Assembly: GCF_001975665.1 (NCBI RefSeq)
Contig: NZ_CP019419.1
Span: 2,897,501 to 2,961,500 of the forward strand
Length of the DNA stretch: 64,000 nt
Direction of reading: 5' to 3'
From: Polaribacter reichenbachii
Lineage (GTDB): Bacteria > Bacteroidota > Bacteroidia > Flavobacteriales > Flavobacteriaceae
Made by a program: the position numbers and the translations under genes. Below, piece by piece: positions 1 through 64,000 of the stretch. The notes beneath the pieces are model-generated. The model saw only the letters and a list, made by a program, of their open reading frames with translations. It ran no database searches and was not told where the DNA came from. The first letter of the stretch is position 1. Each line of letters starts with the position of its first letter.

Positions 1-688
1 AAAAATTAATAGAGCTATCACCAAACTCTGTGTAGTAGAACTCAACATTTTTACCAATTTCTTTTTGATTAAAATTATCTTGAATGGTTTGTTTTGTTAA
101 TTTTTCTACCATTTCTAAATCTGCTCCATATTCCACACCACATTCTATAGCAATTCTCATTTGTGTTGTTAAAGAGTAATTCTTAAAAGGATTCTCTAAA
201 ATGGTTTTATTAGGTATAACAACTGTATTATTATCTGCTTCTCTAATTACAAAATAGTTTAAATTTATATCTATAACTTCACCTGCATAACCATTGGTTT
301 CTACCCAATTACCAATATTTAAATTGTGTCTAAAAGATAAAACAACACCAGAAATTGTGTTAGATAATGTGCCTTGTAAGGCTAAACCAACAACAATACC
401 AGAAACACCAGCTGCAGAAACAATAGTTTTTAAAGTGCCATCGAATTTTAAAACAGTCATAGCAATATATAAACCTAATAGAAAAATTACAGCAGATGCC
501 ACTCTAGAGACTAAATTTCTAACAGATTCTTGCTTAATTCTATTTCTTAAATTTTTTGAAATAAAGCTATTTATAGCTCTAGATGCAAAATATGCTATTA
601 GTACAACAACAATTGCAATTGCAATATTGGGTATGTTTTTTAAAAATATGTCTCTCCAGGTTTCTAGTTTTTCTATTATTTTATCCAT
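1..688 (-). CDS. Small-conductance mechanosensitive channel, MscS family (3' end outside window)
   Basis: I read this gene directly on the minus strand. It starts with ATG at 688-686 and stays open to the window edge, giving 229 residues without a stop. It is an inner-membrane channel that opens under membrane tension and releases solutes on hypo-osmotic shock. Hydrophobic segments lie at about residues 22-36 and 62-82. The pore helix TM3 (about 87-118) is rich in Gly and Ala, with the segment SAAGVSGIVVGLALQGTLSN typical of MscS. It is followed by the beta domain (NWVETNGYAGEVIDI) and the VVIPNK motif. The missing C-terminus lies to the left of the window. Dps is the next gene upstream on the same strand, about 50 bp away. 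The family call is firm; whether this is the main MscS of the cell cannot be told. Confidence 0.93.
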   Translation of the reverse strand, partial: MDKIIEKLETWRDIFLKNIPNIAIAIVVVLIAYFASRAINSFISKNLRNRIKQESVRNLVSRVASAVIFLLGLYIAMTVLKFDGTLKTIVSAAGVSGIVVGLALQGTLSNTISGVVLSFRHNLNIGNWVETNGYAGEVIDINLNYFVIREADNNTVVIPNKTILENPFKNYSLTTQMRIAIECGVEYGADLEMVEKLTKQTIQDNFNQKEIGKNVEFYYTEFGDSSINF

Positions 689-739
689 GATTGTTTTTAA
701 AATTCGTTATTGTAATTTTTTCTGATGTTTTAGAATTTA

Positions 740-1243
740 CTACTTCACAAAACTGGTATTTAATTCTTCTTTGGTGTCTTTAGACCAAGCATTTAACATC
801 CAAGTAGATTTTTCTAACTCTCTGATGTAAGCACCAATTAAATCTAAAGTACCTTCGTCTTTCGCTTTTTCAGCTCTGTCTACAACTTTTCCAAATTGTT
901 CTAAGATAATTTTATGATCTTCAATTATTTCGCTAACCATTTCGTAATCAGATAACAAGGGTGATGATTCTTTAATTTTGGAAACTTCGATATAATCTGA
1001 CAATTTGCTAATTGGGTGGTATTTAAGCGTTACAATTCGTTCTGCAATTTCATCAATCTTAAGTCGAGTATCATTATACATTTCTTCGAACTTATTGTGT
1101 AAGTCAAAAAAGTTTTTGCCTAAAATGTTCCAGTGAAAATTTCTTAATTTCTGATAATACACGTGGTAATCTGCGAGTAATACATTTAATTCTGATACTA
1201 CTGGTAAAATTTTTTGATTGTCTATGTTAAGGTAATCCATCAT
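740..1243 (-). CDS. dps: Dps/ferritin-like DNA-protection protein
   Basis: A 167-residue protein of the Dps (MrgA) family. These form dodecamers that oxidise Fe(II) with hydrogen peroxide, store iron and shield DNA in stress. The ferroxidase signature is visible: His37 in NFHWN, then Asp64 and Glu68 in the segment KIDEIAERI. Length is normal for Dps. Two Met codons open the ORF (MMDYLN), and either could be used. A good -7 box lies 30 bp upstream (1273-1280). In many bacteria dps is induced by peroxide or starvation; no operator was recognised here. The divergent neighbour is a DUF4870 membrane protein. Confidence 0.93.
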   Translation of the reverse strand: MMDYLNIDNQKILPVVSELNVLLADYHVYYQKLRNFHWNILGKNFFDLHNKFEEMYNDTRLKIDEIAERIVTLKYHPISKLSDYIEVSKIKESSPLLSDYEMVSEIIEDHKIILEQFGKVVDRAEKAKDEGTLDLIGAYIRELEKSTWMLNAWSKDTKEELNTSFVK

Positions 1244-1272
1244 AATTTTGGGTTTTAAATTTATATTTTATA

Positions 1273-1280
1273 CAAAGGTA
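1273..1280 (-). promoter_or_regulatory. Putative -7 promoter box for dps
   Basis: On the minus strand this reads TACCTTTG, an exact match to the Bacteroidetes -7 consensus TAnnTTTG. It lies 30 bp before the first Met codon of dps. No clear TTG was seen at the ideal -33 spacing. Confidence 0.55.
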
Positions 1281-1320
1281 TTTTTAAAGTGAAATGTTTT
1301 TTTGCTCAAATAAATGAGAT

Positions 1321-1385
1321 ATTAACCTATATACTTTTTTAAAATTTCTTTATAGGTTAATTTTCTTAATTCGTTTATAATTAAG
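1321..1385. repeat. Two inverted repeats between divergent genes
   Basis: ATTAACCTATA (1321-1331) is perfectly mirrored by TATAGGTTAAT (1351-1361) across a 19-nt loop. A second small inverted repeat, CTTAATT/AATTAAG, spans 1365-1385. They sit in the 262-bp gap between dps (minus) and the DUF4870 gene (plus). They could be operators or leader structures of the rightward transcript; they are not followed by a T-tract, so terminators are unlikely. Confidence 0.4.
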
Positions 1386-1505
1386 TAGTTTAAGTTAAAA
1401 TTTTAAAGTATTTTTAGATTAAGGTGTTTTCTGATGACATATTGAAATGTAACAAATCCAGAATTTGAGCGACAAATAGATACAAACCAAACAACAATTA
1501 TAAAG

Positions 1506-1844
1506 ATGAAAGAAGATAAACAACTATTAGTTTTAACACATTTAAGTCAGTTATTAGATTTTGTAACTGGTATTGGTGGCTTTATTGTGCCATTAGTGTT
1601 ATGGCTAACTAAGAAGGATGAAATTATAAATATGGATGCACATGGTAAAGCAATTATCAATTTTAGAATATCGATGTTTATTTACATTTTAATCTGTATT
1701 CCATTAATTTTATTATTAGGATTAGGAGTTTTAGGATTAATAGCTATCGGAATTTTCTATTTAATTTTTCCGATAACAAATGCTATAAAGGCAAGTAATG
1801 GAGAAGAACCCAATTATCCTTTTTCGATAAATATTATAAAATAA
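1506..1844 (+). CDS. DUF4870 family small membrane protein
   Basis: A 112-residue membrane protein with the DUF4870 pattern: an N-terminal LTHLSQLLDFVTGIGGFIVPLVLWLTKK segment (about residues 10-36), the conserved DAHGKAIINFRIS stretch (about 44-57), and two further hydrophobic helices (about 57-90). The family is related in topology to Tic20 and its biochemical function is not known. The gene stands alone, divergent from dps, and is followed by a strong bidirectional terminator at about 1866-1895. Confidence 0.85.
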   Translation: MKEDKQLLVLTHLSQLLDFVTGIGGFIVPLVLWLTKKDEIINMDAHGKAIINFRISMFIYILICIPLILLLGLGVLGLIAIGIFYLIFPITNAIKASNGEEPNYPFSINIIK

Positions 1845-1865
1845 GTGAGAAGAAAAAGTAAAGTT

Positions 1866-1895
1866 AAAAAATCGCCATTTGGGCGATTTTTTTTT
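1866..1895. terminator. Bidirectional rho-independent terminator
   Basis: A stem AAAATCGCC/GGCGATTTT with a short ATTTG loop, followed by a run of T on the plus strand and preceded by A residues that serve the minus strand. It lies between two convergent genes (DUF4870 and DUF4268) and can end both transcripts. Confidence 0.85.
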
Positions 1896-1905
1896 AGATT
1901 ATATT

Positions 1906-2337
1906 TTAAATATTTTTGATAACATCTTCGTATTCATAAAAGAAGAGTTCAAACTTTTCCATAGTTTCAACATAAAATTCATAGCAATCTCGCCACGTGT
2001 TTTTGTTATAAATACTGAATTTTTTATCCAAAGTAACATATATTCTGTGAATGGTTTTACCACTTTCCAAGAGGTAATCGTCATCAAAAATTACTTCTGG
2101 TAGTTCAGTTTCTAACAGCGTTTTTAAAGAAAGTAATTGATCATAATACAAAAGATTTACCAATTCATCCGGATTTTCGATATCCAAACAAACCATTGCT
2201 TTTTTTCTATCAGCAACAAACTTAAAAGAAAAACCTTTTATTTTGGTATTGTATAAAAGCCATTTTCTTGGAAAAGATTTTCCAAAACTTGTCCAGAATA
2301 GTTTACGAATTTGTGCAGCTTCTTCTTTAGAGAACAT
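1906..2337 (-). CDS. DUF4268 domain protein
   Basis: A 143-residue soluble protein whose whole length matches the DUF4268 pattern: an N-terminal helix MFSKEEAAQIRKLFWTSFG, then KGFSFKFVADRKKAMVCLDIE, a central acidic region and an aromatic C-terminus (FELFFYEYEDVIK). The function is unknown. In other bacteria the domain also occurs as the C-terminal part of longer nuclease-like proteins, but here it stands alone. It ends at the shared terminator. The region upstream of its start holds the tandem repeats at 2351-2496. Confidence 0.8.
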   Translation of the reverse strand: MFSKEEAAQIRKLFWTSFGKSFPRKWLLYNTKIKGFSFKFVADRKKAMVCLDIENPDELVNLLYYDQLLSLKTLLETELPEVIFDDDYLLESGKTIHRIYVTLDKKFSIYNKNTWRDCYEFYVETMEKFELFFYEYEDVIKNI

Positions 2338-2350
2338 TTTTTTTATTTGA

Positions 2351-2374
2351 GTTTCAAAACTTCAAAGTTTCAAA
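2351..2374. repeat. Octamer tandem repeat GTTTCAAA, three units
   Basis: Three head-to-tail 8-mers: GTTTCAAA, ACTTCAAA (degenerate), GTTTCAAA. They lie just upstream of the DUF4268 start. The same octamer forms an 11-copy array at 42531-42618. Confidence 0.85.
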
Positions 2375-2424
2375 GTTGAGGTTTATCAATTTTACTATTT
2401 ATTACAATAATATTTTTTCATTTT

Positions 2425-2494
2425 TGCTAACTGCTAACTGCTAACTGCTAACTGCTAACTGCTAACTGCTAACTGCTAACTGCTAACTGCTAAC
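2425..2494. repeat. Heptamer tandem repeat TGCTAAC, ten units
   Basis: Ten perfect head-to-tail copies of TGCTAAC, ending 7 bp before the stop codon of miaE. The array follows an octamer array by 50 bp. The same order (octamer, then a 7-mer) is found again at 42531-42686. Confidence 0.97.
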
Positions 2495-2501
2495 TGAAAA
2501 A

Positions 2502-3083
2502 TTACCCGTGAATTTTAGCTAAATTCCCTCTTTCTTTCATCAATTCTGCTTCAAATTTTAATAAAGCATTCCATTTTTCGTCAACAATTGCTCTATCTTG
2601 ATATTCTCTTGCAAATTGTAAAAAAGTTGTATAATGATTGGCTTCAGAAATCATTAAGTTTTTATAGAATTTTTGCAATTCTTCATCTTCCATATTTTCA
2701 GAAAAAACCTTAAAACGCTCACAACTTCTAGCTTCTATTAGAGCTGCAACTAATAAACGCTGAATTAAAGCATTGGTTCTATCTTTCGTTTTTGGGAAAA
2801 ATTTTTGTAATCGAACAGCGTAATCATTTTTCTGTTCTCGCCCTAAAACCATTCCTCTTTTTACCATTAATAAATGCACCATTTTAAAATGTTGCATTTC
2901 TTCTATTGCAATATTGCTCATTTCTTTAACTAATTCTGTTTCTTCAGAATAATTAATGATAATTGATACTGCATTAGAGGCTGCTTTTTGTTCTAAAAAA
3001 GCGTGATCTGTTAAAATTTGTTGCAAATTTACTTTTGCAATTTCTGCCCAAGAAGTTTCTGTTTCGAATTGTAAGCCTAACAT
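2502..3083 (-). CDS. miaE: tRNA-(ms2io6A)-hydroxylase MiaE
   Basis: A ferritin-like di-iron hydroxylase that oxidises the isopentenyl side chain of ms2i6A at position 37 of tRNAs. Counting from the chosen start (193 residues), likely iron ligands are Glu31 (FLEQKAASNA), the ExxH motif at 62-65 (IEEMQH), and later Glu and His in IEARSCERF and ISEANHY. The ORF can be extended by 29 codons to 3170, but the -7 box TACTTTTG at 3102-3109 lies inside that extension. I therefore start at the internal Met (MLGLQFETETSW), which also matches the usual N-terminus and length. The heptamer repeat begins immediately after its stop codon. Confidence 0.9.
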   Translation of the reverse strand: MLGLQFETETSWAEIAKVNLQQILTDHAFLEQKAASNAVSIIINYSEETELVKEMSNIAIEEMQHFKMVHLLMVKRGMVLGREQKNDYAVRLQKFFPKTKDRTNALIQRLLVAALIEARSCERFKVFSENMEDEELQKFYKNLMISEANHYTTFLQFAREYQDRAIVDEKWNALLKFEAELMKERGNLAKIHG

Positions 3084-3101
3084 TGTTTTAATTTGAAAAT
3101 A

Positions 3102-3109
3102 CAAAAGTA
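3102..3109 (-). promoter_or_regulatory. Putative -7 promoter box for miaE
   Basis: TACTTTTG on the minus strand matches TAnnTTTG exactly and lies 18 bp before the chosen miaE start. It argues against the longer ORF start at 3170. Confidence 0.55.
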
Positions 3110-3205
3110 AAGAATATAAACCCTTTTTTGGTAAAAGACTAACTATCTTTGAACCGAAATTTATAATCAATCAACTTCATTTAATTTTTTTAGAGATAAA
3201 ATAGT

Positions 3206-4519
3206 ATGGCAAATAACATTAAAAATCAAGAAGATATTTTAGCAAAATTAAATATTTATGAGTTGAATGAAATGCAGAACGAAGCAATTTCTGTTATTGA
3301 TAAAACTACAAATACTATTATTCTTTCGCCTACAGGTACTGGTAAAACTTTAGCTTTTCTTTTGCCAACTCTAAAGTTGATAGATCCTGAAAATAAAGAT
3401 ATTCAGGTTTTAATATTAGTGCCATCAAGAGAATTAGCCATTCAAATTGAGCAGGTTATTAGAGAAATGGGAACAGGTTTTAAAGTAAATGCTGTTTATG
3501 GAGGGCGTTCTATGGCTAAAGATAAAATAGAAATTAAACATACACCAAGTATTTTAATTGGTACTCCAGGTAGAATTTCTGATCATTTTGCAAACGATCG
3601 TTTTTCTAAAGAAAGTATTAAAACTTTAATTTTAGATGAGTTTGATAAATCTTTAGAAGTTGGTTTTGAATATGAAATGAGAGGTATTATTAATCAATTG
3701 CCAAATATTAATAAGCGAATTTTAACATCAGCAACACAAGATGCAGAAATTCCTGATTTTGTAAAATTGAATAAACCAACTACAATAAATTACTTAACAG
3801 GTAAAAAATCTAAGAAATTAGATATTAAGATAGTTGCATCAGAAGCAAAAAATAAAAATGAAACGCTTTTAAATTTACTAAAACATATAGGTAATAAACC
3901 TGGAATTATTTTCTGTAATTTAAAAAGTAGTATTGAGCACGTAAGTGAATTTTTAAGTAAAAATAAAATAGCCCATTCTTGCTTTTCTGGAGGTATGGAA
4001 CAAAGAGATCGTGAGCGTTCTTTAATTAAGTTTAGAAATGGATCTAGTCAAATTTTGTTGGCTACAGATTTAGCTGCAAGAGGTATAGATATTCCAGAAA
4101 TGAAATACATTATTCATTATGAATTACCACAAAGAATAGAAGAATTTACACACAGAAATGGACGAACTGCAAGAGTTGATGCAAAAGGAACTGCTTATGT
4201 TTTAAAATGGCAAAAAGAAATTTTACCAGAATTTATAAAAGGTTCTACAAATGCAGATATTTCTAATAAGCAAAAATTAAAACCTATTTTTTGGGAAACT
4301 TTGTTTGTTTCTGGTGGTAGAAAAGATAAAATTTCTAAAGGTGATATTGCTGGTTTATTCTTTAAAAAAGGAAACCTAAATAAAGATCAATTAGGTGCTA
4401 TTGAATTAAAACAAGATTGTGCATTTGTTGCTGTACCCGTTTCTGAAGTTAAAAGATTAACAGAAAGTTTAAATAATGTTCGTTTAAAAAATAAAAAAGT
4501 TAGAGTTTTTACTGTCTAA
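3206..4519 (+). CDS. DEAD-box RNA helicase with DbpA-type RNA-binding domain
   Basis: A 437-residue ATP-dependent RNA helicase. Domain 1 has Walker A SPTGTGKT (41-48), motif PSRELA, GTPGR, motif II as DEFD (144-147) instead of DEAD, and SAT (about 177). Domain 2 carries ATDLAARGID and HRNGRTAR (about 315-323). The last 75 residues (FVSGGRKDKISKGDIAG...) match the DbpA/CsdA-type RNA-binding fold, which in DbpA targets 23S rRNA. A role in ribosome assembly is therefore likely but inferred. The gene is transcribed alone, divergent from miaE, and converges on the SulP gene with only 3 bp between stops. Confidence 0.92.
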   Translation: MANNIKNQEDILAKLNIYELNEMQNEAISVIDKTTNTIILSPTGTGKTLAFLLPTLKLIDPENKDIQVLILVPSRELAIQIEQVIREMGTGFKVNAVYGGRSMAKDKIEIKHTPSILIGTPGRISDHFANDRFSKESIKTLILDEFDKSLEVGFEYEMRGIINQLPNINKRILTSATQDAEIPDFVKLNKPTTINYLTGKKSKKLDIKIVASEAKNKNETLLNLLKHIGNKPGIIFCNLKSSIEHVSEFLSKNKIAHSCFSGGMEQRDRERSLIKFRNGSSQILLATDLAARGIDIPEMKYIIHYELPQRIEEFTHRNGRTARVDAKGTAYVLKWQKEILPEFIKGSTNADISNKQKLKPIFWETLFVSGGRKDKISKGDIAGLFFKKGNLNKDQLGAIELKQDCAFVAVPVSEVKRLTESLNNVRLKNKKVRVFTV

Positions 4520-4522
4520 TTT

Positions 4523-6715
4523 TTAGGCAATAATTTTCTGTAAACCAATACCAAAATAGGCCAGTGCTTTAATTTCTTTTACACTTGCTAAACGTTCGCT
4601 ACCAAATACCAAAAGGCCTTTTTCGGTTGCTGAAATATGATATTGTTGGTTACTTTCGAAAAATAGAATTAAATCATCTGTAAAAAAGTCTTTTATTTTA
4701 TTTTCATTTTTTCCTGATAAATAAAAACGTCTACTAAAATCTGGATGATTGTCTAAATCAATATCATCATAACCCACAAAATGTAAAATATGTTCAAATA
4801 GATTTTCCTTATCTAAAGTAAAATTAGGAATTTCTTTTTTTGTATGAATGTGCATCATTGTGGTTTTAACTAACCGTTTGGCAATTAGTTCACCTTCAGA
4901 AAAATGTACATCAAAAATAGTGGATGAATTGTTAGAAAGTACATTAGAAACTTTTTGTATTTTTCTAGTTTTAAAATATCCGAAGTTCGGTAACTCTTTC
5001 ATTTCAACATCAGAAAAAGCATCATATTGCCAATTCAGTTTTTTACTAATATCCTCTATAGAACCTTGTCTTTTGGTAAATACTTTGTTTAAAGAGCTCA
5101 TTTGTTTCGGAATAATTTTACGCAAAGCAAAAGGATGATTGCTTTTAGATTCTGCATCATCTAAACCAATAACCTCAAAATGGCCGCCTTTTCTGGTAAA
5201 ACTTTCGGCATAATTACTCATATTTTCCATTACAGAATCATCAACAAAATCGCACATAGAAAAATCGATAATAGCTTCTTCTGTTTCCGGAATTTGATTG
5301 AGCTTACTTTTTAATTTTGTATAGTTTAAAAAACTTGAAAAATTCTTAACACTTACATAATAAATATCATCTTCTTTAAACATTAAAACATTAGGTTTTA
5401 CTACGTTTTTAAAGAACAATTCAGCATTTTTATTAATCATAATATGAATAATAAATGTAGCAAAAATACCTACTAAAATACCTGAAATTAAACTCGTTGC
5501 AATTGTAGTTAAAAGTGTAATTAAAAAGATAACCAATTGTTCTTTACCAACTTTAAAAACTTTTATAATGTTTTCTGGTGATGCTAATTTGTAACCCGTA
5601 AATACTAAAATTGCTGCCAAAGCTGGCAATGGAATTTTACGCAATTGAGCCGCAAATAATAATATAAAAAGGATTAAAAAACTTGCGTGAAAAAAGTTTG
5701 CAGATCTATTACTACCTTTATTATTAACGTTTACAGAACTTCTTGCAATAACAGTAACTACATTTAAACCACCTAAAAAACCACTAATTACAGTTGCAAT
5801 TCCTAAGGCTCTAATATCTTTATTTACGTTAGATCTTCTTTTTAAAGTATCTAATTTATCAACTGCTTTTATACTTAGTAAACTTTCTATACTAGCAACT
5901 AAAGTTATGCTAATTACAGCACTAATAAAATCGAATTCATAGATTTTACCAAAATCTGGAAAAGCAAATTTTGATAAAACATCATTAGGCAAATTGATTA
6001 ATAAATGTTTATCAATAGGATAATTAGCATTAGAAAAATATTCGAAATAAGAATAAAAGCCAATACTTAAAATTACAATCCACATGGGTGCAGGAATCAG
6101 TTTTAAATATCGATTTCTAATTTTGCCATAAAAAATCATAATTAACAGACTTAATATGCCTACTAAACCCGCATAAAACATACTATTACTATCTGTTTTT
6201 ATAAATTTTATGAATCCTGATGGTATTTGTAAAAGCAACTCAATAATGCTACCTTTTGCTGTAGTATTACCAAACATTACGTGAATTTGTTTGGCAAAAA
6301 TACCTATACCAATAGCAGCCAACATTCCTTGAATAGCAGAAGAAGGAAAGAAATCTCCCAAAGAGCCCATTCTTAAAAAACCAAGAATTATCATAATAAT
6401 TCCAGAAACCACAACAGCAGCCAAAGTATATAAAAAACCTTGTTGCATATCGCCATTTCCTAAAGTGGTAATTGCAGCTAAAATTACTACAACCAAACCA
6501 TTTCCTGGACCAGTAATAGTTACATTAGATCCACCAATAATAGAAACTACTATACCACCAACAATTGCTGCTATAATTCCTGAAATTGGTGGTGCACCAG
6601 AAGCCAAGGCTAAACCTAAACCTAAAGGCAGCGCAATTAAAGAAACTACAAATCCTGAAAATAAATTTTGAGGTATTTCTGATAAAAATGTTTTAAAAGT
6701 ACTCTGTTTTTTCAT
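4523..6715 (-). CDS. SulP-family inorganic anion transporter with STAS domain
   Basis: A 730-residue SulP (SLC26-like) transporter. The N-terminal 430 residues are hydrophobic, with the family motifs ALPLGLGLALASGAPP (about 28-43) and the GGSNVTITGPGNGLVVV segment (about 61-78). A cytoplasmic STAS domain follows (about 445-560; IDFSMCDFVDDSVM). About 170 further residues follow, more than a standard SulP, with no domain I recognise. Bacterial members carry bicarbonate, sulfate or dicarboxylates; the substrate here cannot be read from sequence. The ATG abuts the stop of the upstream universal stress protein gene, so the two form one operon. Confidence 0.9.
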   Translation of the reverse strand: MKKQSTFKTFLSEIPQNLFSGFVVSLIALPLGLGLALASGAPPISGIIAAIVGGIVVSIIGGSNVTITGPGNGLVVVILAAITTLGNGDMQQGFLYTLAAVVVSGIIMIILGFLRMGSLGDFFPSSAIQGMLAAIGIGIFAKQIHVMFGNTTAKGSIIELLLQIPSGFIKFIKTDSNSMFYAGLVGILSLLIMIFYGKIRNRYLKLIPAPMWIVILSIGFYSYFEYFSNANYPIDKHLLINLPNDVLSKFAFPDFGKIYEFDFISAVISITLVASIESLLSIKAVDKLDTLKRRSNVNKDIRALGIATVISGFLGGLNVVTVIARSSVNVNNKGSNRSANFFHASFLILFILLFAAQLRKIPLPALAAILVFTGYKLASPENIIKVFKVGKEQLVIFLITLLTTIATSLISGILVGIFATFIIHIMINKNAELFFKNVVKPNVLMFKEDDIYYVSVKNFSSFLNYTKLKSKLNQIPETEEAIIDFSMCDFVDDSVMENMSNYAESFTRKGGHFEVIGLDDAESKSNHPFALRKIIPKQMSSLNKVFTKRQGSIEDISKKLNWQYDAFSDVEMKELPNFGYFKTRKIQKVSNVLSNNSSTIFDVHFSEGELIAKRLVKTTMMHIHTKKEIPNFTLDKENLFEHILHFVGYDDIDLDNHPDFSRRFYLSGKNENKIKDFFTDDLILFFESNQQYHISATEKGLLVFGSERLASVKEIKALAYFGIGLQKIIA

Positions 6716-7549
6716 CTATTTTACAATTAAAACATCGGTTGGTAATTCAGATAAAATGTACTCAATGTCATGCGGAAAAATACGATCTAAGATTCCTAGT
6801 TTTTTAGGCGCATTCATAACCAATAAATCAGCTCTTTTTACTTGCGCATAATGGCCAATAGAATACCCTCTTTTACCAAATATACTTTGAGTTTTTACAG
6901 AAAAATTCTGACATTCAATATCTTTTAAAATATTATTTACACGTCTATTTTCTCTCGTTTCTATTCTTTCTTTATTAATATTTGCTCTACGTAAAGATCT
7001 GTCATCATTTACCTTAACTTTTAATTCTTCTTGTTTAATTTCTTCAACAATTGTAATTTTTTTACAGTTAAGATAATTCGCTATTAGAAAAGAAGTTTTA
7101 ATAGTTTCTACTGTTTTTTTATCTTCTAAACCATTTACCACAATTTTTTTACAAGGCTGTCTTTCAATAGATGGTTTTATTAATAAAAGCACAGAACAAG
7201 GTGCTTTTCTTGTAATTTGTCTAGCAATAGAACCCACATAATATCTATAGAAATTTTCTTTCTGTAAGGCACCTAAAATTAATAAATCGATCTGTTGTTG
7301 TTTACAAGTTTTTAAAATAACATCTACAGGATTACCCTTTTGCCAAATGGGAGTAAATTTGGTGGTTAATAGATCTGCTTCTTTTAAAATAGCTTGTATA
7401 TTCTGTTCTTTTTCTTCGGATTTTTCACCAACATGAACACCAACTAATTCTGCTTGAAACATATTAGCTAATCTAACTGCTTCAAATAAATTCGGTTTTA
7501 AGTTTGGTGAAAAAGCAATCCCAATTAGGATTTTATCAAATTTTTGCAA
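6716..7549 (-). CDS. Universal stress protein (UspA), two-domain type
   Basis: A 277-residue protein with an N-terminal Usp domain (about 4-143). KILIGIAFSP opens it, and the nucleotide-binding-like stretch LLILGALQ...GSIARQITRKAPCSVLLL (about 108-141) closes it. A second, more divergent Usp-like half ends in KRADLLVMNAPKK...TDVLIVK. Such proteins bind ATP or act as stress-signal modules. The stop codon touches the ATG of the SulP transporter, so they are probably co-transcribed. The Usp may regulate or respond to that transporter; this link is inference. The 128-bp gap to the divergent antiporter gene must hold both promoters. Confidence 0.9.
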   Translation of the reverse strand: MQKFDKILIGIAFSPNLKPNLFEAVRLANMFQAELVGVHVGEKSEEKEQNIQAILKEADLLTTKFTPIWQKGNPVDVILKTCKQQQIDLLILGALQKENFYRYYVGSIARQITRKAPCSVLLLIKPSIERQPCKKIVVNGLEDKKTVETIKTSFLIANYLNCKKITIVEEIKQEELKVKVNDDRSLRRANINKERIETRENRRVNNILKDIECQNFSVKTQSIFGKRGYSIGHYAQVKRADLLVMNAPKKLGILDRIFPHDIEYILSELPTDVLIVK

Positions 7550-7677
7550 GAAAATTATTCGATTTAGTAGTTATTGGCACAATATACCAAACTTTAAAAG
7601 AAAGAAAAAAACTATAGATTTTATTTTTAAGATAAATAAACATTCTTAAATTTACTAATTAAACTTAGGCACAAAAT

Positions 7678-9531
7678 ATGTTAGAATTAGCAGGTATCAT
7701 CATTTTAGGAATATTGGCACAATGGGTGGCTTGGAAATTTAAAATTCCTGCCATTTTACCTTTAATCTTAATTGGTTTATTAGTAGGGCCAATAGCTGCT
7801 GAATTTTTAAGCGATGATGGTTCTAAATGGATAGAACCAATTTGGAATGGTGAAAAAGGATTATTTCCTGGAGAGAGTTTGTACTATTTTGTATCGCTAG
7901 CCATTAGTATTATTCTTTTTGAAGGAGGTTTAACTTTAAAAAGGAGTGAAATTAAAAATGTTGGTCCCGTAATTACAAAATTAATTACACTAGGTTCTGC
8001 AATTACATTTTTTGGAGCAGGTGTTGTAGCACATTATATATTTGGTTTAGGTTGGGATCTTTCTTACCTATTTGCAGGTTTAATTATAGTTACAGGACCA
8101 ACAGTTATTACACCTATTTTAAGAAACATTCCGCTAAAAAAGGATATATCTACAGTTTTAAAATGGGAAGGAATTTTAATAGATCCTATTGGTGCTTTAG
8201 TGGCAGTATTGGTTTTTGAGTTTATAAGTGTTGGTGGAGGTGGTGGTTTTACCAAAACTGCATTAATTGAATTTGGTAAAATTTTATTATTCGGTACTAC
8301 CTTCGGATTTACGTTTGCGCACGCTTTAGCATATTTAATCAACAAAAAAATGGTACCTCATTATTTGCTAAATGTAGTTTCATTATCATCAGTATTAATG
8401 GTTTTTGTTTTATCAGAATTATTTGCACATGAATCTGGTTTATTAGCAGTTGTAGTTATGGGGATGGTTTTGGGTAATGGTAAACTAAAAAACTTAAAAG
8501 AATTGCTTTACTTTAAAGAATCCTTGAGTGTTTTATTAATATCAATTCTGTTTATTTTATTGGCAGCAAACATTAATATGAAAGATTTATTGTTGTTATA
8601 TACTTGGAAAACAGCCTCTTTATTTGCCATTGTTGTATTTATTATAAGACCATTAGCAGTTTTTGCAAGTACTTATAAATCCAAATTAAAATTAAACGAA
8701 AAACTTTTCATCAGTTGGGTTGGGCCAAGAGGTATTGTTGCAGCAGGTATTGCTTCTTTATTTGGAAGTAAATTATTAAAACAAGGCGTAGAAGGTGCAG
8801 AGTACATTACACCTTTAGTATTTATGATTGTTTTAGGAACCGTACTTTTAAACGCAACCACAGCAAGATTATTTGCTAAAATGGTAGGTGTTTTTCTAAA
8901 AAGATCGAACGGAATTTTAATTGTTGGTGCTTCTAAACCTGCAAGATTAATTGCTGCTTTTTTAACCAAAAAAGGCAAAAGAGTAGTTTTAATCGATTCT
9001 AATAAAAACTTTATTGAAAAAGCTACAGAAAATGATTTAGAAGCTTTTAATGTAAATATTTATGATGATGAATTAACCGATAATATTGAATTAAATGATG
9101 TTGGATATTTAATTGCCTTAACAGGTAATGATTCTGTAAATAGGTATGCATTAAATAATTTCTCTAAAGTTTTTGGTGAACACGGTTCGTTTAGATTAGC
9201 ATCTTCTACAGAAGTTAGTGATGCAACAGAAGAGGAAAAATATGGCTTCTTTACACCAAAAGACGATTATATTAATATGAGTGAAGCTTTTAGGGAAAAT
9301 CCTAATATTACTGAGGTTAAAGTCGCTAATGAAGTTGAATATCAGAATATTTTAGATACTTTAGAAAAAGAAGAAAAGGCAATTCCTTTATTTATACAGA
9401 ACAAAAAAGGGATTTATTTAATAGCCGAATTTGAAAAAGCAAAACAAGAAAAGAAAGATTTAGTGTTATCTTATTTAGGTAAAGATATTGGTGATGCTTA
9501 TAAAATTGAAGAAGAAAAATTAGAAGTCTAG
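7678..9531 (+). CDS. CPA-type cation:proton antiporter with TrkA-N domain
   Basis: A 617-residue membrane protein. Residues 1 to about 410 form the Na+/H+ exchanger domain: many hydrophobic helices, LFEGGLTLK, the ITGPTVITPILR-like stretch VTGPTVITPIL, and ISWVGPRGIVAAGIASLFG. A Rossmann-type TrkA-N/RCK domain follows (about 415-530; ILIVGASKPARLIAAFLTKKGKRVVLIDSN), which usually binds NAD(H). It probably exports Na+ or K+ in exchange for protons. It is divergent from the UspA-SulP operon. The last 12 bp overlap the 3' end of dnaX, which is read on the other strand. Confidence 0.92.
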   Translation: MLELAGIIILGILAQWVAWKFKIPAILPLILIGLLVGPIAAEFLSDDGSKWIEPIWNGEKGLFPGESLYYFVSLAISIILFEGGLTLKRSEIKNVGPVITKLITLGSAITFFGAGVVAHYIFGLGWDLSYLFAGLIIVTGPTVITPILRNIPLKKDISTVLKWEGILIDPIGALVAVLVFEFISVGGGGGFTKTALIEFGKILLFGTTFGFTFAHALAYLINKKMVPHYLLNVVSLSSVLMVFVLSELFAHESGLLAVVVMGMVLGNGKLKNLKELLYFKESLSVLLISILFILLAANINMKDLLLLYTWKTASLFAIVVFIIRPLAVFASTYKSKLKLNEKLFISWVGPRGIVAAGIASLFGSKLLKQGVEGAEYITPLVFMIVLGTVLLNATTARLFAKMVGVFLKRSNGILIVGASKPARLIAAFLTKKGKRVVLIDSNKNFIEKATENDLEAFNVNIYDDELTDNIELNDVGYLIALTGNDSVNRYALNNFSKVFGEHGSFRLASSTEVSDATEEEKYGFFTPKDDYINMSEAFRENPNITEVKVANEVEYQNILDTLEKEEKAIPLFIQNKKGIYLIAEFEKAKQEKKDLVLSYLGKDIGDAYKIEEEKLEV

Positions 9532-11208
9532 CTCAAAAGTTTGACGTAGTTTTTCGAGTAAAGGGTTTTTCTCTTTTAGCTTGTTAAATTTTTCTTGACT
9601 CGTGTATGCGAATTTCTTCTGAATTGTTTCGTTAACCTCAACATTTATAGAAATACCGTAATTGTTTAGTTTTTCTCTTAAAAAAGCCAATAATTTTGGT
9701 CTACCTTTTAAGAACTCATCTTTCATTAAATTACTAGGTACAGTATAAATGATTTCAAAACCTTTTGATAGTTTTGGAGTTCCTGAAGCAATAATTGAAG
9801 CTAAATTGTTTTCACCTTTTTTACGTAATAATACAGGATATTCTTTCCAATGATTTTGTAAAGTTTCTTCTTTAAATGGATCTTTTGGATGATTATCGTA
9901 ATTTTCTTCAGCAATAGATTTTTTCACTACTTTTTTCTCATGAATACTTTTTAAAGTAAGAGAAGAAGTACGCCTTTTTACCGATTTTAAAATTGGTTTT
10001 CCTAGTTTTGGTTTTATTTCTTCTGATGTTTTTGGTTGCGAAACCTCTACTTTATTTACAACAGGTTTTACTGCTTTTTTAGGAGCAGGAGAAAGTGCTT
10101 GAAAAAATGTTGCAGGAATTATGTAGTTAGCTGGCTTTTTTTTTTCTCCATCAAAAGTGATAGAGGCAATCTGCATTAAAGTTAATTCCACCAGCAATCG
10201 CTGATTTTTACTAGTTCTGTAGTTTAAATCGCAATCATTCGCTTTGTTAATCGCTTGCATTAAAAAAGGAATACTTGCTTTGGTAGATTGCTCTAAATAT
10301 TTCTTTTTAGCAGTATCACCAACTTCTAATAAATCTAAAGTTACTTTGTCTTTAGCAACTAGCAAATCTCTAAAATGACTCGCTAAACCATTTATAAAAT
10401 GATGCCCTTCAAAACCTTTACCTAAAATGGAATTAAATGCATTTAATACATCAGGTATTTTGTTGTTTAGCAACAAATCTGTCATATTAAAATAGGTATC
10501 GTAATCTAAAACATTTAAGTTTTCGGTTACAGCTTCACGAGTTAATTCTTTGCCAGAAAAACTAACAACTCTATCAAAAATAGATAAAGCATCACGCATT
10601 GCACCATCAGCTTTTTGGGCAATAATATGTAAAGCATCATCTTCTGCTGTAATGTTTTCTTTTTCGCAAATGGTTTTTAGATAATTTTTAGCATCTAAAA
10701 CACCAATTCTTTTAAAATCGAATATTTGACAACGAGATAATATTGTAGGTATTATTTTATGCTTTTCTGTAGTAGCTAAAATAAAAATGGCGTGTGCAGG
10801 TGGTTCTTCTAAAGTCTTTAAAAAAGCATTGAATGCAGCTTGAGATAACATGTGCACCTCATCAATAATATAAACTTTGTATTTACCAGATTGTGGTGGT
10901 ATACGTACTTGATCGGTTAAATTTCTAATATCATCAACCGAATTATTAGAAGCAGCATCCAATTCAAAAATATTAAAAGCAAAATCTTCATCATCAGAAA
11001 CTTCTACATCTTGCTGATTTATTTTCTTAGCCAAAATACGTGCACAAGAAGTTTTACCAACTCCACGTGGACCTGTAAACAATAAGGCTTGTGCTAAATG
11101 GTTGTTTTTTATAGCGTTCTCTAACGTGTTAGTTATGGCTTGTTGCCCAACAACATCCTCAAAATTTTGTGGTCTGTATTTACGTGCAGAAACTATAAAA
11201 TGCTCCAT
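9520..11208 (-). CDS. dnaX: DNA polymerase III subunit gamma/tau
   Basis: The clamp-loader ATPase of the replicative polymerase, 562 residues from the chosen start. Walker A is GPRGVGKTS (46-54) and Walker B-like IIDEVH lies near 112-117; the SRC-type sensor/finger ILSRCQIF follows. The four-cysteine zinc module usually found between Walker A and the ELDAAS motif is absent: the linker NQQDVEVSDDEDFAFNIF has no Cys. The C-terminal third (about 380-562) is lysine-rich and tau-like. The ORF extends 13 codons upstream to 11247, but the -7 box TATTTTTG at 11230-11237 lies inside that extension, so the start MEHFIVSARKYRPQ is preferred. Confidence 0.95.
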   Translation of the reverse strand: MEHFIVSARKYRPQNFEDVVGQQAITNTLENAIKNNHLAQALLFTGPRGVGKTSCARILAKKINQQDVEVSDDEDFAFNIFELDAASNNSVDDIRNLTDQVRIPPQSGKYKVYIIDEVHMLSQAAFNAFLKTLEEPPAHAIFILATTEKHKIIPTILSRCQIFDFKRIGVLDAKNYLKTICEKENITAEDDALHIIAQKADGAMRDALSIFDRVVSFSGKELTREAVTENLNVLDYDTYFNMTDLLLNNKIPDVLNAFNSILGKGFEGHHFINGLASHFRDLLVAKDKVTLDLLEVGDTAKKKYLEQSTKASIPFLMQAINKANDCDLNYRTSKNQRLLVELTLMQIASITFDGEKKKPANYIIPATFFQALSPAPKKAVKPVVNKVEVSQPKTSEEIKPKLGKPILKSVKRRTSSLTLKSIHEKKVVKKSIAEENYDNHPKDPFKEETLQNHWKEYPVLLRKKGENNLASIIASGTPKLSKGFEIIYTVPSNLMKDEFLKGRPKLLAFLREKLNNYGISINVEVNETIQKKFAYTSQEKFNKLKEKNPLLEKLRQTFELDF

Positions 11209-11229
11209 TAAAACTTTTAATTTATCGCA

Positions 11230-11237
11230 CAAAAATA
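11230..11237 (-). promoter_or_regulatory. Putative -7 promoter box for dnaX
   Basis: TATTTTTG on the minus strand, an exact TAnnTTTG match, 21 bp before the chosen start. It decides between the two possible start codons. Confidence 0.5.
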
Positions 11238-11366
11238 GGGATATCAACTATTTTTAGCAACTGGGTTTCTTAACAAAATGCTAAAGTTGTAAACAAAATG
11301 TATGAAGTTTAGTTAAACTACGACATATTAAGTAATTCGAGTTTTTTTATCGAGTTAAAAGTTCAG

Positions 11367-11407
11367 AAATTTGTGCCAAGAATTATTTATGTTCTTGGTG
11401 CAAATTT
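11367..11407 (+). other. Long hairpin in the msrA leader region
   Basis: A 16-bp inverted repeat, AAATTTGTGCCAAGAA and TTCTTGGTGCAAATTT, around a 9-nt loop. As plus-strand RNA all 16 positions pair, two of them as G-U wobbles; as minus-strand RNA the same two positions are mismatched. This bias points to a plus-strand transcript, about 80 nt before msrA. It could be a leader structure or a small RNA; nothing in the 240-bp gap codes for protein. Confidence 0.5.
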
Positions 11408-11486
11408 TATTTATAAAGAAATAATCTTTTTAAAAAGTTTACTTTAGATAATAAATCTTGTAAAAACAGTAATTTAAATTAACTAT

Positions 11487-12140
11487 ATGAAGCTACTAAA
11501 ACCTATTTTATCAATTGCCTTTTCTTTTTTATTAATTTCTTGTTTTAGCTTTTCGAAAAAAGAAGAAAATGAAACATTAATAAAAACATACAAACCCAAT
11601 AAAAATACTAAAGTTGCTTATTTCGCAAGCGGATGTTTTTGGTGTGTAGAAGCCATTTTTGAAAGTGTAGCAGGAGTAGAAGAAGCAGTTTCTGGTTATG
11701 CAGGTGGAGAAACTAAAAACCCAACTTATCAATCTATTGGAACAGGAAAAACTGGGCACGCAGAAACTGTAGCAGTATATTACAACCCTAAAGAAGTAAG
11801 TTTTGAAACTTTAGTAACCGTTTTTTTTGGATCACATAATCCTACTACTAAAAACGGACAGCATCCAGATTATGGAACTCAATATAGATCCATTGCTTTT
11901 TATCAAACGGAAAAAGAAAAGAAAATTATAGAAGATAAAATTGCTAAATTAAATAAAGAAGTTTACGATGGTAAAATAGTAACAGAAGTAACCCAACATA
12001 GTAAATTTTACGAGGCTGAAGAATATCATCAAGACTTTGAAAAAAGAAACCCAAATCAAGGTTATGTAAAAGCGGTTTCGATTCCTAGATTAAATAAGTT
12101 TAAAAAGAAATTTCCAGAGTTATTAAAAGAAAAAAACTAA
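11487..12140 (+). CDS. msrA: Peptide-methionine (S)-S-oxide reductase, lipoprotein form
   Basis: MsrA reduces methionine-S-sulfoxide in oxidised proteins. The catalytic motif GCFWC is at residues 49-53 with Cys50 as the nucleophile, followed by the family signatures GYAGG and NPTTKNGQHPDYGTQYRS. An N-terminal signal with a lipobox (LLISC, Cys19) indicates a lipoprotein, so this copy repairs envelope proteins rather than cytoplasmic ones. Length is 217 residues, the extra being the export signal. It stands alone, with a stable leader hairpin upstream and the repeat element of the accessory insert just downstream. Confidence 0.95.
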   Translation: MKLLKPILSIAFSFLLISCFSFSKKEENETLIKTYKPNKNTKVAYFASGCFWCVEAIFESVAGVEEAVSGYAGGETKNPTYQSIGTGKTGHAETVAVYYNPKEVSFETLVTVFFGSHNPTTKNGQHPDYGTQYRSIAFYQTEKEKKIIEDKIAKLNKEVYDGKIVTEVTQHSKFYEAEEYHQDFEKRNPNQGYVKAVSIPRLNKFKKKFPELLKEKN

Positions 12141-12166
12141 ATTTTATTAGGATTTGATCTTGGAAT

Positions 12167-12281
12167 ACGTGTATGGTTAGTAGCGTGTTTCAGCAACTAA
12201 TTTAGTAAAAATGAAACAAATCAGAGGAAATTCCTTAGGAATTTCCAATTAGGCTAGAATTCAGCAATAGATTATACACGT
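12167..12281. repeat. Structured intergenic element with nested inverted repeats
   Basis: An element of about 115 bp whose ends, ACGTGTAT (12167-12174) and ATACACGT (12274-12281), are exact inverted repeats. Inside is a perfect hairpin GGAAATTCC-TTA-GGAATTTCC at 12226-12246. No ORF is present. I believe similar sequences recur in flavobacterial genomes, but this is from memory and was not searched. It lies between msrA and the three-gene insert and runs straight into the left inverted repeat of that insert. Confidence 0.6.
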
Positions 12282-12296
12282 TGTTGGCAAACGTTT
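12278..12296. repeat. Left inverted repeat of the three-gene insert
   Basis: ACGTTGTTGGCAAACGTTT. Apart from two extra bases it is the reverse complement of the sequence at 13816-13831, so the toxin-antitoxin-chaperone genes are enclosed by an inverted pair about 1.5 kb apart. Confidence 0.6.
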
Positions 12297-12408
12297 ATTT
12301 GTTGAAAAGATGTTAAGAATTCTTTAAATAATTCACTTATAAGTTAATTTATTTTAATAATCTTTGCAAATCTAAAATGAATAGTTTAATATTGTACTTA
12401 ACTTAAAA

Positions 12409-12909
12409 GTGAATTCCAGTCGAGAGATAATTGTCGAAATTTTTGAAGAACATACTGAAGTCAATTTCTATTCAATCAGATATGCTGATAAGGAATTTTC
12501 TGAAGCAGAGTGTTTTTTCAATGAAGTTTTAGATAATGATGGTCTGGAAGAAGACATTGAAATTTTATCAAAACTAATAGATAGAATAGGTGAAAATGGT
12601 GCAGAACCAAGACATTTTAGGAACGCAGGGACAAGACGAGACAAGGTCGCAGCTTTACCTGAATATCTTTCAAGTACTAGCTTGAGGTTATATGCTATAA
12701 GACTAAATGAAAAAATAGTGATTCTAGGAAATGGAGGAATTAAAAACACAAAAACTTACAATGAAGACCCCTTTTTAAATCAATGTGTTGAAACATTAAA
12801 GAAAATTGATCGTTTTATTGATAGTCGCATACAAACTGGCAAGACTATTGTATTTAGAAAAGAATTAATGGGTGATTTAAAATTTTACATTAAAAATGAA
12901 AAAAAATAA
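12409..12909 (+). CDS. Putative RelE/HigB-like toxin of a TAC module
   Basis: A 166-residue protein with a GTG start. I see a remote RelE/ParE-superfamily pattern: FYSIRYADKEFSEAECFF (about 19-36), a long helical stretch, RHFRNAGTRRDKVAALPEY (about 64-82), then the strand pair LRLYAIRLNEKIVILGNGG (about 87-105), which occupies the place of the usual YRILYF...IVLLHGF core, and a final helix. It is longer than typical HigB toxins (about 90-125) and lacks the KK after the last strand. The next gene is an XRE-type protein whose ATG lies 14 nt inside this ORF, the toxin-first order of HigBA. The toxin call rests on order and faint similarity; the RNase activity is inferred. Confidence 0.6.
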   Translation: MNSSREIIVEIFEEHTEVNFYSIRYADKEFSEAECFFNEVLDNDGLEEDIEILSKLIDRIGENGAEPRHFRNAGTRRDKVAALPEYLSSTSLRLYAIRLNEKIVILGNGGIKNTKTYNEDPFLNQCVETLKKIDRFIDSRIQTGKTIVFRKELMGDLKFYIKNEKK

Positions 12910-13312
12910 GATATTAGACAAAATACGAAAGTATCGCTCTAAATACGTTGATATTTTTGTTGATTATACATTTGATTTATCTAATAGAATTCAGTTCCTA
13001 CTTGAACAAAAATCTATGGATCAAAAGGATTTAGCAAAGGCTTTAGGCAAAAATGAGTCAGAAGTAAGTAAATGGCTGTCTGGTTCACATAATTTTACTT
13101 TAAAGACTGTTGCTAGAATTGAAGATATTTTGGGTGACAAATTAATTGAAATTGTAAATGAAAAACCTCTTCAAAAAGAGGAAAAAGTTTGCGTTTATTT
13201 TATTAATTCTGACCAATTATATACTCCTAGAAATTATAATCCATTAAAAGAGAGAGTTCCATTAAAAAAATATTCACAAAATTACAGAAATACAGTATTG
13301 GCTGATTGTTAA
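12896..13312 (+). CDS. XRE-type HTH antitoxin with C-terminal tail
   Basis: A 138-residue protein. Residues 30-86 form a helix-turn-helix: IQFLLEQKSMDQKDLAKALGKNESEVSKWLSG with the recognition helix near 54-62. The N-terminal 25 residues are basic. After the HTH about 50 residues remain (LQKEEKVCVYFINSDQLYTPRNYNPLKE...), rich in Tyr and Phe, with no known fold. In TAC systems such as HigBA1 of Mycobacterium tuberculosis the antitoxin carries a C-terminal chaperone-addiction segment at this place; I infer the same role here. It overlaps the toxin gene by 14 nt and is followed after 3 nt by the SecB-like gene. It probably represses its own operon. Confidence 0.75.
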   Translation: MKKNKILDKIRKYRSKYVDIFVDYTFDLSNRIQFLLEQKSMDQKDLAKALGKNESEVSKWLSGSHNFTLKTVARIEDILGDKLIEIVNEKPLQKEEKVCVYFINSDQLYTPRNYNPLKERVPLKKYSQNYRNTVLADC

Positions 13313-13315
13313 GTT

Positions 13316-13804
13316 ATGAATAAAAAAAATGAGGGTTTTGGCGTGAAAATTCAAGAAATCAAAGAGATTTCTTTTTCTAGTAAAGTCACAGATGATTTAA
13401 TAGAAAACTTTGATGATGAAAATGTTGAAATCAAATTAGGGTTTTCTGTTAGAGGTGATTTTGAGAAGAATATACTTTTTATTGGTGTAATTGTACACTT
13501 TTATTCTAATCAAAGCACCAAGCATAAGGAATTTTTAAAATTAGAAACCAGCACATCATTTAGTGCCCTAAATTTTACTGATGATGATATTAAGTTTATT
13601 GACGGAAATAAAGAAATATTCATTAATGATGAACTAATGTATGTGTTCTTGAGTACAGCAATTGGTGCTACTCGAGGAATGTTAGCATATAAAATTGCAA
13701 GTCTTCCAATAAATATTTGCTTGCCTATAATAGATATGGATCAACTAATTCCTAAAAATAAAAAGAAACCTAGTAAACAGACTCAGAAAAAAGCAAAAAA
13801 GTAA
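13316..13804 (+). CDS. SecB-like chaperone of a TAC module
   Basis: A 162-residue protein that I align by eye over its whole length with SecB. VKIQEIKEISFSS matches the SecB start FQIQRIYTKDISFEA. VEIKLGFSVRG...ILFIGVIVHFYSN...KEFLKLETSTSFSA matches the two long strands. VFLSTAIGATRGMLAYKIASLPINICLPIIDMDQLI (about 110-145) matches the SecB ending [28 protein letters not shown]. A lysine-rich tail follows. No secA-linked context exists; its partner is the antitoxin gene 3 nt upstream. Solitary SecB homologues next to HigBA-type pairs are known to protect the antitoxin (TAC systems). Similarity is remote but consistent; a structure prediction would settle it. Confidence 0.72.
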   Translation: MNKKNEGFGVKIQEIKEISFSSKVTDDLIENFDDENVEIKLGFSVRGDFEKNILFIGVIVHFYSNQSTKHKEFLKLETSTSFSALNFTDDDIKFIDGNKEIFINDELMYVFLSTAIGATRGMLAYKIASLPINICLPIIDMDQLIPKNKKKPSKQTQKKAKK

Positions 13805-13815
13805 CTGCTTTAGTC

Positions 13816-13831
13816 AAATGTTTGCCAACGT
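13816..13831. repeat. Right inverted repeat of the three-gene insert
   Basis: AAATGTTTGCCAACGT, the inverted partner of the sequence at 12278-12296. It begins 12 bp after the stop codon of the SecB-like gene. Confidence 0.6.
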
Positions 13832-13933
13832 AAACACAAATAAGCAACGTTTCTATGTTTTATATTTGTAGTTAGTTAAGTTCTATATTTTAAATTAGAA
13901 AATAAATAGGAAAAAACCTCTTTTTGAAATACA

Positions 13934-13969
13934 GAAAAACTCGAACAAAATAAATTGCTCGAGTTTTTC
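13934..13969. terminator. Bidirectional terminator after the TonB receptor
   Basis: Stem GAAAAACTCGA/TCGAGTTTTTC (11 bp) around a 14-nt loop. It lies 22 bp past the stop of the minus-strand receptor and also downstream of the plus-strand insert, so it can serve both. Confidence 0.7.
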
Positions 13970-13991
13970 TATTTAATAAATATTAATAGTC

Positions 13992-16223
13992 TTAGAATTT
14001 AAATTCTAAGCCACCATATATACCAAAAGGATGTCCAGGTCTTAAACCTGCAGGTACTTTAGAAACTGCATAAGTTTCATCTAATATATTTATAATATTT
14101 GCTGTTATACTTAATGAGTTTGTTAAAAAATATTTAGCAGAAGCATCAACAATAAAATTGCTATCTACCTTTTCATTGTCTGGGATATCTCCAGAACCAG
14201 CAAGTGTTCTAAACGCTCCACTATAACGTGCATTTAAATTAATTTCAAAATCAGAATGTTCCACAGAAAAACCAATATTAAATTGATTTTTAGGGATATA
14301 AGGTATTTCATCACCAACTGTAACACTTCCCCATAAATCATTTGAACTTCCAAAATTAGATTTAAATTCTGTATTTGTATAGGTATATCCAAAAGAGATA
14401 GGTAAAGCTATTTTAGCATCTTTTTTTGCGAAATTATAGTTTAATAATAACTCAAATCCATTAACATTTACTTCACCAGCATTAAACTGATCTAAAGAAC
14501 CAGTTCCTCCAGAAGCAGCTAAATCGCTTCCTAAAAGGTTAGAATAATCGTTAAAAAAACCAACAAGCTCTCCATTTATACCTGCAATTGTAAAACGAGT
14601 ACCTAATTCGTAATTAATACTTTCTTCAGGTTCTTGACCATCTTGATTTCCTGGAGGTGAAAAACCTTTGTGTATACCTCCAAAAATTGAAAAGTCGTTG
14701 TTAAATTTGTAATTTGTACCAATTCCTGGTATAAAAATAGCAACATTATTTTCTCTTTCAGAAAGATTTACTCCAGTTCTATTAACATCATCAGAGCCAA
14801 AATCTTCTCTCTCTAAGCTAATGTTTTCATAGCGAATACCAGGAGTAAATGTCCAATTTTTAAATTTTATTTTATAGGTTACATAAGAAGCGAAAGCAAT
14901 GGCGCTAGAAATTCTATTGGCATCTGTACCTGCAACACCAGCTGTAGTTAAAGCTAAACTACCAGTATTTGAAATGCTGTATTTATCTACCCATTGAAAA
15001 CGATCTTCTTCATCATAATGATAACGTAAACCTATTTCTAAATCGTGAAAAGTATCACCTTTGTACCAATGGTAATCTAATTTGGTTTGTATACCTTGTG
15101 AAGTGTATTCTCTATTGTTTGCTTTAATACCTAAGGCATCTGATTCAGAATTTATTGAGCCATTTATTATTGCAAAATGATCTGTTAAAATGTTTGGATT
15201 ATTTATTACATTAGAAATAGACTGCTTATCACCATTAAAAGTAACATCATTTAATTTATACCAATTTCTAGCAAAGTTGTTTTGATATGCAGTTGTTGTT
15301 ACTCTTAAATTTTTAGAAAAATCAATTTTATAGGTTAATGCATATTGTGTATGATCTGTTGTCATTTTATCTTCATTAGAAGAAGCGTACCTAGCAAATG
15401 GATTATTGTTAAAATCAGTTTCAGTAAGTCCTAAATAGGTTTCGTTACTAACTTCATCCGAATATTGAAATTTAAATTCTAGTGATTGTTTAACAATTGC
15501 ATTCGTAAAAAGATTTGCTTTTATTTTAGCAACAACATCATTTTTATTAAACCCAGTATTTTTACCACTTGGTAAAGTTTTAAAACCATCAGAACCATAG
15601 TTTAAATATTCTAAAACATAACCAATAGTTTTATTGCCTCCACCAATTTTTGCATGTAATTGATTAGAATTGTAACTACCATAACTTGCTCTCACTTTAC
15701 CATTAAATTCAGTAGGAATTTGAGCAGAAACCATATTAATAGCTCCACCAGTTGTAAAAGGGCCATATTGTATTTGACTGCTACCTTTTAGAACTTCTAT
15801 AGCTTCCATTCTGGCAATGGTAGAAAAATAATATGCAGAAGAAGCACTGTAAGGAGCAGGAGCAATTAAAACACCATCTTCCATTAAAGTTATTTTAGAA
15901 CTTCTTTCTGGAGATGTACCTCTTAAACTTATGTTTGGGCGCAAACCAAAACCATCTTCTTCATAAATACTAACTCCGGGTACACTTCTTAACGCTTTAT
16001 TAATATCTGTAAAACTAAACTTTTGTAATTCTTTAGCTGATAAATAATAAGCAGAACCAGTTCTATTTTTAGCCACAAATTTATTACCAAAAATAGCTTT
16101 AGATGATACTATTATTTGATCTAATTTTTGCACGGAATCTAAAGAAGAATTTTCTTTCTTTTTTTCTTGAGCATTAATTATCATTGCAATTAGAGCTATA
16201 CCAACAGAAATAACTTTCCTCAT
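13992..16223 (-). CDS. TonB-dependent receptor, FecA-like
   Basis: A 743-residue outer-membrane receptor that imports a ligand with energy from TonB. A signal peptide occupies residues 1-18 (cut after INA). The plug domain (about 45-165) shows DINKALRSVPGVSIYEEDG and NISLRGTSPERSSKITLMEDG; the rest is a 22-strand barrel ending in the aromatic FGIYGGLEFKF. It lacks the CarboxypepD_reg domain seen in SusC-type receptors. The plug resembles Fe(III)-dicitrate/siderophore receptors, so iron uptake is likely but not proven. It stands alone with its own promoter (16264-16293) and terminator. No Fur box was recognised. Confidence 0.9.
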   Translation of the reverse strand: MRKVISVGIALIAMIINAQEKKKENSSLDSVQKLDQIIVSSKAIFGNKFVAKNRTGSAYYLSAKELQKFSFTDINKALRSVPGVSIYEEDGFGLRPNISLRGTSPERSSKITLMEDGVLIAPAPYSASSAYYFSTIARMEAIEVLKGSSQIQYGPFTTGGAINMVSAQIPTEFNGKVRASYGSYNSNQLHAKIGGGNKTIGYVLEYLNYGSDGFKTLPSGKNTGFNKNDVVAKIKANLFTNAIVKQSLEFKFQYSDEVSNETYLGLTETDFNNNPFARYASSNEDKMTTDHTQYALTYKIDFSKNLRVTTTAYQNNFARNWYKLNDVTFNGDKQSISNVINNPNILTDHFAIINGSINSESDALGIKANNREYTSQGIQTKLDYHWYKGDTFHDLEIGLRYHYDEEDRFQWVDKYSISNTGSLALTTAGVAGTDANRISSAIAFASYVTYKIKFKNWTFTPGIRYENISLEREDFGSDDVNRTGVNLSERENNVAIFIPGIGTNYKFNNDFSIFGGIHKGFSPPGNQDGQEPEESINYELGTRFTIAGINGELVGFFNDYSNLLGSDLAASGGTGSLDQFNAGEVNVNGFELLLNYNFAKKDAKIALPISFGYTYTNTEFKSNFGSSNDLWGSVTVGDEIPYIPKNQFNIGFSVEHSDFEINLNARYSGAFRTLAGSGDIPDNEKVDSNFIVDASAKYFLTNSLSITANIINILDETYAVSKVPAGLRPGHPFGIYGGLEFKF

Positions 16224-16263
16224 TTTATTTAGATTAATTTAAAATAGTTTTTTTTGATTTCGG

Positions 16264-16293
16264 CAAATATACAATCTCATCTCAATTTCACAA
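16264..16293 (-). promoter_or_regulatory. Promoter of the TonB receptor (-7 and -33 elements)
   Basis: On the minus strand TATATTTG (16264-16271) matches the -7 consensus TAnnTTTG, and TTG (16291-16293) lies 19 bp further upstream, the spacing expected for the Bacteroidetes -33 element. This is the best complete promoter in the window. Confidence 0.65.
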
Positions 16294-16430
16294 GTTTAAT
16301 TTAGAATAAATAGACATTAATTAAAGTATTATTTTTTGATATTGATATTATTCTCTCTTTTTAATAAGTAACTAAATTGTTAAGTTTTTAAAGGTTTAGG
16401 ATTAAATTAGTTTACCATAAATATAAATCG

Positions 16431-16438
16431 TAAATTTG
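16431..16438 (+). promoter_or_regulatory. Putative -7 promoter box for guaB
   Basis: TAAATTTG, an exact TAnnTTTG match, 25 bp before the guaB ATG. Confidence 0.5.
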
Positions 16439-16463
16439 CACGCAATTATATCTTAATTGCAAA

Positions 16464-17939
16464 ATGATAGCACACGAAAACAAAATTTTAGGAGAAGGGT
16501 TAACTTACGACGACGTTCTTTTAGTTCCAGCTTTTTCTCAAGTTCTTCCAAGAGAAGTTAGTATTCAAACAAAATTTACGAGAAACATTACTATTAATGT
16601 ACCAATAGTTTCAGCAGCTATGGATACTGTTACAGAATCTTCTTTAGCAATTGCTATGGCAAGAGAAGGTGGTATTGGTGTTTTACATAAAAATATGACT
16701 ATTGAGCAACAAGCTCAAGAAGTTAGAAAAGTAAAAAGAGCAGAAAGTGGTATGATTTTAGATCCTGTTACTTTGCCTTTAACTGCTGTTGTTGCAGACG
16801 CTAAAAATAATATGCGTGAGCATAGTATTGGAGGTATACCTGTAGTTGATAAAGATGGTAAGTTAGAAGGAATTGTAACCAACAGAGATTTACGTTTTGA
16901 GCATAATAATAGCAGACCTATTGTTGAAGTAATGACAAGTGAAAACTTAATTACTGCAGATGTTGGTACTTCTTTAAAAGACGCTGAAGCTATTCTTCAA
17001 AAAAATAAAATAGAAAAACTTTTAATTGTAGATAAAGATTACAAATTAAAAGGATTAATTACATTTAGAGATATTACTAAAGTTACTCAAAAACCAATTG
17101 CAAACAAAGATACTTATGGTAGATTAAGAGTTGCTGCAGCTTTGGGGGTAACACAAGATGCTGTTGATAGAGCAGAAGCTTTGGTAAATGCTGGCGTAGA
17201 TGCTGTGATTATTGATACTGCTCACGGACATACAGAAGGTGTTGTAAAAGTATTAAGAAATTTAAAAGAAAAGTTTCCGAATTTAGATGTTGTTGTAGGT
17301 AATATTGCTACTCCAGAAGCAGCTCAATATTTAGTTGCTGCTGGCGCAGATGCTGTAAAAGTTGGTATTGGACCAGGTTCTATTTGTACTACAAGAGTTG
17401 TTGCTGGTGTTGGTTTTCCTCAGTTTTCTGCAGTGTTAGAAGTTGCAAATGCTATAAAAGGTAGTGGAGTTCCTGTAATTGCTGATGGTGGAATTCGTTA
17501 TACTGGTGATATTCCTAAAGCAATTGCTGCAGGAGCAGACACAGTTATGTTAGGTTCTTTATTAGCAGGTACTAAAGAATCTCCTGGAGAAACAATTATT
17601 TACGAAGGTAGAAAGTTTAAATCTTATAGAGGAATGGGTTCTGTAGAAGCTATGAAACAAGGCTCTAAAGACAGATACTTTCAAGATGTAGAAGATGATA
17701 TTAAAAAATTAGTTCCTGAAGGAATTGTAGGTCGTGTACCTTATAAAGGTGAATTGTTTGAAAGTATTCATCAATTTGTTGGTGGTTTGCGTGCAGGAAT
17801 GGGTTATTGTGGAGCTAAAGATGTAGAAACATTAAAAGAAACTGGTCAGTTTGTTAGAATTACTGCAAGCGGAATTAACGAAAGTCATCCTCATGACGTA
17901 GCTATCACAAAAGAATCACCAAATTATAGTAGAAGATAG
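16464..17939 (+). CDS. guaB: IMP dehydrogenase
   Basis: Oxidises IMP to XMP with NAD+, the first committed step of GMP synthesis. The 491 residues are the normal length. The catalytic loop [11 protein letters not shown] has Cys308 as the nucleophile. Two CBS domains are inserted at about residues 95-205 ([27 protein letters not shown] and [23 protein letters not shown]), and YRGMGS lies in the flap region. The region after this gene holds a membrane protein 30 bp downstream on the same strand, possibly co-transcribed. Confidence 0.98.
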
Positions 17940-17969
17940 CTTTAAAAAATTGCTTTGAAAACTGAAAGT

Positions 17970-18851
17970 ATGGAAGAACAGAATTTTGTAAATTTTAAAA
18001 AAGTTAGAGGTTTAGGAGATATGCTTTCTGATACTTTTAAGTTTTTAAGTGTAGAATGGAAACCTTTTTTCGGTACAATCTTAAAAATAGCGATTGTTCC
18101 TGTTTTAATTGCGGTTTGTTTTGCTTTGTATTTTGTAATGAGTTTTATGCCTATGTATGCAGATTTGTTGCAATTTAGCCAATATGAGAATGACATTAAT
18201 TTTAACTTTTCACAATTATTAATACCTTTTATAGGTTTTATCTTTGCTTACTTAGTTGCTTATGCATTAGTAACAGTTGCTTCATTATCCTATATAAAAT
18301 CTTATGTAGAAAATAAAGGAACAGTAAATTATAAAGAAGTACAAAAGCTATCTAAAGAGAATTTTTGGTCTTATGTTGGTTTATTTTTTCTAGTTGGTAT
18401 TATAGTTGGTTTTGGACTGTTATTTTGCTTTGTGCCAGGTATTTATTTAGGTGTTGTTTTATCTTTATCGATTTGTTTACTAATTTTTCAAAACAAAGGT
18501 GTTTTCGATGCAATAAATGATTCTTTTGGATTTATAAAAGAACACTGGTGGGAAACTTTTGGAATTTTAATTGTTGTACAAATACTAATTGGTGTTGTTG
18601 GGTATGTAGTTAATTTACCAGCTACTATGTATATGGGGACTGATATGGCTTTAATGATTCAAAATCAAGAAACTGCTGATTTGATTAGTATATTTTCAGA
18701 CCCAGTGTATTTAGGTTTTCTTGGCTTTGCATATTTAGCAAAATTTGTACTTTATATACTATCAATAATAGTTACAGTATTTATTTATTTTGATATTAAA
18801 GAACAGAGAAATCCATCTTCAGATATGATAAATGAGATTGGAGTAAGGTAG
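17970..18851 (+). CDS. Multi-pass membrane protein of unknown function
   Basis: About 293 residues with six or more hydrophobic helices (near residues 35-62, 85-108, 135-170, 200-222, 250-280). The N-terminal stretch FKKVRGLGDMLSDTFKFLSVEWKPFFGTI recalls the membrane domain of glycerophosphodiester phosphodiesterase-type and related flavobacterial proteins, and FDAINDSFGFIKEHWWETFGIL repeats the pattern of a tryptophan-containing cytoplasmic helix before a membrane helix. A TTG at 17955 would add five residues; the ATG at 17970 is preferred. It lies 30 bp after guaB and may be in its operon. No function can be assigned. Confidence 0.8.
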   Translation: MEEQNFVNFKKVRGLGDMLSDTFKFLSVEWKPFFGTILKIAIVPVLIAVCFALYFVMSFMPMYADLLQFSQYENDINFNFSQLLIPFIGFIFAYLVAYALVTVASLSYIKSYVENKGTVNYKEVQKLSKENFWSYVGLFFLVGIIVGFGLLFCFVPGIYLGVVLSLSICLLIFQNKGVFDAINDSFGFIKEHWWETFGILIVVQILIGVVGYVVNLPATMYMGTDMALMIQNQETADLISIFSDPVYLGFLGFAYLAKFVLYILSIIVTVFIYFDIKEQRNPSSDMINEIGVR

Positions 18852-18857
18852 TTTAAA

Positions 18858-19940
18858 CTAAATTTTTTCTAATATTTTATTTAAATTAAAATTATAACCT
18901 TCTCTTTCTAGGTAATAATTTCCATTAGGTTTGATAATTACAAAAGCATTAGAACGAATTTTTTTGTATAATGTTTTAGTTAAATAAGAATCATTATCAT
19001 TAAAGTAATTTATACCAATATTAAGATTACTTGTTCTAATAGTTATAAAAAGTTGTTGAATATTATCTTTTTTATCAATCTTTTTTAAATACTTTTTGTA
19101 TCTTTTTTTAAAATGAGTTAAATGTTCATTATTAGGACAATCGCAACTTAAATTAATAAAATTTAGTATTATAGTTTTGTCCTTATCAATAGGATTATTC
19201 GTAATATTTTCAATACGATTTTTTATTTTATCAAACTCATTGACATTGAATCTACCAGTCTTAATTTTCTTAAAAGCCATTTTAAAAATGAGGCTATCAT
19301 TAGTTTCATTAAATAAAATATTTGAATTATCTTCTGCTAACTTTTTATAATCCTGAAAACTAATTTCTTTTAAATCATCATTATAAAATTTTTCTCTTTT
19401 TATTACAAAAGGTTTAAAAATGTATTTTTTACTGATTTCAATACTTTTAATCAATTGATTATTATAATTATAAGTGTTTTTTGATGTTAATGTAAAGTTG
19501 TTTTCATCAATATACTTCCCACTATAAATAATAGATTTGATTTCATTTTTTTTAATAGTAGGTTTCGTAAAAGGAAATATTTTAAATGTTATAATACTAT
19601 CCTTAATTGTGTAATTACTTTTTGATTTTAAATTTGAATTGAAAGTTAGATAAGTTTCTAAAAAATCTATTGAGGCTTCATAATTATTCTTTTTTGAATG
19701 AAATAATCCATAAAAATAATCGCTTACACTTATCTCTTTATTTTCTTTAAAAAGAATTGCTTCAACACCAAAAACATAACCTTTACTTTGCAAGTTTTTA
19801 TTCCAGTTTGTACTTATAAAATCTGAAGTTGCTGTTTTAGTCTTGGTATAATAATAGCCATTCTTTTTAAATGAATATTTTTGTGAAAATAGACTAAAAG
19901 AAATTAAGAAAATTAGGTTTAAAGTCAATAAAAATTTCAT
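18858..19940 (-). CDS. Secreted protein of unknown function
   Basis: A 360-residue, Lys/Asn-rich protein with a clear signal peptide (residues 1-19, cut after LFS). It has no domain I recognise. A central beta-rich half (YTIKDSIITFKIFPFTKPTIKK...) is followed by a helical half, and INLSCDCPNNEHLTHFKKRYKKY contains a CxC pair that could bind metal or form a disulfide. Base composition is even more AT-rich than its neighbours. It lies between two unrelated genes: it converges on the guaB-linked membrane gene and is 41 bp from the RbsD/FucU gene. Confidence 0.7.
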   Translation of the reverse strand: MKFLLTLNLIFLISFSLFSQKYSFKKNGYYYTKTKTATSDFISTNWNKNLQSKGYVFGVEAILFKENKEISVSDYFYGLFHSKKNNYEASIDFLETYLTFNSNLKSKSNYTIKDSIITFKIFPFTKPTIKKNEIKSIIYSGKYIDENNFTLTSKNTYNYNNQLIKSIEISKKYIFKPFVIKREKFYNDDLKEISFQDYKKLAEDNSNILFNETNDSLIFKMAFKKIKTGRFNVNEFDKIKNRIENITNNPIDKDKTIILNFINLSCDCPNNEHLTHFKKRYKKYLKKIDKKDNIQQLFITIRTSNLNIGINYFNDNDSYLTKTLYKKIRSNAFVIIKPNGNYYLEREGYNFNLNKILEKI

Positions 19941-19981
19941 AGCTTTTTTATGATTTTAAATTTTACATATAAATATAAGAA

Positions 19982-20416
19982 TTAAAAATTACTTTCTTCT
20001 GCCATTTTTACAACACCAACTGTAAGTATTAGATTCGCAAATCTTCTTTGCTCTCCTGTTTGAATAATTAATGTTGTTAACGGATCTCTTATTTTATCAT
20101 AAAAAGCCCAACGTTCCATTTCATCCCAAGAAACATCACCTAATAATTCTTTGTAAGAATTATGTATTTCTGCATTTGCTTCTGCTGGTTTTTGCATAAC
20201 AATTGCGCCTTGTATTGGGCAAACTTCTAAAATACCTTCTAGAACAGTTAAAGCATCTAATAAACCTGGTTTAAAATTTAAGTGAACAGTTGTAGAATTA
20301 GGTCCATTCATAGCACCAACAGGTAAATTACCATCTGCTATTACTACTTGTGCAAAGTGTCCTGAACGTGCAAGAACTTCCATTATTGTTGGGTGTATTA
20401 CTGATGTTTTAAGCAT
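19982..20416 (-). CDS. RbsD/FucU family sugar mutarotase-like protein
   Basis: A 144-residue protein of the RbsD/FucU fold: VLARSGHFAQVVIADGNLP near residues 14-32 with the family's His-Asp pattern (GH...ADGN), and TGEQRRFANLILTVGV at the end, where the catalytic Tyr/His strand of the family lies. RbsD and FucU interconvert anomers of ribose or fucose. No ribose or fucose transport or kinase gene is nearby, so the substrate is open. It lies just downstream (10 bp) of the barrel-protein gene on the same strand. Confidence 0.82.
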   Translation of the reverse strand: MLKTSVIHPTIMEVLARSGHFAQVVIADGNLPVGAMNGPNSTTVHLNFKPGLLDALTVLEGILEVCPIQGAIVMQKPAEANAEIHNSYKELLGDVSWDEMERWAFYDKIRDPLTTLIIQTGEQRRFANLILTVGVVKMAEESNF

Positions 20417-20426
20417 AGTTTAGTTT

Positions 20427-21599
20427 TTAAAATATAGTATATCCAAATATAATAGACATCGTTTTATATTCAGAATAATTATTTAAATAATTATTGAAGA
20501 GGTCTCTATTGGTATGATATCTAAATTCTATAGAATATTTTTCTTGACTTTTAAAACCAACACCAAAACCAAAATTAGAACTAGATTGTATTTCTTGACT
20601 CAGTAATTCTCCATTACTAAAATCAATAATTATAGATCCATTAATATACAATTTAGAGCTATTATTAAGAAAGAAATAATGTCTTACTCCAATTGGTAAT
20701 TCTATTGAACTATAATCTACAGAGGTAGAATTTTTTTGGTCAACATCTGCCTTATAAGATTGGTAAGTTGGCTCTATTATAAATCCCCATTTATTTTTAT
20801 TAAATGGCATAATAAACTCTAATTCAACTCCTAATCTAAGACCTAATTGATTTCCAAAATCAGGAAAATATGGGCTATCAGCATCAAAAGTGTTATTGCC
20901 AGTTTTTAAAGAAGAATTGTTAAGCCCAGCTCTAAGTGTAAGATTAAATAAATCTTGGTCTTTATTCTTTTTAAAAGAAATATATTCAGATTGCATACAG
21001 TTGTAATATCTTTCAAAAAAATGAATAAGATCTTGCTCTTTGTAATCTAAATTTTTAAATGTTTTGAATGATATGTTTTCACATTTTAAACTTACCCATA
21101 ATTGTTGTTTAAATTTATCATTTATAGCAATTTTACCTTCTGTAGTTTTATATTTTTTAAATATTAATTGCTCAATTTCAGAATTATTTTTGTTGAAAAA
21201 GAATCTTACTAAATTTCCATTTTTATAAGAATACAAATTGGTATCACCTTCTATTAATACCTTCAAAAAGATTTCTTCTTGTTCGAATTTAGGTTCTTTA
21301 AATTCATTTAATTCTTTTAAAATTTTACTAGATTTATCAATATTAACAATGGCTTTAATATATTTTGACGAACCATAAACACCAAAGCCCTTAACTTCTT
21401 TAAGCGTTAATTTTTTTTGTTCAGCATCAATTGTCTTCTTGTAAATAAGAAAATTAGGATTTTGTAACCATTCATTATTCTTAATAAGGCCTTCAATTTT
21501 TTGCCCGTTATTTGTAATAAAATAGCCTTTTTCAAATTTAATTTGTGCTAAAGAATTTAATCCTAAGAATAGGATGATCATAGTGGTTTTTAATTTCAT
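20427..21599 (-). CDS. Outer-membrane beta-barrel protein of unknown function
   Basis: 390 residues with a signal peptide (1-18, cut after LAQ). The N-terminal half (about 20-190) starts with KGYFITNNGQKIEGLIKN, a motif common in uncharacterised flavobacterial secreted proteins. The C-terminal half (about 215-390) alternates hydrophobic residues and ends in MSIIFGYTIF, as in small PorT-like eight-strand barrels. Its stop is 10 bp before the RbsD/FucU gene, so the two may share a transcript. The function is unknown. Confidence 0.72.
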   Translation of the reverse strand: MKLKTTMIILFLGLNSLAQIKFEKGYFITNNGQKIEGLIKNNEWLQNPNFLIYKKTIDAEQKKLTLKEVKGFGVYGSSKYIKAIVNIDKSSKILKELNEFKEPKFEQEEIFLKVLIEGDTNLYSYKNGNLVRFFFNKNNSEIEQLIFKKYKTTEGKIAINDKFKQQLWVSLKCENISFKTFKNLDYKEQDLIHFFERYYNCMQSEYISFKKNKDQDLFNLTLRAGLNNSSLKTGNNTFDADSPYFPDFGNQLGLRLGVELEFIMPFNKNKWGFIIEPTYQSYKADVDQKNSTSVDYSSIELPIGVRHYFFLNNSSKLYINGSIIIDFSNGELLSQEIQSSSNFGFGVGFKSQEKYSIEFRYHTNRDLFNNYLNNYSEYKTMSIIFGYTIF

Positions 21600-21666
21600 A
21601 GTTTGTTAAAGATTTGGTTTAATAGTTATGTTTTGTGTTTTAAACTTTTGCTAAGGTTAAATTAGT

Positions 21667-23655
21667 TTAAATTTTCTCTTTTAAAACAGCAATTTCATCT
21701 CGTAATTTTGCAGCTACAATAAAATCTAAATTTTTAGCTGCAGCTTCCATTGCTTTGCGTTTTTCTCTAATGCGTTTTTCTATTTCTTCTTTTGGTAAAT
21801 ATTGTAAATCTTGTTCTGCAGCAACTTGTTTGGCATTGTCATAATGATAACTAGAAATGGCAGATTTAGATAATGTATTGTCAATTTTTTTATTGATTTG
21901 AGTAGGAGTAATGTTATTTGCAGTATTATAAGCAATCTGTTTTTCACGTCTACGTTCAGTTTCATCTATGGTTTTTTGCATACTATTGGTTATTTTATCA
22001 GCATACATAATTGCCAAACCATTTACGTTTCTTGCAGCTCTACCAATAGTTTGTGTTAAAGAACGATGACTTCTTAAAAAACCTTCTTTATCCGCATCTA
22101 AAATGGCAACTAAAGAAACTTCTGGTAAATCTAAACCTTCTCTTAATAGGTTCACTCCAATTAAAACATCAAACAAACCTTTACGCAAATCTTGCATAAT
22201 TTCTACTCGTTCTAAAGTATCTACATCAGAATGAATGTATCTACAACGTATATCAACTCTTGTTAAATATTTGGTCAATTCCTCAGCCATTCTTTTGGTT
22301 AAAGTAGTTACTAAAGTACGTTCGTCTTTTTCTACTCTAACTTGTATTTCTTCTATTAAATCATCAATTTGATTAATACTTGGTCTAATTTCTATAATAG
22401 GATCTAATAAACCTGTTGGCCTAATTACTTGCTCTACAAAAACACCTTCTGTTTTTTCTAATTCATAATCTGCAGGAGTTGCAGAAACAAAAATGGTTTG
22501 ATTTTGTAAAGCTTCAAATTCGTCAAATTTTAAGGGACGATTATCCATTGCTGCTGGCAATCGAAAACCATATTCCACTAAATTTTCTTTTCTACTTCTA
22601 TCTCCACCATACATTGCGTGCGTTTGTGGTACAGTAACGTGACTTTCATCAATCACCATTAAATAATCATCAGGAAAATAATCTAACAAACAGAAAGGTC
22701 TTGTACCTGGTTCACGACCATCTAAATATCTTGAATAGTTTTCAATACCAGAACAATACCCCAATTCACGAATCATTTCTAAATCGAATTCAGTGCGTTC
22801 TTTTAAACGTTTTGCTTCTAAATGTTTTCCTATTTCTTTAAAATAATCTACTTGTTTCATCATATCATCTTGAATTTGATGAATGGCATTTTGTAAAACA
22901 TCTGGAGAGGTTACAAATAAGTTTGCAGGATAAATATTGAGTTCATCAAAATTTTCTAAAACGGTTTGGCTTTCTAAATCAAAAGATTCAATTTCTTCAA
23001 TTTCATCACCAAAAAAATGAACACGATAACCATTATCACCGTAAGAAGGATAAATAGTTACAACATCACCTTTCACCTTAAATGTTCCGCTTTTTATTTC
23101 TATTTCTGTTCTAGAATATAAACTTTGTACTAGTTGATGCAAAAATTTTGTTCTAGAAATTTGCTGATCTCTGTGAATAGGAATTACGTTTTTCTTGAAT
23201 TCTACAGGATTTCCAATACCATATAAACAAGAAACTGAAGCCACAACTAAAACATCTCGTCTGCCAGAAAGTAGGGAAGAGGTTGTACTTAAACGCAATC
23301 TTTCTATATCATCATTTATAGATAAATCTTTTTCTATGTATGTTCCAGTAACAGGAATATATGCTTCTGGTTGATAATAATCGTAGTAAGAAACAAAATA
23401 TTCTACAGCATTTTCTGGAAAAAACTGTTTAAACTCTGAATATAGTTGAGCTGCTAAAGTTTTGTTATGCGCCAAAACCAACGTTGGTTTTTTTACTTCT
23501 TTTACCACATTTGCCACAGAAAAAGTTTTACCTGAGCCAGTAACACCTAATAATGTTTGATATTTTTCTCCTGCTAAAATTCCTGCAGAAAGTTCTTTTA
23601 TAGCATCAGGTTGATCTCCTGTTGGCGAAAATTCGGATACAAGTTTAAATTCCAT
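21667..23655 (-). CDS. uvrB: Excinuclease ABC subunit B
   Basis: UvrB verifies damage and loads UvrC in nucleotide excision repair. The 662 residues have the full set: Walker A GVTGSGKT (about 39-46), the beta-hairpin region YYDYYQPEAYIPVTGTYIEKD (about 90-110), helicase motif DESH, the QTIGRAARN motif near 530-545, and the C-terminal UVR domain (EKRIREKRKAMEAAAKNLDF...AKLRDEI), which binds UvrC. It stands alone and is divergent from an AlkB-like dioxygenase gene, another DNA/RNA repair enzyme. Confidence 0.98.
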   Translation of the reverse strand: MEFKLVSEFSPTGDQPDAIKELSAGILAGEKYQTLLGVTGSGKTFSVANVVKEVKKPTLVLAHNKTLAAQLYSEFKQFFPENAVEYFVSYYDYYQPEAYIPVTGTYIEKDLSINDDIERLRLSTTSSLLSGRRDVLVVASVSCLYGIGNPVEFKKNVIPIHRDQQISRTKFLHQLVQSLYSRTEIEIKSGTFKVKGDVVTIYPSYGDNGYRVHFFGDEIEEIESFDLESQTVLENFDELNIYPANLFVTSPDVLQNAIHQIQDDMMKQVDYFKEIGKHLEAKRLKERTEFDLEMIRELGYCSGIENYSRYLDGREPGTRPFCLLDYFPDDYLMVIDESHVTVPQTHAMYGGDRSRKENLVEYGFRLPAAMDNRPLKFDEFEALQNQTIFVSATPADYELEKTEGVFVEQVIRPTGLLDPIIEIRPSINQIDDLIEEIQVRVEKDERTLVTTLTKRMAEELTKYLTRVDIRCRYIHSDVDTLERVEIMQDLRKGLFDVLIGVNLLREGLDLPEVSLVAILDADKEGFLRSHRSLTQTIGRAARNVNGLAIMYADKITNSMQKTIDETERRREKQIAYNTANNITPTQINKKIDNTLSKSAISSYHYDNAKQVAAEQDLQYLPKEEIEKRIREKRKAMEAAAKNLDFIVAAKLRDEIAVLKEKI

Positions 23656-23785
23656 CTTGTAAAAATACGCAACCTATTCAAAAATTCTATCAATTCGTAT
23701 GGATTTTACAACTAAAAATGAGTGAAATTTCTATAAAACACATTAACATTATGTAGTAAGTTAAGTAATTTGATAATTACAAATA

Positions 23786-23831
23786 GTTCTCGATAAAATT
23801 TCTCTTAAAATCGAAATCACTCGAACTGACA
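23786..23831. repeat. REP-like palindromic intergenic sequence
   Basis: GTTCTCGAT ... ATCGAAATCACTCGAAC, an imperfect nested inverted repeat between uvrB and the AlkB-like gene. I recall closely similar sequences (reverse complement GTCAGTTCGAGTGATTTCGA) scattered in flavobacterial genomes, but no search was made. Confidence 0.45.
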
Positions 23832-23858
23832 TTTCTTAATTTTTATTATTTTTATACT

Positions 23859-24461
23859 ATGGATTTATTTTCTTCGGATAAAATTACTAACATTTTACCT
23901 TTTGATGGCGTTACAAATTATCACGGAATTGTGTTAAATAAACAACAGTGTGATTTTTATTATCAGCAATTATTCAATAAAATAAATTGGAAGAATGATG
24001 AAGCTATAATTTTTGGTAAAAAGATCATCACCAAAAGAAAAGTGGCTTGGTATGGAGCATCAGAATATTCTTATACGTATTCTAAAGTTACAAAAAGAGC
24101 AAACCTTTGGATACCTGAATTGTTAGAACTTAAAGCAATTGTAGAACAAGAATCTAATGAAACTTATAATTCTTGTTTGTTAAACTTATATCATTCAGGA
24201 GAAGAAGGAATGGCTTATCATTCTGATGGAGAAAAAATGATGAAAAAAAATGGAGCAATTGCCTCTTTATCTTTAGGTGCTGAACGAAAATTTTCTTTTA
24301 AACATAAAGAGAACAAACAAAGAATTGATATTGTTTTAGAAAGAGGAAGTTTATTAGTGATGAAAAAAGGAACTCAAACCCATTGGCTACACAGATTACC
24401 ACCTACTAAAAAAGTACATTCGCCAAGAATTAATTTAACGTTTAGAACTATTGAATTGTAG
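23859..24461 (+). CDS. AlkB-like Fe(II)/2-oxoglutarate dioxygenase
   Basis: A 200-residue AlkB-family enzyme that would oxidatively remove methyl groups from alkylated DNA or RNA. The iron-binding triad is visible: HSD in MAYHSDGEKMM (near 127-129) and His in THWLHRLPP near 178-181. The 2-oxoglutarate-binding arginine lies in SPRINLTFRTI at the end. The substrate-recognition part includes KVAWYGASEYSYTYSK. It is divergent from uvrB and ends 1 bp before the stop of a response regulator on the other strand. Confidence 0.9.
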   Translation: MDLFSSDKITNILPFDGVTNYHGIVLNKQQCDFYYQQLFNKINWKNDEAIIFGKKIITKRKVAWYGASEYSYTYSKVTKRANLWIPELLELKAIVEQESNETYNSCLLNLYHSGEEGMAYHSDGEKMMKKNGAIASLSLGAERKFSFKHKENKQRIDIVLERGSLLVMKKGTQTHWLHRLPPTKKVHSPRINLTFRTIEL

Positions 24462-24462
24462 G

Positions 24463-25167
24463 TTAGTTATCTATCTTTTTAATAAAATCTTCTCTATAAT
24501 TTAAACCAATTGGTATCCATTTATCATCTATAATAATTCGATTTCTTTGTACAGAATAAATGTGTTTTAAACCCACTATATAAGATTTATGCACTCTTAA
24601 AAAGTTTGTTTTTCCTAATCTTTCTTCAAAACTTTTTAGGCTACTTAAGGTTAAAATTGGTTTTTCTTTATTGGTGTAAATTTTAATATAATCTTTTAAA
24701 GATTCTATATATTTTATTTCTGATAAATTAATTTTTATGTTCTCGTATTCTGATTTTACAAAAATAAAATCACAAGTTTCTTTTTGCACTTCTACAGCAG
24801 CAGGTTTGCTTTTTGATAATAATAAATTATTGGCTCTTGTAGCTGCTTTTAAAAATCGATGAAAAGGAATTGGCTTAACCAAATAATCAATAGCATTTAA
24901 GTTAAAACCCTCTACAGCATAATGAGAATAAGCTGTTGTAAAAATAAACATAGGTTTAGGTTCTAATGATTTTATAAAATCAATACCAGAAAAATCGGGC
25001 ATTTCTATGTCTGTAAAAATAAGATCTACTTGTTCTGTTTGTAAAGCAGACATTGCTTCAATTCCGCTAGAACAAGAAGCCACTAATTCTAAAAAATCGA
25101 TTTTAGAAATAAAATCTTCTAATAACTCTAATGCCAAAGGCTCATCATCTATAATAATACATTTCAT
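24463..25167 (-). CDS. LytTR-family response regulator
   Basis: A 234-residue two-component regulator. The receiver domain (1-120) has the acidic pair DDE (8-10), the phospho-acceptor Asp in IFTDIEMPD (about 54) and the Lys in YLVKPIPF (about 98). The LytTR DNA-binding domain (about 135-234) shows IKYIESLKDYIKIYT and FLRVHKSYIVGLKHI. Its ATG lies directly after the stop of the histidine-kinase gene, so the pair is one operon. No target site was identified. Confidence 0.95.
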   Translation of the reverse strand: MKCIIIDDEPLALELLEDFISKIDFLELVASCSSGIEAMSALQTEQVDLIFTDIEMPDFSGIDFIKSLEPKPMFIFTTAYSHYAVEGFNLNAIDYLVKPIPFHRFLKAATRANNLLLSKSKPAAVEVQKETCDFIFVKSEYENIKINLSEIKYIESLKDYIKIYTNKEKPILTLSSLKSFEERLGKTNFLRVHKSYIVGLKHIYSVQRNRIIIDDKWIPIGLNYREDFIKKIDN

Positions 25168-26262
25168 CTATTTTTTTAGCTTAATGGTTAAATTGATTTC
25201 AAATGATTTTTTTTCACTTTTTATCTCTAACAGGTGTTGTTTTGGGTATAGTAAATTCAATCGATTTTTAATGTTTTCTAAACCAATTCCAGAATTTTTA
25301 TCACTAACTTTTGTAATGTGGCAAGCGTTAAAAACATAAAGATTTAGCTCATCATTTTCAACATTTATTTTGATTCTAATATTGGTATCACCTTTATAAT
25401 TTGTGCCATATTTAAATGCATTTTCTATAAAAGAAATTAGCAATAATGGCTCAATTTTGTAATTTAAATCTCCATGAACATTAACACGAACTCCACTAGA
25501 ATCTTTTAATCTTAACAGATGTAGTGAAATGTAATTCTTAATGTATTCTACTTCTTTTGTTAATGAAATATATTCTTGATTGGTTTCATAAATCATATAT
25601 CTCATTAATTCTGAAAGTGTTACAATAGCAACGGTGGTGTCTTCGGATTTTTTATTAGCCAAAGAATAAATACTATTTAAAGTATTGAATAAAAAATGCG
25701 GGTTTAATTGTGCTTTTAAAAAAGATAATTCAGAAGTTACTTTTTGCGATGCTACTAAGGCTCTCTCTTTTTCTGCTTTGTACCACTCAGAAACTAGTTT
25801 TATAGAAGTACTTAAAACAAAAAATAAGATAATCATTATTGGTGGTCTAAATCCGAATCTTGGACTGTCCATTTTAGGAGATCGAAGTCGATTTTCAAAA
25901 TCATTTTTTTCTGGAATATAATCTTTAAACAAAAAAAATATTGGTTCTAAAACATAAATAAAAAATAAGATAAACATTACAAAAACAAGTAAGTACAATC
26001 CTATTTTTTTATTTAGTAATAGTTTAGGTACTAAAAAAGAGTAATTCACATAAAAAACTATAATCAATGATAAATTTAAAATGTAAAAATTTATGGGTAT
26101 TGAATTAAATCTATAAAAAAATTGTATGGCAATAATTAATATAAAAAACAGCCATAACAAGACATGTATAATTACGGTTGTAAAAGATTTTTTGAAAATA
26201 AAGTTCAAGTTGATAATTGTTAGTTGCGCAAAATTATGTAGGAATAGTCTTAAAAAACTCAC
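25168..26262 (-). CDS. LytS-type sensor histidine kinase
   Basis: A membrane kinase partner of the adjacent response regulator. Four hydrophobic segments fill residues 30-145. The phospho-acceptor region FLKAQLNPHFLFNTLNSIYSL (His near 193) and the HATPase domain (IENAFKYGTN, then SGIGLENIKNRL) are typical of the LytS/YehU class. The ORF starts with GTG at 26262. A -7-like box TAATTTTG lies inside its first 12 codons, so the true start may be the TTG at 26208 (NFIFKKSF...). A strong terminator separates it from the Kelch gene upstream. The signal is unknown. Confidence 0.93.
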   Translation of the reverse strand: MSFLRLFLHNFAQLTIINLNFIFKKSFTTVIIHVLLWLFFILIIAIQFFYRFNSIPINFYILNLSLIIVFYVNYSFLVPKLLLNKKIGLYLLVFVMFILFFIYVLEPIFFLFKDYIPEKNDFENRLRSPKMDSPRFGFRPPIMIILFFVLSTSIKLVSEWYKAEKERALVASQKVTSELSFLKAQLNPHFLFNTLNSIYSLANKKSEDTTVAIVTLSELMRYMIYETNQEYISLTKEVEYIKNYISLHLLRLKDSSGVRVNVHGDLNYKIEPLLLISFIENAFKYGTNYKGDTNIRIKINVENDELNLYVFNACHITKVSDKNSGIGLENIKNRLNLLYPKQHLLEIKSEKKSFEINLTIKLKK

Positions 26263-26287
26263 AATAGATTGTTGTTTTTTTCATAAA

Positions 26288-26329
26288 AAAATGCATAAAA
26301 ATTAATGTAACTTAATTTTTATGCATTTT
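26288..26329 (-). terminator. Strong terminator of the Kelch lipoprotein gene
   Basis: An 18-bp perfect inverted repeat (AAAATGCATAAAAATTAA and its complement) around a 6-nt loop, followed on the minus strand by a T-tract. It lies 27 bp past the Kelch gene stop. Confidence 0.8.
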
Positions 26330-26355
26330 AAAATTATAAAATATGTTGTGTAAGA

Positions 26356-27366
26356 TTAGTCATCTTCATCTTCTAATTCATAAGGTTTAAATTCCCAAAC
26401 ATCATCAAAATAATAACTACCACTTCTACCCATTAAAACATATGCAGAAGAGCCAAAAGAAAATGCAGAGGCGTCTTGTCTTGCTGTACCTTCAAAATCA
26501 GGAATTTCATCCCAAGTATCTGTAGAAGGATCGTAAGAATAAGTGGTAGAAGTTACAGAGCCATAAACACCAGTACTAACATAACCTAACCCATCTAAAG
26601 AAAAAGCAACAGCAGAACTTACTAAAATTTCGTAATCATCATCATCATCATCGTCGTCATCTAAATCAGTTAAACGTGTCCAAGTTGTACCATCAAACTT
26701 ATAAAAATCTTCTTCGTAAGTTCCATTATGAATACCTAAACCTAAATAAGCAACTTCATTAATCATAAAAACAGAGGCATTCTGGCGTTTTTCACCACCA
26801 AAACCAACAGATTGTTCCCACGTGTCTGTAGCTACATCATATTTCCAAAAATCCTTTTGCTCACTACCATCATAACCAGTACCAATGTAACCAGAATTAC
26901 CAATGGCAAAACCAATAGCACCATATCTTGCAGAACCACCAAAATCTGCTTTTTGTTCCCAAGTATCTGTGGTAGAATCGTAAGCCCAAAAATCTTTTAA
27001 CTCATCATTACCATCGTAACCTGTACCAATATATCCTTTTGTTCCAATAGAAAAACCTACAGCACCACTTCTTGCAGTTCCAGGAAAAGAAGCTCTTTGT
27101 ATCCAATAATCTCCTTCAGAATCGTACTCCCAAGTATCAGATAAATAATCGTCACCATCATAACCTGTTACTAAATATCCTTTATTACCAATTGTAAAGC
27201 TAACAGAATTTGCTCTAGAATTTCCATCAAAAGTAGAACTCTCTACCCAGTTTCCATATTCATCATCATCATCATCATCACTACATCCAATAAAAAATGT
27301 AGAGCTAATTAGAATTGCCATAAAATATATGACACTTCTTTTTTGTGTAAAAATTGTTTTTTTCAT
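26356..27366 (-). CDS. Surface lipoprotein with Kelch-type beta-propeller
   Basis: 336 residues from the chosen start. The signal peptide ends in a lipobox (FFIGC), and Cys is followed by SDDDDDDE; an acidic run right after the lipid-bearing Cys is the known export signal that sends Bacteroidetes lipoproteins to the cell surface. Six repeats of the pattern (A/G)xxFxxGxxGYxGTGYDG...DxWxYDxxTDTWEQ build a Kelch/galactose-oxidase-like propeller. A second Asp run (DDDDDDDDDYE) interrupts one blade. The ORF extends upstream to 27477, but the -7 box TAGTTTTG at 27400-27407 lies inside that part. The ligand is unknown. It is divergent from a DUF4270 lipoprotein and barrel gene. Confidence 0.88.
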   Translation of the reverse strand: MKKTIFTQKRSVIYFMAILISSTFFIGCSDDDDDDEYGNWVESSTFDGNSRANSVSFTIGNKGYLVTGYDGDDYLSDTWEYDSEGDYWIQRASFPGTARSGAVGFSIGTKGYIGTGYDGNDELKDFWAYDSTTDTWEQKADFGGSARYGAIGFAIGNSGYIGTGYDGSEQKDFWKYDVATDTWEQSVGFGGEKRQNASVFMINEVAYLGLGIHNGTYEEDFYKFDGTTWTRLTDLDDDDDDDDDYEILVSSAVAFSLDGLGYVSTGVYGSVTSTTYSYDPSTDTWDEIPDFEGTARQDASAFSFGSSAYVLMGRSGSYYFDDVWEFKPYELEDEDD

Positions 27367-27399
27367 TCGTGTTATTTTAATCATTTCAGTATTTATTGG

Positions 27400-27407
27400 C
27401 AAAACTA
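27400..27407 (-). promoter_or_regulatory. Putative -7 box of the Kelch gene
   Basis: TAGTTTTG on the minus strand, exact TAnnTTTG, 33 bp before the Met at 27366. It rules out the longer start at 27477. Confidence 0.5.
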
Positions 27408-27591
27408 AATGCAAATAAATAGGCATAACTATGAAATAGACAAACACGGGTATTTTATAGATGAACATGTAAAACAAGTGTTAATTTTCTTAAAAGCTGT
27501 TAAATATAGGGTTAAGAGGTGTTTTTTTATAGAAAATCTATAAAATCGGGCAGTTTATATATTTTATGATTTTTTGTGATAATGCCTCTAA

Positions 27592-27599
27592 TACTTTTG
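27592..27599 (+). promoter_or_regulatory. Putative -7 box of the DUF4270 gene
   Basis: TACTTTTG, exact TAnnTTTG, 14 bp before the ATG at 27614. It lies within the longer reading frame that begins at 27566, so it supports the shorter start. Confidence 0.55.
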
Positions 27600-27613
27600 C
27601 TCTAAAAAGTAAA

Positions 27614-28933
27614 ATGAGGTATTTAATTATAGGCTTTTTAAGTATTGTTTATTTCTCGTCTTGTACAACAGATGGAGCAACTTATGAAGTAGGAAGTGAT
27701 TTTATTGAGAATGGTATACAGATTAGAGTTATAGATACTTTTACTGTTAATACAGGAACTTTTAAACTAGATTCTTTAGTAACATCTGGCACAAGTAGAA
27801 TTTTATTGGGTAGTATTAAAGATGATGATTTTGGTAACACAACTGCTAAATCTTATCTAGAATTAGTTGCATCTACTTACTCAATAAGTAACGATGCTAT
27901 TTACGATTCTATAGGTATGATTTTAAATTATGATACTTATTATTATGGCGATACTACTAAAGTACAAACCTATAAACTGCATAGAATTACAGAAACTTTT
28001 GAGCCAGAAGATAGTGACGATTTTTACAACGAATCTTTTTTAGATTATGATTCAGCATCTTTAGGTGAAACTACTTTTACTCCAAAACCAAATAAAGAAA
28101 CAGATTCTCTTTTTATTAAGATGGATGATGTTTTAGGTGAAGAAATTTTTAATAAAATTGTAGATAATGATATTAATAATTCAGATGATTTTCTGCAATA
28201 TTTTAAAGGATTAGCAATTGTACCAGACACTAGTTTAAATAGTCATATTCTTGGTTTTAGTGCTTATCCATCTACTTCATCCGAAGAAAATTCTAGTATG
28301 CGACTTTATTATACCATTAAGGATGATGATAGCGAAGACAATAGTTACTATGTAGATTTTTTAATATCTAGTGCAACACAACAGTTTAATCAAATAGAAT
28401 CTGATTTTTCTACTTCTGTGCTCGGTAATTTTACAGATGGCGAAGATATAAAAGATAGTAAAGACACTAATAATGCTACTTATATTCAGTCTGGTGTTGG
28501 TATTGCATCAAGAATAGAAATTCCATCTATAAAAAAACTTTTAGAATTTTCTAATGAAGCAACTTCGTTAGGCGCAACTTTAACTTTTTCGCCATTAGTA
28601 GGTAGTTATAATAGTGATTATCCTTTACCAGAATCTTTATTGGTTTATGTGGTAGATCATAAAAATAGAATATTAAAACAACTTACAGATATTAATGAGA
28701 GTGCTGTTTATGCTTATTTAAATGATAATGAAGATGAATTTAGCCAAAACACTTTTTATTCTGTTGATTTAAGCGGATTTGTAGAAGAAATTTTACTAAC
28801 CGAAAGCGATTTAAATTATGCATTAATGATTATGTACGAAACCTACAATCAAAATGTAAGTCATATGATTATTGAAGATAATCCTGCAACAGATAACCCA
28901 GTAAAATTAACCGTAAAATATTTAAACTATTAA
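27614..28933 (+). CDS. DUF4270 family lipoprotein
   Basis: 439 residues from the chosen ATG (MRYLIIGFLSIVYFSSC), a signal peptide with a lipobox Cys followed by TTDG. The rest is beta-rich and matches the DUF4270 pattern: VGSDFIENGIQIRVIDTFTVNTGTFKLDSLVTSGTSRILLGSIKDDDFG, and near the C-terminus LNYALMIMYETYNQNVSHM. The function of the family is unknown. The following barrel-protein gene starts 1 bp after this stop, so both are one operon. A Kelch surface lipoprotein is divergent. The ORF could be extended to 27566, but the promoter argues against it. Confidence 0.85.
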   Translation: MRYLIIGFLSIVYFSSCTTDGATYEVGSDFIENGIQIRVIDTFTVNTGTFKLDSLVTSGTSRILLGSIKDDDFGNTTAKSYLELVASTYSISNDAIYDSIGMILNYDTYYYGDTTKVQTYKLHRITETFEPEDSDDFYNESFLDYDSASLGETTFTPKPNKETDSLFIKMDDVLGEEIFNKIVDNDINNSDDFLQYFKGLAIVPDTSLNSHILGFSAYPSTSSEENSSMRLYYTIKDDDSEDNSYYVDFLISSATQQFNQIESDFSTSVLGNFTDGEDIKDSKDTNNATYIQSGVGIASRIEIPSIKKLLEFSNEATSLGATLTFSPLVGSYNSDYPLPESLLVYVVDHKNRILKQLTDINESAVYAYLNDNEDEFSQNTFYSVDLSGFVEEILLTESDLNYALMIMYETYNQNVSHMIIEDNPATDNPVKLTVKYLNY

Positions 28934-28934
28934 G

Positions 28935-30179
28935 ATGCAAAAAAATATATTATTAATTGTACTTATCGTTGCTACACAATCAATATTTACACAAAACAAC
29001 GCAAATACACCTTATTCTTTATTTGGTTTAGGTGTAGAAAATAAAACAGCAACTGGTGGTTTAACAGGTTTAGGAAATACTGGTATTGCACAATCTACTC
29101 CTTATGAAATAAACATTTTTAATCCTGCTAGTTTGGGTAATTTATTATCAAAATCATTTTTATATGAATTTGGTTTAAATGGTACATATTCAACTTTAAA
29201 AACCGATAACATTAGCGAAACCAGCAATAATGGTAATATTTCTCACATTGCCATTGCTTTTCCTCTTCGTAAAAATTTAGGAATGAGTATTGGTCTTTTA
29301 CCATACACAAAAACTGGCTATAATATAGATATAGAAAGCCCTGTAGAAGGTACTTTAGATACTTTTACCACAAGAATAACTGGATCTGGAGGTTTGAATA
29401 AATTTTTTATTGCAGCAGGTTTTCAGCCTTTAAAAAACTTATCAATTGGAATTGATTTTTCTTTTCTTTTTGGTTCTATAGAGCAAGAAAGTCAAGTGTA
29501 TTCAGATTCTTTTGTTTCTATTTTAGATCAAAATTATTACAATGGTGTAAAGTTAAAAACAGGCTTTCAGTACAAATTACCAAAAATAAAAAATATAGAA
29601 ACCACAATTGGTGGTACTTTTGAGTTGCCAACTTCATTAACAGGTAAACAAACTAGAACTTCTTATAAAACTACGACTACAGGTTCTGAATTAACAATAG
29701 AAGATGAGGTAGAAAATGATTTAGATAATTACGAATTGCCAACAAGTTTTGGTTTGGGTATTACATCAAAATTTAATAATACCATTACAACTAGTTTAGA
29801 TTTTAGAAAACTAATGTGGAATGATACTAACCAAGAATTAAATAACGAACGTTACACAGACGAATCTATTTATGCTTTTGGTGTTGAATTTTTACCAAAT
29901 AAAACTAAGTACAGTTATTGGTCTAACGTAAAATATAGATTTGGTTTAAATTATAATACAGGGTTTTTAAAGATATCAAATCAGCAAATAGATAGTTATT
30001 TTGTTTCTGTTGGTTTAGGTTTACCAATGAAAAAGAACAGTCAGAATAACTTTAATATTGCTTATTCTTATGGTAAAGAAGGTACTTTAAATAATGGTTT
30101 AATTCAAGAGAATTTCCATAAAATTACATTGAATTTAAATTTTGTTGGAAATTGGTTTAGCCAAAGAAGAATAGATTAA
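28935..30179 (+). CDS. Outer-membrane barrel protein, FadL/PorV-like
   Basis: 414 residues with a signal peptide (1-20, cut after FTQ). NANTPYSLFGLGVENKTATGGLTGLGNTGIA and the conserved NPASLGNL motif are typical of a family of flavobacterial outer-membrane proteins related in topology to FadL-type barrels; the C-terminus FHKITLNLNFVGNWF fits a barrel strand. It starts 1 bp after the DUF4270 stop. The link suggests that lipoprotein and barrel act together in the outer membrane; the cargo or role is unknown. Confidence 0.8.
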   Translation: MQKNILLIVLIVATQSIFTQNNANTPYSLFGLGVENKTATGGLTGLGNTGIAQSTPYEINIFNPASLGNLLSKSFLYEFGLNGTYSTLKTDNISETSNNGNISHIAIAFPLRKNLGMSIGLLPYTKTGYNIDIESPVEGTLDTFTTRITGSGGLNKFFIAAGFQPLKNLSIGIDFSFLFGSIEQESQVYSDSFVSILDQNYYNGVKLKTGFQYKLPKIKNIETTIGGTFELPTSLTGKQTRTSYKTTTTGSELTIEDEVENDLDNYELPTSFGLGITSKFNNTITTSLDFRKLMWNDTNQELNNERYTDESIYAFGVEFLPNKTKYSYWSNVKYRFGLNYNTGFLKISNQQIDSYFVSVGLGLPMKKNSQNNFNIAYSYGKEGTLNNGLIQENFHKITLNLNFVGNWFSQRRID

Positions 30180-30226
30180 ATCCGTAAGAAAATAATCTTT
30201 AAAGCCATAAATTATAATCTTATTTT

Positions 30227-30234
30227 TACTTTTG
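30227..30234 (+). promoter_or_regulatory. Putative -7 promoter box for rluF
   Basis: TACTTTTG, exact TAnnTTTG, 16 bp before the TTG start of the pseudouridine synthase. It supports that start. Confidence 0.5.
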
Positions 30235-30250
30235 TTGAAAATATTTTTCT

Positions 30251-31144
30251 TTGGATCATAATAATCAACAATCAACAAATCTTAATAAATTCATTAGCTC
30301 TACAGGAATTTGTTCACGTAGAGAAGCCGAAAAGCTAATCACAGAAGGTAGAGTTACTATAAATGGTAAACCTACACAATTAGGAAATCGTGTTTTTAAA
30401 AATGATGTAGTTAAGGTTGATGGCAGATTACTAAAACCAAAACCAAAAACACTTTATATTGCTTTAAATAAGCCTGTAGGTATTGTTTCTACTACAGATT
30501 CTAGAGAAAGAGATAATATTGTAAAACATATTAATCATCCAGAAAGGTTGTTTCCAATTGGTCGTTTAGACAAACCCTCTGAAGGATTAATTTTTTTAAC
30601 CAATGATGGAGACATTGTAAATAAAATTTTAAGAGCAGGTAACAATCACGAAAAAGAATATATTGTTTCTGTTGATAAAAGAATTGACGATGATTTTATT
30701 AGAAAAATGAGTAATGGAATCCCGATTTTAGGTACAATTACAAAAAAGTGTAAAGTAGAAAAGGTATCAGAAAAGGTTTTTAAAATTATTCTAGTTCAAG
30801 GTTTAAACAGACAGATTAGAAGAATGTGCGAGTATTTAGATTATGAAGTTACCAAACTAAAACGCACAAGAATTATGAATGTTGAACTGCGTAATTTAAA
30901 ACAAGGAGATTGGCGTGAACTTACTGAAGATGAGCTAAAAGAAATAAATACAATGATTGCTTCATCATCTAAAACAGAAGAAGCTTCAGTAGTAAAAGAA
31001 AAACCAAAAACAGCAAAACCTAAAAGAAAATCGACACCAACCAAAAACGATTTTAATAAGAAAAGTGCTTCCTTTAGAAAATCATCACCTAAAAACAAGA
31101 AAAGAAATGCTGGTTCTTCATCAAAAAAGAAAAGACGATTTTAA
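30251..31144 (+). CDS. rluF: 23S rRNA pseudouridine synthase, RluF type
   Basis: Isomerises a uridine of 23S rRNA (U2604 in E. coli). An N-terminal S4 RNA-binding domain (about 10-70: [29 protein letters not shown]) is followed by the RluB/E/F-type catalytic domain with [19 protein letters not shown] (about 102-120, catalytic Asp in GRLD) and [17 protein letters not shown]. The last 60 residues form a Lys/Ser/Arg-rich disordered tail, longer than in E. coli RluF and likely to bind RNA. The start is TTG, supported by a close promoter box. The subfamily call (RluF rather than RluE or RluB) is fairly sure. Confidence 0.88.
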
Positions 31145-31212
31145 ATAGTTGTCTATTAAAGCAAAGACAAAAGGTTTAAGAATCTTTTAATTTTTCAATT
31201 CTTAAATAGTAT

Positions 31213-31220
31213 TATCTTTG
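31213..31220 (+). promoter_or_regulatory. Putative -7 promoter box for tgt
   Basis: TATCTTTG, exact TAnnTTTG, 6 bp before the ATG at 31227. It overlaps the possible TTG start at 31218, which is thus unlikely. The leader would be extremely short or absent. Confidence 0.5.
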
Positions 31221-31226
31221 CGCCCA

Positions 31227-32357
31227 ATGAAATTCGATTTAAAACTTACTGACCCCAAAAGCAAAGCTAGAGCAGGTTCAATTACAACAGATCATGGAGT
31301 TATAGAAACTCCTATTTTTATGCCTGTAGGTACTGTAGGTACCGTAAAAGGCGTACATCAAACAGAACTTAAAACAGAGGTTAATCCAGATATTATTTTG
31401 GGTAACACCTATCATTTATATTTAAGACCAGGTTTAGAGATTTTAGAAAAAGCAGGTGGTTTGCACAAGTTTATGAATTGGGATAGAAATATTCTTACAG
31501 ATTCTGGTGGTTACCAAGTTTATTCTTTATCAGGAAGAAGAAAAATTAACGAACAAGGTGTAAAATTTAAAAGTCATATAGACGGTTCTATGCACTTTTT
31601 TACACCCGAAAACGTTATGGAAACTCAACGCACAATCGGGGCTGATATTATTATGGCATTTGATGAATGTACACCTTATCCTTGCGATTATAATTATGCA
31701 AAACGTTCTATGCACATGACACATAGATGGTTGGATAGATGTATAAATCACTTAGAAAAATTACCTTTTAAATACGGTTTTGAGCAAACTTTTATGCCAA
31801 TTGTTCAAGGTAGTACATACAAAGATTTAAGAAGACAATCTGCAGAATATATTGCAAATTCTAATCAGGCAGCAAATGCAATTGGCGGACTTTCTGTAGG
31901 TGAACCTGCAGAAGAAATGTATGCTATGACAGAGGTGGTAACAGAGATTTTACCAGAAGATAAACCTCGTTATTTAATGGGTGTGGGTACACCAATTAAT
32001 ATTTTAGAAAACATTGCATTAGGTATAGATATGTTCGATTGTGTTATGCCAACAAGAAATGCAAGAAACGGAATGTTGTTTACAGCTCATGGAACAATTA
32101 ACATCAAAAATAAAAAGTGGGAAGATGATTTTTCTCCAATAGATGAAATGGGTATAACGGGTGTAGATACCTATTATACAAAAGCCTATTTACGTCATTT
32201 ATTTGCGGCTAAAGAAATGTTGGGTAAACAAATTGCTTCAATTCATAATTTAGGATTTTACGTGTGGTTAACACGCGAGGCTAGAAAACACATTTTAGCT
32301 GGTGATTTTAGAGAGTGGAAAGATATGATGGTAAAACAAATGGATAAAAGATTATAG
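31227..32357 (+). CDS. tgt: tRNA-guanine transglycosylase
   Basis: Exchanges guanine-34 of tRNAs with GUN anticodons for preQ1 (bacteria), a step to queuosine. The 376 residues carry the family motifs: nucleophile/active-site Asp in LTDSGGYQVYSL (about 88-99), MAFDECTPYPCDY, GGLSVGEP, and GVGTPINILENIALGIDMFDCVMPTRNARNG. The zinc-binding Cys cluster of other bacteria (CxCxxC...H) is not complete here; after MPTRNARNGMLFTAHG I see no Cys triplet, as in other Bacteroidetes proteins I recall. The ATG is preferred to a TTG nine bases upstream. lptG follows after 135 bp. Confidence 0.95.
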   Translation: MKFDLKLTDPKSKARAGSITTDHGVIETPIFMPVGTVGTVKGVHQTELKTEVNPDIILGNTYHLYLRPGLEILEKAGGLHKFMNWDRNILTDSGGYQVYSLSGRRKINEQGVKFKSHIDGSMHFFTPENVMETQRTIGADIIMAFDECTPYPCDYNYAKRSMHMTHRWLDRCINHLEKLPFKYGFEQTFMPIVQGSTYKDLRRQSAEYIANSNQAANAIGGLSVGEPAEEMYAMTEVVTEILPEDKPRYLMGVGTPINILENIALGIDMFDCVMPTRNARNGMLFTAHGTINIKNKKWEDDFSPIDEMGITGVDTYYTKAYLRHLFAAKEMLGKQIASIHNLGFYVWLTREARKHILAGDFREWKDMMVKQMDKRL

Positions 32358-32492
32358 TTGAGGTAAAAGTTATAAGTTGTAATTAAAGTTTTATAAAAAT
32401 AATTGAAATAGAATAAATTAAAAGACATCAATTGGAATAAAATATTTTCTTTTAAGAATATTTTAGTTGGGCTTTTATAGGATGCACACATT

Positions 32493-33584
32493 ATGAAAAT
32501 AATTGATTGGTACATATTAAAACGATTTTTGGTAACATTTTTGTTTACCCTTTTGGTTTTAATTCCTATTGCAATTGCTATTGATATTGCAGAAAAAATT
32601 GATAACTTTTTAGAACATGCAGATTTAAGTTTTTATCAAATTGTAGATGAATATTACAAGAATTTTATCATCTATTATACCAATACTTTTATGCCTTTGG
32701 CATTATTTATAGCTGTAATTTTATTTACATCTAAACTTTCTAATAACACCGAAATTATTGCCATAAATAATGCAAAAGTTTCATTTACACGTTTTTTGTA
32801 TCCTTATTTTATTGGGGCAACATTAATTACAATTTTATCTTTGGTAATGAACCATTTTGTGGTTCCTCAAAGTAGTTCTACCAGGAAAAAGTTCGAGAAA
32901 GAGTATATTAATGGTAATAGACAAAAACACGAATTTAAATACATTAACGATTTTAGTTTACAGCTAACAGATAGTACTTATATTTTTATTAGAAATTATA
33001 ATACCGAAAATAATAGAGGTTACGATTTTTCTTCTGAGTTGTATGATGGTATTGAGCTAAAAACAAAATTGGTTGCAGATAACATAAAATATAATAAAAA
33101 AGATTCTACTTTTAGATTACAAAATTGGCGTTTAAGAAAAATTTACGATCAAAGAGATAGTATTTTTTTAGGCGATAAAATTGATACTGTTTTTAATTTT
33201 ACACCTAGAGATTTAATTTATAAATCGGCATTATCACAAGAAATGCCTTCTGATGAATTGTATAAATTTATTAAAGTTTCAGAAAAAAGAGGTGTTAAAA
33301 ATCTAAATGCTTATTTAGTAGAGTTTTATAAAAGAACGAGTTTACCTATTGCATCTTATATTTTAACAATTATTGCAGTGGCTCTGGCTTTTAGAAAAAG
33401 AAGAGGAGGAACCGGAGTTAACTTAGCCATAGGTTTTGGTATGATGTTTTTCTATGTTTTTCTATTAAAAGTATCCGAAGTTTTAGGAGGAGTTGCTGGT
33501 GTAAATCCGCTTTTATATGTTTGGATGCCTAATTTCTTTTTCGGTTGTATTGCCATTTATTTGTATTTAAATGCAAGAAAGTAG
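32493..33584 (+). CDS. lptG: LptF/LptG-family LPS export permease
   Basis: A 363-residue membrane subunit of the LptBFG ABC exporter that extracts lipopolysaccharide from the inner membrane. The YjgP/YjgQ pattern is present: an N-terminal IIDWYILKRFLVTFLFTLLVL helix, two further helices to about residue 120, a periplasmic beta-jellyroll (about 130-275) and three C-terminal helices with LAIGFGMMFFYVFLLKVSEVLGG. LptF and LptG cannot be told apart surely; the symbol is a working one. The next gene overlaps its 3' end by 14 nt. Confidence 0.88.
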   Translation: MKIIDWYILKRFLVTFLFTLLVLIPIAIAIDIAEKIDNFLEHADLSFYQIVDEYYKNFIIYYTNTFMPLALFIAVILFTSKLSNNTEIIAINNAKVSFTRFLYPYFIGATLITILSLVMNHFVVPQSSSTRKKFEKEYINGNRQKHEFKYINDFSLQLTDSTYIFIRNYNTENNRGYDFSSELYDGIELKTKLVADNIKYNKKDSTFRLQNWRLRKIYDQRDSIFLGDKIDTVFNFTPRDLIYKSALSQEMPSDELYKFIKVSEKRGVKNLNAYLVEFYKRTSLPIASYILTIIAVALAFRKRRGGTGVNLAIGFGMMFFYVFLLKVSEVLGGVAGVNPLLYVWMPNFFFGCIAIYLYLNARK

Positions 33585-34485
33585 ATTAAAAAATTATTTA
33601 CTATTACACCTTGTTGTTTTTATTTGGGGTTTTACAGCTATTCTTGGAGCTTTAATTACGATTGATGCAATTCCGTTAGTTTTTTTTAGAATGACGCTGG
33701 CAGTAGTTTTTATTGCACTTTATTTTATTTTTAAAAAGAAGTCTTTTAAAGTTGATAAAAAAGGACTAACTAAATTTTTGTTTACTGGTATTATAATTGC
33801 CACACATTGGATTTTCTTCTTTAAAGCCATTAAAGTTTCTAACGTATCTGTTGCGCTGGTAACAATGAGTACAGCTGCTTTTTTTACATCATTAATAGAA
33901 CCAATTTTTTTTAAACGAAAAATTAAAGCCTTAGAAATTCTTTTAGGTTTACTAGTAATTTTGGGTCTTTACATTATTTTTAACTTTGAAAGTGAATACA
34001 AATTAGGAATTATTTATGCATTAATTTCCTCTTTTTTAGGGTCTTTATTTTCTGTTTTAAATGGTTTATTTATCAAAAAATATGATGCCAATAGAATATC
34101 TTTTTACCAACTTTTATTTGGTACTTTATTTGTAACAATATATCTACTTGTTAACAATCAGTTTTCTATATCTTTTTTTGATTTAAAACAATCAGATTGG
34201 ATATATCTTTTTATTCTAAGTAGTGTTTGTACAGCATATGCATTTATAATTTCTGTTCAAGTAATGAAATATCTATCACCATATACAGTAATTATTACCA
34301 ACAATTTAGAGCCAATTTATGCTATTATTTTAGCATTGTTTATTTTTGGTGATAAAGAAAAAATGAATTCTGAATTTTATTTGGGTGCCACCATTGTTTT
34401 AGGTGTTGTTTTGTTAAACGGTATTCTAAAGAATAAATCAGCAATTAAACAGAAAGCTAAATTAAGGTTAAAGCCAAAAAAGTAA
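33571..34485 (+). CDS. EamA/DMT-family transporter
   Basis: A 304-residue protein with ten hydrophobic helices made of two EamA repeats: FIWGFTAILGALITIDAIPLVFFRMTLAVVFIALY (about 17-51) and, in the second half, LISSFLGSLFSVLNGLFIKKYDANRISFYQLLFG. Such transporters move amino acids, nucleotides or drugs; the substrate is open. Its start lies 14 nt within the LptG gene, so translation is coupled. The positively charged tail (KQKAKLRLKPKK) is short. accA follows after 73 bp. Confidence 0.88.
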   Translation: MQESRLKNYLLLHLVVFIWGFTAILGALITIDAIPLVFFRMTLAVVFIALYFIFKKKSFKVDKKGLTKFLFTGIIIATHWIFFFKAIKVSNVSVALVTMSTAAFFTSLIEPIFFKRKIKALEILLGLLVILGLYIIFNFESEYKLGIIYALISSFLGSLFSVLNGLFIKKYDANRISFYQLLFGTLFVTIYLLVNNQFSISFFDLKQSDWIYLFILSSVCTAYAFIISVQVMKYLSPYTVIITNNLEPIYAIILALFIFGDKEKMNSEFYLGATIVLGVVLLNGILKNKSAIKQKAKLRLKPKK

Positions 34486-34516
34486 AATGAATTTGCTATA
34501 AAAGCAATTTTTATAG

Positions 34517-34524
34517 TATGTTTG
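34517..34524 (+). promoter_or_regulatory. Putative -7 promoter box for accA
   Basis: TATGTTTG, exact TAnnTTTG, 34 bp before the accA ATG and downstream of the transporter gene. Confidence 0.45.
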
Positions 34525-34558
34525 TTAATCGAAATAACTTAATCAAAGTAACTACAAA

Positions 34559-35512
34559 ATGGAATATTTAGATTTTGAAATGCCAATAAAAGAGCTTGAA
34601 GATCAACTTCAAAAATGTCAGATTATTGGTGAAGAAAGTGATGTAGATGTTACAGCTACTTGTAAAAAAATAGAAAAAAAATTAGCAACTGCTAAAAAAG
34701 ATATTTACAAAAATTTAACGCCTTGGCAAAGAGTTCAATTATCTAGACATCCAAGCAGACCTTATACTTTAGATTATATCGAAGCTATTTGTGGAGATAC
34801 TTTTATGGAGTTACATGGAGATAGAAATGTAAAAGATGATAAAGCTATGATTGGTGGTTTAGGTAAAATTGGCGACCAATCGTTTATGTTTATTGGTCAA
34901 CAAAAAGGGTATAATACCAAAACACGCCAGTATCGAAATTTTGGTATGGCAAACCCAGAAGGTTATAGAAAAGCTTTGCGTTTAATGAAAATGGCAGAGA
35001 AATTTGGTATCCCTGTGGTTACTTTGTTAGATACACCTGGAGCTTACCCTGGTTTAGAAGCAGAAGAACGTGGACAAGGAGAAGCTATTGCTAGAAATAT
35101 TCTAGAAATGACACGTTTAAAAACACCAATTATAACCATTGTTATTGGTGAAGGAGCTTCTGGTGGAGCAGTTGGTATTGGAGTAGGAGATAGAGTTTAT
35201 ATGATGGAAAATACTTGGTATACCGTAATTTCTCCTGAATCTTGTTCTTCTATTTTATGGCGTAGTTGGGAGTTTAAAGAGCAAGCAGCCGCCGCTTTAA
35301 AATTAACGGGTACAGATATGAAAAAGTTAAAGTTAATTGATGGTATCATTAAAGAACCAGTTGGTGGTGCACATGCAGATAGAGCTGGAGCTTTTGCAAT
35401 GGTAAAAGAGCAAATAATTACCGCTTTTGATGAATTAAAAGATTTATCTGATACTGATTTGGTAATGCAAAGAATGGATAAATATGCTGATATGGGTGTA
35501 TATAAAGAGTAA
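34559..35512 (+). CDS. accA: Acetyl-CoA carboxylase carboxyltransferase subunit alpha
   Basis: Forms with AccD the carboxyltransferase that makes malonyl-CoA for fatty acid synthesis. The 317 residues are the normal length. The N-terminal helix [60 protein letters not shown] and [39 protein letters not shown] are the family's core motifs. It has its own promoter box and ends at a strong terminator. Confidence 0.98.
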
Positions 35513-35533
35513 AGTATTCTATAAATAAATAGA

Positions 35534-35570
35534 AAAAAAGCGAAATTCTTAATTGAATTTCGCTTTTTTT
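35534..35570. terminator. Rho-independent terminator after accA
   Basis: Stem AAGCGAAATTC/GAATTTCGCTT (11 bp, longer with the A/T flanks) with a short loop TTAATT and a run of T on the plus strand. Confidence 0.85.
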
Positions 35571-35715
35571 ATGGGTTTAGTTTTTTCTAAATCTTTACTA
35601 ATATTATATTCGACTATAGTTAAATGTTTTTAAACTATGATGCTCTTTTTAATTCACAATAAATTAAGAAATTTGGAATAGCATTAAGCTATAAACCATA
35701 TAAAATCCTTAAATT

Positions 35716-35922
35716 ATGTTTAAAAACACTTTACAACAGATTTTCCTTTTATCAATTACAGCTATATTACTTTATAAAACTGGGCAATATATGATTCATT
35801 TAAATGATATTAATTCATTTTTAGACTTTGGTGTAATTGCTGTATTCTTTTTCTCTTTTATCTTATTTATGAATTATTTCGTAAGATTAGCGAACAAACT
35901 TTTTAGAGGGTTTAGCTTTTAA
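35716..35922 (+). CDS. Small membrane protein of unknown function
   Basis: A 68-residue ORF with two hydrophobic helices (about 6-28 and 36-57) linked by HLNDINSFLDFG and a basic C-terminal end (VRLANKLFRGFSF). It fits between the accA terminator and the convergent TlpA-like gene, 6 bp from the latter's stop, and has no rival reading frame of interest. The composition is that of a real inner-membrane protein, but no family was recognised. Confidence 0.55.
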   Translation: MFKNTLQQIFLLSITAILLYKTGQYMIHLNDINSFLDFGVIAVFFFSFILFMNYFVRLANKLFRGFSF

Positions 35923-35928
35923 ATTCCA

Positions 35929-36963
35929 CTAAATACCTAAAGAAGTAAATAAAGATTTTAAATTTGGATCAGAAGGTCTTGGTGCATTTGCATTTACTAT
36001 GTTACCTTGAGGATCAATTAAGATAAATCTAGGAATTCCGCTAATTTGATAATCTTGCTGAAAAGAATAATCTTGTCCTGCCCATAATTGAACACCAGAC
36101 ATATTTCTCTTTTTTACAAAATCACGCCATTTTTTTTCTGCAGCTTCCCAAGAACCACCACTTCTTCTAGATTCATCCGTAGAAATACTTACAAAAGTTA
36201 TATTTTTATTATGATATTCTTTTTCTAAAGCTTGTAAATATGGAATTTGCTGAATACAAGGTCCACACCAAGTTGCCCAAACATCAATATAAACGTACTT
36301 ACCCTTAAAAGAATTTAAAGATTTTGTACCTCCTTTTATATCAACATAATTTTCGAATGTTGGTGATGGTCTTCCTTTAGCCATCATTCTATTTTGAGCA
36401 TAAGCATTATCAAAATAAGTAACAATTTGTTGATTCTGTTGTTTTATAGAAGTGTATAAAGCTGTATCAATATTATTATAAGAATCTAAAATACTATCAA
36501 AATCAGCTTTTATTTTATCTACTTTTTTTCTGAAAGCTTTTTGCTCTAAATCTAAAATTAATTGTGGATTTCCCATTTTCTGACTTCTCTCAATCTGAGC
36601 CAAAATAAAGTTACTGTTAGATGCGCCTTCTCCAGAAAATTTAATGCTTTCTAAAAAAGTATCAGTATTAGTATTTAAAGAAAGGTTATATCCGTTTTTT
36701 AAATAAATAGGCGCTCTTTTGTTAGAGCTAGTAAGTAATGTATAAATTTCTCCTTTATTGTCTTTTAGTTTTAAAGTGTCTTTAAAACTACCATCAGTAT
36801 TAATTTTTATTTCTTTGATAATTCCTTTTCTGTCTGCAATAGAAATAATAGAATCTTTACTGTTTTCTAGTTTTCCAGATATTGTAAGATACTCTTTTGG
36901 CTGCTCTTGGCTACAAGCCACCATCATTAATAAACCAAAAAGTATTGTGCTAATTTTCTTCAT
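35929..36963 (-). CDS. TlpA-like thioredoxin-fold lipoprotein
   Basis: 344 residues. A lipobox (LLMMVAC, Cys17) follows the signal peptide. Residues about 25-110 form a DUF4369-type N-terminal domain (YLTISGKLENSKDSIISI...), then a helical linker, and a C-terminal thioredoxin domain (about 200-344) with the redox motif WCGPC in DVWATWCGPCIQQIPYL and the cis-Pro in SGIPRFILID. It is a periplasm-facing thiol-disulfide oxidoreductase; the substrate is unknown. This domain order is common in Bacteroidetes. It has its own promoter box at 36985-36992. Confidence 0.93.
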   Translation of the reverse strand: MKKISTILFGLLMMVACSQEQPKEYLTISGKLENSKDSIISIADRKGIIKEIKINTDGSFKDTLKLKDNKGEIYTLLTSSNKRAPIYLKNGYNLSLNTNTDTFLESIKFSGEGASNSNFILAQIERSQKMGNPQLILDLEQKAFRKKVDKIKADFDSILDSYNNIDTALYTSIKQQNQQIVTYFDNAYAQNRMMAKGRPSPTFENYVDIKGGTKSLNSFKGKYVYIDVWATWCGPCIQQIPYLQALEKEYHNKNITFVSISTDESRRSGGSWEAAEKKWRDFVKKRNMSGVQLWAGQDYSFQQDYQISGIPRFILIDPQGNIVNANAPRPSDPNLKSLFTSLGI

Positions 36964-36984
36964 TTTTTAATTTCAAATTTGTTG

Positions 36985-36992
36985 CAAATATA
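36985..36992 (-). promoter_or_regulatory. Putative -7 box of the TlpA-like gene
   Basis: TATATTTG on the minus strand, exact TAnnTTTG, 22 bp before the ATG. Confidence 0.5.
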
Positions 36993-37080
36993 AAACATTA
37001 ACAGGCATATGGTTGTTAAAATAATTGATGGATTTCGTTAATATGTTTAAGGTTAGTACAACATTTTATGTCTAACAAAA

Positions 37081-37110
37081 AAAATCCTGATTGTAATAAT
37101 CAGGATTTTT
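37081..37110. terminator. Terminator of the deaminase gene
   Basis: Stem AAATCCTGATT/AATCAGGATTT around loop GTAAT; A/T runs on both sides, so it can work in both directions. It lies just past the stop of the minus-strand deaminase. Confidence 0.8.
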
Positions 37111-37113
37111 AAA

Positions 37114-37593
37114 TTAATATTCAATTTTATCTTGTTTTTCGCTCCATTTTTGAAATGGCTCTAAAGCAATTTCTCGACCAACTTGCTCAAATTTGATACT
37201 TCTTTTTTCGTATGGTAATGGTATTTCTTTATAGATAAATTCATCATCAAAACCAATATTTGCAGCATCTTGTTGATTACTTCCATAATATACTTTATCT
37301 GGTCTTGCCCAATAAATTGCACCTAAACACATAGGGCAAGGCTCGCAAGAAGTATAAATAATACAACCATCTAACTGAAAAGAACCTACTTTTTTACAAG
37401 CATCTCTAATTGCAGTAACTTCTGCGTGGGCAGTTGGGTCATTTGTAGAGGTTACTTTGTTATTTCCACGCCCAATAATTTCTCCGTCTTTTACTACAAT
37501 ACATCCAAAAGGTCCGCCTTCATTATTGTTCATTCCTTTTAAAGCTGCTTTTACAGCTTCACTCATAAATTCTTCGTGATTGTTCATCTTCAT
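37114..37593 (-). CDS. guaD: Guanine deaminase (CDA-fold)
   Basis: A 159-residue zinc-dependent deaminase, likely turning guanine to xanthine as in Bacillus GuaD. The zinc site is HAE (His in PTAHAEVTAIR) plus PCPMC; the C-terminal part FDDEFIYKEIPLPYEKRSIKF...EPFQKWSEK matches the domain-swapped GuaD tail rather than TadA. A Met two codons after the first (MKMNN) is an alternative start. No other purine salvage gene is adjacent. Substrate is inferred from the closest family, so a broader nucleoside deaminase is possible. Confidence 0.85.
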   Translation of the reverse strand: MKMNNHEEFMSEAVKAALKGMNNNEGGPFGCIVVKDGEIIGRGNNKVTSTNDPTAHAEVTAIRDACKKVGSFQLDGCIIYTSCEPCPMCLGAIYWARPDKVYYGSNQQDAANIGFDDEFIYKEIPLPYEKRSIKFEQVGREIALEPFQKWSEKQDKIEY

Positions 37594-37630
37594 TTTCTAT
37601 TATTATGATTTAATTTTTTTAGCCAAAAAA

Positions 37631-37653
37631 AAGCTGCATTAATGATGCAGCTT
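37631..37653 (-). terminator. Terminator of fumC
   Basis: Stem AAGCTGCAT/ATGCAGCTT; on the minus strand it is followed by a run of T. It lies 25 bp past the fumC stop. Confidence 0.8.
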
Positions 37654-37677
37654 TAAGAGATTGTAAAATTAATATTT

Positions 37678-39078
37678 TTATTTTAAACTACCAGTCATTG
37701 CTGCAGGTTTTACCCATTCGTCATATTGTTCTGGAGTTACATAACCCAAACGTACAGCTTCTTCTTTTAAAGTTGTTCCGTTTTGGTGTGCAGTATTTGC
37801 AATTTCTGCAGCTTTATAATACCCTATTTTTGTATTTAAAGCAGTAACTAACATTAGCGAGTTGTTTACTAATTCTGTAATTCTTGAGCGATTTGGCTCT
37901 ATACCAGCAGCACAATTATCTGTAAATGAAACACAAGCATCACCAATTAATTGAGCAGATTGTAAAACGTTTGCGGCCATCATTGGTTTAAAAACGTTTA
38001 ACTCATAATGCCCTTGAGTACCACCCACAGTTACAGCAACATCATTACCCATAACTTGTGCACAAACCATTGTCATTGCTTCACATTGTGTTGGGTTTAC
38101 TTTACCTGGCATAATAGAAGATCCTGGCTCGTTTGCAGGTATAATAATTTCTCCAATTCCAGATCTTGGCCCAGAAGCCATTAAACGAATATCGTTTGCA
38201 ATTTTATTTAAAGAAACAGCAACTTGTTTTAAAGCGCCATGGGTTTCTACTAAAGCATCGTGTGCAGCTAAAGCTTCGAATTTGTTTTCTGCAGTTACAA
38301 AAGGCAAACCTGTAAATTCTGCAATATATTTTGCTACTAAAACATCATAACCTGCAGGCGTATTTAAACCTGTACCAACAGCTGTACCACCTAAAGCTAA
38401 TTGAGATAAATGCTCTAATGTGTTTTTTAATGCTTTTAAACCAAAGTTTAATTGTGCAACATAACCAGAAAATTCTTGACCTAATGTAAGTGGAGTAGCA
38501 TCCATTAAATGCGTTCTACCAATTTTTACAACATCGTTAAAAGCTTCTGATTTTGCTTGTAAAGTATCTCTAAGTTTAATAATTCCAGGAATTGTAGTTT
38601 CTACAATTTTTTTATAAGCAGCAATGTGCATACCTGTAGGAAAAGTATCGTTAGATGATTGCGATTTATTTACATCATCATTTGGTTGAATGGTTTTTTC
38701 GCCTTCACCAATTACTTTACCAGCAATTTCATGAGCTCTGTTAGCAATAACTTCGTTCACATTCATATTAGATTGTGTACCAGAACCAGTTTGCCAAATT
38801 ACTAAAGGAAATTGATCATTGTGTTTACCTTCTAAAATTTCATCACAAACTTTTGCAATTAAATCTCTTTTTTCTGCGGCCATTACACCTAACTCTGTGT
38901 TTGTATACGCTGCAGCTTTTTTAAGATAGGCAAAACCATAAACAACTTCTAAAGGCATTGATGCAGCAGGACCAATTTTAAAGTTATTTCTAGAACGTTC
39001 AGTTTGTGCTCCCCAGTATTTATCTGCTGGCACATTTACTTTACCCATTGTGTCTTTCTCTACTCTGTATTTCGTCAT
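37678..39078 (-). CDS. fumC: Class II fumarate hydratase
   Basis: The iron-independent fumarase of the TCA cycle, reversibly hydrating fumarate to malate. The 466 residues are the normal length. [17 protein letters not shown] (about 14-30), the GSGTQSNMN motif (about 97-105), [17 protein letters not shown] (His near 188) and the signature [11 protein letters not shown] (about 317-327, catalytic Ser) are all present. It is monocistronic, with a -7 box upstream and a terminator downstream. Confidence 0.98.
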
Positions 39079-39101
39079 TTTTAGTGTAATTTATGATGAA
39101 A

Positions 39102-39109
39102 CAAATTTA
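39102..39109 (-). promoter_or_regulatory. Putative -7 promoter box for fumC
   Basis: TAAATTTG on the minus strand, exact TAnnTTTG, 23 bp before the ATG. Confidence 0.5.
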
Positions 39110-39200
39110 CAAAAAACAATTAGCACAGAATGTTGATAAATGTCATTTTTAGATTGTAAAAAAAAATATTTTTTTGATATGAATTTTTAAAAATTAGTAT

Positions 39201-39208
39201 TATTTTTG
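39201..39208 (+). promoter_or_regulatory. Putative -7 box of the 57-aa gene
   Basis: TATTTTTG, exact TAnnTTTG, 26 bp before the ATG at 39235; a TTG lies 24 bp further upstream (39174-39176), slightly beyond the ideal spacing. Confidence 0.45.
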
Positions 39209-39234
39209 AAAAATTAAAATTTCAAAGTATACAG

Positions 39235-39408
39235 ATGTTAGATTTTTCAGAATTTTCAGGATTAGTTTTATTTATGTTCATTTTTACAGCTGGTTTTTGG
39301 TTGTTAATCTTTTTATTGACATTTGTAGTGCCTTACTGGATTGGAGGAACAATTTGGGAGAATATGAAGTTAAAAAGAGAAGCTAAAAAAGCTGCTGAAG
39401 GTAAGTAG
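39235..39408 (+). CDS. 57-residue single-pass membrane protein
   Basis: I found this small gene by reading the gap between fumC and the next receptor. It codes for 57 residues: an acidic start (MLDFSEFSG), one long hydrophobic helix (about 9-33), VPYWIGGTIWENMK, and a basic Lys/Ala-rich tail (KLKREAKKAAEGK). It has a -7 box upstream and a classical terminator right after the stop, so it is a complete transcription unit. The orientation should be N-out, C-in by the positive-inside rule. I recognise no family and no function; neighbours give no hint. Confidence 0.7.
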   Translation: MLDFSEFSGLVLFMFIFTAGFWLLIFLLTFVVPYWIGGTIWENMKLKREAKKAAEGK

Positions 39409-39433
39409 TTTTATAGCTAAAATATATTATTAT

Positions 39434-39464
39434 AAAAATGCTCGCAATTTGCGAGCATTTTTTT
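39434..39464 (+). terminator. Terminator of the 57-aa gene
   Basis: Stem AAAAATGCTCGC/GCGAGCATTTTT with loop AATTT, followed by T residues, 25 bp past the stop codon. Confidence 0.85.
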
Positions 39465-39556
39465 GTGCTAAAGATTAATGAACAATAGCTTGAATAAGTA
39501 TTTTTTGATACCCTTATTAATTTTTAGTTAATTACTGTACTTTAATATTAGATAAA

Positions 39557-39593
39557 AAAAAATAGCTTACTTAATACAAGTAAACTATTTTTT
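39557..39593 (-). terminator. Terminator of the TonB-type barrel gene
   Basis: A 16-bp inverted repeat (AAAAAATAGCTTACTT and AAGTAAACTATTTTTT) with one C/A discrepancy that becomes a U-G wobble in the minus-strand RNA. It is followed by T residues on that strand. Confidence 0.7.
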
Positions 39594-39618
39594 TAAGTTT
39601 TAGGTTTATAAAAGTGGT

Positions 39619-42081
39619 TTATCCTTCAAATTCTTCACCACCCATTTCTTCTCTATCACCACCTCTTTGGTTTTTCTTTTTCTGATTAAATCTGTAAACA
39701 AAGCTTACACGAATTTGACGTTCTCTCCATTGAAACTCACTGTATTGCTCAAAAACATCTGGAACAGTTGTTGTACTTTGTCTTCTTCGTCCGTTAAAAA
39801 CATCACTTACATTTAAACTTAAAGATGCTTTTTCGTTCCATAAATCTTTACTTGCAGCAATGTTCATTGTAAAAATACCATTACTTGAAGATTGTGCATC
39901 TTCAGAAGCACCTCTAAAATTAGAATTTATTTGTAAATCTGTTTTGCCAGGTAAAGTTAACTTTTGGTTTAATCTGATAAAAAATGTAGTATTTTTAAAA
40001 TCGAAATTTTGAGTAACATTTGTTGTAGTATTTACATAATCTCCTTCAGTAGAAACGTTATATAAATTAAAATCACTATTAATATTCCAAATTTTAAAAG
40101 GTTTATAATTTAATGTAAACTCAAAACCAACTCTTTCTTCTAAAGATAAATTTATTGGAAATCTTCTAATTACAGGATCTCCATTATCTGTAAAATCTCC
40201 TGTGTTTTCTTGTATGTTTTCCCAATTATCGTTACTTCTGTTGTAGTAAATTGATGTACTTAAGGTAAACTTGTTCCATCTTTTTAAGTAACCTAAATCT
40301 AAAGCATCTGTAATAACAGGGTTTAAATCTACGTTACCACTGTAAATATTACTTTCGCTAGAACGACTTGGAAATGGGTTTAGACTTCTACCTCTAGGTC
40401 TTCTAATTCTTCTGTTGTAACCTATTGTCATATTTTCACCATCTTTAAATTCTAAACCGATATTAAGTGTTGGGAAAAGGTTATCATAACTTTTTTTGCT
40501 ACTGCTGTTAGCAGTTTCTTGTTCAATTTCTACAGATGTATTTTCGTAACGCAAACCTGCTAATAAAGAAACTTTATTAAATTTTTGGCCGTATTGAAAA
40601 TATGCTGCATTCACAAATTCTTTATAACCAAATGAATTGTTTAAACCAGTATCTGCTACTAAAGGACCATCAGGAAAAACTTGTCTTTCAGCTAAATAAA
40701 ATTTATTATAAATATCTCTGTAATTACCTCTATAACCAGCTTCGTACTGAATAGATTCACCTACAGGATGTACATAATCTGCTTGTAAAAGAAAACGATC
40801 TTCATCTTGATCTTCGATTACTTGTTCTAAATCGTTTAATAAGTTAGTTTGAGTATCTACTTCTGTAATATTATTTAAAATATCTTCTGTTTCAGTTGAG
40901 TATTGAGTATTTATAGATAGTTTTTTTCCATTACCATCAAAGTTATTTACATAATCTAAAGTGTATTGAATTCTAGTTTCATCTTCAGACTCGTCTTCAG
41001 TTCTAAAAGTAGCTTCATTTATTCCTCCATCAGCATCATATCTGTTAATTTCATTAGAGTTTACATCATCATCATTACCAGAATTATAAATAATGTTACC
41101 AATAATACTTGAGTTTTGACTTAAATAATATTCAGCACCAAAACTTGTAAATACAGATCTACCTAATCTATCAAAATTTCTTTGTTCTGCAACTCTTGCA
41201 TTTGGTGCAGTATCTAAAAAGTAATCAGTATCACTTAATGCATTACCAGGTGTTTCATTATATCTAAAACCTGTATTTGTAAATAGGTTCCATTTTTCAG
41301 TTCTCCAGTTAGCGTTAAAAGCTGTACCCACTCTTGCTGGGTAACCTAAATCTAATTGTAAAGAACCATTAAACCCTGTTAATTTATTTTTTCTTAAAAT
41401 AATATTTAAGATTCCTGCTGTACCTTCTGCATCATATCTTGCAGATGGAGATGTAATAACTTCTACCTTTTCTATAGCTTCTGCTGGTATTTGTCTTAAT
41501 GCATCTGCACCATTTAAACCAACTAAAGCACTTGGTCTACCATCAATTAAAATAGTAACATTTTCATTACCTCTTAAACTTACAGCACCTTCAACATCAA
41601 CTTGAACAGAAGGTACGTTACCTAAAACATCACTGGCACTACCACCACGAATTGATAAATCTTTACCTATATTGAATACTTTTTTATCTAAACGAATATC
41701 TACAGTTGTTTTTTCTGCAATAATAACTACTTCATCCAAAGAGCTTAAATCCTCAGAAAGTTTAATTGTACCTAAGTTTAAGTTTTTAGTAATTTCTTGT
41801 GCAGGGTAGTTTTTAGATTTAAAAGAAATATATTCTATACTAATTATGTATGTTCCTTTTGGAGTTTTAATATTAAAATTACCATCAAAATCTGTAATTC
41901 CACCAGAAACTTTATCGGTTTTGGTGTTTTTTATAACAATGGTTGCATACTCTAAAGGTTGATTAGAGTTTGTGTCGATAACTTTACCAGATATTGAAAC
42001 TTCGTTAGAAGTTGATCCTTGTTGTGCAAATAAAATTGCTGATGATAATAAAAAGCTAAATAGAATAATTTTTTTAATCAA
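39619..42081 (-). CDS. TonB-dependent receptor-like outer-membrane barrel with CarboxypepD_reg domain
   Basis: 820 residues. A signal peptide (1-19, cut after LFAQ) is followed by a CarboxypepD_reg-like domain (about 28-110: VSISGKVIDTNSNQPLEYATIVIKN), a plug domain (about 125-235: IRGGSASDVLGNVPSVQVDVEGAVSLRGN... ILIDGRPSAL...IEKVEVITSPSARYDAEG) and a large barrel of the OMP_b-brl_3 type. The C-terminal 20 residues are hydrophilic (GGDREEMGGEEFEG). It lacks a SusD partner. Ligand unknown; members of this type are induced by metal or peptide stress in some Bacteroidetes, but nothing here proves that. Confidence 0.9.
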   Translation of the reverse strand: MIKKIILFSFLLSSAILFAQQGSTSNEVSISGKVIDTNSNQPLEYATIVIKNTKTDKVSGGITDFDGNFNIKTPKGTYIISIEYISFKSKNYPAQEITKNLNLGTIKLSEDLSSLDEVVIIAEKTTVDIRLDKKVFNIGKDLSIRGGSASDVLGNVPSVQVDVEGAVSLRGNENVTILIDGRPSALVGLNGADALRQIPAEAIEKVEVITSPSARYDAEGTAGILNIILRKNKLTGFNGSLQLDLGYPARVGTAFNANWRTEKWNLFTNTGFRYNETPGNALSDTDYFLDTAPNARVAEQRNFDRLGRSVFTSFGAEYYLSQNSSIIGNIIYNSGNDDDVNSNEINRYDADGGINEATFRTEDESEDETRIQYTLDYVNNFDGNGKKLSINTQYSTETEDILNNITEVDTQTNLLNDLEQVIEDQDEDRFLLQADYVHPVGESIQYEAGYRGNYRDIYNKFYLAERQVFPDGPLVADTGLNNSFGYKEFVNAAYFQYGQKFNKVSLLAGLRYENTSVEIEQETANSSSKKSYDNLFPTLNIGLEFKDGENMTIGYNRRIRRPRGRSLNPFPSRSSESNIYSGNVDLNPVITDALDLGYLKRWNKFTLSTSIYYNRSNDNWENIQENTGDFTDNGDPVIRRFPINLSLEERVGFEFTLNYKPFKIWNINSDFNLYNVSTEGDYVNTTTNVTQNFDFKNTTFFIRLNQKLTLPGKTDLQINSNFRGASEDAQSSSNGIFTMNIAASKDLWNEKASLSLNVSDVFNGRRRQSTTTVPDVFEQYSEFQWRERQIRVSFVYRFNQKKKNQRGGDREEMGGEEFEG

Positions 42082-42178
42082 GACTTGTTGGTTTTTAGTT
42101 TTAGACTACAAAGTTCTATTTAAGTTTAGTTTATATTAGTTAAAAAAAAGTTAAACAAGTTTTTAAAAAAGTTAAGCT

Positions 42179-42520
42179 TTATAAAACTGTAGCAATAGCT
42201 TCTGTTGGTCTACCAATTACAGCCTTGTTTTTATTGATAATTATTGGGCGTTCAATTAATTTCGGATTTTCTACCATAACTTTAATAATTTCTGAATCTG
42301 ATAATTCTTTCCCTTTATAGTTTTCTTTCCAAATTTTCTCAGTTTTACGAACTAATTGAATTGGAGTAATGCCTAATAAATTGATAATTTCTGTTAGCTC
42401 AGTTTCACTTGGCACAGTTTCTAAATATTTAATAATCTCAAATTCTTTACCAGAATTTTCTAACAATTGTAATCCTTCTCTAGATTTTCTACATCTAGGG
42501 TTGTGGTATATTTTTATCAT
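42179..42520 (-). CDS. ArsC-family arsenate reductase-like protein
   Basis: A 113-residue protein of the glutaredoxin-dependent ArsC family. The nucleophilic Cys sits in YHNPRCRKSREGL (Cys10; usual motif NPRCSKSR), the middle shows IEYL-like IIKYLETVPSETEL, and the end has LIERPIIINKNKAVIGRP, typical of the family. No arsenic genes (arsR, arsB) are near, so the substrate may be different; Spx/MgsR-like regulators share the fold but differ in their Cys motif. The octamer tandem repeat begins 10 bp upstream of its start. Confidence 0.85.
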   Translation of the reverse strand: MIKIYHNPRCRKSREGLQLLENSGKEFEIIKYLETVPSETELTEIINLLGITPIQLVRKTEKIWKENYKGKELSDSEIIKVMVENPKLIERPIIINKNKAVIGRPTEAIATVL

Positions 42521-42530
42521 TTTTTCTTAA

Positions 42531-42618
42531 GTTTCAAAGTTTCAAAGTTTCAAAGTTTCAAAGTTTCAAAGTTTCAAAGTTTCAAAGTTTCAAAGTTTCA
42601 AAGTTTCAAAGTTTCAAA
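42531..42618. repeat. Octamer tandem repeat GTTTCAAA, eleven units
   Basis: Eleven perfect head-to-tail copies of GTTTCAAA, directly upstream of the ArsC-like start codon (minus strand). The same octamer occurs at 2351-2374 in the same position relative to its neighbour genes. Confidence 0.97.
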
Positions 42619-42630
42619 GTTTTTAATTTT

Positions 42631-42686
42631 GATTACTGATTACTGATTACTGATTACTGATTACTGATTACTGATTACTGATTACT
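42631..42686. repeat. Heptamer tandem repeat GATTACT, eight units
   Basis: Eight perfect copies of GATTACT. The array overlaps the 3' end of prfB: the last three codons and the stop TAA (42675 onwards) are read from the repeat. The heptamer TGCTAAC at 2425 takes the same place next to miaE. Confidence 0.97.
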
Positions 42687-43775
42687 GGCTTTTTGCCCAT
42701 TCAGCATTAAATAGGCCTTTAAAAATGAATTGATATTACCATCCATAACAGCATCAACATTACCAGTTTCGTGAGCAGTTCTTACATCTTTTACTAATTT
42801 ATAAGGATGCATTACATAGTTTCTTATTTGGCTTCCCCATTCATTTTTCATTTTGTTTGCTTCAATATCATCTCTTGCAGCTTGTTGTTTTTGCAATTCA
42901 ATTTCATACAATTGCGATTTTAACATTTGCATTGCTGTAGCTCTATTATCGTGTTGAGAACGAGAATTAGAACAAGAAATTTGAATTCCTGATGGTTTAT
43001 GCGTTAACTGAACTTTAGTTTCAACTTTATTTACATTCTGACCTCCAGCACCACTAGATCTTGCTGTTGTAATTTCTATATCAGCAGGATTTATATCAAT
43101 TTCAATAGAATCATCAGCAACAGGATATACATAAACAGAAGCAAAAGAAGTATGACGTTTTGCATTAGAATCGAAAGGAGAAATACGAACTAATCTATGT
43201 ACACCATTTTCACCTTTTAACCATCCAAAGGCATAATCTCCAGTAACTTCTACTGTAACTGTTTTTATTCCTGCAGCATCTCCTGCTTGATAATTGAGTG
43301 TTTTTAATTTAAAGCCTTGTTTTTCAGACCACATTGTGTACATTCTAAACAACATTTCTGCCCAATCACAAGATTCTGTTCCTCCTGCACCAGCTGTAAT
43401 TTGTATTACAGCAGAAAGAGAATCACCTTCATCAGAAAGCATATTTTTAAATTCAATATCTTCTAAAAAAGCACTTACTTTATCAAATTGTTCAATTACT
43501 TCATTTTCATCAACTTCATCTTCTTTATAAAACTCATATAAAACATTTACATCTTCATTTAAAGTAATGGCTTTGTTGTAATCTTCTACCCATTTCTTTT
43601 TAAAACGTAGTTCTTTCATAACAACTTCTGCTGCTTTTGGATCGTTCCAAAAATCAGGATTTGCTGTTTTTTCTTCTTCATTGGCTATTTCTATGAGTTT
43701 TTTATCAATCTCTAAATAAGATTTTAATTTTTCAATTCTAGTAGCTATATCTTTCAGTTGGTCTTGTGTAATCAT
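42675..43775 (-). CDS. prfB: Peptide chain release factor 2
   Basis: Recognises UGA and UAA stop codons and releases the finished protein. The 366 residues include the RF2 recognition tripeptide SPF (in [13 protein letters not shown], about 205-217) and the catalytic GGQ ([24 protein letters not shown], about 243-266). The frameshift site usual in bacteria near codon 25 is absent: TCTTATTTAGAGATTGAT reads straight through (SYLEID). The C-terminal residues SNQ and the stop codon come from the heptamer repeat, so the end is probably a recent local change. Confidence 0.97.
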
Positions 43776-43948
43776 AAATTTTGTTTTGCTACGTAATTCA
43801 TCAATTTAAAAATAATTCGTGAATTCGTGGCTAATTTTTATACTGAGTAGTAAGTATAAATTCGAAAAACAAAAATAAATGAAATTTTAAGATTTTAGGT
43901 TTTTATAGCTAATACTTATTTTATAGATTTATAAAAATTAATTTTACA

Positions 43949-46372
43949 ATGAAAAAAACACTACTTCTTTTACTTTTCTTATCGCTTTATTTTAACGGGT
44001 TTTCGCAATTTCTTACTGAGAAAACTGGTAAAAATCTAAAAAAAGGAATCACCAAATACGAAGGTTATTTTACTTTTTATTATGATGAAAATCAGGATAA
44101 AGTTTACTTACAAATTGATAAAATAAATCAAGAATTTCTTTATGTTCGCTCACTTTCAGAAGGTTTAGGTTCTAATGATATTGGCTTAGATAGAGGTCAA
44201 TTAGGAGGTGGAGTTGTAGTACATTTTAAAAAAGCTGGGAATAAAATTTTAATGGTGCAACCCAATTTAGATTATAGAGCTATTACTGATAATGAAGAAG
44301 AAAAAAACTCGGTTAGAGAGGCATTTGCAAAATCTGTTTTACACGGATTTGTTATCAAAGAAACCAAAGAAAATAATTATTTAGTAGATGCAACATCTTT
44401 TTTTATTAGAGATGCGCACGGAGTTGCCTCAAGACTAGCAAGAAGCAAAGAAGGGAATTACAGTTTAGATAAAAGTAGAAGTGCATTTAACTTAAAAAGA
44501 ACAAAAGCATTTCCTAAAAATATTGAGTTCGATGTTTTATTAACATTTAAAGGGTCTCCAAAAGGTAGAAACATTAGAAGTGTTGTGCCAGATGCAAGTG
44601 CAGTTACTGTAAATCAACATCATTCTTTTGTAGAATTACCAGATAATAAATACAAACCAAGAAAATACGATCCACGTTCTGGTTCTTGGCAGATGAGTTA
44701 TTTAGACTATTCTACACCAGTAAATGAAGCCATTACAAAACGTTTTATTTACAGACACAGATTAGAAAAAAAGAATCCAGAAGCAGCAATATCAGAAGCT
44801 GTAGAACCTATTATTTATTATTTAGATAGAGGAACTCCAGAACCTGTAAGAAGTGCTTTGTTAGATGGTGGACGTTGGTGGAATCAAGCTTTTGAAGCTG
44901 CAGGTTATAAAGATGCTTTTCAGTTTAAAATGTTGCCAGAAGGCGCAGATATGTTAGATGTACGTTATAACGTTGTACAATGGGTACACAGATCTACAAG
45001 AGGTTGGAGTTATGGTTCTAATATTTCTGATCCAAGAACTGGAGAAATTATAAAAGGCCACGTAAGTTTAGGAAGTTTACGCATTCGTCAAGATTATTTA
45101 ATTGCGCAAGCTTTGCAAGCTCCTTTTAAAAATAATTCTGCTGATGATGAATTTGCATTGCAAATGGCAATTGCCAGAATTAGACAATTATCGGCTCACG
45201 AAATTGGGCACACTTTAGGTTTTAGTCATAATTTTGCAGCGAGTACAAATGGTAGAACTTCTGTAATGGATTATCCACATCCAAAATTTACTTTAAAAAA
45301 TGGTAAAATAGATTTTTCTGATGCTTATGATGATAAAATTGGTGCTTGGGATAAAGTAACTGTTGCGTATTCTTATCAAGATTTCCCTAAAGGAATAGAT
45401 CAGAACAAAGCCCTAAATAAAATTTTAGAAGATGCTTATGCAAAAGGACTAAAATATTTATCAGATTCTGATGCAAGACCTCAAGGTAGTGCAAGTGCAA
45501 CAGCACATTTGTGGGATAATGGAGGAAATGTTTACGACGAATTAAACAATCTTTTAAAAGTTAGAAAAACTGCAATTGCAAAATTTTCTACGGATAATAT
45601 AAAAGCTGGTCAACCTTATTCTGTTTTAGAAGATGTGTTTGTACCTCTTTATTTTTTACATCGTTTTCAAACAGAAGCAACAACTAAATTAATTGGTGGT
45701 TTAGATTATAGTTATGCTGTTAAAGGCGGAAACCAAACAGTAGTTAAAAGAGTTTCTGGAGATGTAGAGAAAAAAGCTTTAGAAGCCATTTTACAAACGA
45801 TTTCTGTGGATGAAATTGCGATTCCTAAAGAAAAATTGGCATTATTTCCACCTAGAGCAATTGGTTATAATAGAACTAGAGAATCTTTTAAAAGTAAATT
45901 AGGGGTTGCTTTTGATGCTTTTTCTGCAGTAGAAACTGCTTCTGATATGACATTGAATTTATTATTAAATCCGCAAAGAATGTCTCGATTAATAGCGCAT
46001 AAAAGTTTAGATAAAAATCAATTGGGATTAGATGCATTAATAGATGATTTAGTTGAAGCATCCATAAAAAAAACACATAAAGATAATTACCATCAAGAAT
46101 TACAAAACGTAATAAATTCTAAAGTTTTAGAGCAATTGTTTTATTTAGGAGCATATAAAAATCAATACAAACAAGTAAATGCCATTGTATTATTTAAGTT
46201 AGATGAAATAAAAACTTATTTAAAAACTAAAAACGCATCTGGAATTCAGAAAATTTATGATGCTGCATTATTAAAAATGATTGATGGATATTTAAAAAAT
46301 CCGACTTCATTTAAAAAATTAGCGGCTCCAAAAATGCCTGATGGTTCGCCTATTGGTAGTGAAGGTTATTAA
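43949..46372 (+). CDS. Secreted zinc metalloprotease (DUF5117/DUF5118 type)
   Basis: 807 residues with a signal peptide (1-19, cut after GFSQ). A beta-rich N-terminal region with GYFTFYYDENQDKVYLQIDKINQEFLYVRSLSEGLGSNDIGLDRGQ (about 33-78) is typical of the DUF5118/5117 pair. The metzincin zinc motif HEIGHTLGFSHN lies at residues 417-428, with a Met-turn-like SVMDYP about 10 residues later. It is probably periplasmic or surface-bound; no lipobox is visible. It stands alone. The natural substrate is unknown. Confidence 0.92.
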   Translation: MKKTLLLLLFLSLYFNGFSQFLTEKTGKNLKKGITKYEGYFTFYYDENQDKVYLQIDKINQEFLYVRSLSEGLGSNDIGLDRGQLGGGVVVHFKKAGNKILMVQPNLDYRAITDNEEEKNSVREAFAKSVLHGFVIKETKENNYLVDATSFFIRDAHGVASRLARSKEGNYSLDKSRSAFNLKRTKAFPKNIEFDVLLTFKGSPKGRNIRSVVPDASAVTVNQHHSFVELPDNKYKPRKYDPRSGSWQMSYLDYSTPVNEAITKRFIYRHRLEKKNPEAAISEAVEPIIYYLDRGTPEPVRSALLDGGRWWNQAFEAAGYKDAFQFKMLPEGADMLDVRYNVVQWVHRSTRGWSYGSNISDPRTGEIIKGHVSLGSLRIRQDYLIAQALQAPFKNNSADDEFALQMAIARIRQLSAHEIGHTLGFSHNFAASTNGRTSVMDYPHPKFTLKNGKIDFSDAYDDKIGAWDKVTVAYSYQDFPKGIDQNKALNKILEDAYAKGLKYLSDSDARPQGSASATAHLWDNGGNVYDELNNLLKVRKTAIAKFSTDNIKAGQPYSVLEDVFVPLYFLHRFQTEATTKLIGGLDYSYAVKGGNQTVVKRVSGDVEKKALEAILQTISVDEIAIPKEKLALFPPRAIGYNRTRESFKSKLGVAFDAFSAVETASDMTLNLLLNPQRMSRLIAHKSLDKNQLGLDALIDDLVEASIKKTHKDNYHQELQNVINSKVLEQLFYLGAYKNQYKQVNAIVLFKLDEIKTYLKTKNASGIQKIYDAALLKMIDGYLKNPTSFKKLAAPKMPDGSPIGSEGY

Positions 46373-46406
46373 TTTTAAAGACTTTTTAAAAATAGAATTA
46401 ACAAAT

Positions 46407-46446
46407 ATTCACTGAGTTTTAATAAAATGCTCAGTGAATTTTTTTA
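46407..46446 (+). terminator. Terminator after the metalloprotease gene
   Basis: Stem ATTCACTGAG/CTCAGTGAAT around a 13-nt loop, followed by a T-tract, 35 bp past the stop. Confidence 0.8.
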
Positions 46447-46476
46447 TCTAATAGAATCAAGTAAATAAATATTTTA

Positions 46477-47007
46477 ATGCATAGAAAAATAATTATTACT
46501 GGTACAACTTGTACAGGAAAAACAACGCTAGGTAAAAAAATATCTAAAGAATTTGGTATTCCGCAAATAGATTTAGATGATTTGCATTTTTTACCAAATT
46601 GGGTAGAAAAAGAAAATGAAGAATTTGTAAATGATGTAAATTCAGAAGTAGCAAAACATCAAGAATGGATTGTTACAGGTAGTTATCAATCACTTTTAAA
46701 AGATTCAGTTTGGCAAGAAGCAACTTTAATAGTTTGGTTAGATTATTCTTTGAGCTTAGTTTTAAGACGCTATTTTATTAGAACTTATAAAAGAGTTTTT
46801 TTGAAAGAAAAATGTTGTGGAGAAAATTATGAAACTTTAGGTAGAACCTTTTCTAAAGAAAGTTTATTTCTGTGGATATTTAAAAGTTATTGGGTTAGAA
46901 AAAAAAGAATGCATCATTGGCAAAACACTCTTTTTACGCATAAAAAATGGCTGATTTTAAAAAATCCTAAAGAAGAAAATAAGCTAAGATTGATGTTAAA
47001 ACATTAA
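46477..47007 (+). CDS. P-loop kinase, FlaR/topology-modulation-like
   Basis: 176 residues with Walker A GTTCTGKTT (8-16), DLDDLHFLPNW (near 32-42), WIVTGSYQSLL, and a hydrophobic-aromatic stretch LIVWLDYSLSLVLRRYFIRT followed by a Cys pair (KCCGENY). The pattern fits the group of adenylate-kinase-like proteins annotated as DNA topology modulation protein FlaR; the true reaction is not known, a small-molecule kinase being most likely. It stands alone between the metalloprotease and a convergent surface protein. Confidence 0.75.
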   Translation: MHRKIIITGTTCTGKTTLGKKISKEFGIPQIDLDDLHFLPNWVEKENEEFVNDVNSEVAKHQEWIVTGSYQSLLKDSVWQEATLIVWLDYSLSLVLRRYFIRTYKRVFLKEKCCGENYETLGRTFSKESLFLWIFKSYWVRKKRMHHWQNTLFTHKKWLILKNPKEENKLRLMLKH

Positions 47008-47013
47008 TAATAA

Positions 47014-49455
47014 TTATTCAACAACAATTGTACTTGTACCGTAAATAGGAATTCCTGTTTTTGTAATTCCTTGAACTTCTATCAAATAATTGCTCTTTAA
47101 ATCCGAAGTAAAAAAGTCGATAATTACCTCGTTATTTTCTGTGGTTTTAATTTGAGGTTCCCAATGTAAAGTAGTTCTTAAATCTGATTTTGTACTTTCT
47201 TCAATTCCGTTAATATGATCTGGAGCATAGAATTCTTTGGCTGTGTAAAATCCGATAGCATTAAAATCGATAATTCCTGGTTTTCTCTTTACTTTTGAGT
47301 TTAATCCATTTCCATTTCCATTTCCTAATTTAGAGTAGATAGAAATTACAGAGCCGCTATTAGAAAAGAAAGCAGCATCTGCACCAATTAATACATCAAC
47401 AAAAGAAACATTTGATGCATCTATATTCTGTAAATCTATAATATCTACAGGCATTTCATCATATAAAAATAAAGGTAGTTTGTTGGGTTCTCTATTGATA
47501 TAAATAGAATCGCCAACTATATTTACACCAGGTATATTGTAAAAAATATCGAAAGCGTTGTTAGAAATAGCAATTTGGTTTTCAATATCGAATCTTCTAA
47601 AAGAATTTCCATAAGAAGTTCTAGCATTCATTTCATCTCTTCTAATATCTTTGTCTGTTTTTAGATTAGATTTTATGACAACTTCACTCAGCATATTTTC
47701 TTGATTTTTAAAAGCATTTTCAATGTCTTTAATGTATTGTTGATATTTTAAATAAGCATCTAAATTATTTTTATTGTTTTGACTTGCTGTAGTATCTCTG
47801 TAAATTTCAGGGCTTTTTTCTTCTTTATTTTTTACTATCAATACTTTTCGATCTCCTTTTTTTTGGGATTTAAAATTGGTTAATCTAGATTCTACTAAAA
47901 CCGGAATTGAATCATAAAAAACATAAGGACCATAGCTAAAATTTCCATTAGCATCAGAATTTTTAATTGGTTCTTGTTCTATAACTTTACTGTAAAAAGT
48001 TAGTCTCGTAGGTAGAGATTGTGGCTTGTAAGGTGCTTTCATACTAAACGTTTTACCAGAAATAAATAGCCCTTTTTCTGCATCAAATCTATTTAACTTT
48101 TGATTAAAAAGTAGGTCTTGCCAAGTAAATCTTCGCCAACCATTGGTTCTCATAATTAAATCTAATAAATATTTTCTTTGATTATTTTCTTGTTCTTCAA
48201 AGAAATAATTTGGGTTTTCAATTTTTCCTTTTACATCAGAATTTAATAATAAATAAGTTTTAATATTTTCAGCATCTGTGCTTTCTGGAAAAGTATTCAT
48301 ATCCTTTACAGTCAATGATAAAATACTTTCTACATTTTTATCTTTAAAATCATTTACATCAATATTTAGACTTACTTTTTTTCTTGGTGTAAAATAATCT
48401 CTCGATTTTTTTATGTTAACATTTACAGTATTATTTTTATTATTTACAAAAACCAATCTTTCGCAAGTTGGTTGGTTACTAGAATTGAATAATGTAATAT
48501 GTAAAACTCCATTATCTAATTTGTCTATTGGTAACTTTAAAACTTTACTTTTAGATTGCTCTTTTAATTGTTTATTAAATAAGATATTTCCTCTTTTATG
48601 TATGACTAAAGTGGTATTGAAAAGACCATTATTTCTATTCGATTTTAAGTTGATAAAAATTTCATCATTATTAATTACTGCATTTAAAACATTACCAACT
48701 GGCAAAGCTTTTGGTAAAGGATACGTATAATCAGTGTCTTTAAAACTAATTTTAGCAAAGTAAGTTTCATCTTTTTTAGGAGTAATATTAAACATCCCTA
48801 ATCCAAATTTTGAAGATGAAAAAGTAGTTACAAGATTATCATCTTGATCATAAATTGAAATAGGTGTTTTTACCTCATTAAAAATTGAATTTTTTAATTT
48901 GATGGCAACAAAATTACTCAAGTCGTTTACTAAATAACCACCTTCAGGATAAAAATGAAGATTGGGTTTGTTATCTATGATTTCTTTATTTTCAGTACTT
49001 ATGGTTAAAGGATTTACTTTATCAGACCAAATCATAATTTCCTTTTGAAAAAATGAAGCAGAACCACTATTTTTCATATAATTAGTATATGCCCTAATTA
49101 AATATTTACCAGGTTTTACATCCTCAGAAATTGAGAAATCTCCTGCAACAGAAACTTCTGACATATAAAATTTTTTATGATCTAGAATGCTATCTTTTTC
49201 ATTAATCAATTCAGCATGTACAACCTTACTTTTATTCGATTTTAAATGATTTGTAGCATCAACCAAATAAGCAGAAAACCAAATACGATCTTCAATATTG
49301 TAATTACTCTTATCTGTATGAACAAATATTTTTTCTTGATGATCTACATTTGTAAACTGGTCTAATTTATCTTTAACAACTTCTGTAAAAGTGGAATTCT
49401 GCCCAAAAGAAAAGAAATGGACACATAAAATTAATAGAAAAACAAGCTTTTTCAT
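47014..49455 (-). CDS. Large surface protein with MG2-like and TonB-plug-like domains
   Basis: 813 residues with a signal peptide (1-18, cut after FGQ). The N-terminal part (about 40-135) matches the MG2 macroglobulin-like pattern: EKIFVHTDKSNYNIEDRIWFSAYLVD...KPGKYLIRAYTNYMKN. Several beta-sandwich-like repeats follow. Near residues 600-710 is a TonB-plug-like domain (NNAFDIFYNIPGVNIVGDSIYINREPNKLPLFLYDEMPVD). No barrel follows, so it is not a receptor. The C-terminus ends in WEPQIKTTENNEVIIDFFTSDLKSNYLIEVQGIT, again macroglobulin-like. Bacteroidetes carry many such proteins; the function is unknown, but a scaffold for the outer-membrane surface is possible. Confidence 0.75.
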   Translation of the reverse strand: MKKLVFLLILCVHFFSFGQNSTFTEVVKDKLDQFTNVDHQEKIFVHTDKSNYNIEDRIWFSAYLVDATNHLKSNKSKVVHAELINEKDSILDHKKFYMSEVSVAGDFSISEDVKPGKYLIRAYTNYMKNSGSASFFQKEIMIWSDKVNPLTISTENKEIIDNKPNLHFYPEGGYLVNDLSNFVAIKLKNSIFNEVKTPISIYDQDDNLVTTFSSSKFGLGMFNITPKKDETYFAKISFKDTDYTYPLPKALPVGNVLNAVINNDEIFINLKSNRNNGLFNTTLVIHKRGNILFNKQLKEQSKSKVLKLPIDKLDNGVLHITLFNSSNQPTCERLVFVNNKNNTVNVNIKKSRDYFTPRKKVSLNIDVNDFKDKNVESILSLTVKDMNTFPESTDAENIKTYLLLNSDVKGKIENPNYFFEEQENNQRKYLLDLIMRTNGWRRFTWQDLLFNQKLNRFDAEKGLFISGKTFSMKAPYKPQSLPTRLTFYSKVIEQEPIKNSDANGNFSYGPYVFYDSIPVLVESRLTNFKSQKKGDRKVLIVKNKEEKSPEIYRDTTASQNNKNNLDAYLKYQQYIKDIENAFKNQENMLSEVVIKSNLKTDKDIRRDEMNARTSYGNSFRRFDIENQIAISNNAFDIFYNIPGVNIVGDSIYINREPNKLPLFLYDEMPVDIIDLQNIDASNVSFVDVLIGADAAFFSNSGSVISIYSKLGNGNGNGLNSKVKRKPGIIDFNAIGFYTAKEFYAPDHINGIEESTKSDLRTTLHWEPQIKTTENNEVIIDFFTSDLKSNYLIEVQGITKTGIPIYGTSTIVVE

Positions 49456-49561
49456 TATAAGGATTTTTGATGCTTAGTAAATGTAGCATCAAAATAAATA
49501 ATAATTTATTTTTTTAAAAAAATTTAACGTGTATTTACATTTTATTCTATAGTTTAGAACA

Positions 49562-50581
49562 ATGGTTATAGACTTAATTTCAGATACAGTAACTAAGCCA
49601 ACATCAGAGATGTTAGCTGCAATGATGAATGCAAAAGTAGGCGATGATGTTTTTAAAATGGATCCTACAGTAAACGCACTAGAGCAAAAAGCTGCAAAAA
49701 TGTTTGGTATGGAAGATGCTCTTTTTTTTCCATCAGGAACAATGGCAAACCAAACAGCCATAAAATTGCACACGCAACCAGGAGATTTAATTATTGCTGA
49801 TAAATATGCTCATATCTATAATTATGAGAGTGGAGGAGTAGCATTTAATTCTGGAGTTACGTGTAAGTTAATAGATGGAAACAGGGGTATGTTTACAGCA
49901 AGTCAAATTGAAGAATTTGCTGCTGTAAAACCACAAATTTATTTGCCTTTTACCAAAATGATTTGTGTAGAAAACACGACAAATAAAGGTGGTGGAGCTT
50001 GTTGGGATTTTTCTGAATTAGAAAAAATTAAACAAGTGGCACAAAAAAACAATTTAGCTTATCATTTAGATGGTGCAAGATTGTTTAATGCTATGGTTGC
50101 AAAAAAACAAACTCCAAAACAATATGGAGCCCTTTTTGATACTATTTCTATTTGTTTGTCTAAAGGTTTAGGAGCTCCAATTGGTTCTCTTTTATTGGGG
50201 TCTAAAAAAAATATTGCTTATGCTTTAAGACTTCGAAAATTATTAGGAGGCGGTATGAGACAAGTTGGTTTTTTAGCTGCAGCTGGTATTTATGCTCTAG
50301 ATAATAACATAGAAAGATTAGCAGAAGATCATAAAAAAGCAAAAGAAATTGCTACTGTTTTAGAAACCTGTAGTTATGTTACTAAAATAGAACCTGTAGA
50401 AACCAATATTCTAATTTTTTATGTAGATGATAAAATTGGTGTAGATAATTTTATTGAAAAAATGGCAGCAAAAAATATTCTATTAACGCCTATGGGCGAA
50501 GGTAAAATTAGAATTGTAACCCATTTAGATTATACAGATGACATGCACGAAATTTTATTAAAAGAGCTAAAAGCTTTTTAA
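49562..50581 (+). CDS. ltaE: PLP-dependent threonine aldolase, GntG/LtaE type
   Basis: Splits threonine or allo-threonine into glycine and acetaldehyde. 339 residues, fold type I: the start MVIDLISDTVTKPTSEMLAAM is typical of this family, GTMANQTAIKLHT (about 59-71) binds the cofactor, ENTTNKGGG and HLDGARLFNA (about 175-184) follow, and the Lys of SKGLGAPIG (about 200-208) forms the Schiff base. Stand-alone gene. The last 4 bp overlap the convergent barrel-protein gene. The exact stereospecificity cannot be told. Confidence 0.93.
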   Translation: MVIDLISDTVTKPTSEMLAAMMNAKVGDDVFKMDPTVNALEQKAAKMFGMEDALFFPSGTMANQTAIKLHTQPGDLIIADKYAHIYNYESGGVAFNSGVTCKLIDGNRGMFTASQIEEFAAVKPQIYLPFTKMICVENTTNKGGGACWDFSELEKIKQVAQKNNLAYHLDGARLFNAMVAKKQTPKQYGALFDTISICLSKGLGAPIGSLLLGSKKNIAYALRLRKLLGGGMRQVGFLAAAGIYALDNNIERLAEDHKKAKEIATVLETCSYVTKIEPVETNILIFYVDDKIGVDNFIEKMAAKNILLTPMGEGKIRIVTHLDYTDDMHEILLKELKAF

Positions 50582-51063
50582 AAATAGAAACGAACTACTG
50601 GCGATATTGGTGAAGCAAAAATACTTTTGTTTTCATCATACAAAACGTCATAACGAATTCCCAACGCAAATCTGCCTTGGTTGTAAGCGACACCTAAATG
50701 TAAGGCTGGGAAATTTGTACTTATAGAATTACCATTAAAAGTAGATTGGTTTGCAAAATAGTAATCAAAATCTGTAGAAAATTGAACTCCAAAATTGGTT
50801 TGATACAATCCAATAATACTTGTACTGTATACATTTGTTGTAAAATCATTAATTTCACTGTATAGATAACCAAGTCCTGCACCTAAAGCAAAACCATTAT
50901 CAAAATTATAGATTGCACTTGGCGAAATACCAATAGTTGTTTGATTACCAAAACTAGCTGTAAAACCACCACCAAATTGAACGTTGTCCCAAAAATCAGA
51001 TTTTTGTTGAGCAGCAAGCGGTATTGAGAAACCTAAAAATAATACTAAGAATAACTTTTTCAT
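50578..51063 (-). CDS. Small outer-membrane beta-barrel protein
   Basis: 161 residues: signal peptide (1-19, cut after LAAQ) and an eight-strand barrel with FGGGFTASFGNQTTIGISPSAIYNFDNGFALGAGLGYLYS (about 31-70) and a final RFYF. The pattern is that of the porin-like alpha-ketoglutarate decarboxylase-annotated family of Flavobacteria, whose name is not supported by any function. Its start is 8 bp after the stop of a four-helix membrane protein, so it is the last gene of the sigma-factor operon. Confidence 0.75.
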   Translation of the reverse strand: MKKLFLVLFLGFSIPLAAQQKSDFWDNVQFGGGFTASFGNQTTIGISPSAIYNFDNGFALGAGLGYLYSEINDFTTNVYSTSIIGLYQTNFGVQFSTDFDYYFANQSTFNGNSISTNFPALHLGVAYNQGRFALGIRYDVLYDENKSIFASPISPVVRFYF

Positions 51064-51071
51064 ACAATTGT

Positions 51072-51716
51072 TTAATTTAACGCATCTAACCTAGCCAATT
51101 CTTTATAATTTTTGTTTAATTTTCGTAAAAGAATTCCGTAGACTAATTTGTAAAACAACCATAGAAATACCAAAATAATAATTAATGCAACAACTTGACT
51201 AATAATAGTTATAGTAATAATTTGGCTCATATCAATAGCCAAATTATCAGGATTCATTGTTTGCATTAATTTATCAGAGTCAGAAAACATTACTACATTT
51301 AAAACTATGCTGATAAGAAAAACAGTAGCTAGATTATAAAAAACATAGTACTTAACTGTTTTTCTAATTCGTAGAATATTTTTCATTAATTTTCTTGTAC
51401 TATCAGTTAAAGATACTCTTTGATGATTGTTGTAAAATAAATACAAAAATATGGCAATAATTATGTAGTGTAAAACTACAAATACCTTTAAAAACCCTGT
51501 TAAATTAAGGTCTTCATATACTTGATAAAAACTATCAGGAATCACAAAATTTAAAGCACTCCAGAATAAAAATTCTAAAATACCAATAATAAAAATCCAT
51601 TTTACAATAGATGAAGATTTTGAATGAGCAAGTTTATAAATCTCTTTAGCAGAGTGTTTATTTTGCTCTTCAGGCTGATTTTTCCAAGCCTTTTTATAAT
51701 TGTCTAATACATCCAT
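51072..51716 (-). CDS. Four-helix membrane protein downstream of an ECF sigma factor
   Basis: 214 residues. The cytoplasmic start MDVLDNYKKAWKNQPEEQ, rich in charge, precedes helices at about 38-58, 75-95, 120-140 and 165-195, and the end (LLRKLNKNYKELARLDALN) is again charged. Its ATG is 3 bp after the sigma-factor stop. In many Bacteroidetes loci a membrane protein of this kind follows an ECF sigma factor; by position it may be its anti-sigma factor. It has no zinc-binding anti-sigma motif (HxxxCxxC), so this is inference. Confidence 0.72.
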   Translation of the reverse strand: MDVLDNYKKAWKNQPEEQNKHSAKEIYKLAHSKSSSIVKWIFIIGILEFLFWSALNFVIPDSFYQVYEDLNLTGFLKVFVVLHYIIIAIFLYLFYNNHQRVSLTDSTRKLMKNILRIRKTVKYYVFYNLATVFLISIVLNVVMFSDSDKLMQTMNPDNLAIDMSQIITITIISQVVALIIILVFLWLFYKLVYGILLRKLNKNYKELARLDALN

Positions 51717-51719
51717 AAA

Positions 51720-52214
51720 CTATGGGTTTAGTATATTTTTTAATTTTTCTTTAGCTCTGTTCATCTTTACTCTTGCATTTACAGAGGTAATTCCTAATGT
51801 TTCAGATATTTCTTTATAAGGTTTATCTTCTAGGTATAAGAAAATAAGCGCTTTATCAATATCATTTAATCTGTGTATGGCTTTATACAAAGCACCTAGT
51901 TGTTTTTCTTCTGTATCATCATAATCTGTAGCTTTAATTTTATACGCAAAATCGCTAATATCTTGTGTTTTTACTGTTCTAGTCGATTTTCTATACAAAG
52001 AAATAGCGGTGTTTAAAGCCACTCTATACATCCAAGTACTAAATTTAGAATCTCCTCTAAACTTCGGATAGTTTTTCCAAAGTTGAATTGTTATTTCTTG
52101 AAACAAGTCATTATGAGCATCTCTATTTGTAGTATATACTCTACAAATTTTATGTGCTATATTTTGGTTTGTCTCAAAGTCCGATAAAAATTTAATCTCT
52201 AAATCTTTCTGCAC
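51720..52214 (-). CDS. ECF-type RNA polymerase sigma factor
   Basis: 164 residues with a GTG start. Region 2 (about 25-85) reads AHNDLFQEITIQLWKNYPKFRGDSKFSTWMYRVALNTAISLYRKS, and region 4 (about 105-155) has KALIFLYLEDKPYKEISETLGITSVNARVKMNRAKEKLK. Such factors direct a small envelope- or stress-related regulon. It is the first gene of a three-gene unit with a membrane protein and a small barrel, suggesting an envelope signal. It is divergent from the MerR regulator of the carotenoid locus. Confidence 0.93.
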   Translation of the reverse strand: MQKDLEIKFLSDFETNQNIAHKICRVYTTNRDAHNDLFQEITIQLWKNYPKFRGDSKFSTWMYRVALNTAISLYRKSTRTVKTQDISDFAYKIKATDYDDTEEKQLGALYKAIHRLNDIDKALIFLYLEDKPYKEISETLGITSVNARVKMNRAKEKLKNILNP

Positions 52215-52302
52215 TTGTAGTTAGTTGGTTTATTTATTAGTACCAAAATAGTACAAATTGTTACATTATTTTTCAATAAATTTTAATTTAAAATAAAATT
52301 CA

Positions 52303-52320
52303 TAAATTTGTTGAATAAAA
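52303..52320 (+). promoter_or_regulatory. -7 box and degenerate operator of the MerR gene
   Basis: TAAATTTG (52303-52310, exact TAnnTTTG) overlaps ATTTGTTGAATAAAA (52306-52320). The latter resembles the palindrome ATTTGTTGAACAAAT in front of crtI in its left half and has changes in its right half. Autoregulation of the MerR gene is inferred. Confidence 0.5.
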
Positions 52321-52331
52321 TACAAATTAAA

Positions 52332-53225
52332 TTGAACAATATTAAACAAGATTTTACTATTAAAGACCTTGAAAATATTTCAGGAATAAAAGCGCATACC
52401 ATAAGAATTTGGGAAAAGCGTTACAATTTATTGCAACCAAAAAGAACAGATACCAACATAAGATATTATTCTCCAGAGAACTTAACTAAGCTTTTAAATA
52501 TTGTTTTATTAAACAAAAATAATTTTAAGATTTCTAAAATTGCAGCAATGTCAGAAGATGATATTACTACAAAATCTAGAGAATTAGCCTTTAATATTGC
52601 TATAAATGATGAAGCCATAAATGCTTTAAAAGTAGCTATGTTTCAGTTTGATAAAATTCTATTTAATAATACGTACAACAAGCTTTTGCATAAAAAAACG
52701 TTTAGAGAAATCTTTAAAGATATTTTCATTCCGTTTTTAGACCACATTGGTTTATTGTGGCAAACCGAAACTTTATTGCCAGCTCACGAACATTTTATAT
52801 CAAATTTAATTGCACAAAAAATTCAGACGAATACAGAAAAATTACAATACAGTATTAGCAACACCAATAAAACTTATGTGTTGTTTTTGCCAGAAAATGA
52901 AATACACGAATTAGGTTTATTGTATTTAAATTACGAATTAGTACTTAGAGGGCATCACACAATATACTTAGGGCAGAGTTTACCTTTAAATAATCTAAAT
53001 TATTTCTTAGAAAGTGAGCGTGAAGTTTGTTTTATATCATCCTTTACAATTCAGCCTTATGACGATAAAATAGAGGGCTATTTTAATCAGATAGAAGAGG
53101 TTATGAAAGATACCAAAAATCAATTTATTGCTGTTGGTAGAAAGGTAGATAAAGTAAAACATCTACAATTAATAGATAATATCCAATTACACTATTCAAT
53201 ATCAGATTTGTTAAAGGTCTTATAA
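52332..53225 (+). CDS. MerR-family regulator with a B12-binding-like domain (carotenoid locus)
   Basis: About 297 residues from the TTG at 52332. The MerR winged helix (about 6-70) reads FTIKDLENISGIKAHTIRIWEKRYNLLQPKRTDTNIRYYSPE. A helical domain (about 85-180) and a Rossmann-like domain follow, in the order of CarA/CarH/LitR light-responsive repressors: LWQTETLLPAHEHFISN holds the EH pair of the B12-sensing helical bundle, and NEIHELGLLYLNYELVLRGH has EIHELG where B12 binders show DxHxxG. B12-dependent light sensing is thus possible but not sure. A TTG at 52308 would add 8 residues, but it overlaps the promoter box. It probably represses crtI and itself. Confidence 0.88.
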   Translation: MNNIKQDFTIKDLENISGIKAHTIRIWEKRYNLLQPKRTDTNIRYYSPENLTKLLNIVLLNKNNFKISKIAAMSEDDITTKSRELAFNIAINDEAINALKVAMFQFDKILFNNTYNKLLHKKTFREIFKDIFIPFLDHIGLLWQTETLLPAHEHFISNLIAQKIQTNTEKLQYSISNTNKTYVLFLPENEIHELGLLYLNYELVLRGHHTIYLGQSLPLNNLNYFLESEREVCFISSFTIQPYDDKIEGYFNQIEEVMKDTKNQFIAVGRKVDKVKHLQLIDNIQLHYSISDLLKVL

Positions 53226-53262
53226 TTTTTATTTCTTCCATTAATATTGTTTAGTAAATTGC

Positions 53263-53280
53263 TATATTTGTTGAACAAAT
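53263..53280 (+). promoter_or_regulatory. -7 box and palindromic operator of crtI
   Basis: TATATTTG (53263-53270, exact TAnnTTTG) overlaps the perfect palindrome ATTTGTT-G-AACAAAT (53266-53280), 7 bp before the crtI ATG. A protein bound here would block RNA polymerase. The core TTGTTGAACAA recurs in front of the second unit at 56753-56763. Confidence 0.65.
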
Positions 53281-53287
53281 TATTTAA

Positions 53288-54754
53288 ATGGATAAAAGTG
53301 TACATATTATAGGTTCTGGTTTTTCTGCTTTAGCGGCTTCTTGTTATTTGGCAAAACAAGGTTATAATGTAAAGGTTTTAGAAAAAAATAATACATTAGG
53401 TGGTAGAGCAAGACAATATAAAAAGGATGGTTTTACTTTCGATTTAGGTCCTTCTTGGTATTGGATGCCAGATGTTTTTGAACGTTTTTTTGCTGATTTT
53501 GGTAAAAAGCCTTCAGATTATTACACCTTAGATAAGTTAAGTCCGGGTTACGAAGTATATTTTGGTAAAAACGATTCCATAACAATTTCTGATCGTTTAG
53601 AAGAAATTTATGATTTGTTCGAAAAAGAAGAAAGAGGAAGTAGTAAACATTTAAAAAGTTTTTTAGATTCTGCCAAAGCAAATTACAATACTGCTATAAA
53701 AGATTTAGTCTATAAACCTGGAGTTTCGCCTTTAGAACTAGTAAATACAACTACAATTGCAAGAGTAACTCAGTTTTTTTCTACCATTAGAAAACAAGTT
53801 AGAAAGAATATAAAAAATAAAAAGTTAATTCAAATTTTAGAATTCCCAGTTTTATTTTTAGGGGCAAAACCAAGCAATACTCCAGCATTCTATAATTTTA
53901 TGAATTATGCAGATTTTGGTTTAGGAACTTGGCACCCAAGAGGAGGGATGTACAAAGTTATTGAAGGAATGGTAACCTTAGCTAGGAGTTTAGGTGTTCA
54001 TTTTGAGTTGAATGCAAACGTAGAAAAGATTTTGGTTGATGATCAAAAAAAGGTAAAAGGATTATTGGTTAACGGAAAACAGGTTGATACAAATTTGGTG
54101 TTAAGTGGTGCAGATTATCATCATACAGAAACATTATTAGATACTAATTTAAGACAATATTCAGAATCTTATTGGTCTAAAAAAACATTTGCACCCTCTT
54201 CATTATTATTTTATGTTGGTTTTGATAAGAAAATAAAAAATGCAAGTCATCATACATTATTTTTTGATTCTGATTTTGATGCACATGCAGAAGAAATTTA
54301 CGACAATCCAAAATGGCCTACAAATCCTTTATTTTATGCCAATTTTACTTCGATGACAGATAAAACTTCTGCACCAGAAGGTAAAGAAGCCGGCTTTTTC
54401 TTAATTCCTTTAGCACCGGGTATAAAAGATACAGAAGAATTAAGAGAAGCGTATTTTCATAAAATAATGGACAGATTTGAGCAATTAACAAACCAAGAAG
54501 TTAAAAAACACGTATTGTTTAATAGGTCTTTTTGTGTAAAAGATTTCGAGAAAGAATACAACTCATATAAAGGTAATGCTTATGGTATGGCAAATACATT
54601 ATTACAAACTGCATTTTTAAGGCCAAAAATTAAAAGTAGTAAAGTAAAAAATTTGTATTTTACAGGACAGTTAACTGTGCCAGGTCCAGGTGTACCTCCT
54701 GCATTAATATCAGGAAAAATAGCATCAGACTTAATCATCAAAAATCAACAGTAA
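53288..54754 (+). CDS. crtI: Phytoene desaturase (lycopene-forming)
   Basis: An FAD-dependent desaturase of 488 residues that turns phytoene into lycopene. The dinucleotide-binding start IIGSGFSALAASCYLAKQGYNVKVLEKNNTLGGRARQ lies at 6-43, the segment FTFDLGPSWYWMPDVFERFF at about 49-68, and the C-terminal FAD motif LYFTGQLTVPGPGVPPALISGKIASDLI at the end is typical of CrtI. It is the first gene of crtI-crtB-crtZ-crtYcd with spacings of 1-2 bp or an overlap, so the four are co-transcribed. Operator and promoter lie directly upstream. Confidence 0.96.
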   Translation: MDKSVHIIGSGFSALAASCYLAKQGYNVKVLEKNNTLGGRARQYKKDGFTFDLGPSWYWMPDVFERFFADFGKKPSDYYTLDKLSPGYEVYFGKNDSITISDRLEEIYDLFEKEERGSSKHLKSFLDSAKANYNTAIKDLVYKPGVSPLELVNTTTIARVTQFFSTIRKQVRKNIKNKKLIQILEFPVLFLGAKPSNTPAFYNFMNYADFGLGTWHPRGGMYKVIEGMVTLARSLGVHFELNANVEKILVDDQKKVKGLLVNGKQVDTNLVLSGADYHHTETLLDTNLRQYSESYWSKKTFAPSSLLFYVGFDKKIKNASHHTLFFDSDFDAHAEEIYDNPKWPTNPLFYANFTSMTDKTSAPEGKEAGFFLIPLAPGIKDTEELREAYFHKIMDRFEQLTNQEVKKHVLFNRSFCVKDFEKEYNSYKGNAYGMANTLLQTAFLRPKIKSSKVKNLYFTGQLTVPGPGVPPALISGKIASDLIIKNQQ

Positions 54755-54755
54755 A

Positions 54756-55598
54756 ATGAAAGAATTATTCGACAACGTTTCTAACAAATGCAGTAAAATT
54801 GTTACCAAAAGTTATAGTACTTCATTTTCTTTAGCTGTAAATATGTTATCGCCCAAAATTAGGGTAGATATTTATAATATTTACGGTTTTGTACGTTTTG
54901 CTGATGAAATTGTAGATACCTTCCATAATTACAATAAAGAAGAATTAATGGCGCATTTTGAGCGCGATTATTATATGGCAAAAGAACAAGGTATTAGTTT
55001 AAATCCGATTTTAAATTCTTTTCAGCAAACTGTAAAAAGGTATAATATCCCTGATGAAATGGTTCAAGCTTTCTTAAAAAGTATGAAAGCAGATTTACAT
55101 AAAACACAATACCAAACAAAAGCAGAGTACGATGAATATATTTATGGTTCTGCAGATGTTGTAGGTTTAATGTGTTTAAAAGTTTTTGTTGATGGTAATG
55201 AAGATCAATACGAAAATTTAAAAGATGCAGCAATGCGTTTGGGTTCTGCTTTTCAAAAAGTAAATTTCTTACGAGATTTAAAAGATGATTACGAGGTTTT
55301 AAATCGTTCGTATTTTCCGAATGTAGATTTAGGGCAGTTAAATGCCATTTCTAAACAAATTATTATCGATGAAATAGAGGCCGATTTTGATTATGCATAT
55401 ACAAACGGAATTTTAAAATTACCTGTAGAAGCAAAATTCGGAGTTTATATGGCTTATAGGTATTACAGAAGGTTACTAAAGAAATTAAAAGCAGTACCTT
55501 CAGAAAAAATTATGGATACAAGAATCCGTATTTCAGACCCAATGAAAATAAATTTGTTGGCTAGGAGTTATGTAAAATATAAATTGAATATTATTTAA
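54756..55598 (+). CDS. crtB: Phytoene synthase
   Basis: Joins two geranylgeranyl diphosphates to phytoene, the entry to carotenoids. 280 residues of the squalene/phytoene synthase family: YSTSFSLAVNML (about 20-31), first Asp-rich motif RFADEIVDTF (about 47-56), the YIYGSADVVGLMCLKVF segment, and the second Asp-rich motif NFLRDLKDDYEVLNRSYFP (about 170-188). Starts 1 bp after the crtI stop. Confidence 0.95.
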   Translation: MKELFDNVSNKCSKIVTKSYSTSFSLAVNMLSPKIRVDIYNIYGFVRFADEIVDTFHNYNKEELMAHFERDYYMAKEQGISLNPILNSFQQTVKRYNIPDEMVQAFLKSMKADLHKTQYQTKAEYDEYIYGSADVVGLMCLKVFVDGNEDQYENLKDAAMRLGSAFQKVNFLRDLKDDYEVLNRSYFPNVDLGQLNAISKQIIIDEIEADFDYAYTNGILKLPVEAKFGVYMAYRYYRRLLKKLKAVPSEKIMDTRIRISDPMKINLLARSYVKYKLNII

Positions 55599-55600
55599 AA

Positions 55601-56047
55601 ATGTTTGTTTTAATCACTTTAGGAGTTTTTTTATTGATGGAAGGCATAACTTGGTGTACTCATAAATATGTAATGCACGGCTTTGGTTGGTTTTTACATG
55701 AAGATCATCATGAACCTGGTTATCCTCATGTATTTGAAAAAAATGATGCCTTTTTTATTGTTTTTGCAATACCAAGTATGGCTTTATTTTATTTTGGTAC
55801 ATATACAGCTCACACTTATTTGTTTTTTATAGGTTTAGGAATTTTATTTTACGGAATTGCCTATTTTTTAGTTCATGATGTTTTAATCCATCAACGTTTT
55901 AAATGGTTTAAAAGAACAAATAACAGATATTTAAAAGGATTAAGAAAAGCACATAAAATTCATCATAAAAATATGGGAAAAGAAGACAGCCAATGTTTTG
56001 GAATGTTGTTTGTGCCATTTAAATATTTTAAAAAACCTAAAGCTTAG
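55601..56047 (+). CDS. crtZ: Beta-carotene hydroxylase
   Basis: A 148-residue membrane di-iron hydroxylase that adds 3-hydroxyl groups to beta-carotene and gives zeaxanthin. The histidine boxes are complete: HKYVMHG (about 17-23), HEDHHEP (about 29-35), HDVLIHQ-like HDVLIHQRF (about 96-104) and HKIHHKN (about 117-123). Hydrophobic helices lie at 1-15, 50-66 and 70-92. It starts 2 bp after crtB; its stop TAG shares its G with the GTG start of the cyclase gene. Confidence 0.93.
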   Translation: MFVLITLGVFLLMEGITWCTHKYVMHGFGWFLHEDHHEPGYPHVFEKNDAFFIVFAIPSMALFYFGTYTAHTYLFFIGLGILFYGIAYFLVHDVLIHQRFKWFKRTNNRYLKGLRKAHKIHHKNMGKEDSQCFGMLFVPFKYFKKPKA

Positions 56048-56727
56048 TGTTTTTATACCTGCTTTTAAATCTTGGATCTTTTAGTATTCCTTTTGCATAT
56101 TCTTTCGAAAAAAATATGCGATTCATAAAACATTGGAAAGCAGTTTTCTTATCATTAACCATAGTAGCAACCATTTTTTTAATTTGGGATGCTATTTTTA
56201 CTGCAAACGGAGTTTGGGGTTTTAATCCTGATTATCACATTAATTTATTACTCTTTGGAATGCCGATAGAAGAATGGCTTTTCTTTTTTTGCATTCCTTA
56301 TGCAAGTATTTTTATTCATTATTCTTTAGCTTATTTTAAACCTGATTTATTAATATCTGAAAAAATTACAAAAGGAATTACACTTTTTTTTATGGTAATT
56401 TTAGTTCCGGTAATTTTTATGAATACAGATAAAGCTTACACATTTGTAAATTATCTATTTTTAGAATTTGTTTTGCTGATAGGTTTTTTCTTCGGATTAA
56501 AATATTTACAAAGATTTTACATCGCTTTCTTAATAATCTTAGTTCCTTTTTTTATTGTAAACGGAATTCTGACAGGTACAGGCATAGAAGAACCTGTAGT
56601 TTGGTACAATAATGCAGAAAATTTAGGTATTCGACTTTTAACCATACCAATAGAAGATATTGGTTACGCATTCACTATGCTTTTTGGTAATGTTTTTCTG
56701 ATAGAAAAGTTTAAGAAAAAAATTTAA
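56047..56727 (+). CDS. Lycopene beta-cyclase, CrtYc-CrtYd fusion type
   Basis: 226 residues with a GTG start that overlaps the crtZ stop by one base. Seven hydrophobic helices. Two related halves: WDAIFTANGVWGFN ... MPIEEWLFFFCIPYASIFIHYSL (about 47-95) and WYNNAENLGIRLLTIPIEDIGYAFTMLFGN (about 187-217), each with the P-(I/V)-E-(E/D) motif of the heterodimer-type lycopene cyclases. It cyclises lycopene to beta-carotene. This membrane type is unrelated to the FAD-dependent CrtY. It ends the crt operon; no terminator was seen behind it. Confidence 0.93.
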   Translation: MFLYLLLNLGSFSIPFAYSFEKNMRFIKHWKAVFLSLTIVATIFLIWDAIFTANGVWGFNPDYHINLLLFGMPIEEWLFFFCIPYASIFIHYSLAYFKPDLLISEKITKGITLFFMVILVPVIFMNTDKAYTFVNYLFLEFVLLIGFFFGLKYLQRFYIAFLIILVPFFIVNGILTGTGIEEPVVWYNNAENLGIRLLTIPIEDIGYAFTMLFGNVFLIEKFKKKI

Positions 56728-56752
56728 AATAGAAATCTTTTTCAAGTTGAAC

Positions 56753-56763
56753 TTGTTCAACAA
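56753..56763. promoter_or_regulatory. Second copy of the TTGTTGAACAA palindrome
   Basis: TTGTTCAACAA on the plus strand, the reverse complement of the core TTGTTGAACAA in front of crtI. A wider inverted repeat, GTTGAAC-TT-GTTCAAC, spans 56746-56761. It lies 51 bp upstream of the heme-binding-like gene and 26 bp after the cyclase stop. Confidence 0.55.
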
Positions 56764-56813
56764 TTTAATCAATAGATTTTTTAATTTTTGTAATTGAAAC
56801 CTACAATTGAATT

Positions 56814-57299
56814 ATGAACCTTTTAAAAAAATTAAAAATTGCAATTTTTACCGTAATTTTAATACTGATTTCAAACACTGCTTTTACACAGATTACAAAC
56901 GATATTTCGCATGAAGATGCTTTAAAAGTATTGTTAGCAGCAAAGAAAAAAGCAGAAGAAACTAATGTTTTAGTAAATATTGCTGTTGTTGATGCTGGTG
57001 CCAATTTAAAAGCATTTATTAGAATGGATGAATCTTTTTTAGGGAGTATAGATGTTGCCATTAAAAAAGCAAAAACAGCTAGATATTTTGATATAGATAC
57101 AGGAAAATTAGGCGAATTAACACAACCTGGTGGAATTATTTATAATATTGAACATTCTAATGGAGGTTTAATAACTTTTCCTGGTGGCTATCCTATCAAA
57201 AATAAAAATGGAAAAATTATTGGTGCAATTGGTGTTAGTGGTGGTACAATAGATCAAGATAGAGCAATTGCAATTTTTGGAGCAGAATCAATCATCTAA
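56814..57299 (+). CDS. Secreted GlcG/HbpS-like heme-binding-type protein
   Basis: 161 residues: a signal peptide (1-26, cut after AFTQ) and a GlcG/HbpS (DUF336) domain: SHEDALKVLLAAKKKAEETNVLVNIAVVDAGANLKAFIRMD (about 33-74), then SIDVAIKKAKTARYFDI, GGLITFPGGYPI and the end IIGAIGVSGGTIDQDRAIAIFGAESII. HbpS binds heme and senses redox stress; whether this protein binds heme cannot be read. It heads a three-gene unit (20 and 17 bp gaps) placed behind a copy of the carotenoid operator. Confidence 0.88.
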   Translation: MNLLKKLKIAIFTVILILISNTAFTQITNDISHEDALKVLLAAKKKAEETNVLVNIAVVDAGANLKAFIRMDESFLGSIDVAIKKAKTARYFDIDTGKLGELTQPGGIIYNIEHSNGGLITFPGGYPIKNKNGKIIGAIGVSGGTIDQDRAIAIFGAESII

Positions 57300-57319
57300 T
57301 AAAATATAAAAATAAAATA

Positions 57320-58840
57320 ATGAATTATATCAAAACATATTTTCTAGTATTTGTCTTGTTTTTATCGCAAGTTTTATTATCGCAAAATACAGATAATTTA
57401 ATGTTGTACAGACAAGATTTTAAAAATACTGCAGGTAAAAATACGGTTTCTGTTACTAGTTATGTAAAAAATGGAGCACATTACATTTTTGCAGGTGGAA
57501 TAGGAGATATTGATGTTTATCAATTAGACGAAAAAGGAATTTTAACCCCAATTAGCAATCACGAATTGCATATGAAAAAGGGACCAGCAAGAGGTATGGT
57601 TGCAGACAATATTAATGGTACAGATTTTCTTTTTGTGGCTAATAAATTTGGTAACGTAATTGAAACTTTTAAAATTCTAGAAAATGGAAGTTTAGAGCGA
57701 GTTTCTTTGGTAGAAGACACAGAGGATACGCATTTAGGAACTGCAATTACTTTGCAAGTTGTACATATGAAAAATGATGCTTACTTGTTTATTGGCGGTT
57801 TAGAAGAAAACCCTGGGTTAAGTAGTTTTAAAATTCATAATGATGGTAAGTTAACCCACGTAAAGTCTATGAAAGACAACGATAAAATTCACACAGATGG
57901 AATTATTGGAATGTTTACACACAAAATTAATGGAAAAACTTTTTTATACACAGGTGGTTTTCAAGATAATGGGGTAAGTAGTTTTAGGATTTACGATAAT
58001 GGTAAGTTTAAAAACATCAATAATATTAGTGATAATGATACAGATCGTTATTTAACAGGTGCTTATCCTGTAACTGGAGTAGGTTTAGGCGATAATAAAT
58101 ATGTAATTGTTGGGCACAGACATCATAAATATTACAAAAGAAAAGGATTCATTAAAAAAACAGATTTTCTATATCATGGAGATGCTGTAAGTATTTTTAA
58201 GGTTGATAAAAAAGGTGCATTAGTTCCGCATTTTGTTTTAAAGGATGATGAAAAAACAAAACTGATTGGTCAAACTAGAATAGAAGTAGTTTCTGTAGAA
58301 AACAACGAAGCAGTTTTGGCTGTAGGTACTAGAAATGACGCAAGTATTCAATTATTAAAATTATCAGAAGCAGGTGTTTTAAGTCCGATAAATTATTTAG
58401 AAACCGGTTTTGAAATTTATTACGGATTAAGAGCGCATCAAATTAATGGACAAAATTTCTTAATTGCAGGTGCTTTTAATTGGGGTTTACAAAAAATAGC
58501 GACTTATAAAGTTGATGCTAAAATCAATAGAAAAGGTAAGGTTTTAAGACATATGGTAAATCTAAAATATAAAGAGGATGCTACTGAAAAACAAGTTAAC
58601 GATGCTGTAAAAGCTTTTGTAGATCTTAAAAATAAAATTCCTGAAATTGTAGATTTAGAATGGGGTTTAAATGATAGTACAGAAGGCCATACAAAAGGAT
58701 TAACACATTGTTTTACCTTAACTTTTAATGATGAAAATGCTAGAGAGGTATATCTTTTTCATAAAGAACATCAAAAAATGGTAAAAAAAATAGGTCCAAT
58801 TATTTCAGATGTTTTAGTTTTGGATTATTGGACAAAATAA
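57320..58840 (+). CDS. Secreted beta-propeller protein fused to a Dabb domain
   Basis: 506 residues. A signal peptide (1-21, cut after LLSQ) leads into a seven-blade, lactonase-like propeller (about 25-400) with repeats such as YIFAGGIGDIDVYQLDEKGILTPI, FLFVANKFGNVIETFKILENGSLERV, YLFIGGLEENPGLSSFKIHNDGKLTHV. The C-terminal 100 residues (about 405-506: LRHMVNLKYKEDATEKQVNDAVKAFVDLKNKIPEIVDLEWGLN...) form a stress-responsive Dabb (dimeric alpha/beta barrel) domain. I do not know of a characterised protein with this order. It lies between the HbpS-like and dehydrogenase genes. Function unknown; binding of an oxidised small molecule is conceivable. Confidence 0.85.
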   Translation: MNYIKTYFLVFVLFLSQVLLSQNTDNLMLYRQDFKNTAGKNTVSVTSYVKNGAHYIFAGGIGDIDVYQLDEKGILTPISNHELHMKKGPARGMVADNINGTDFLFVANKFGNVIETFKILENGSLERVSLVEDTEDTHLGTAITLQVVHMKNDAYLFIGGLEENPGLSSFKIHNDGKLTHVKSMKDNDKIHTDGIIGMFTHKINGKTFLYTGGFQDNGVSSFRIYDNGKFKNINNISDNDTDRYLTGAYPVTGVGLGDNKYVIVGHRHHKYYKRKGFIKKTDFLYHGDAVSIFKVDKKGALVPHFVLKDDEKTKLIGQTRIEVVSVENNEAVLAVGTRNDASIQLLKLSEAGVLSPINYLETGFEIYYGLRAHQINGQNFLIAGAFNWGLQKIATYKVDAKINRKGKVLRHMVNLKYKEDATEKQVNDAVKAFVDLKNKIPEIVDLEWGLNDSTEGHTKGLTHCFTLTFNDENAREVYLFHKEHQKMVKKIGPIISDVLVLDYWTK

Positions 58841-58857
58841 AATTAAAATAAAAAGAT

Positions 58858-59574
58858 ATGAGTACTTTAAAAAGTAAAAAAGCGATAATTACTGGTGGTA
58901 GTAAAGGTTTAGGAAAAGCAACTGCTATAGCATTTGCAAAAGAAGGAATTGATGTTGCAATTACTGGTAGAACAGAAAGTGTTTTAAAAGAAACTGTAGC
59001 TGAATTGGAAACTTACGGAGTTAAGGCAACTTACGCTGCTTTTGATGTAGGTGATTATGATGATGTAAAAACTAATATTAAAACGATTATAGACACTTTA
59101 GGAGGTGTAGATATTTTGGTAAATAATGCAGGTATTGCAGCAATAGGTTCTTTTATGGATATGGAAGTTGCAACTTGGAGCAAAATTATACAAACCAATG
59201 TTATGGGGATGTATTATGTTACCAAAGAGGTTTTACCACATTTAATTGAGAAAAACGAAGGTGATATTATTAATGTATCTTCTACAGCAGGTTTAAACGG
59301 AAATGCAAATATTTCTGCTTATAGTGCTTCTAAATTTGCAGTAATAGGTTTATCAGAATCTTTAATGAAAGAAGTTCGCAAGCTCAATATTAGAGTAAAT
59401 ACATTAACACCAAGTACCATAGAATCTGATTTAACCATCGATTTAGGAATGTTAGAAAAAGGTTCAGATCACGTTTTACAACCTGAAGATTTTGCAGAAT
59501 TAATTTTAGCGGGTTTAAAATTACCAAGAAGAGCTATGTTAAAAGGCGCTTCTTTATGGTCTACAAATCCTTAA
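58858..59574 (+). CDS. Short-chain dehydrogenase/reductase
   Basis: 238 residues of the classical SDR family. The NADP-binding motif TGGSKGLGKA (12-21), NNAG (about 88-91), catalytic Ser in NVSSTAGLNG and the YSASK motif (Tyr about 152, Lys 156) are all present. 3-oxoacyl-ACP reductase-like enzymes look the same, but the context is not one of fatty acid synthesis. It is the last gene of the three-gene unit behind the palindrome at 56753. It converges on an alpha/beta hydrolase gene. Confidence 0.92.
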   Translation: MSTLKSKKAIITGGSKGLGKATAIAFAKEGIDVAITGRTESVLKETVAELETYGVKATYAAFDVGDYDDVKTNIKTIIDTLGGVDILVNNAGIAAIGSFMDMEVATWSKIIQTNVMGMYYVTKEVLPHLIEKNEGDIINVSSTAGLNGNANISAYSASKFAVIGLSESLMKEVRKLNIRVNTLTPSTIESDLTIDLGMLEKGSDHVLQPEDFAELILAGLKLPRRAMLKGASLWSTNP

Positions 59575-59587
59575 AATTTAGTTGATG

Positions 59588-60496
59588 TTACAAACTTTGT
59601 AACCATTCATACAATCTATCTGGCCATGTTGCTAATCTTCCTTTGCCAATAGCAAAAGAATAGCCATGGCCTCCTGTTGGATAAATATGCATTTCAGCTT
59701 TAATGCCTTTATCATTTAAAGCTTTATAAAATTCTAAACTATTTGCTACAGGTACTGCCTTATCATCAGCAGAATGCACTAAAAAAGTGGGTGGTGTATT
59801 TTTGGTAACTTGTAACTCATTAGAATATTTAGTTTTTAAAGTTTCGCTAGCGTTTGTACCTAATAAATTATTTTGAGAACCTTTGTGCGTGTATTTGTCC
59901 TGCATAGAAATAACAGGGTAAATCAGCATCATAAAATTAGGCTTTGCAGAGATTGTATCTAAAGGTTGTTCTTTAAAATTGTTAGACTCACTAAATAAAG
60001 TGCCTAAACTAGCTGCTAAATGTCCACCCGCAGAAAAGCCCATAATTCCTATTTTATCAGGATGTATTCCCCATTCTTCAGCATTATTTCTTACCAACCT
60101 TATGGCTCTTTGAGCATCTTGCAAAGGTGCTTCATGACGAACAATTAAAGATTTAGAAGTTGGTAATCTAGATTTTAAAACAAAAGCTGTAATTCCTTTG
60201 CTGTTAAACCATTTGGCAACATCTGTACCTTCCCAATCATAAGATAAAATTCGATAGCCACCTCCAGGACAAATAATAACAGCTTTGTCAGAGATATTTT
60301 TTTTAGCAGGTAAAAAAACTTCTAAAGTTGGTTCTTTAACTAAAGCAATTCTTTTAATTCCGTCTATTGTAGTGGTCTCTTGTTCTTCAGTAGGTTTAGT
60401 GTTGGGTATTGTATCCCAAAGATTAATAATTTTAGATTGAGAAAAGCTAGTATTCATCATTAGTAATAAAAAAAGAAGTGTAAATAATTTTCTCAT
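59588..60496 (-). CDS. Secreted alpha/beta hydrolase (BD-FAE-like esterase)
   Basis: 302 residues, signal peptide 1-19 (cut after SFSQ). The motif CPGGGYRILSYDWEGTDVAKWF forms the oxyanion region (about 92-112), the nucleophile elbow is GFSAGGHLA (about 154-162), and the acid and His are in HSADDKAVPVANS and GGHGYSF near the end. The family includes xylan/feruloyl-type acetyl esterases and other carboxylic-ester hydrolases of plant or algal polysaccharides. No polysaccharide-utilisation genes are adjacent. Monocistronic. Confidence 0.9.
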   Translation of the reverse strand: MRKLFTLLFLLLMMNTSFSQSKIINLWDTIPNTKPTEEQETTTIDGIKRIALVKEPTLEVFLPAKKNISDKAVIICPGGGYRILSYDWEGTDVAKWFNSKGITAFVLKSRLPTSKSLIVRHEAPLQDAQRAIRLVRNNAEEWGIHPDKIGIMGFSAGGHLAASLGTLFSESNNFKEQPLDTISAKPNFMMLIYPVISMQDKYTHKGSQNNLLGTNASETLKTKYSNELQVTKNTPPTFLVHSADDKAVPVANSLEFYKALNDKGIKAEMHIYPTGGHGYSFAIGKGRLATWPDRLYEWLQSL

Positions 60497-60579
60497 AATT
60501 TAATCTGTAAGTTTATGGAAAATTACATTTAATTTTATTTTATCACAAGTAAAAATATGAAAAAGACAGAAACGAATTA

Positions 60580-61308
60580 CTATAGGTATATTTTTACCAT
60601 TTCTCTCCAATATCTGGCTTTATGAGCTTCATCATCCCACTCAAATAATTGATGTGAGATGCCTTTTTCATTAAGGATATTAGATAAAGTATAATTGCTT
60701 TCAAGAAAAGAATCTTCTTTACCAATGGTTAAAATAATATCCATTTTGTCTAATTGCTCAATTAGACTAATATCATCAAGATTTTTTAAATATTGATTTG
60801 GCATATTAAAATAAACGAAATCATTATGAAAACCACTTAATAAATCTCTAAAATAGCCTTTAGATTTAGTTAAATCGTAACGACCACTCATACCTAATAC
60901 TTTACAAAATAAATGTGGATGACGCATAGCAACATTCACAGCATGATAAGCACCTAAACTGCAGCCAGCAGAAATAATATTGGGGTTGTTGTTAATTAAA
61001 TTGGCAAGTGGTAAAACTTCTTCAAGTACATATTTTTCATATTGAATATGTCTATAAATACGATATCCTGGATGAGAAAAACTATTGTAAAAAGATTCTA
61101 AATCAACACTATCTACACAGAAGATTTGGAGATCGCCATTATTAATTTTATCTTCTAAAGATTTAATAACTCTCCAGTTTTCATAATCATAAAAACGACC
61201 CATTCTAGGAGGGAAAAAAAGTACTTTGGCACCTGAATGCCCAAAGACTAATAATTCCATCTCTTTTTCAAGATTAGGACTAAACCACTTATGATATTCT
61301 CTTTCCAT
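60580..61308 (-). CDS. Esterase-family alpha/beta hydrolase
   Basis: 242 residues without a signal peptide. The family pattern (putative esterase, as in the YbbA/DUF type of Firmicutes and Bacteroidetes) is MEREYHKWFSPNLEKEMELLVFGHSGAKVLFFPP...; the nucleophile elbow is AGCSLGAYHA (about 113-122), and the acid/His pair is in IGKEDSFL and EWDDEAHKARYW. Substrate unknown. It follows the SGNH hydrolase gene after 33 bp, so they form a two-gene operon. Confidence 0.82.
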   Translation of the reverse strand: MEREYHKWFSPNLEKEMELLVFGHSGAKVLFFPPRMGRFYDYENWRVIKSLEDKINNGDLQIFCVDSVDLESFYNSFSHPGYRIYRHIQYEKYVLEEVLPLANLINNNPNIISAGCSLGAYHAVNVAMRHPHLFCKVLGMSGRYDLTKSKGYFRDLLSGFHNDFVYFNMPNQYLKNLDDISLIEQLDKMDIILTIGKEDSFLESNYTLSNILNEKGISHQLFEWDDEAHKARYWREMVKIYL

Positions 61309-61341
61309 AAAGAATTTTTTGTGGTAAAGATAGTTCCTAAA

Positions 61342-61959
61342 CTATATTTCTTCAAGAATTTTCTGAGGAAATATTTCTGAATTAGTTTTTAAAGTGTTTA
61401 CTATCAATTCGTAACCTAAAGCATTAAAATGTAATCCATCTGCTTCGAAAAATATAGTATCGGGATTTCCATTTTGGTCCAAGAATTTATTATAGATATC
61501 TATAAAGTGTAAATTATCATCTTTAGTTGTTAAGTTTTTAACAATTGTATTTGTATAACGAATACTACTTAACAAATGAAAACGAGCAATACTAGGTTTT
61601 ATAGAAATTACAGCACATTCTATATTGCCATATTTAGCTCTAATTTTTGCTATTAAATTTTCTAAATATAAATATACTTCTTCCGGGTGTCTACCATCAC
61701 CTAAATCATTATCACCAGCGTAAATTACTATGGAATCTATATCTTCTATATTTTTAAAAACACGATCAAAATACCAAGTACAAGCGGCTAGAGTAGAACC
61801 TCCAAAACCTAAATTTATAGGATTGTAATCCTTAAAAACTGTTGTTAAATCGTTCCATAAAGTAAATGTAGAACTACCATAAAAAACCATTTTTGGCTTA
61901 TATTCTAACCCTTCAATTTCATTTTCCAAACGTACTACATCATCATGGTACCAAAACAT
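61342..61959 (-). CDS. SGNH/GDSL-type hydrolase
   Basis: 205 residues. The four SGNH blocks: VFYGSSTFTLWND (about 26-38; Ser of GSS as nucleophile, in place of GDS), NLGFGGSTL (Gly), YAGDNDLGDG (Asn), and DGLHFNALGYEL (Asp and His). It would be a cytoplasmic or membrane-bound lipase/acyl-esterase of the GDSL family. First gene of a pair with the esterase at 60580. Promoter box at 61989-61996. Confidence 0.88.
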   Translation of the reverse strand: MFWYHDDVVRLENEIEGLEYKPKMVFYGSSTFTLWNDLTTVFKDYNPINLGFGGSTLAACTWYFDRVFKNIEDIDSIVIYAGDNDLGDGRHPEEVYLYLENLIAKIRAKYGNIECAVISIKPSIARFHLLSSIRYTNTIVKNLTTKDDNLHFIDIYNKFLDQNGNPDTIFFEADGLHFNALGYELIVNTLKTNSEIFPQKILEEI

Positions 61960-61988
61960 CTATTCTAATATTTTTAAAAATCAGTTTG

Positions 61989-61996
61989 CAAATATA
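61989..61996 (-). promoter_or_regulatory. Putative -7 box of the SGNH-esterase pair
   Basis: TATATTTG on the minus strand, exact TAnnTTTG, 30 bp before the ATG at 61959. Confidence 0.5.
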
Positions 61997-62194
61997 AAAT
62001 TTTAAAATTAAAGTGAGTTTTAGTGAATAAAATTCAATTTTTTTAACATTTTTTAAGCAATTTTGCATTTAATTTACATCAGAATTTAGCTAAGAATTTT
62101 TTATAAAAAAATAAGAAAAGTTGTAAGGTTGTAATTAAATAACGACTACTATTTTCAAAACAAATTAATCACAGATAATTAAAGTTATAATTTA

Positions 62195-62986
62195 ATGAAA
62201 TTTATTAGAAAACTACTATTTATTGCAGTAGCGGTTACACTAACTACTTGCGATAATCTTTTTGAATACAGTGTGTATTCTGCTGATGTTAAATCGGAAC
62301 AAAAAAATACTACATCCAAAAATTTAGAACTATTAAAACATATAACCATAACTGAACAAGATTTTAAATTTGCTTTTGTTACAGATGTACATTATTCTTA
62401 TAATAATTTAAGAACGGTTATAGAAGATATTAATAAAAGAGATGATGTTTTATTTGTAGTTTTTGGTGGTGATATTGCAGATCAAGCATTGTTAAAAGAA
62501 TTTGAGATTTTTTATGATATTATGAAAAATCTAAACAAACCGTATTTTACTGTTATTGGTAACCATGATTATAATTCAGAAGGTAGTCTAATTTATAGTA
62601 GAATGTTTGGGGATTTTAATTATTCTTTTGTATTTAACAACAATAAATTTGTACTTTTTGATGATATTATTTGGGAAAGCAATAAAGATCCAGATTTTGA
62701 TTGGTTAGCAGATGATTTAAGTGATCATGCAAATTATAATCAAGTTTTTGCTTTTGCTCACATACCAACTTATGTAAGTAGAGATTTAACGCCAGAAATG
62801 AGAGAAACTTACCAAGGTTTAATGGAAGATAATAATGTTTCGCTTTCATTACACGGGCATACGCACAGCTATTTTTATGAAGAAGGTGATGTAGATTATT
62901 TAATTGTACCATCATTAAAAGATCCTGTTTATGCAACAGTTCAAATTCAGGATAAAGATTTTAATGTAGAACTTATAGAATTATAA
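62195..62986 (+). CDS. Metallophosphoesterase lipoprotein
   Basis: 263 residues with a lipobox (VTLTTC, Cys19). The calcineurin-like motifs are complete: TDVHYS (about 64-69), GGDIADQ (about 91-97), GNHDY (about 116-120), FAHIP, and GHTHSY (about 220-225), all with metal ligands. It probably hydrolyses a phosphodiester or nucleotide outside the cytoplasm. The next gene follows after 5 bp, suggesting one operon. Confidence 0.93.
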   Translation: MKFIRKLLFIAVAVTLTTCDNLFEYSVYSADVKSEQKNTTSKNLELLKHITITEQDFKFAFVTDVHYSYNNLRTVIEDINKRDDVLFVVFGGDIADQALLKEFEIFYDIMKNLNKPYFTVIGNHDYNSEGSLIYSRMFGDFNYSFVFNNNKFVLFDDIIWESNKDPDFDWLADDLSDHANYNQVFAFAHIPTYVSRDLTPEMRETYQGLMEDNNVSLSLHGHTHSYFYEEGDVDYLIVPSLKDPVYATVQIQDKDFNVELIEL

Positions 62987-62991
62987 TTAGA

Positions 62992-63588
62992 ATGAAAAAT
63001 AAAAACATATACATATTAGTACTGTTCTTCTTCATTTTTTCAAAAACATATGGGCAAGATGACAATTTAGATAAAAAAAATGCTTGGTATGTACCAGATT
63101 ACGTAAAAGTTCAATTTGCAGGTAATATAGGTTTTGTATCACTTGGTGCAGGTTATCAGATATTTAATAAAGTATTGTATTCAGAATTGTTATATGGTTA
63201 TGTGCCAGAAGTGGTTTCTAAAACAGATCGAATTCATTTAATTACAATTAAAAATACTTTTCCTATTTATAGAAAGAAAATAGGAAACAATTTAACTATT
63301 ACACCTATAGCTGGTATTACAACATCTTATCAAATAGGTACAAACAGTTTTACAACATTACCAGAAATTTATCCAGAAGGTTATTATGTGCCAAATGCAT
63401 TTCATTTTACACTATTTGCAGGCGGATTAATTCATAAAGACTTTAAGAAAAAAAATGTTTTTAGTGGTTTAGATTTTTATGCAGAAGTTGGTACTGTAGA
63501 AACTTATTTGTGGTACACGATAACCTCTAAAGAAGTGGGTTTAAACGATGCTTTTAGTGCTAGTTTTGGTTTCAATTTTTATTTTTAA
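62992..63588 (+). CDS. Secreted/outer-membrane protein of unknown function
   Basis: 198 residues: signal peptide 1-21 (cut after TYGQ) and beta-strand pattern through to the aromatic end FGFNFYF, so probably an outer-membrane barrel. WYVPDYVKVQFAGNIGFVSLGAGYQIFNK (about 32-60) is followed by alternating hydrophobic strands. Its start is 5 bp after the metallophosphoesterase stop; the two may work together. No family recognised. A strong terminator lies behind it. Confidence 0.75.
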   Translation: MKNKNIYILVLFFFIFSKTYGQDDNLDKKNAWYVPDYVKVQFAGNIGFVSLGAGYQIFNKVLYSELLYGYVPEVVSKTDRIHLITIKNTFPIYRKKIGNNLTITPIAGITTSYQIGTNSFTTLPEIYPEGYYVPNAFHFTLFAGGLIHKDFKKKNVFSGLDFYAEVGTVETYLWYTITSKEVGLNDAFSASFGFNFYF

Positions 63589-63610
63589 AGTTGATAAAAG
63601 TCAGAAATAA

Positions 63611-63650
63611 AAAAATCCTAGTTTACATTATGTAGACTAGGATTTTTTTT
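63611..63650 (+). terminator. Terminator of the metallophosphoesterase operon
   Basis: Stem TCCTAGTTTACA/TGTAGACTAGGA (one U-G wobble on the plus strand) with a 3-nt loop TTA, flanked by A and T runs. It also faces the convergent argH gene. Confidence 0.85.
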
Positions 63651-63676
63651 ATTTTTGTTGATTTTTTAAATGGATG

Positions 63677-64000
63677 TTATTTTGGAAATTTATCCTTAAT
63701 TTTTTCTAAGGATAAATTATGAATACTACCAACGTGTGTATGTTGTTTTCCTAAATCTGGCTTGTAAGTTCCTGCTTGTACTTGACCACCAATTTGTTGA
63801 TAAGCTTCTCTAAAAGACATTCCTTCTACCACTAAATTATTGATAGAATCTACCGTAAATAAATATTGATATTTTTCATCATTTAAATCGATGTCTTTTA
63901 CAATTACTTGCTGAATTGAGTAATTAAAAATGTCTAAAATATCCTTTACATCTTCAAAAGCAGCAATAATATTTTCTTTTAATAACTGAAAATCTCTGTG
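63677..64000 (-). CDS. argH: Argininosuccinate lyase, C-terminal part (5' end outside window)
   Basis: I read 107 codons and the stop TAA (63679-63677) on the minus strand; the frame is open to the window edge. The sequence begins HRDFQLLKENIIAAFEDVKDILDIFNYSI and continues with VEGMSFREAYQQIGGQVQAG, the typical C-terminal domain of argininosuccinate lyase, which splits argininosuccinate into arginine and fumarate (final step of arginine synthesis). The catalytic core lies outside the window. The terminator at 63611 is shared with the convergent operon. Confidence 0.88.
   Translation of the reverse strand, partial: HRDFQLLKENIIAAFEDVKDILDIFNYSIQQVIVKDIDLNDEKYQYLFTVDSINNLVVEGMSFREAYQQIGGQVQAGTYKPDLGKQHTHVGSIHNLSLEKIKDKFPK

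Follow-up and report, generated by a model that had tools for sequence, protein, structure and literature searches.

The three genes at positions 12409-13804 of the window, by which we mean the whole 64,000-nucleotide stretch of Polaribacter reichenbachii DNA analysed here, are best read as a HigBA-type toxin-antitoxin-chaperone (TAC) module that forms a gene cassette within an integron-like system, a reading to which we assign a probability of about 0.8. The TAC part is well supported by the anatomy of the genes and by predicted folds, from which we infer the mechanism, and the integron-like carriage is the more surprising of the two results. All three open reading frames lie on the plus strand, with an overlap of 14 nt followed by a gap of 3 nt, a packing that had been claimed in the initial annotation and that the ORF coordinates confirm. 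The trio is flanked by an msrA-like gene and a convergent TonB-receptor-like gene, both named by eye.

12409..12909, plus strand: gene 1, putative toxin with HigB/RelE fold, GTG start, 166 aa (ORF, homologues, predicted fold)
12896..13312, plus strand: gene 2, putative XRE-type antitoxin with a long C-terminal tail, 138 aa (ORF, HTH_3, PADLOC)
13316..13804, plus strand: gene 3, putative chaperone with SecB fold, 162 aa (ORF, homologues, predicted fold)

The initial annotation had likened the order toxin, antitoxin, SecB-like chaperone to that of the Mycobacterium TAC system. The adjacency of the genes, the HTH_3 domain of gene 2 (E 8.3e-9), which bears out its earlier description as an XRE-type HTH protein, and the predicted HigB/RelE and SecB folds of genes 1 and 3 all support that likeness, and adjacent genes of these three kinds are what marks a TAC system. 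In the accessible text of two papers (PMC5105189, PMC9098466), HigBA1-Rv1957 of Mycobacterium tuberculosis shares with our trio the order toxin, XRE antitoxin and SecB-like chaperone, as well as a HigB fold, a long antitoxin tail and a SecB-fold chaperone, the folds on the Polaribacter side being predicted ones. The Polaribacter proteins differ in having about 10% identity to these counterparts in structure alignments, in that the toxin and the chaperone have no significant Pfam match, and in being encoded within an integron-like cassette. Models of PDC-M64, a candidate defence system in PADLOC, match all three genes (gene 1 at E 8e-48, gene 2 at E 1.4e-31 and gene 3 at E 2.7e-5), with no one-to-one correspondence between the PADLOC names M64A, B and C and genes 1-3. 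A literature search that covered no preprints and only a minority of subscription papers found no paper naming PDC-M64. The link between antitoxin tail and chaperone and the cassette, both described below, are what the present analysis adds to this candidate system.

Gene 1 had been credited with a faint RelE/HigB core, and structure alignment of its predicted model does show a HigB/RelE (BECR) fold, with extra strands outside the aligned core, while a Foldseek search returned weak hits (best E 6.9e-3). Sequence searches were less informative. Of 231 candidates, 171 proved to be relatives at E<=0.01 (the window's own protein included), but no Pfam or NCBIfam model was matched above its curated cut-off. 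The Gp49/HigB profile PF05973 does not match the window's protein and is touched by 3 of 88 homologues (best E 0.02); the unrelated family PF04384 is touched by 14 of the 88 (best E 0.033). Against solved structures, the sequence gave two weak matches, both to MecA (E 1.4 and 1.5), and the gene-1 profile gave none. Arg 93 and Lys 112 are invariant across the 88 aligned homologues, and their alignment to HigB is weak (5.4% probability). The KK motif that the initial annotation had reported missing from the toxin is therefore only partly so: the position after Lys 112 varies, whereas Lys 112 itself, whose assignment as the first lysine of the motif rests on that weak alignment, does not.

By its fold, the product of gene 1 would most likely stop translation by cutting mRNA on the ribosome. 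It is possible, though we think it doubtful, that within a genuine TAC module the toxin instead re-uses this fold against another target and is no ribosome-dependent RNase. RelE-fold toxins do have varied targets, according to the accessible part of one source (PMC11980606), the additional strands lie beyond the aligned core, and the counterpart of the basic R68 of the mycobacterial toxin appears, in a weak alignment, to be an invariant Pro 84. Against this, R93 and K112 are kept in every aligned homologue, and the nearest folds of known target are those of ribosome-dependent RNases. The phage records searched contained no gene-1 relatives, and the plasmid records contained two distant ones. 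One relative lies on a 62-kb Bacteroides thetaiotaomicron plasmid (NZ_CP103284.1, 59700-60158) with 33% identity over 93% of the protein.

The SecB likeness claimed for gene 3 held at the level of structure and failed at the level of the sequence profile. The structure prediction and comparison with SecB that had been proposed for it were run and found a SecB fold in the predicted model. In contrast, the SecB profile PF02556 does not match the window's protein, and one of 23 diverse gene-3 proteins touches it (E 0.15). The CmdC model is touched by 7 of the 23 (best E 0.01). Of 82 candidates, 38 proved to be relatives at E<=0.01, again counting the window's own protein; no Pfam or NCBIfam model was matched above its curated cut-off, and the gene-3 profile found no match among solved structures.

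A census of whether the trio occurs together had also been called for. Of 333 gene-1 loci in species-level genomes, the best 80 were examined, and the answer differs between the two partners. Gene 2 follows gene 1 in 78 of the 80, the exceptions being L018 and L072 (in L068, the end of the contig cuts the locus), whereas gene 3 is found in 17 of the 80 and not in the remaining 63, counts in which more diverged gene-3 copies could be missed, since the search profile was built from the window copy and a set of candidates, and in which five of the 63 (L015, L024, L034, L055 and L068) lie on contigs that end too early to tell. In one locus, L077, two tandem antitoxin-like genes (8477-8743 and 8755-9021) stand behind a single gene-1 relative.

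The presence of the chaperone gene goes with the length of the antitoxin tail, measured as the residues from the WxxG[ST]H motif onward. With the chaperone, the tail has 65-91 residues (median 78, 18 cases including the window); in 55 loci without it, the tail has 26-63 residues (median 40). Eight rows in which the motif or the antitoxin could not be read were left out of this comparison, and the two ranges just miss overlapping, with L039 and L047 at 65 and L012 at 63. As the loci are related to one another, the comparison is given as ranges and medians, and a Mann-Whitney value was set aside. A C-terminal antitoxin extension that accompanies the chaperone, a further mark of TAC systems, is thus found in this family. 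In the accessible portion of Bordes et al. 2016 (PMC5105189), such an extension confers chaperone dependence and is transferable. The longer tail in the company of a chaperone is the pattern that would be expected of chaperone addiction, with few independent changes behind it. Mapped onto a tree of gene 1, presence or absence of the chaperone takes at least three changes, one of which is forced by well-supported branches, and independent pairs for comparing tail with chaperone number one on starred branches and three in all, too few for an independent test of the association. One locus, L009, is placed among chaperone-bearing loci by weakly supported branches and has a tail of 55; a search there for remnants of a chaperone gene found none. 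Some members of this one toxin-antitoxin family have a chaperone and others lack it, and the antitoxin tail changes accordingly, so the family offers a way to test how chaperone addiction arose.

These data also bear on whether the module might be a two-gene HigBA pair behind which the SecB-like gene serves protein export or another general task rather than the antitoxin, which we regard as improbable. Two-gene forms evidently exist, as the 63 loci lacking gene 3 attest, and the P. reichenbachii genome has no PF02556 SecB, which leaves a general role open to gene 3. It also means that gene 3 has no recognisable general SecB alongside it in the genome. However, PF02556 is likewise missing from 36 of the 39 genomes searched (own included; it is present in 3), so most of them manage without such an export chaperone, and gene 3 begins 3 nt behind gene 2 and, in the set examined, was found only with long-tailed antitoxins.

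As a TAC module, then, the trio would work as follows. Gene 2 would neutralise the toxin and repress the operon through two operator-like arms around the promoter, and its long C-terminal tail, which co-occurs with the chaperone, would make it dependent on the SecB-like product of gene 3. Were the chaperone drawn away, for instance by phage proteins as reported for CmdTAC, the antitoxin would decay and the toxin would act; loss of the cassette would likewise let the antitoxin decay and the toxin act. The proposed autoregulation of the operon by the antitoxin is suggested by the layout of the upstream region, in which two 18-nt inverted arms, 94% complementary, surround an element that we take to be promoter-like from its agreement with the Bacteroidota consensus.

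12330..12347, no strand assigned: operator-like arm on the upstream side, forms an inverted repeat with 12398-12415; five loci keep it in slightly altered form (putative function)
12363..12394, plus strand: promoter-like TTTG-N20-TAATATTG (read from the sequence)
12398..12415, no strand assigned: downstream operator-like arm, overlaps the GTG start, kept in five loci (putative function)

CmdTAC, also listed as PD-T4-9, has the same three-gene TAC layout with a SecB-like chaperone, and CmdTAC and MqsRAC act in phage defence, as given in the accessible text of the sources (PMC11618068, PMC9519451). The CmdTAC toxin is there an ADP-ribosyltransferase, unlike gene 1 with its predicted HigB/RelE fold. 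In three genomes of the same genus as the window (L083, L085 and L086), PF02556 SecB-like genes stand beside small ORFs. The neighbours in L085 (1745-2323) and L086 (2088-2654) resemble ADP-ribosyltransferases by eye, although Pfam names neither so, and CmdTAC-like modules may therefore occur in the genus.

The evidence that the module is a cassette begins with its ends. The sequence GTTGGCAAACGTTT at 12283-12296 has a near-perfect reverse complement at 13816-13829, and the two bound the module:

12130..12168, plus strand: 39 nt that recur behind a transposase gene of the IS110 family at another place in the genome; they start within the end of the msrA-like gene (by eye)
12165..12302, plus strand: copy of the attC-like repeat next to the unit, into which its match extends past the unit start (profile match)
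12284..12292, plus strand: left unit core TTGGCAAAC (matched inverted core)
13820..13828, minus strand: right unit core, reverse complement of the left core (matched inverted core)

The same ends bound the module in L003, L004 and L006, and in L005 the core is slightly different and again matches itself, so that matched unit ends are found in all five chaperone-bearing Flavobacteriaceae loci (window, L003, L004, L005 and L006). The other 13 chaperone-bearing loci, all from outside Flavobacteriaceae, showed no ends of this kind within 300 nt. A chance match as the origin of the end motif was considered and dropped, given that the exact motif occurs four times in the genome against none for a reversed control and that it bounds the same trio elsewhere.

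An attC-like repeat of about 120-130 bp, present in at least 70 copies in the P. reichenbachii genome, accompanies these ends. L003 carries the module within a run of five one-strand repeats, and L004 has four strong one-strand repeats, though not immediately at the ends of the unit. A single copy is present in L006 and in the window, and L005 has none of this repeat family. Relative to the repeat, the trio in the window, and likewise in L003, L004 and L006, is oriented opposite to what is usual for cassette genes. The outer end of the window's repeat is truncated, unlike that of other copies, and joins the 39 nt (12130-12168) that also occur at the end of an element of the IS110 family (L135), and the cassette may for that reason be stranded at its present site. 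Insertion elements that target attC sites exist. For an empty-site test, 13 stretches from relatives beside the msrA-like gene were compared with the window's TonB-receptor-like gene, and none matched it.

One could instead take the repeats for interspersed palindromic or transposon-like elements (of MITE or REP type) rather than cassette recombination sites, with the module not mobile at all, and the end motif lends this some weight: allowing 2 mismatches, it occurs four times in the window against 4.1 expected by chance. The arrays elsewhere in the genome make such an explanation quite unlikely in our view. A profile search located 69 further copies in five fetched clusters (36, 7, 11, 8 and 7), all on one strand within each cluster. 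Among 64 neighbouring repeat pairs, 47 units had ends that our script could read, and in 33 of the 47 these ends matched over at least 8 nt (35 over at least 6 nt); shuffled unit ends reach 6 nt in 3.7 units on average and 11 at most. ORFs of at least 80 aa between repeats (59 units) comprise 16,685 residues in one orientation versus 1,560 in the other. The longest array is adjoined by a gene for a 397-aa tyrosine recombinase that points into it, and the first repeat predicts a first-unit start, TTACCTACA, that is located 112 nt past the end of the recombinase gene, where it would be an attI-like site. These features, and those that follow from other genomes, speak against dispersed palindromes. 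Four further genomes of the genus contain 27, 22, 25 and 33 repeats, in each case all on a single strand. Of their 99 units, 45 had ends matched over at least 8 nt (with shuffled ends, 1.5 on average and 6 at most). In three of the four genomes, the predicted start of the first unit follows the recombinase at a distance of 104, 128 and 104 nt. In the fourth it was not found, which is in turn a point for palindromic elements.

The association of recombinase and repeat was followed across genomes. Of 57 genomes of the genus (own included), 53 yielded the repeat, as did 1 of 37 others, in a sample where this genus alone stands for its family; the cassette context thus ties TAC systems to an integron-like platform whose repeat is present in most of the genomes searched in one genus. 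A recombinase match at E<=1e-60 was obtained in 41 of the 57 and in 7 of the 37, and the repeat was not found in those seven (G063, G070, G073, G076, G082, G087 and G091), whose recombinases may serve other repeats. Within the genus there are 46 recombinase matches, and in 29 of these the contig also bears a listed repeat. For 21 of the 29, the closest such repeat is no more than 60 kb away, always downstream and on the same strand; for the other eight it is further off, which favours the MITE- or REP-like explanation. These distances are upper bounds, since the list covers part of the repeats.

What the genomes carry is, as far as sequence can tell, integron-like and not a canonical integron, a wording we adopt because the recombinase fails the IntI model, few cores fit the consensus and the consensus fold is weak, three points that also count towards dispersed palindromic elements. 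With 224 vs 220 bits, the recombinase clears the cut-off of NF040815, a general NCBIfam model, and with 193 vs 265 bits it falls under that of the IntI model TIGR02249. Profile positions 179-238, presumably about where the additional domain of IntI is expected, face about 18 residues of the recombinase, so an IntI integrase with that domain was not found. The integron core consensus is GTTRRRY, which 2 of 33 well-matched cores fit. The window repeat folds better as DNA than its shuffles (z -3.3), and the consensus fold of 15 copies has a long-range stem in which 7 of 19 pairs are kept through changes on both sides, but its energy is weak (-5.5 kcal/mol). Nevertheless, two other marks of integrons are present: a one-strand repeat array with units of matching ends and, in the form of the predicted first-unit start, an attI site beside the recombinase.

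Chromosomal integrons, as portrayed in the accessible text of four sources (PMC8618304, PMC9668308, PMC2426708, PMC9024848), likewise have a recombinase, an attI-like site, long one-stranded arrays of units with matched ends, and cargo of toxin-antitoxin and defence genes. The Polaribacter system differs in its recombinase, which fails the IntI model with the additional-domain stretch unmatched, and in its cores, which match over 8-9 nt with few fitting the consensus. Bacteroidota integrons have been reported before, according to what is accessible of three of these papers (PMC8618304, PMC9668308, PMC2426708), and the accessible part of the IntegronFinder 2.0 survey (PMC9024848) gives for this group Chlorobi, Ignavibacteriae and, in Bacteroidetes proper, one complete integron, in Salinibacter ruber. 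No description of the present type of array was found in our literature search, which is weak evidence of absence given that most subscription papers and all preprints lay outside it. Chances are about even, in our estimate, that the trio belongs to the cargo of an undescribed integron-type system of Flavobacteriaceae that extends through the genus. An Xer/IntI-like recombinase lacking the IntI domain would drive this system, which would use palindromic unit cores of about 9 nt in place of GTTRRRY and bank defence and toxin-antitoxin genes. Chaperone-addicted cassettes, which have a promoter of their own and are transcribed against the array, would help to prevent the loss of arrays. If a recombinase without the IntI domain does move these cassettes, integrons would have to be defined and searched for more broadly.

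To describe the cargo, we scanned 66 of 74 array ORFs together with the three window genes; the eight left out include seven in the minority orientation. Among the matches listed (the first 25 families of 81 and of 51), which record presence rather than enrichment, are defence-like AbiEi, AbiEii, SoFic, a type IV restriction enzyme and PADLOC candidates, as well as TIR, SLATT and putAbiC domains. In the P. reichenbachii genome, large arrays lie at about 3.695-3.748, 3.012-3.026, 3.322-3.374 and 3.403-3.414 Mb (L107-L115) and consist of single-gene units, several of which are defence-like.
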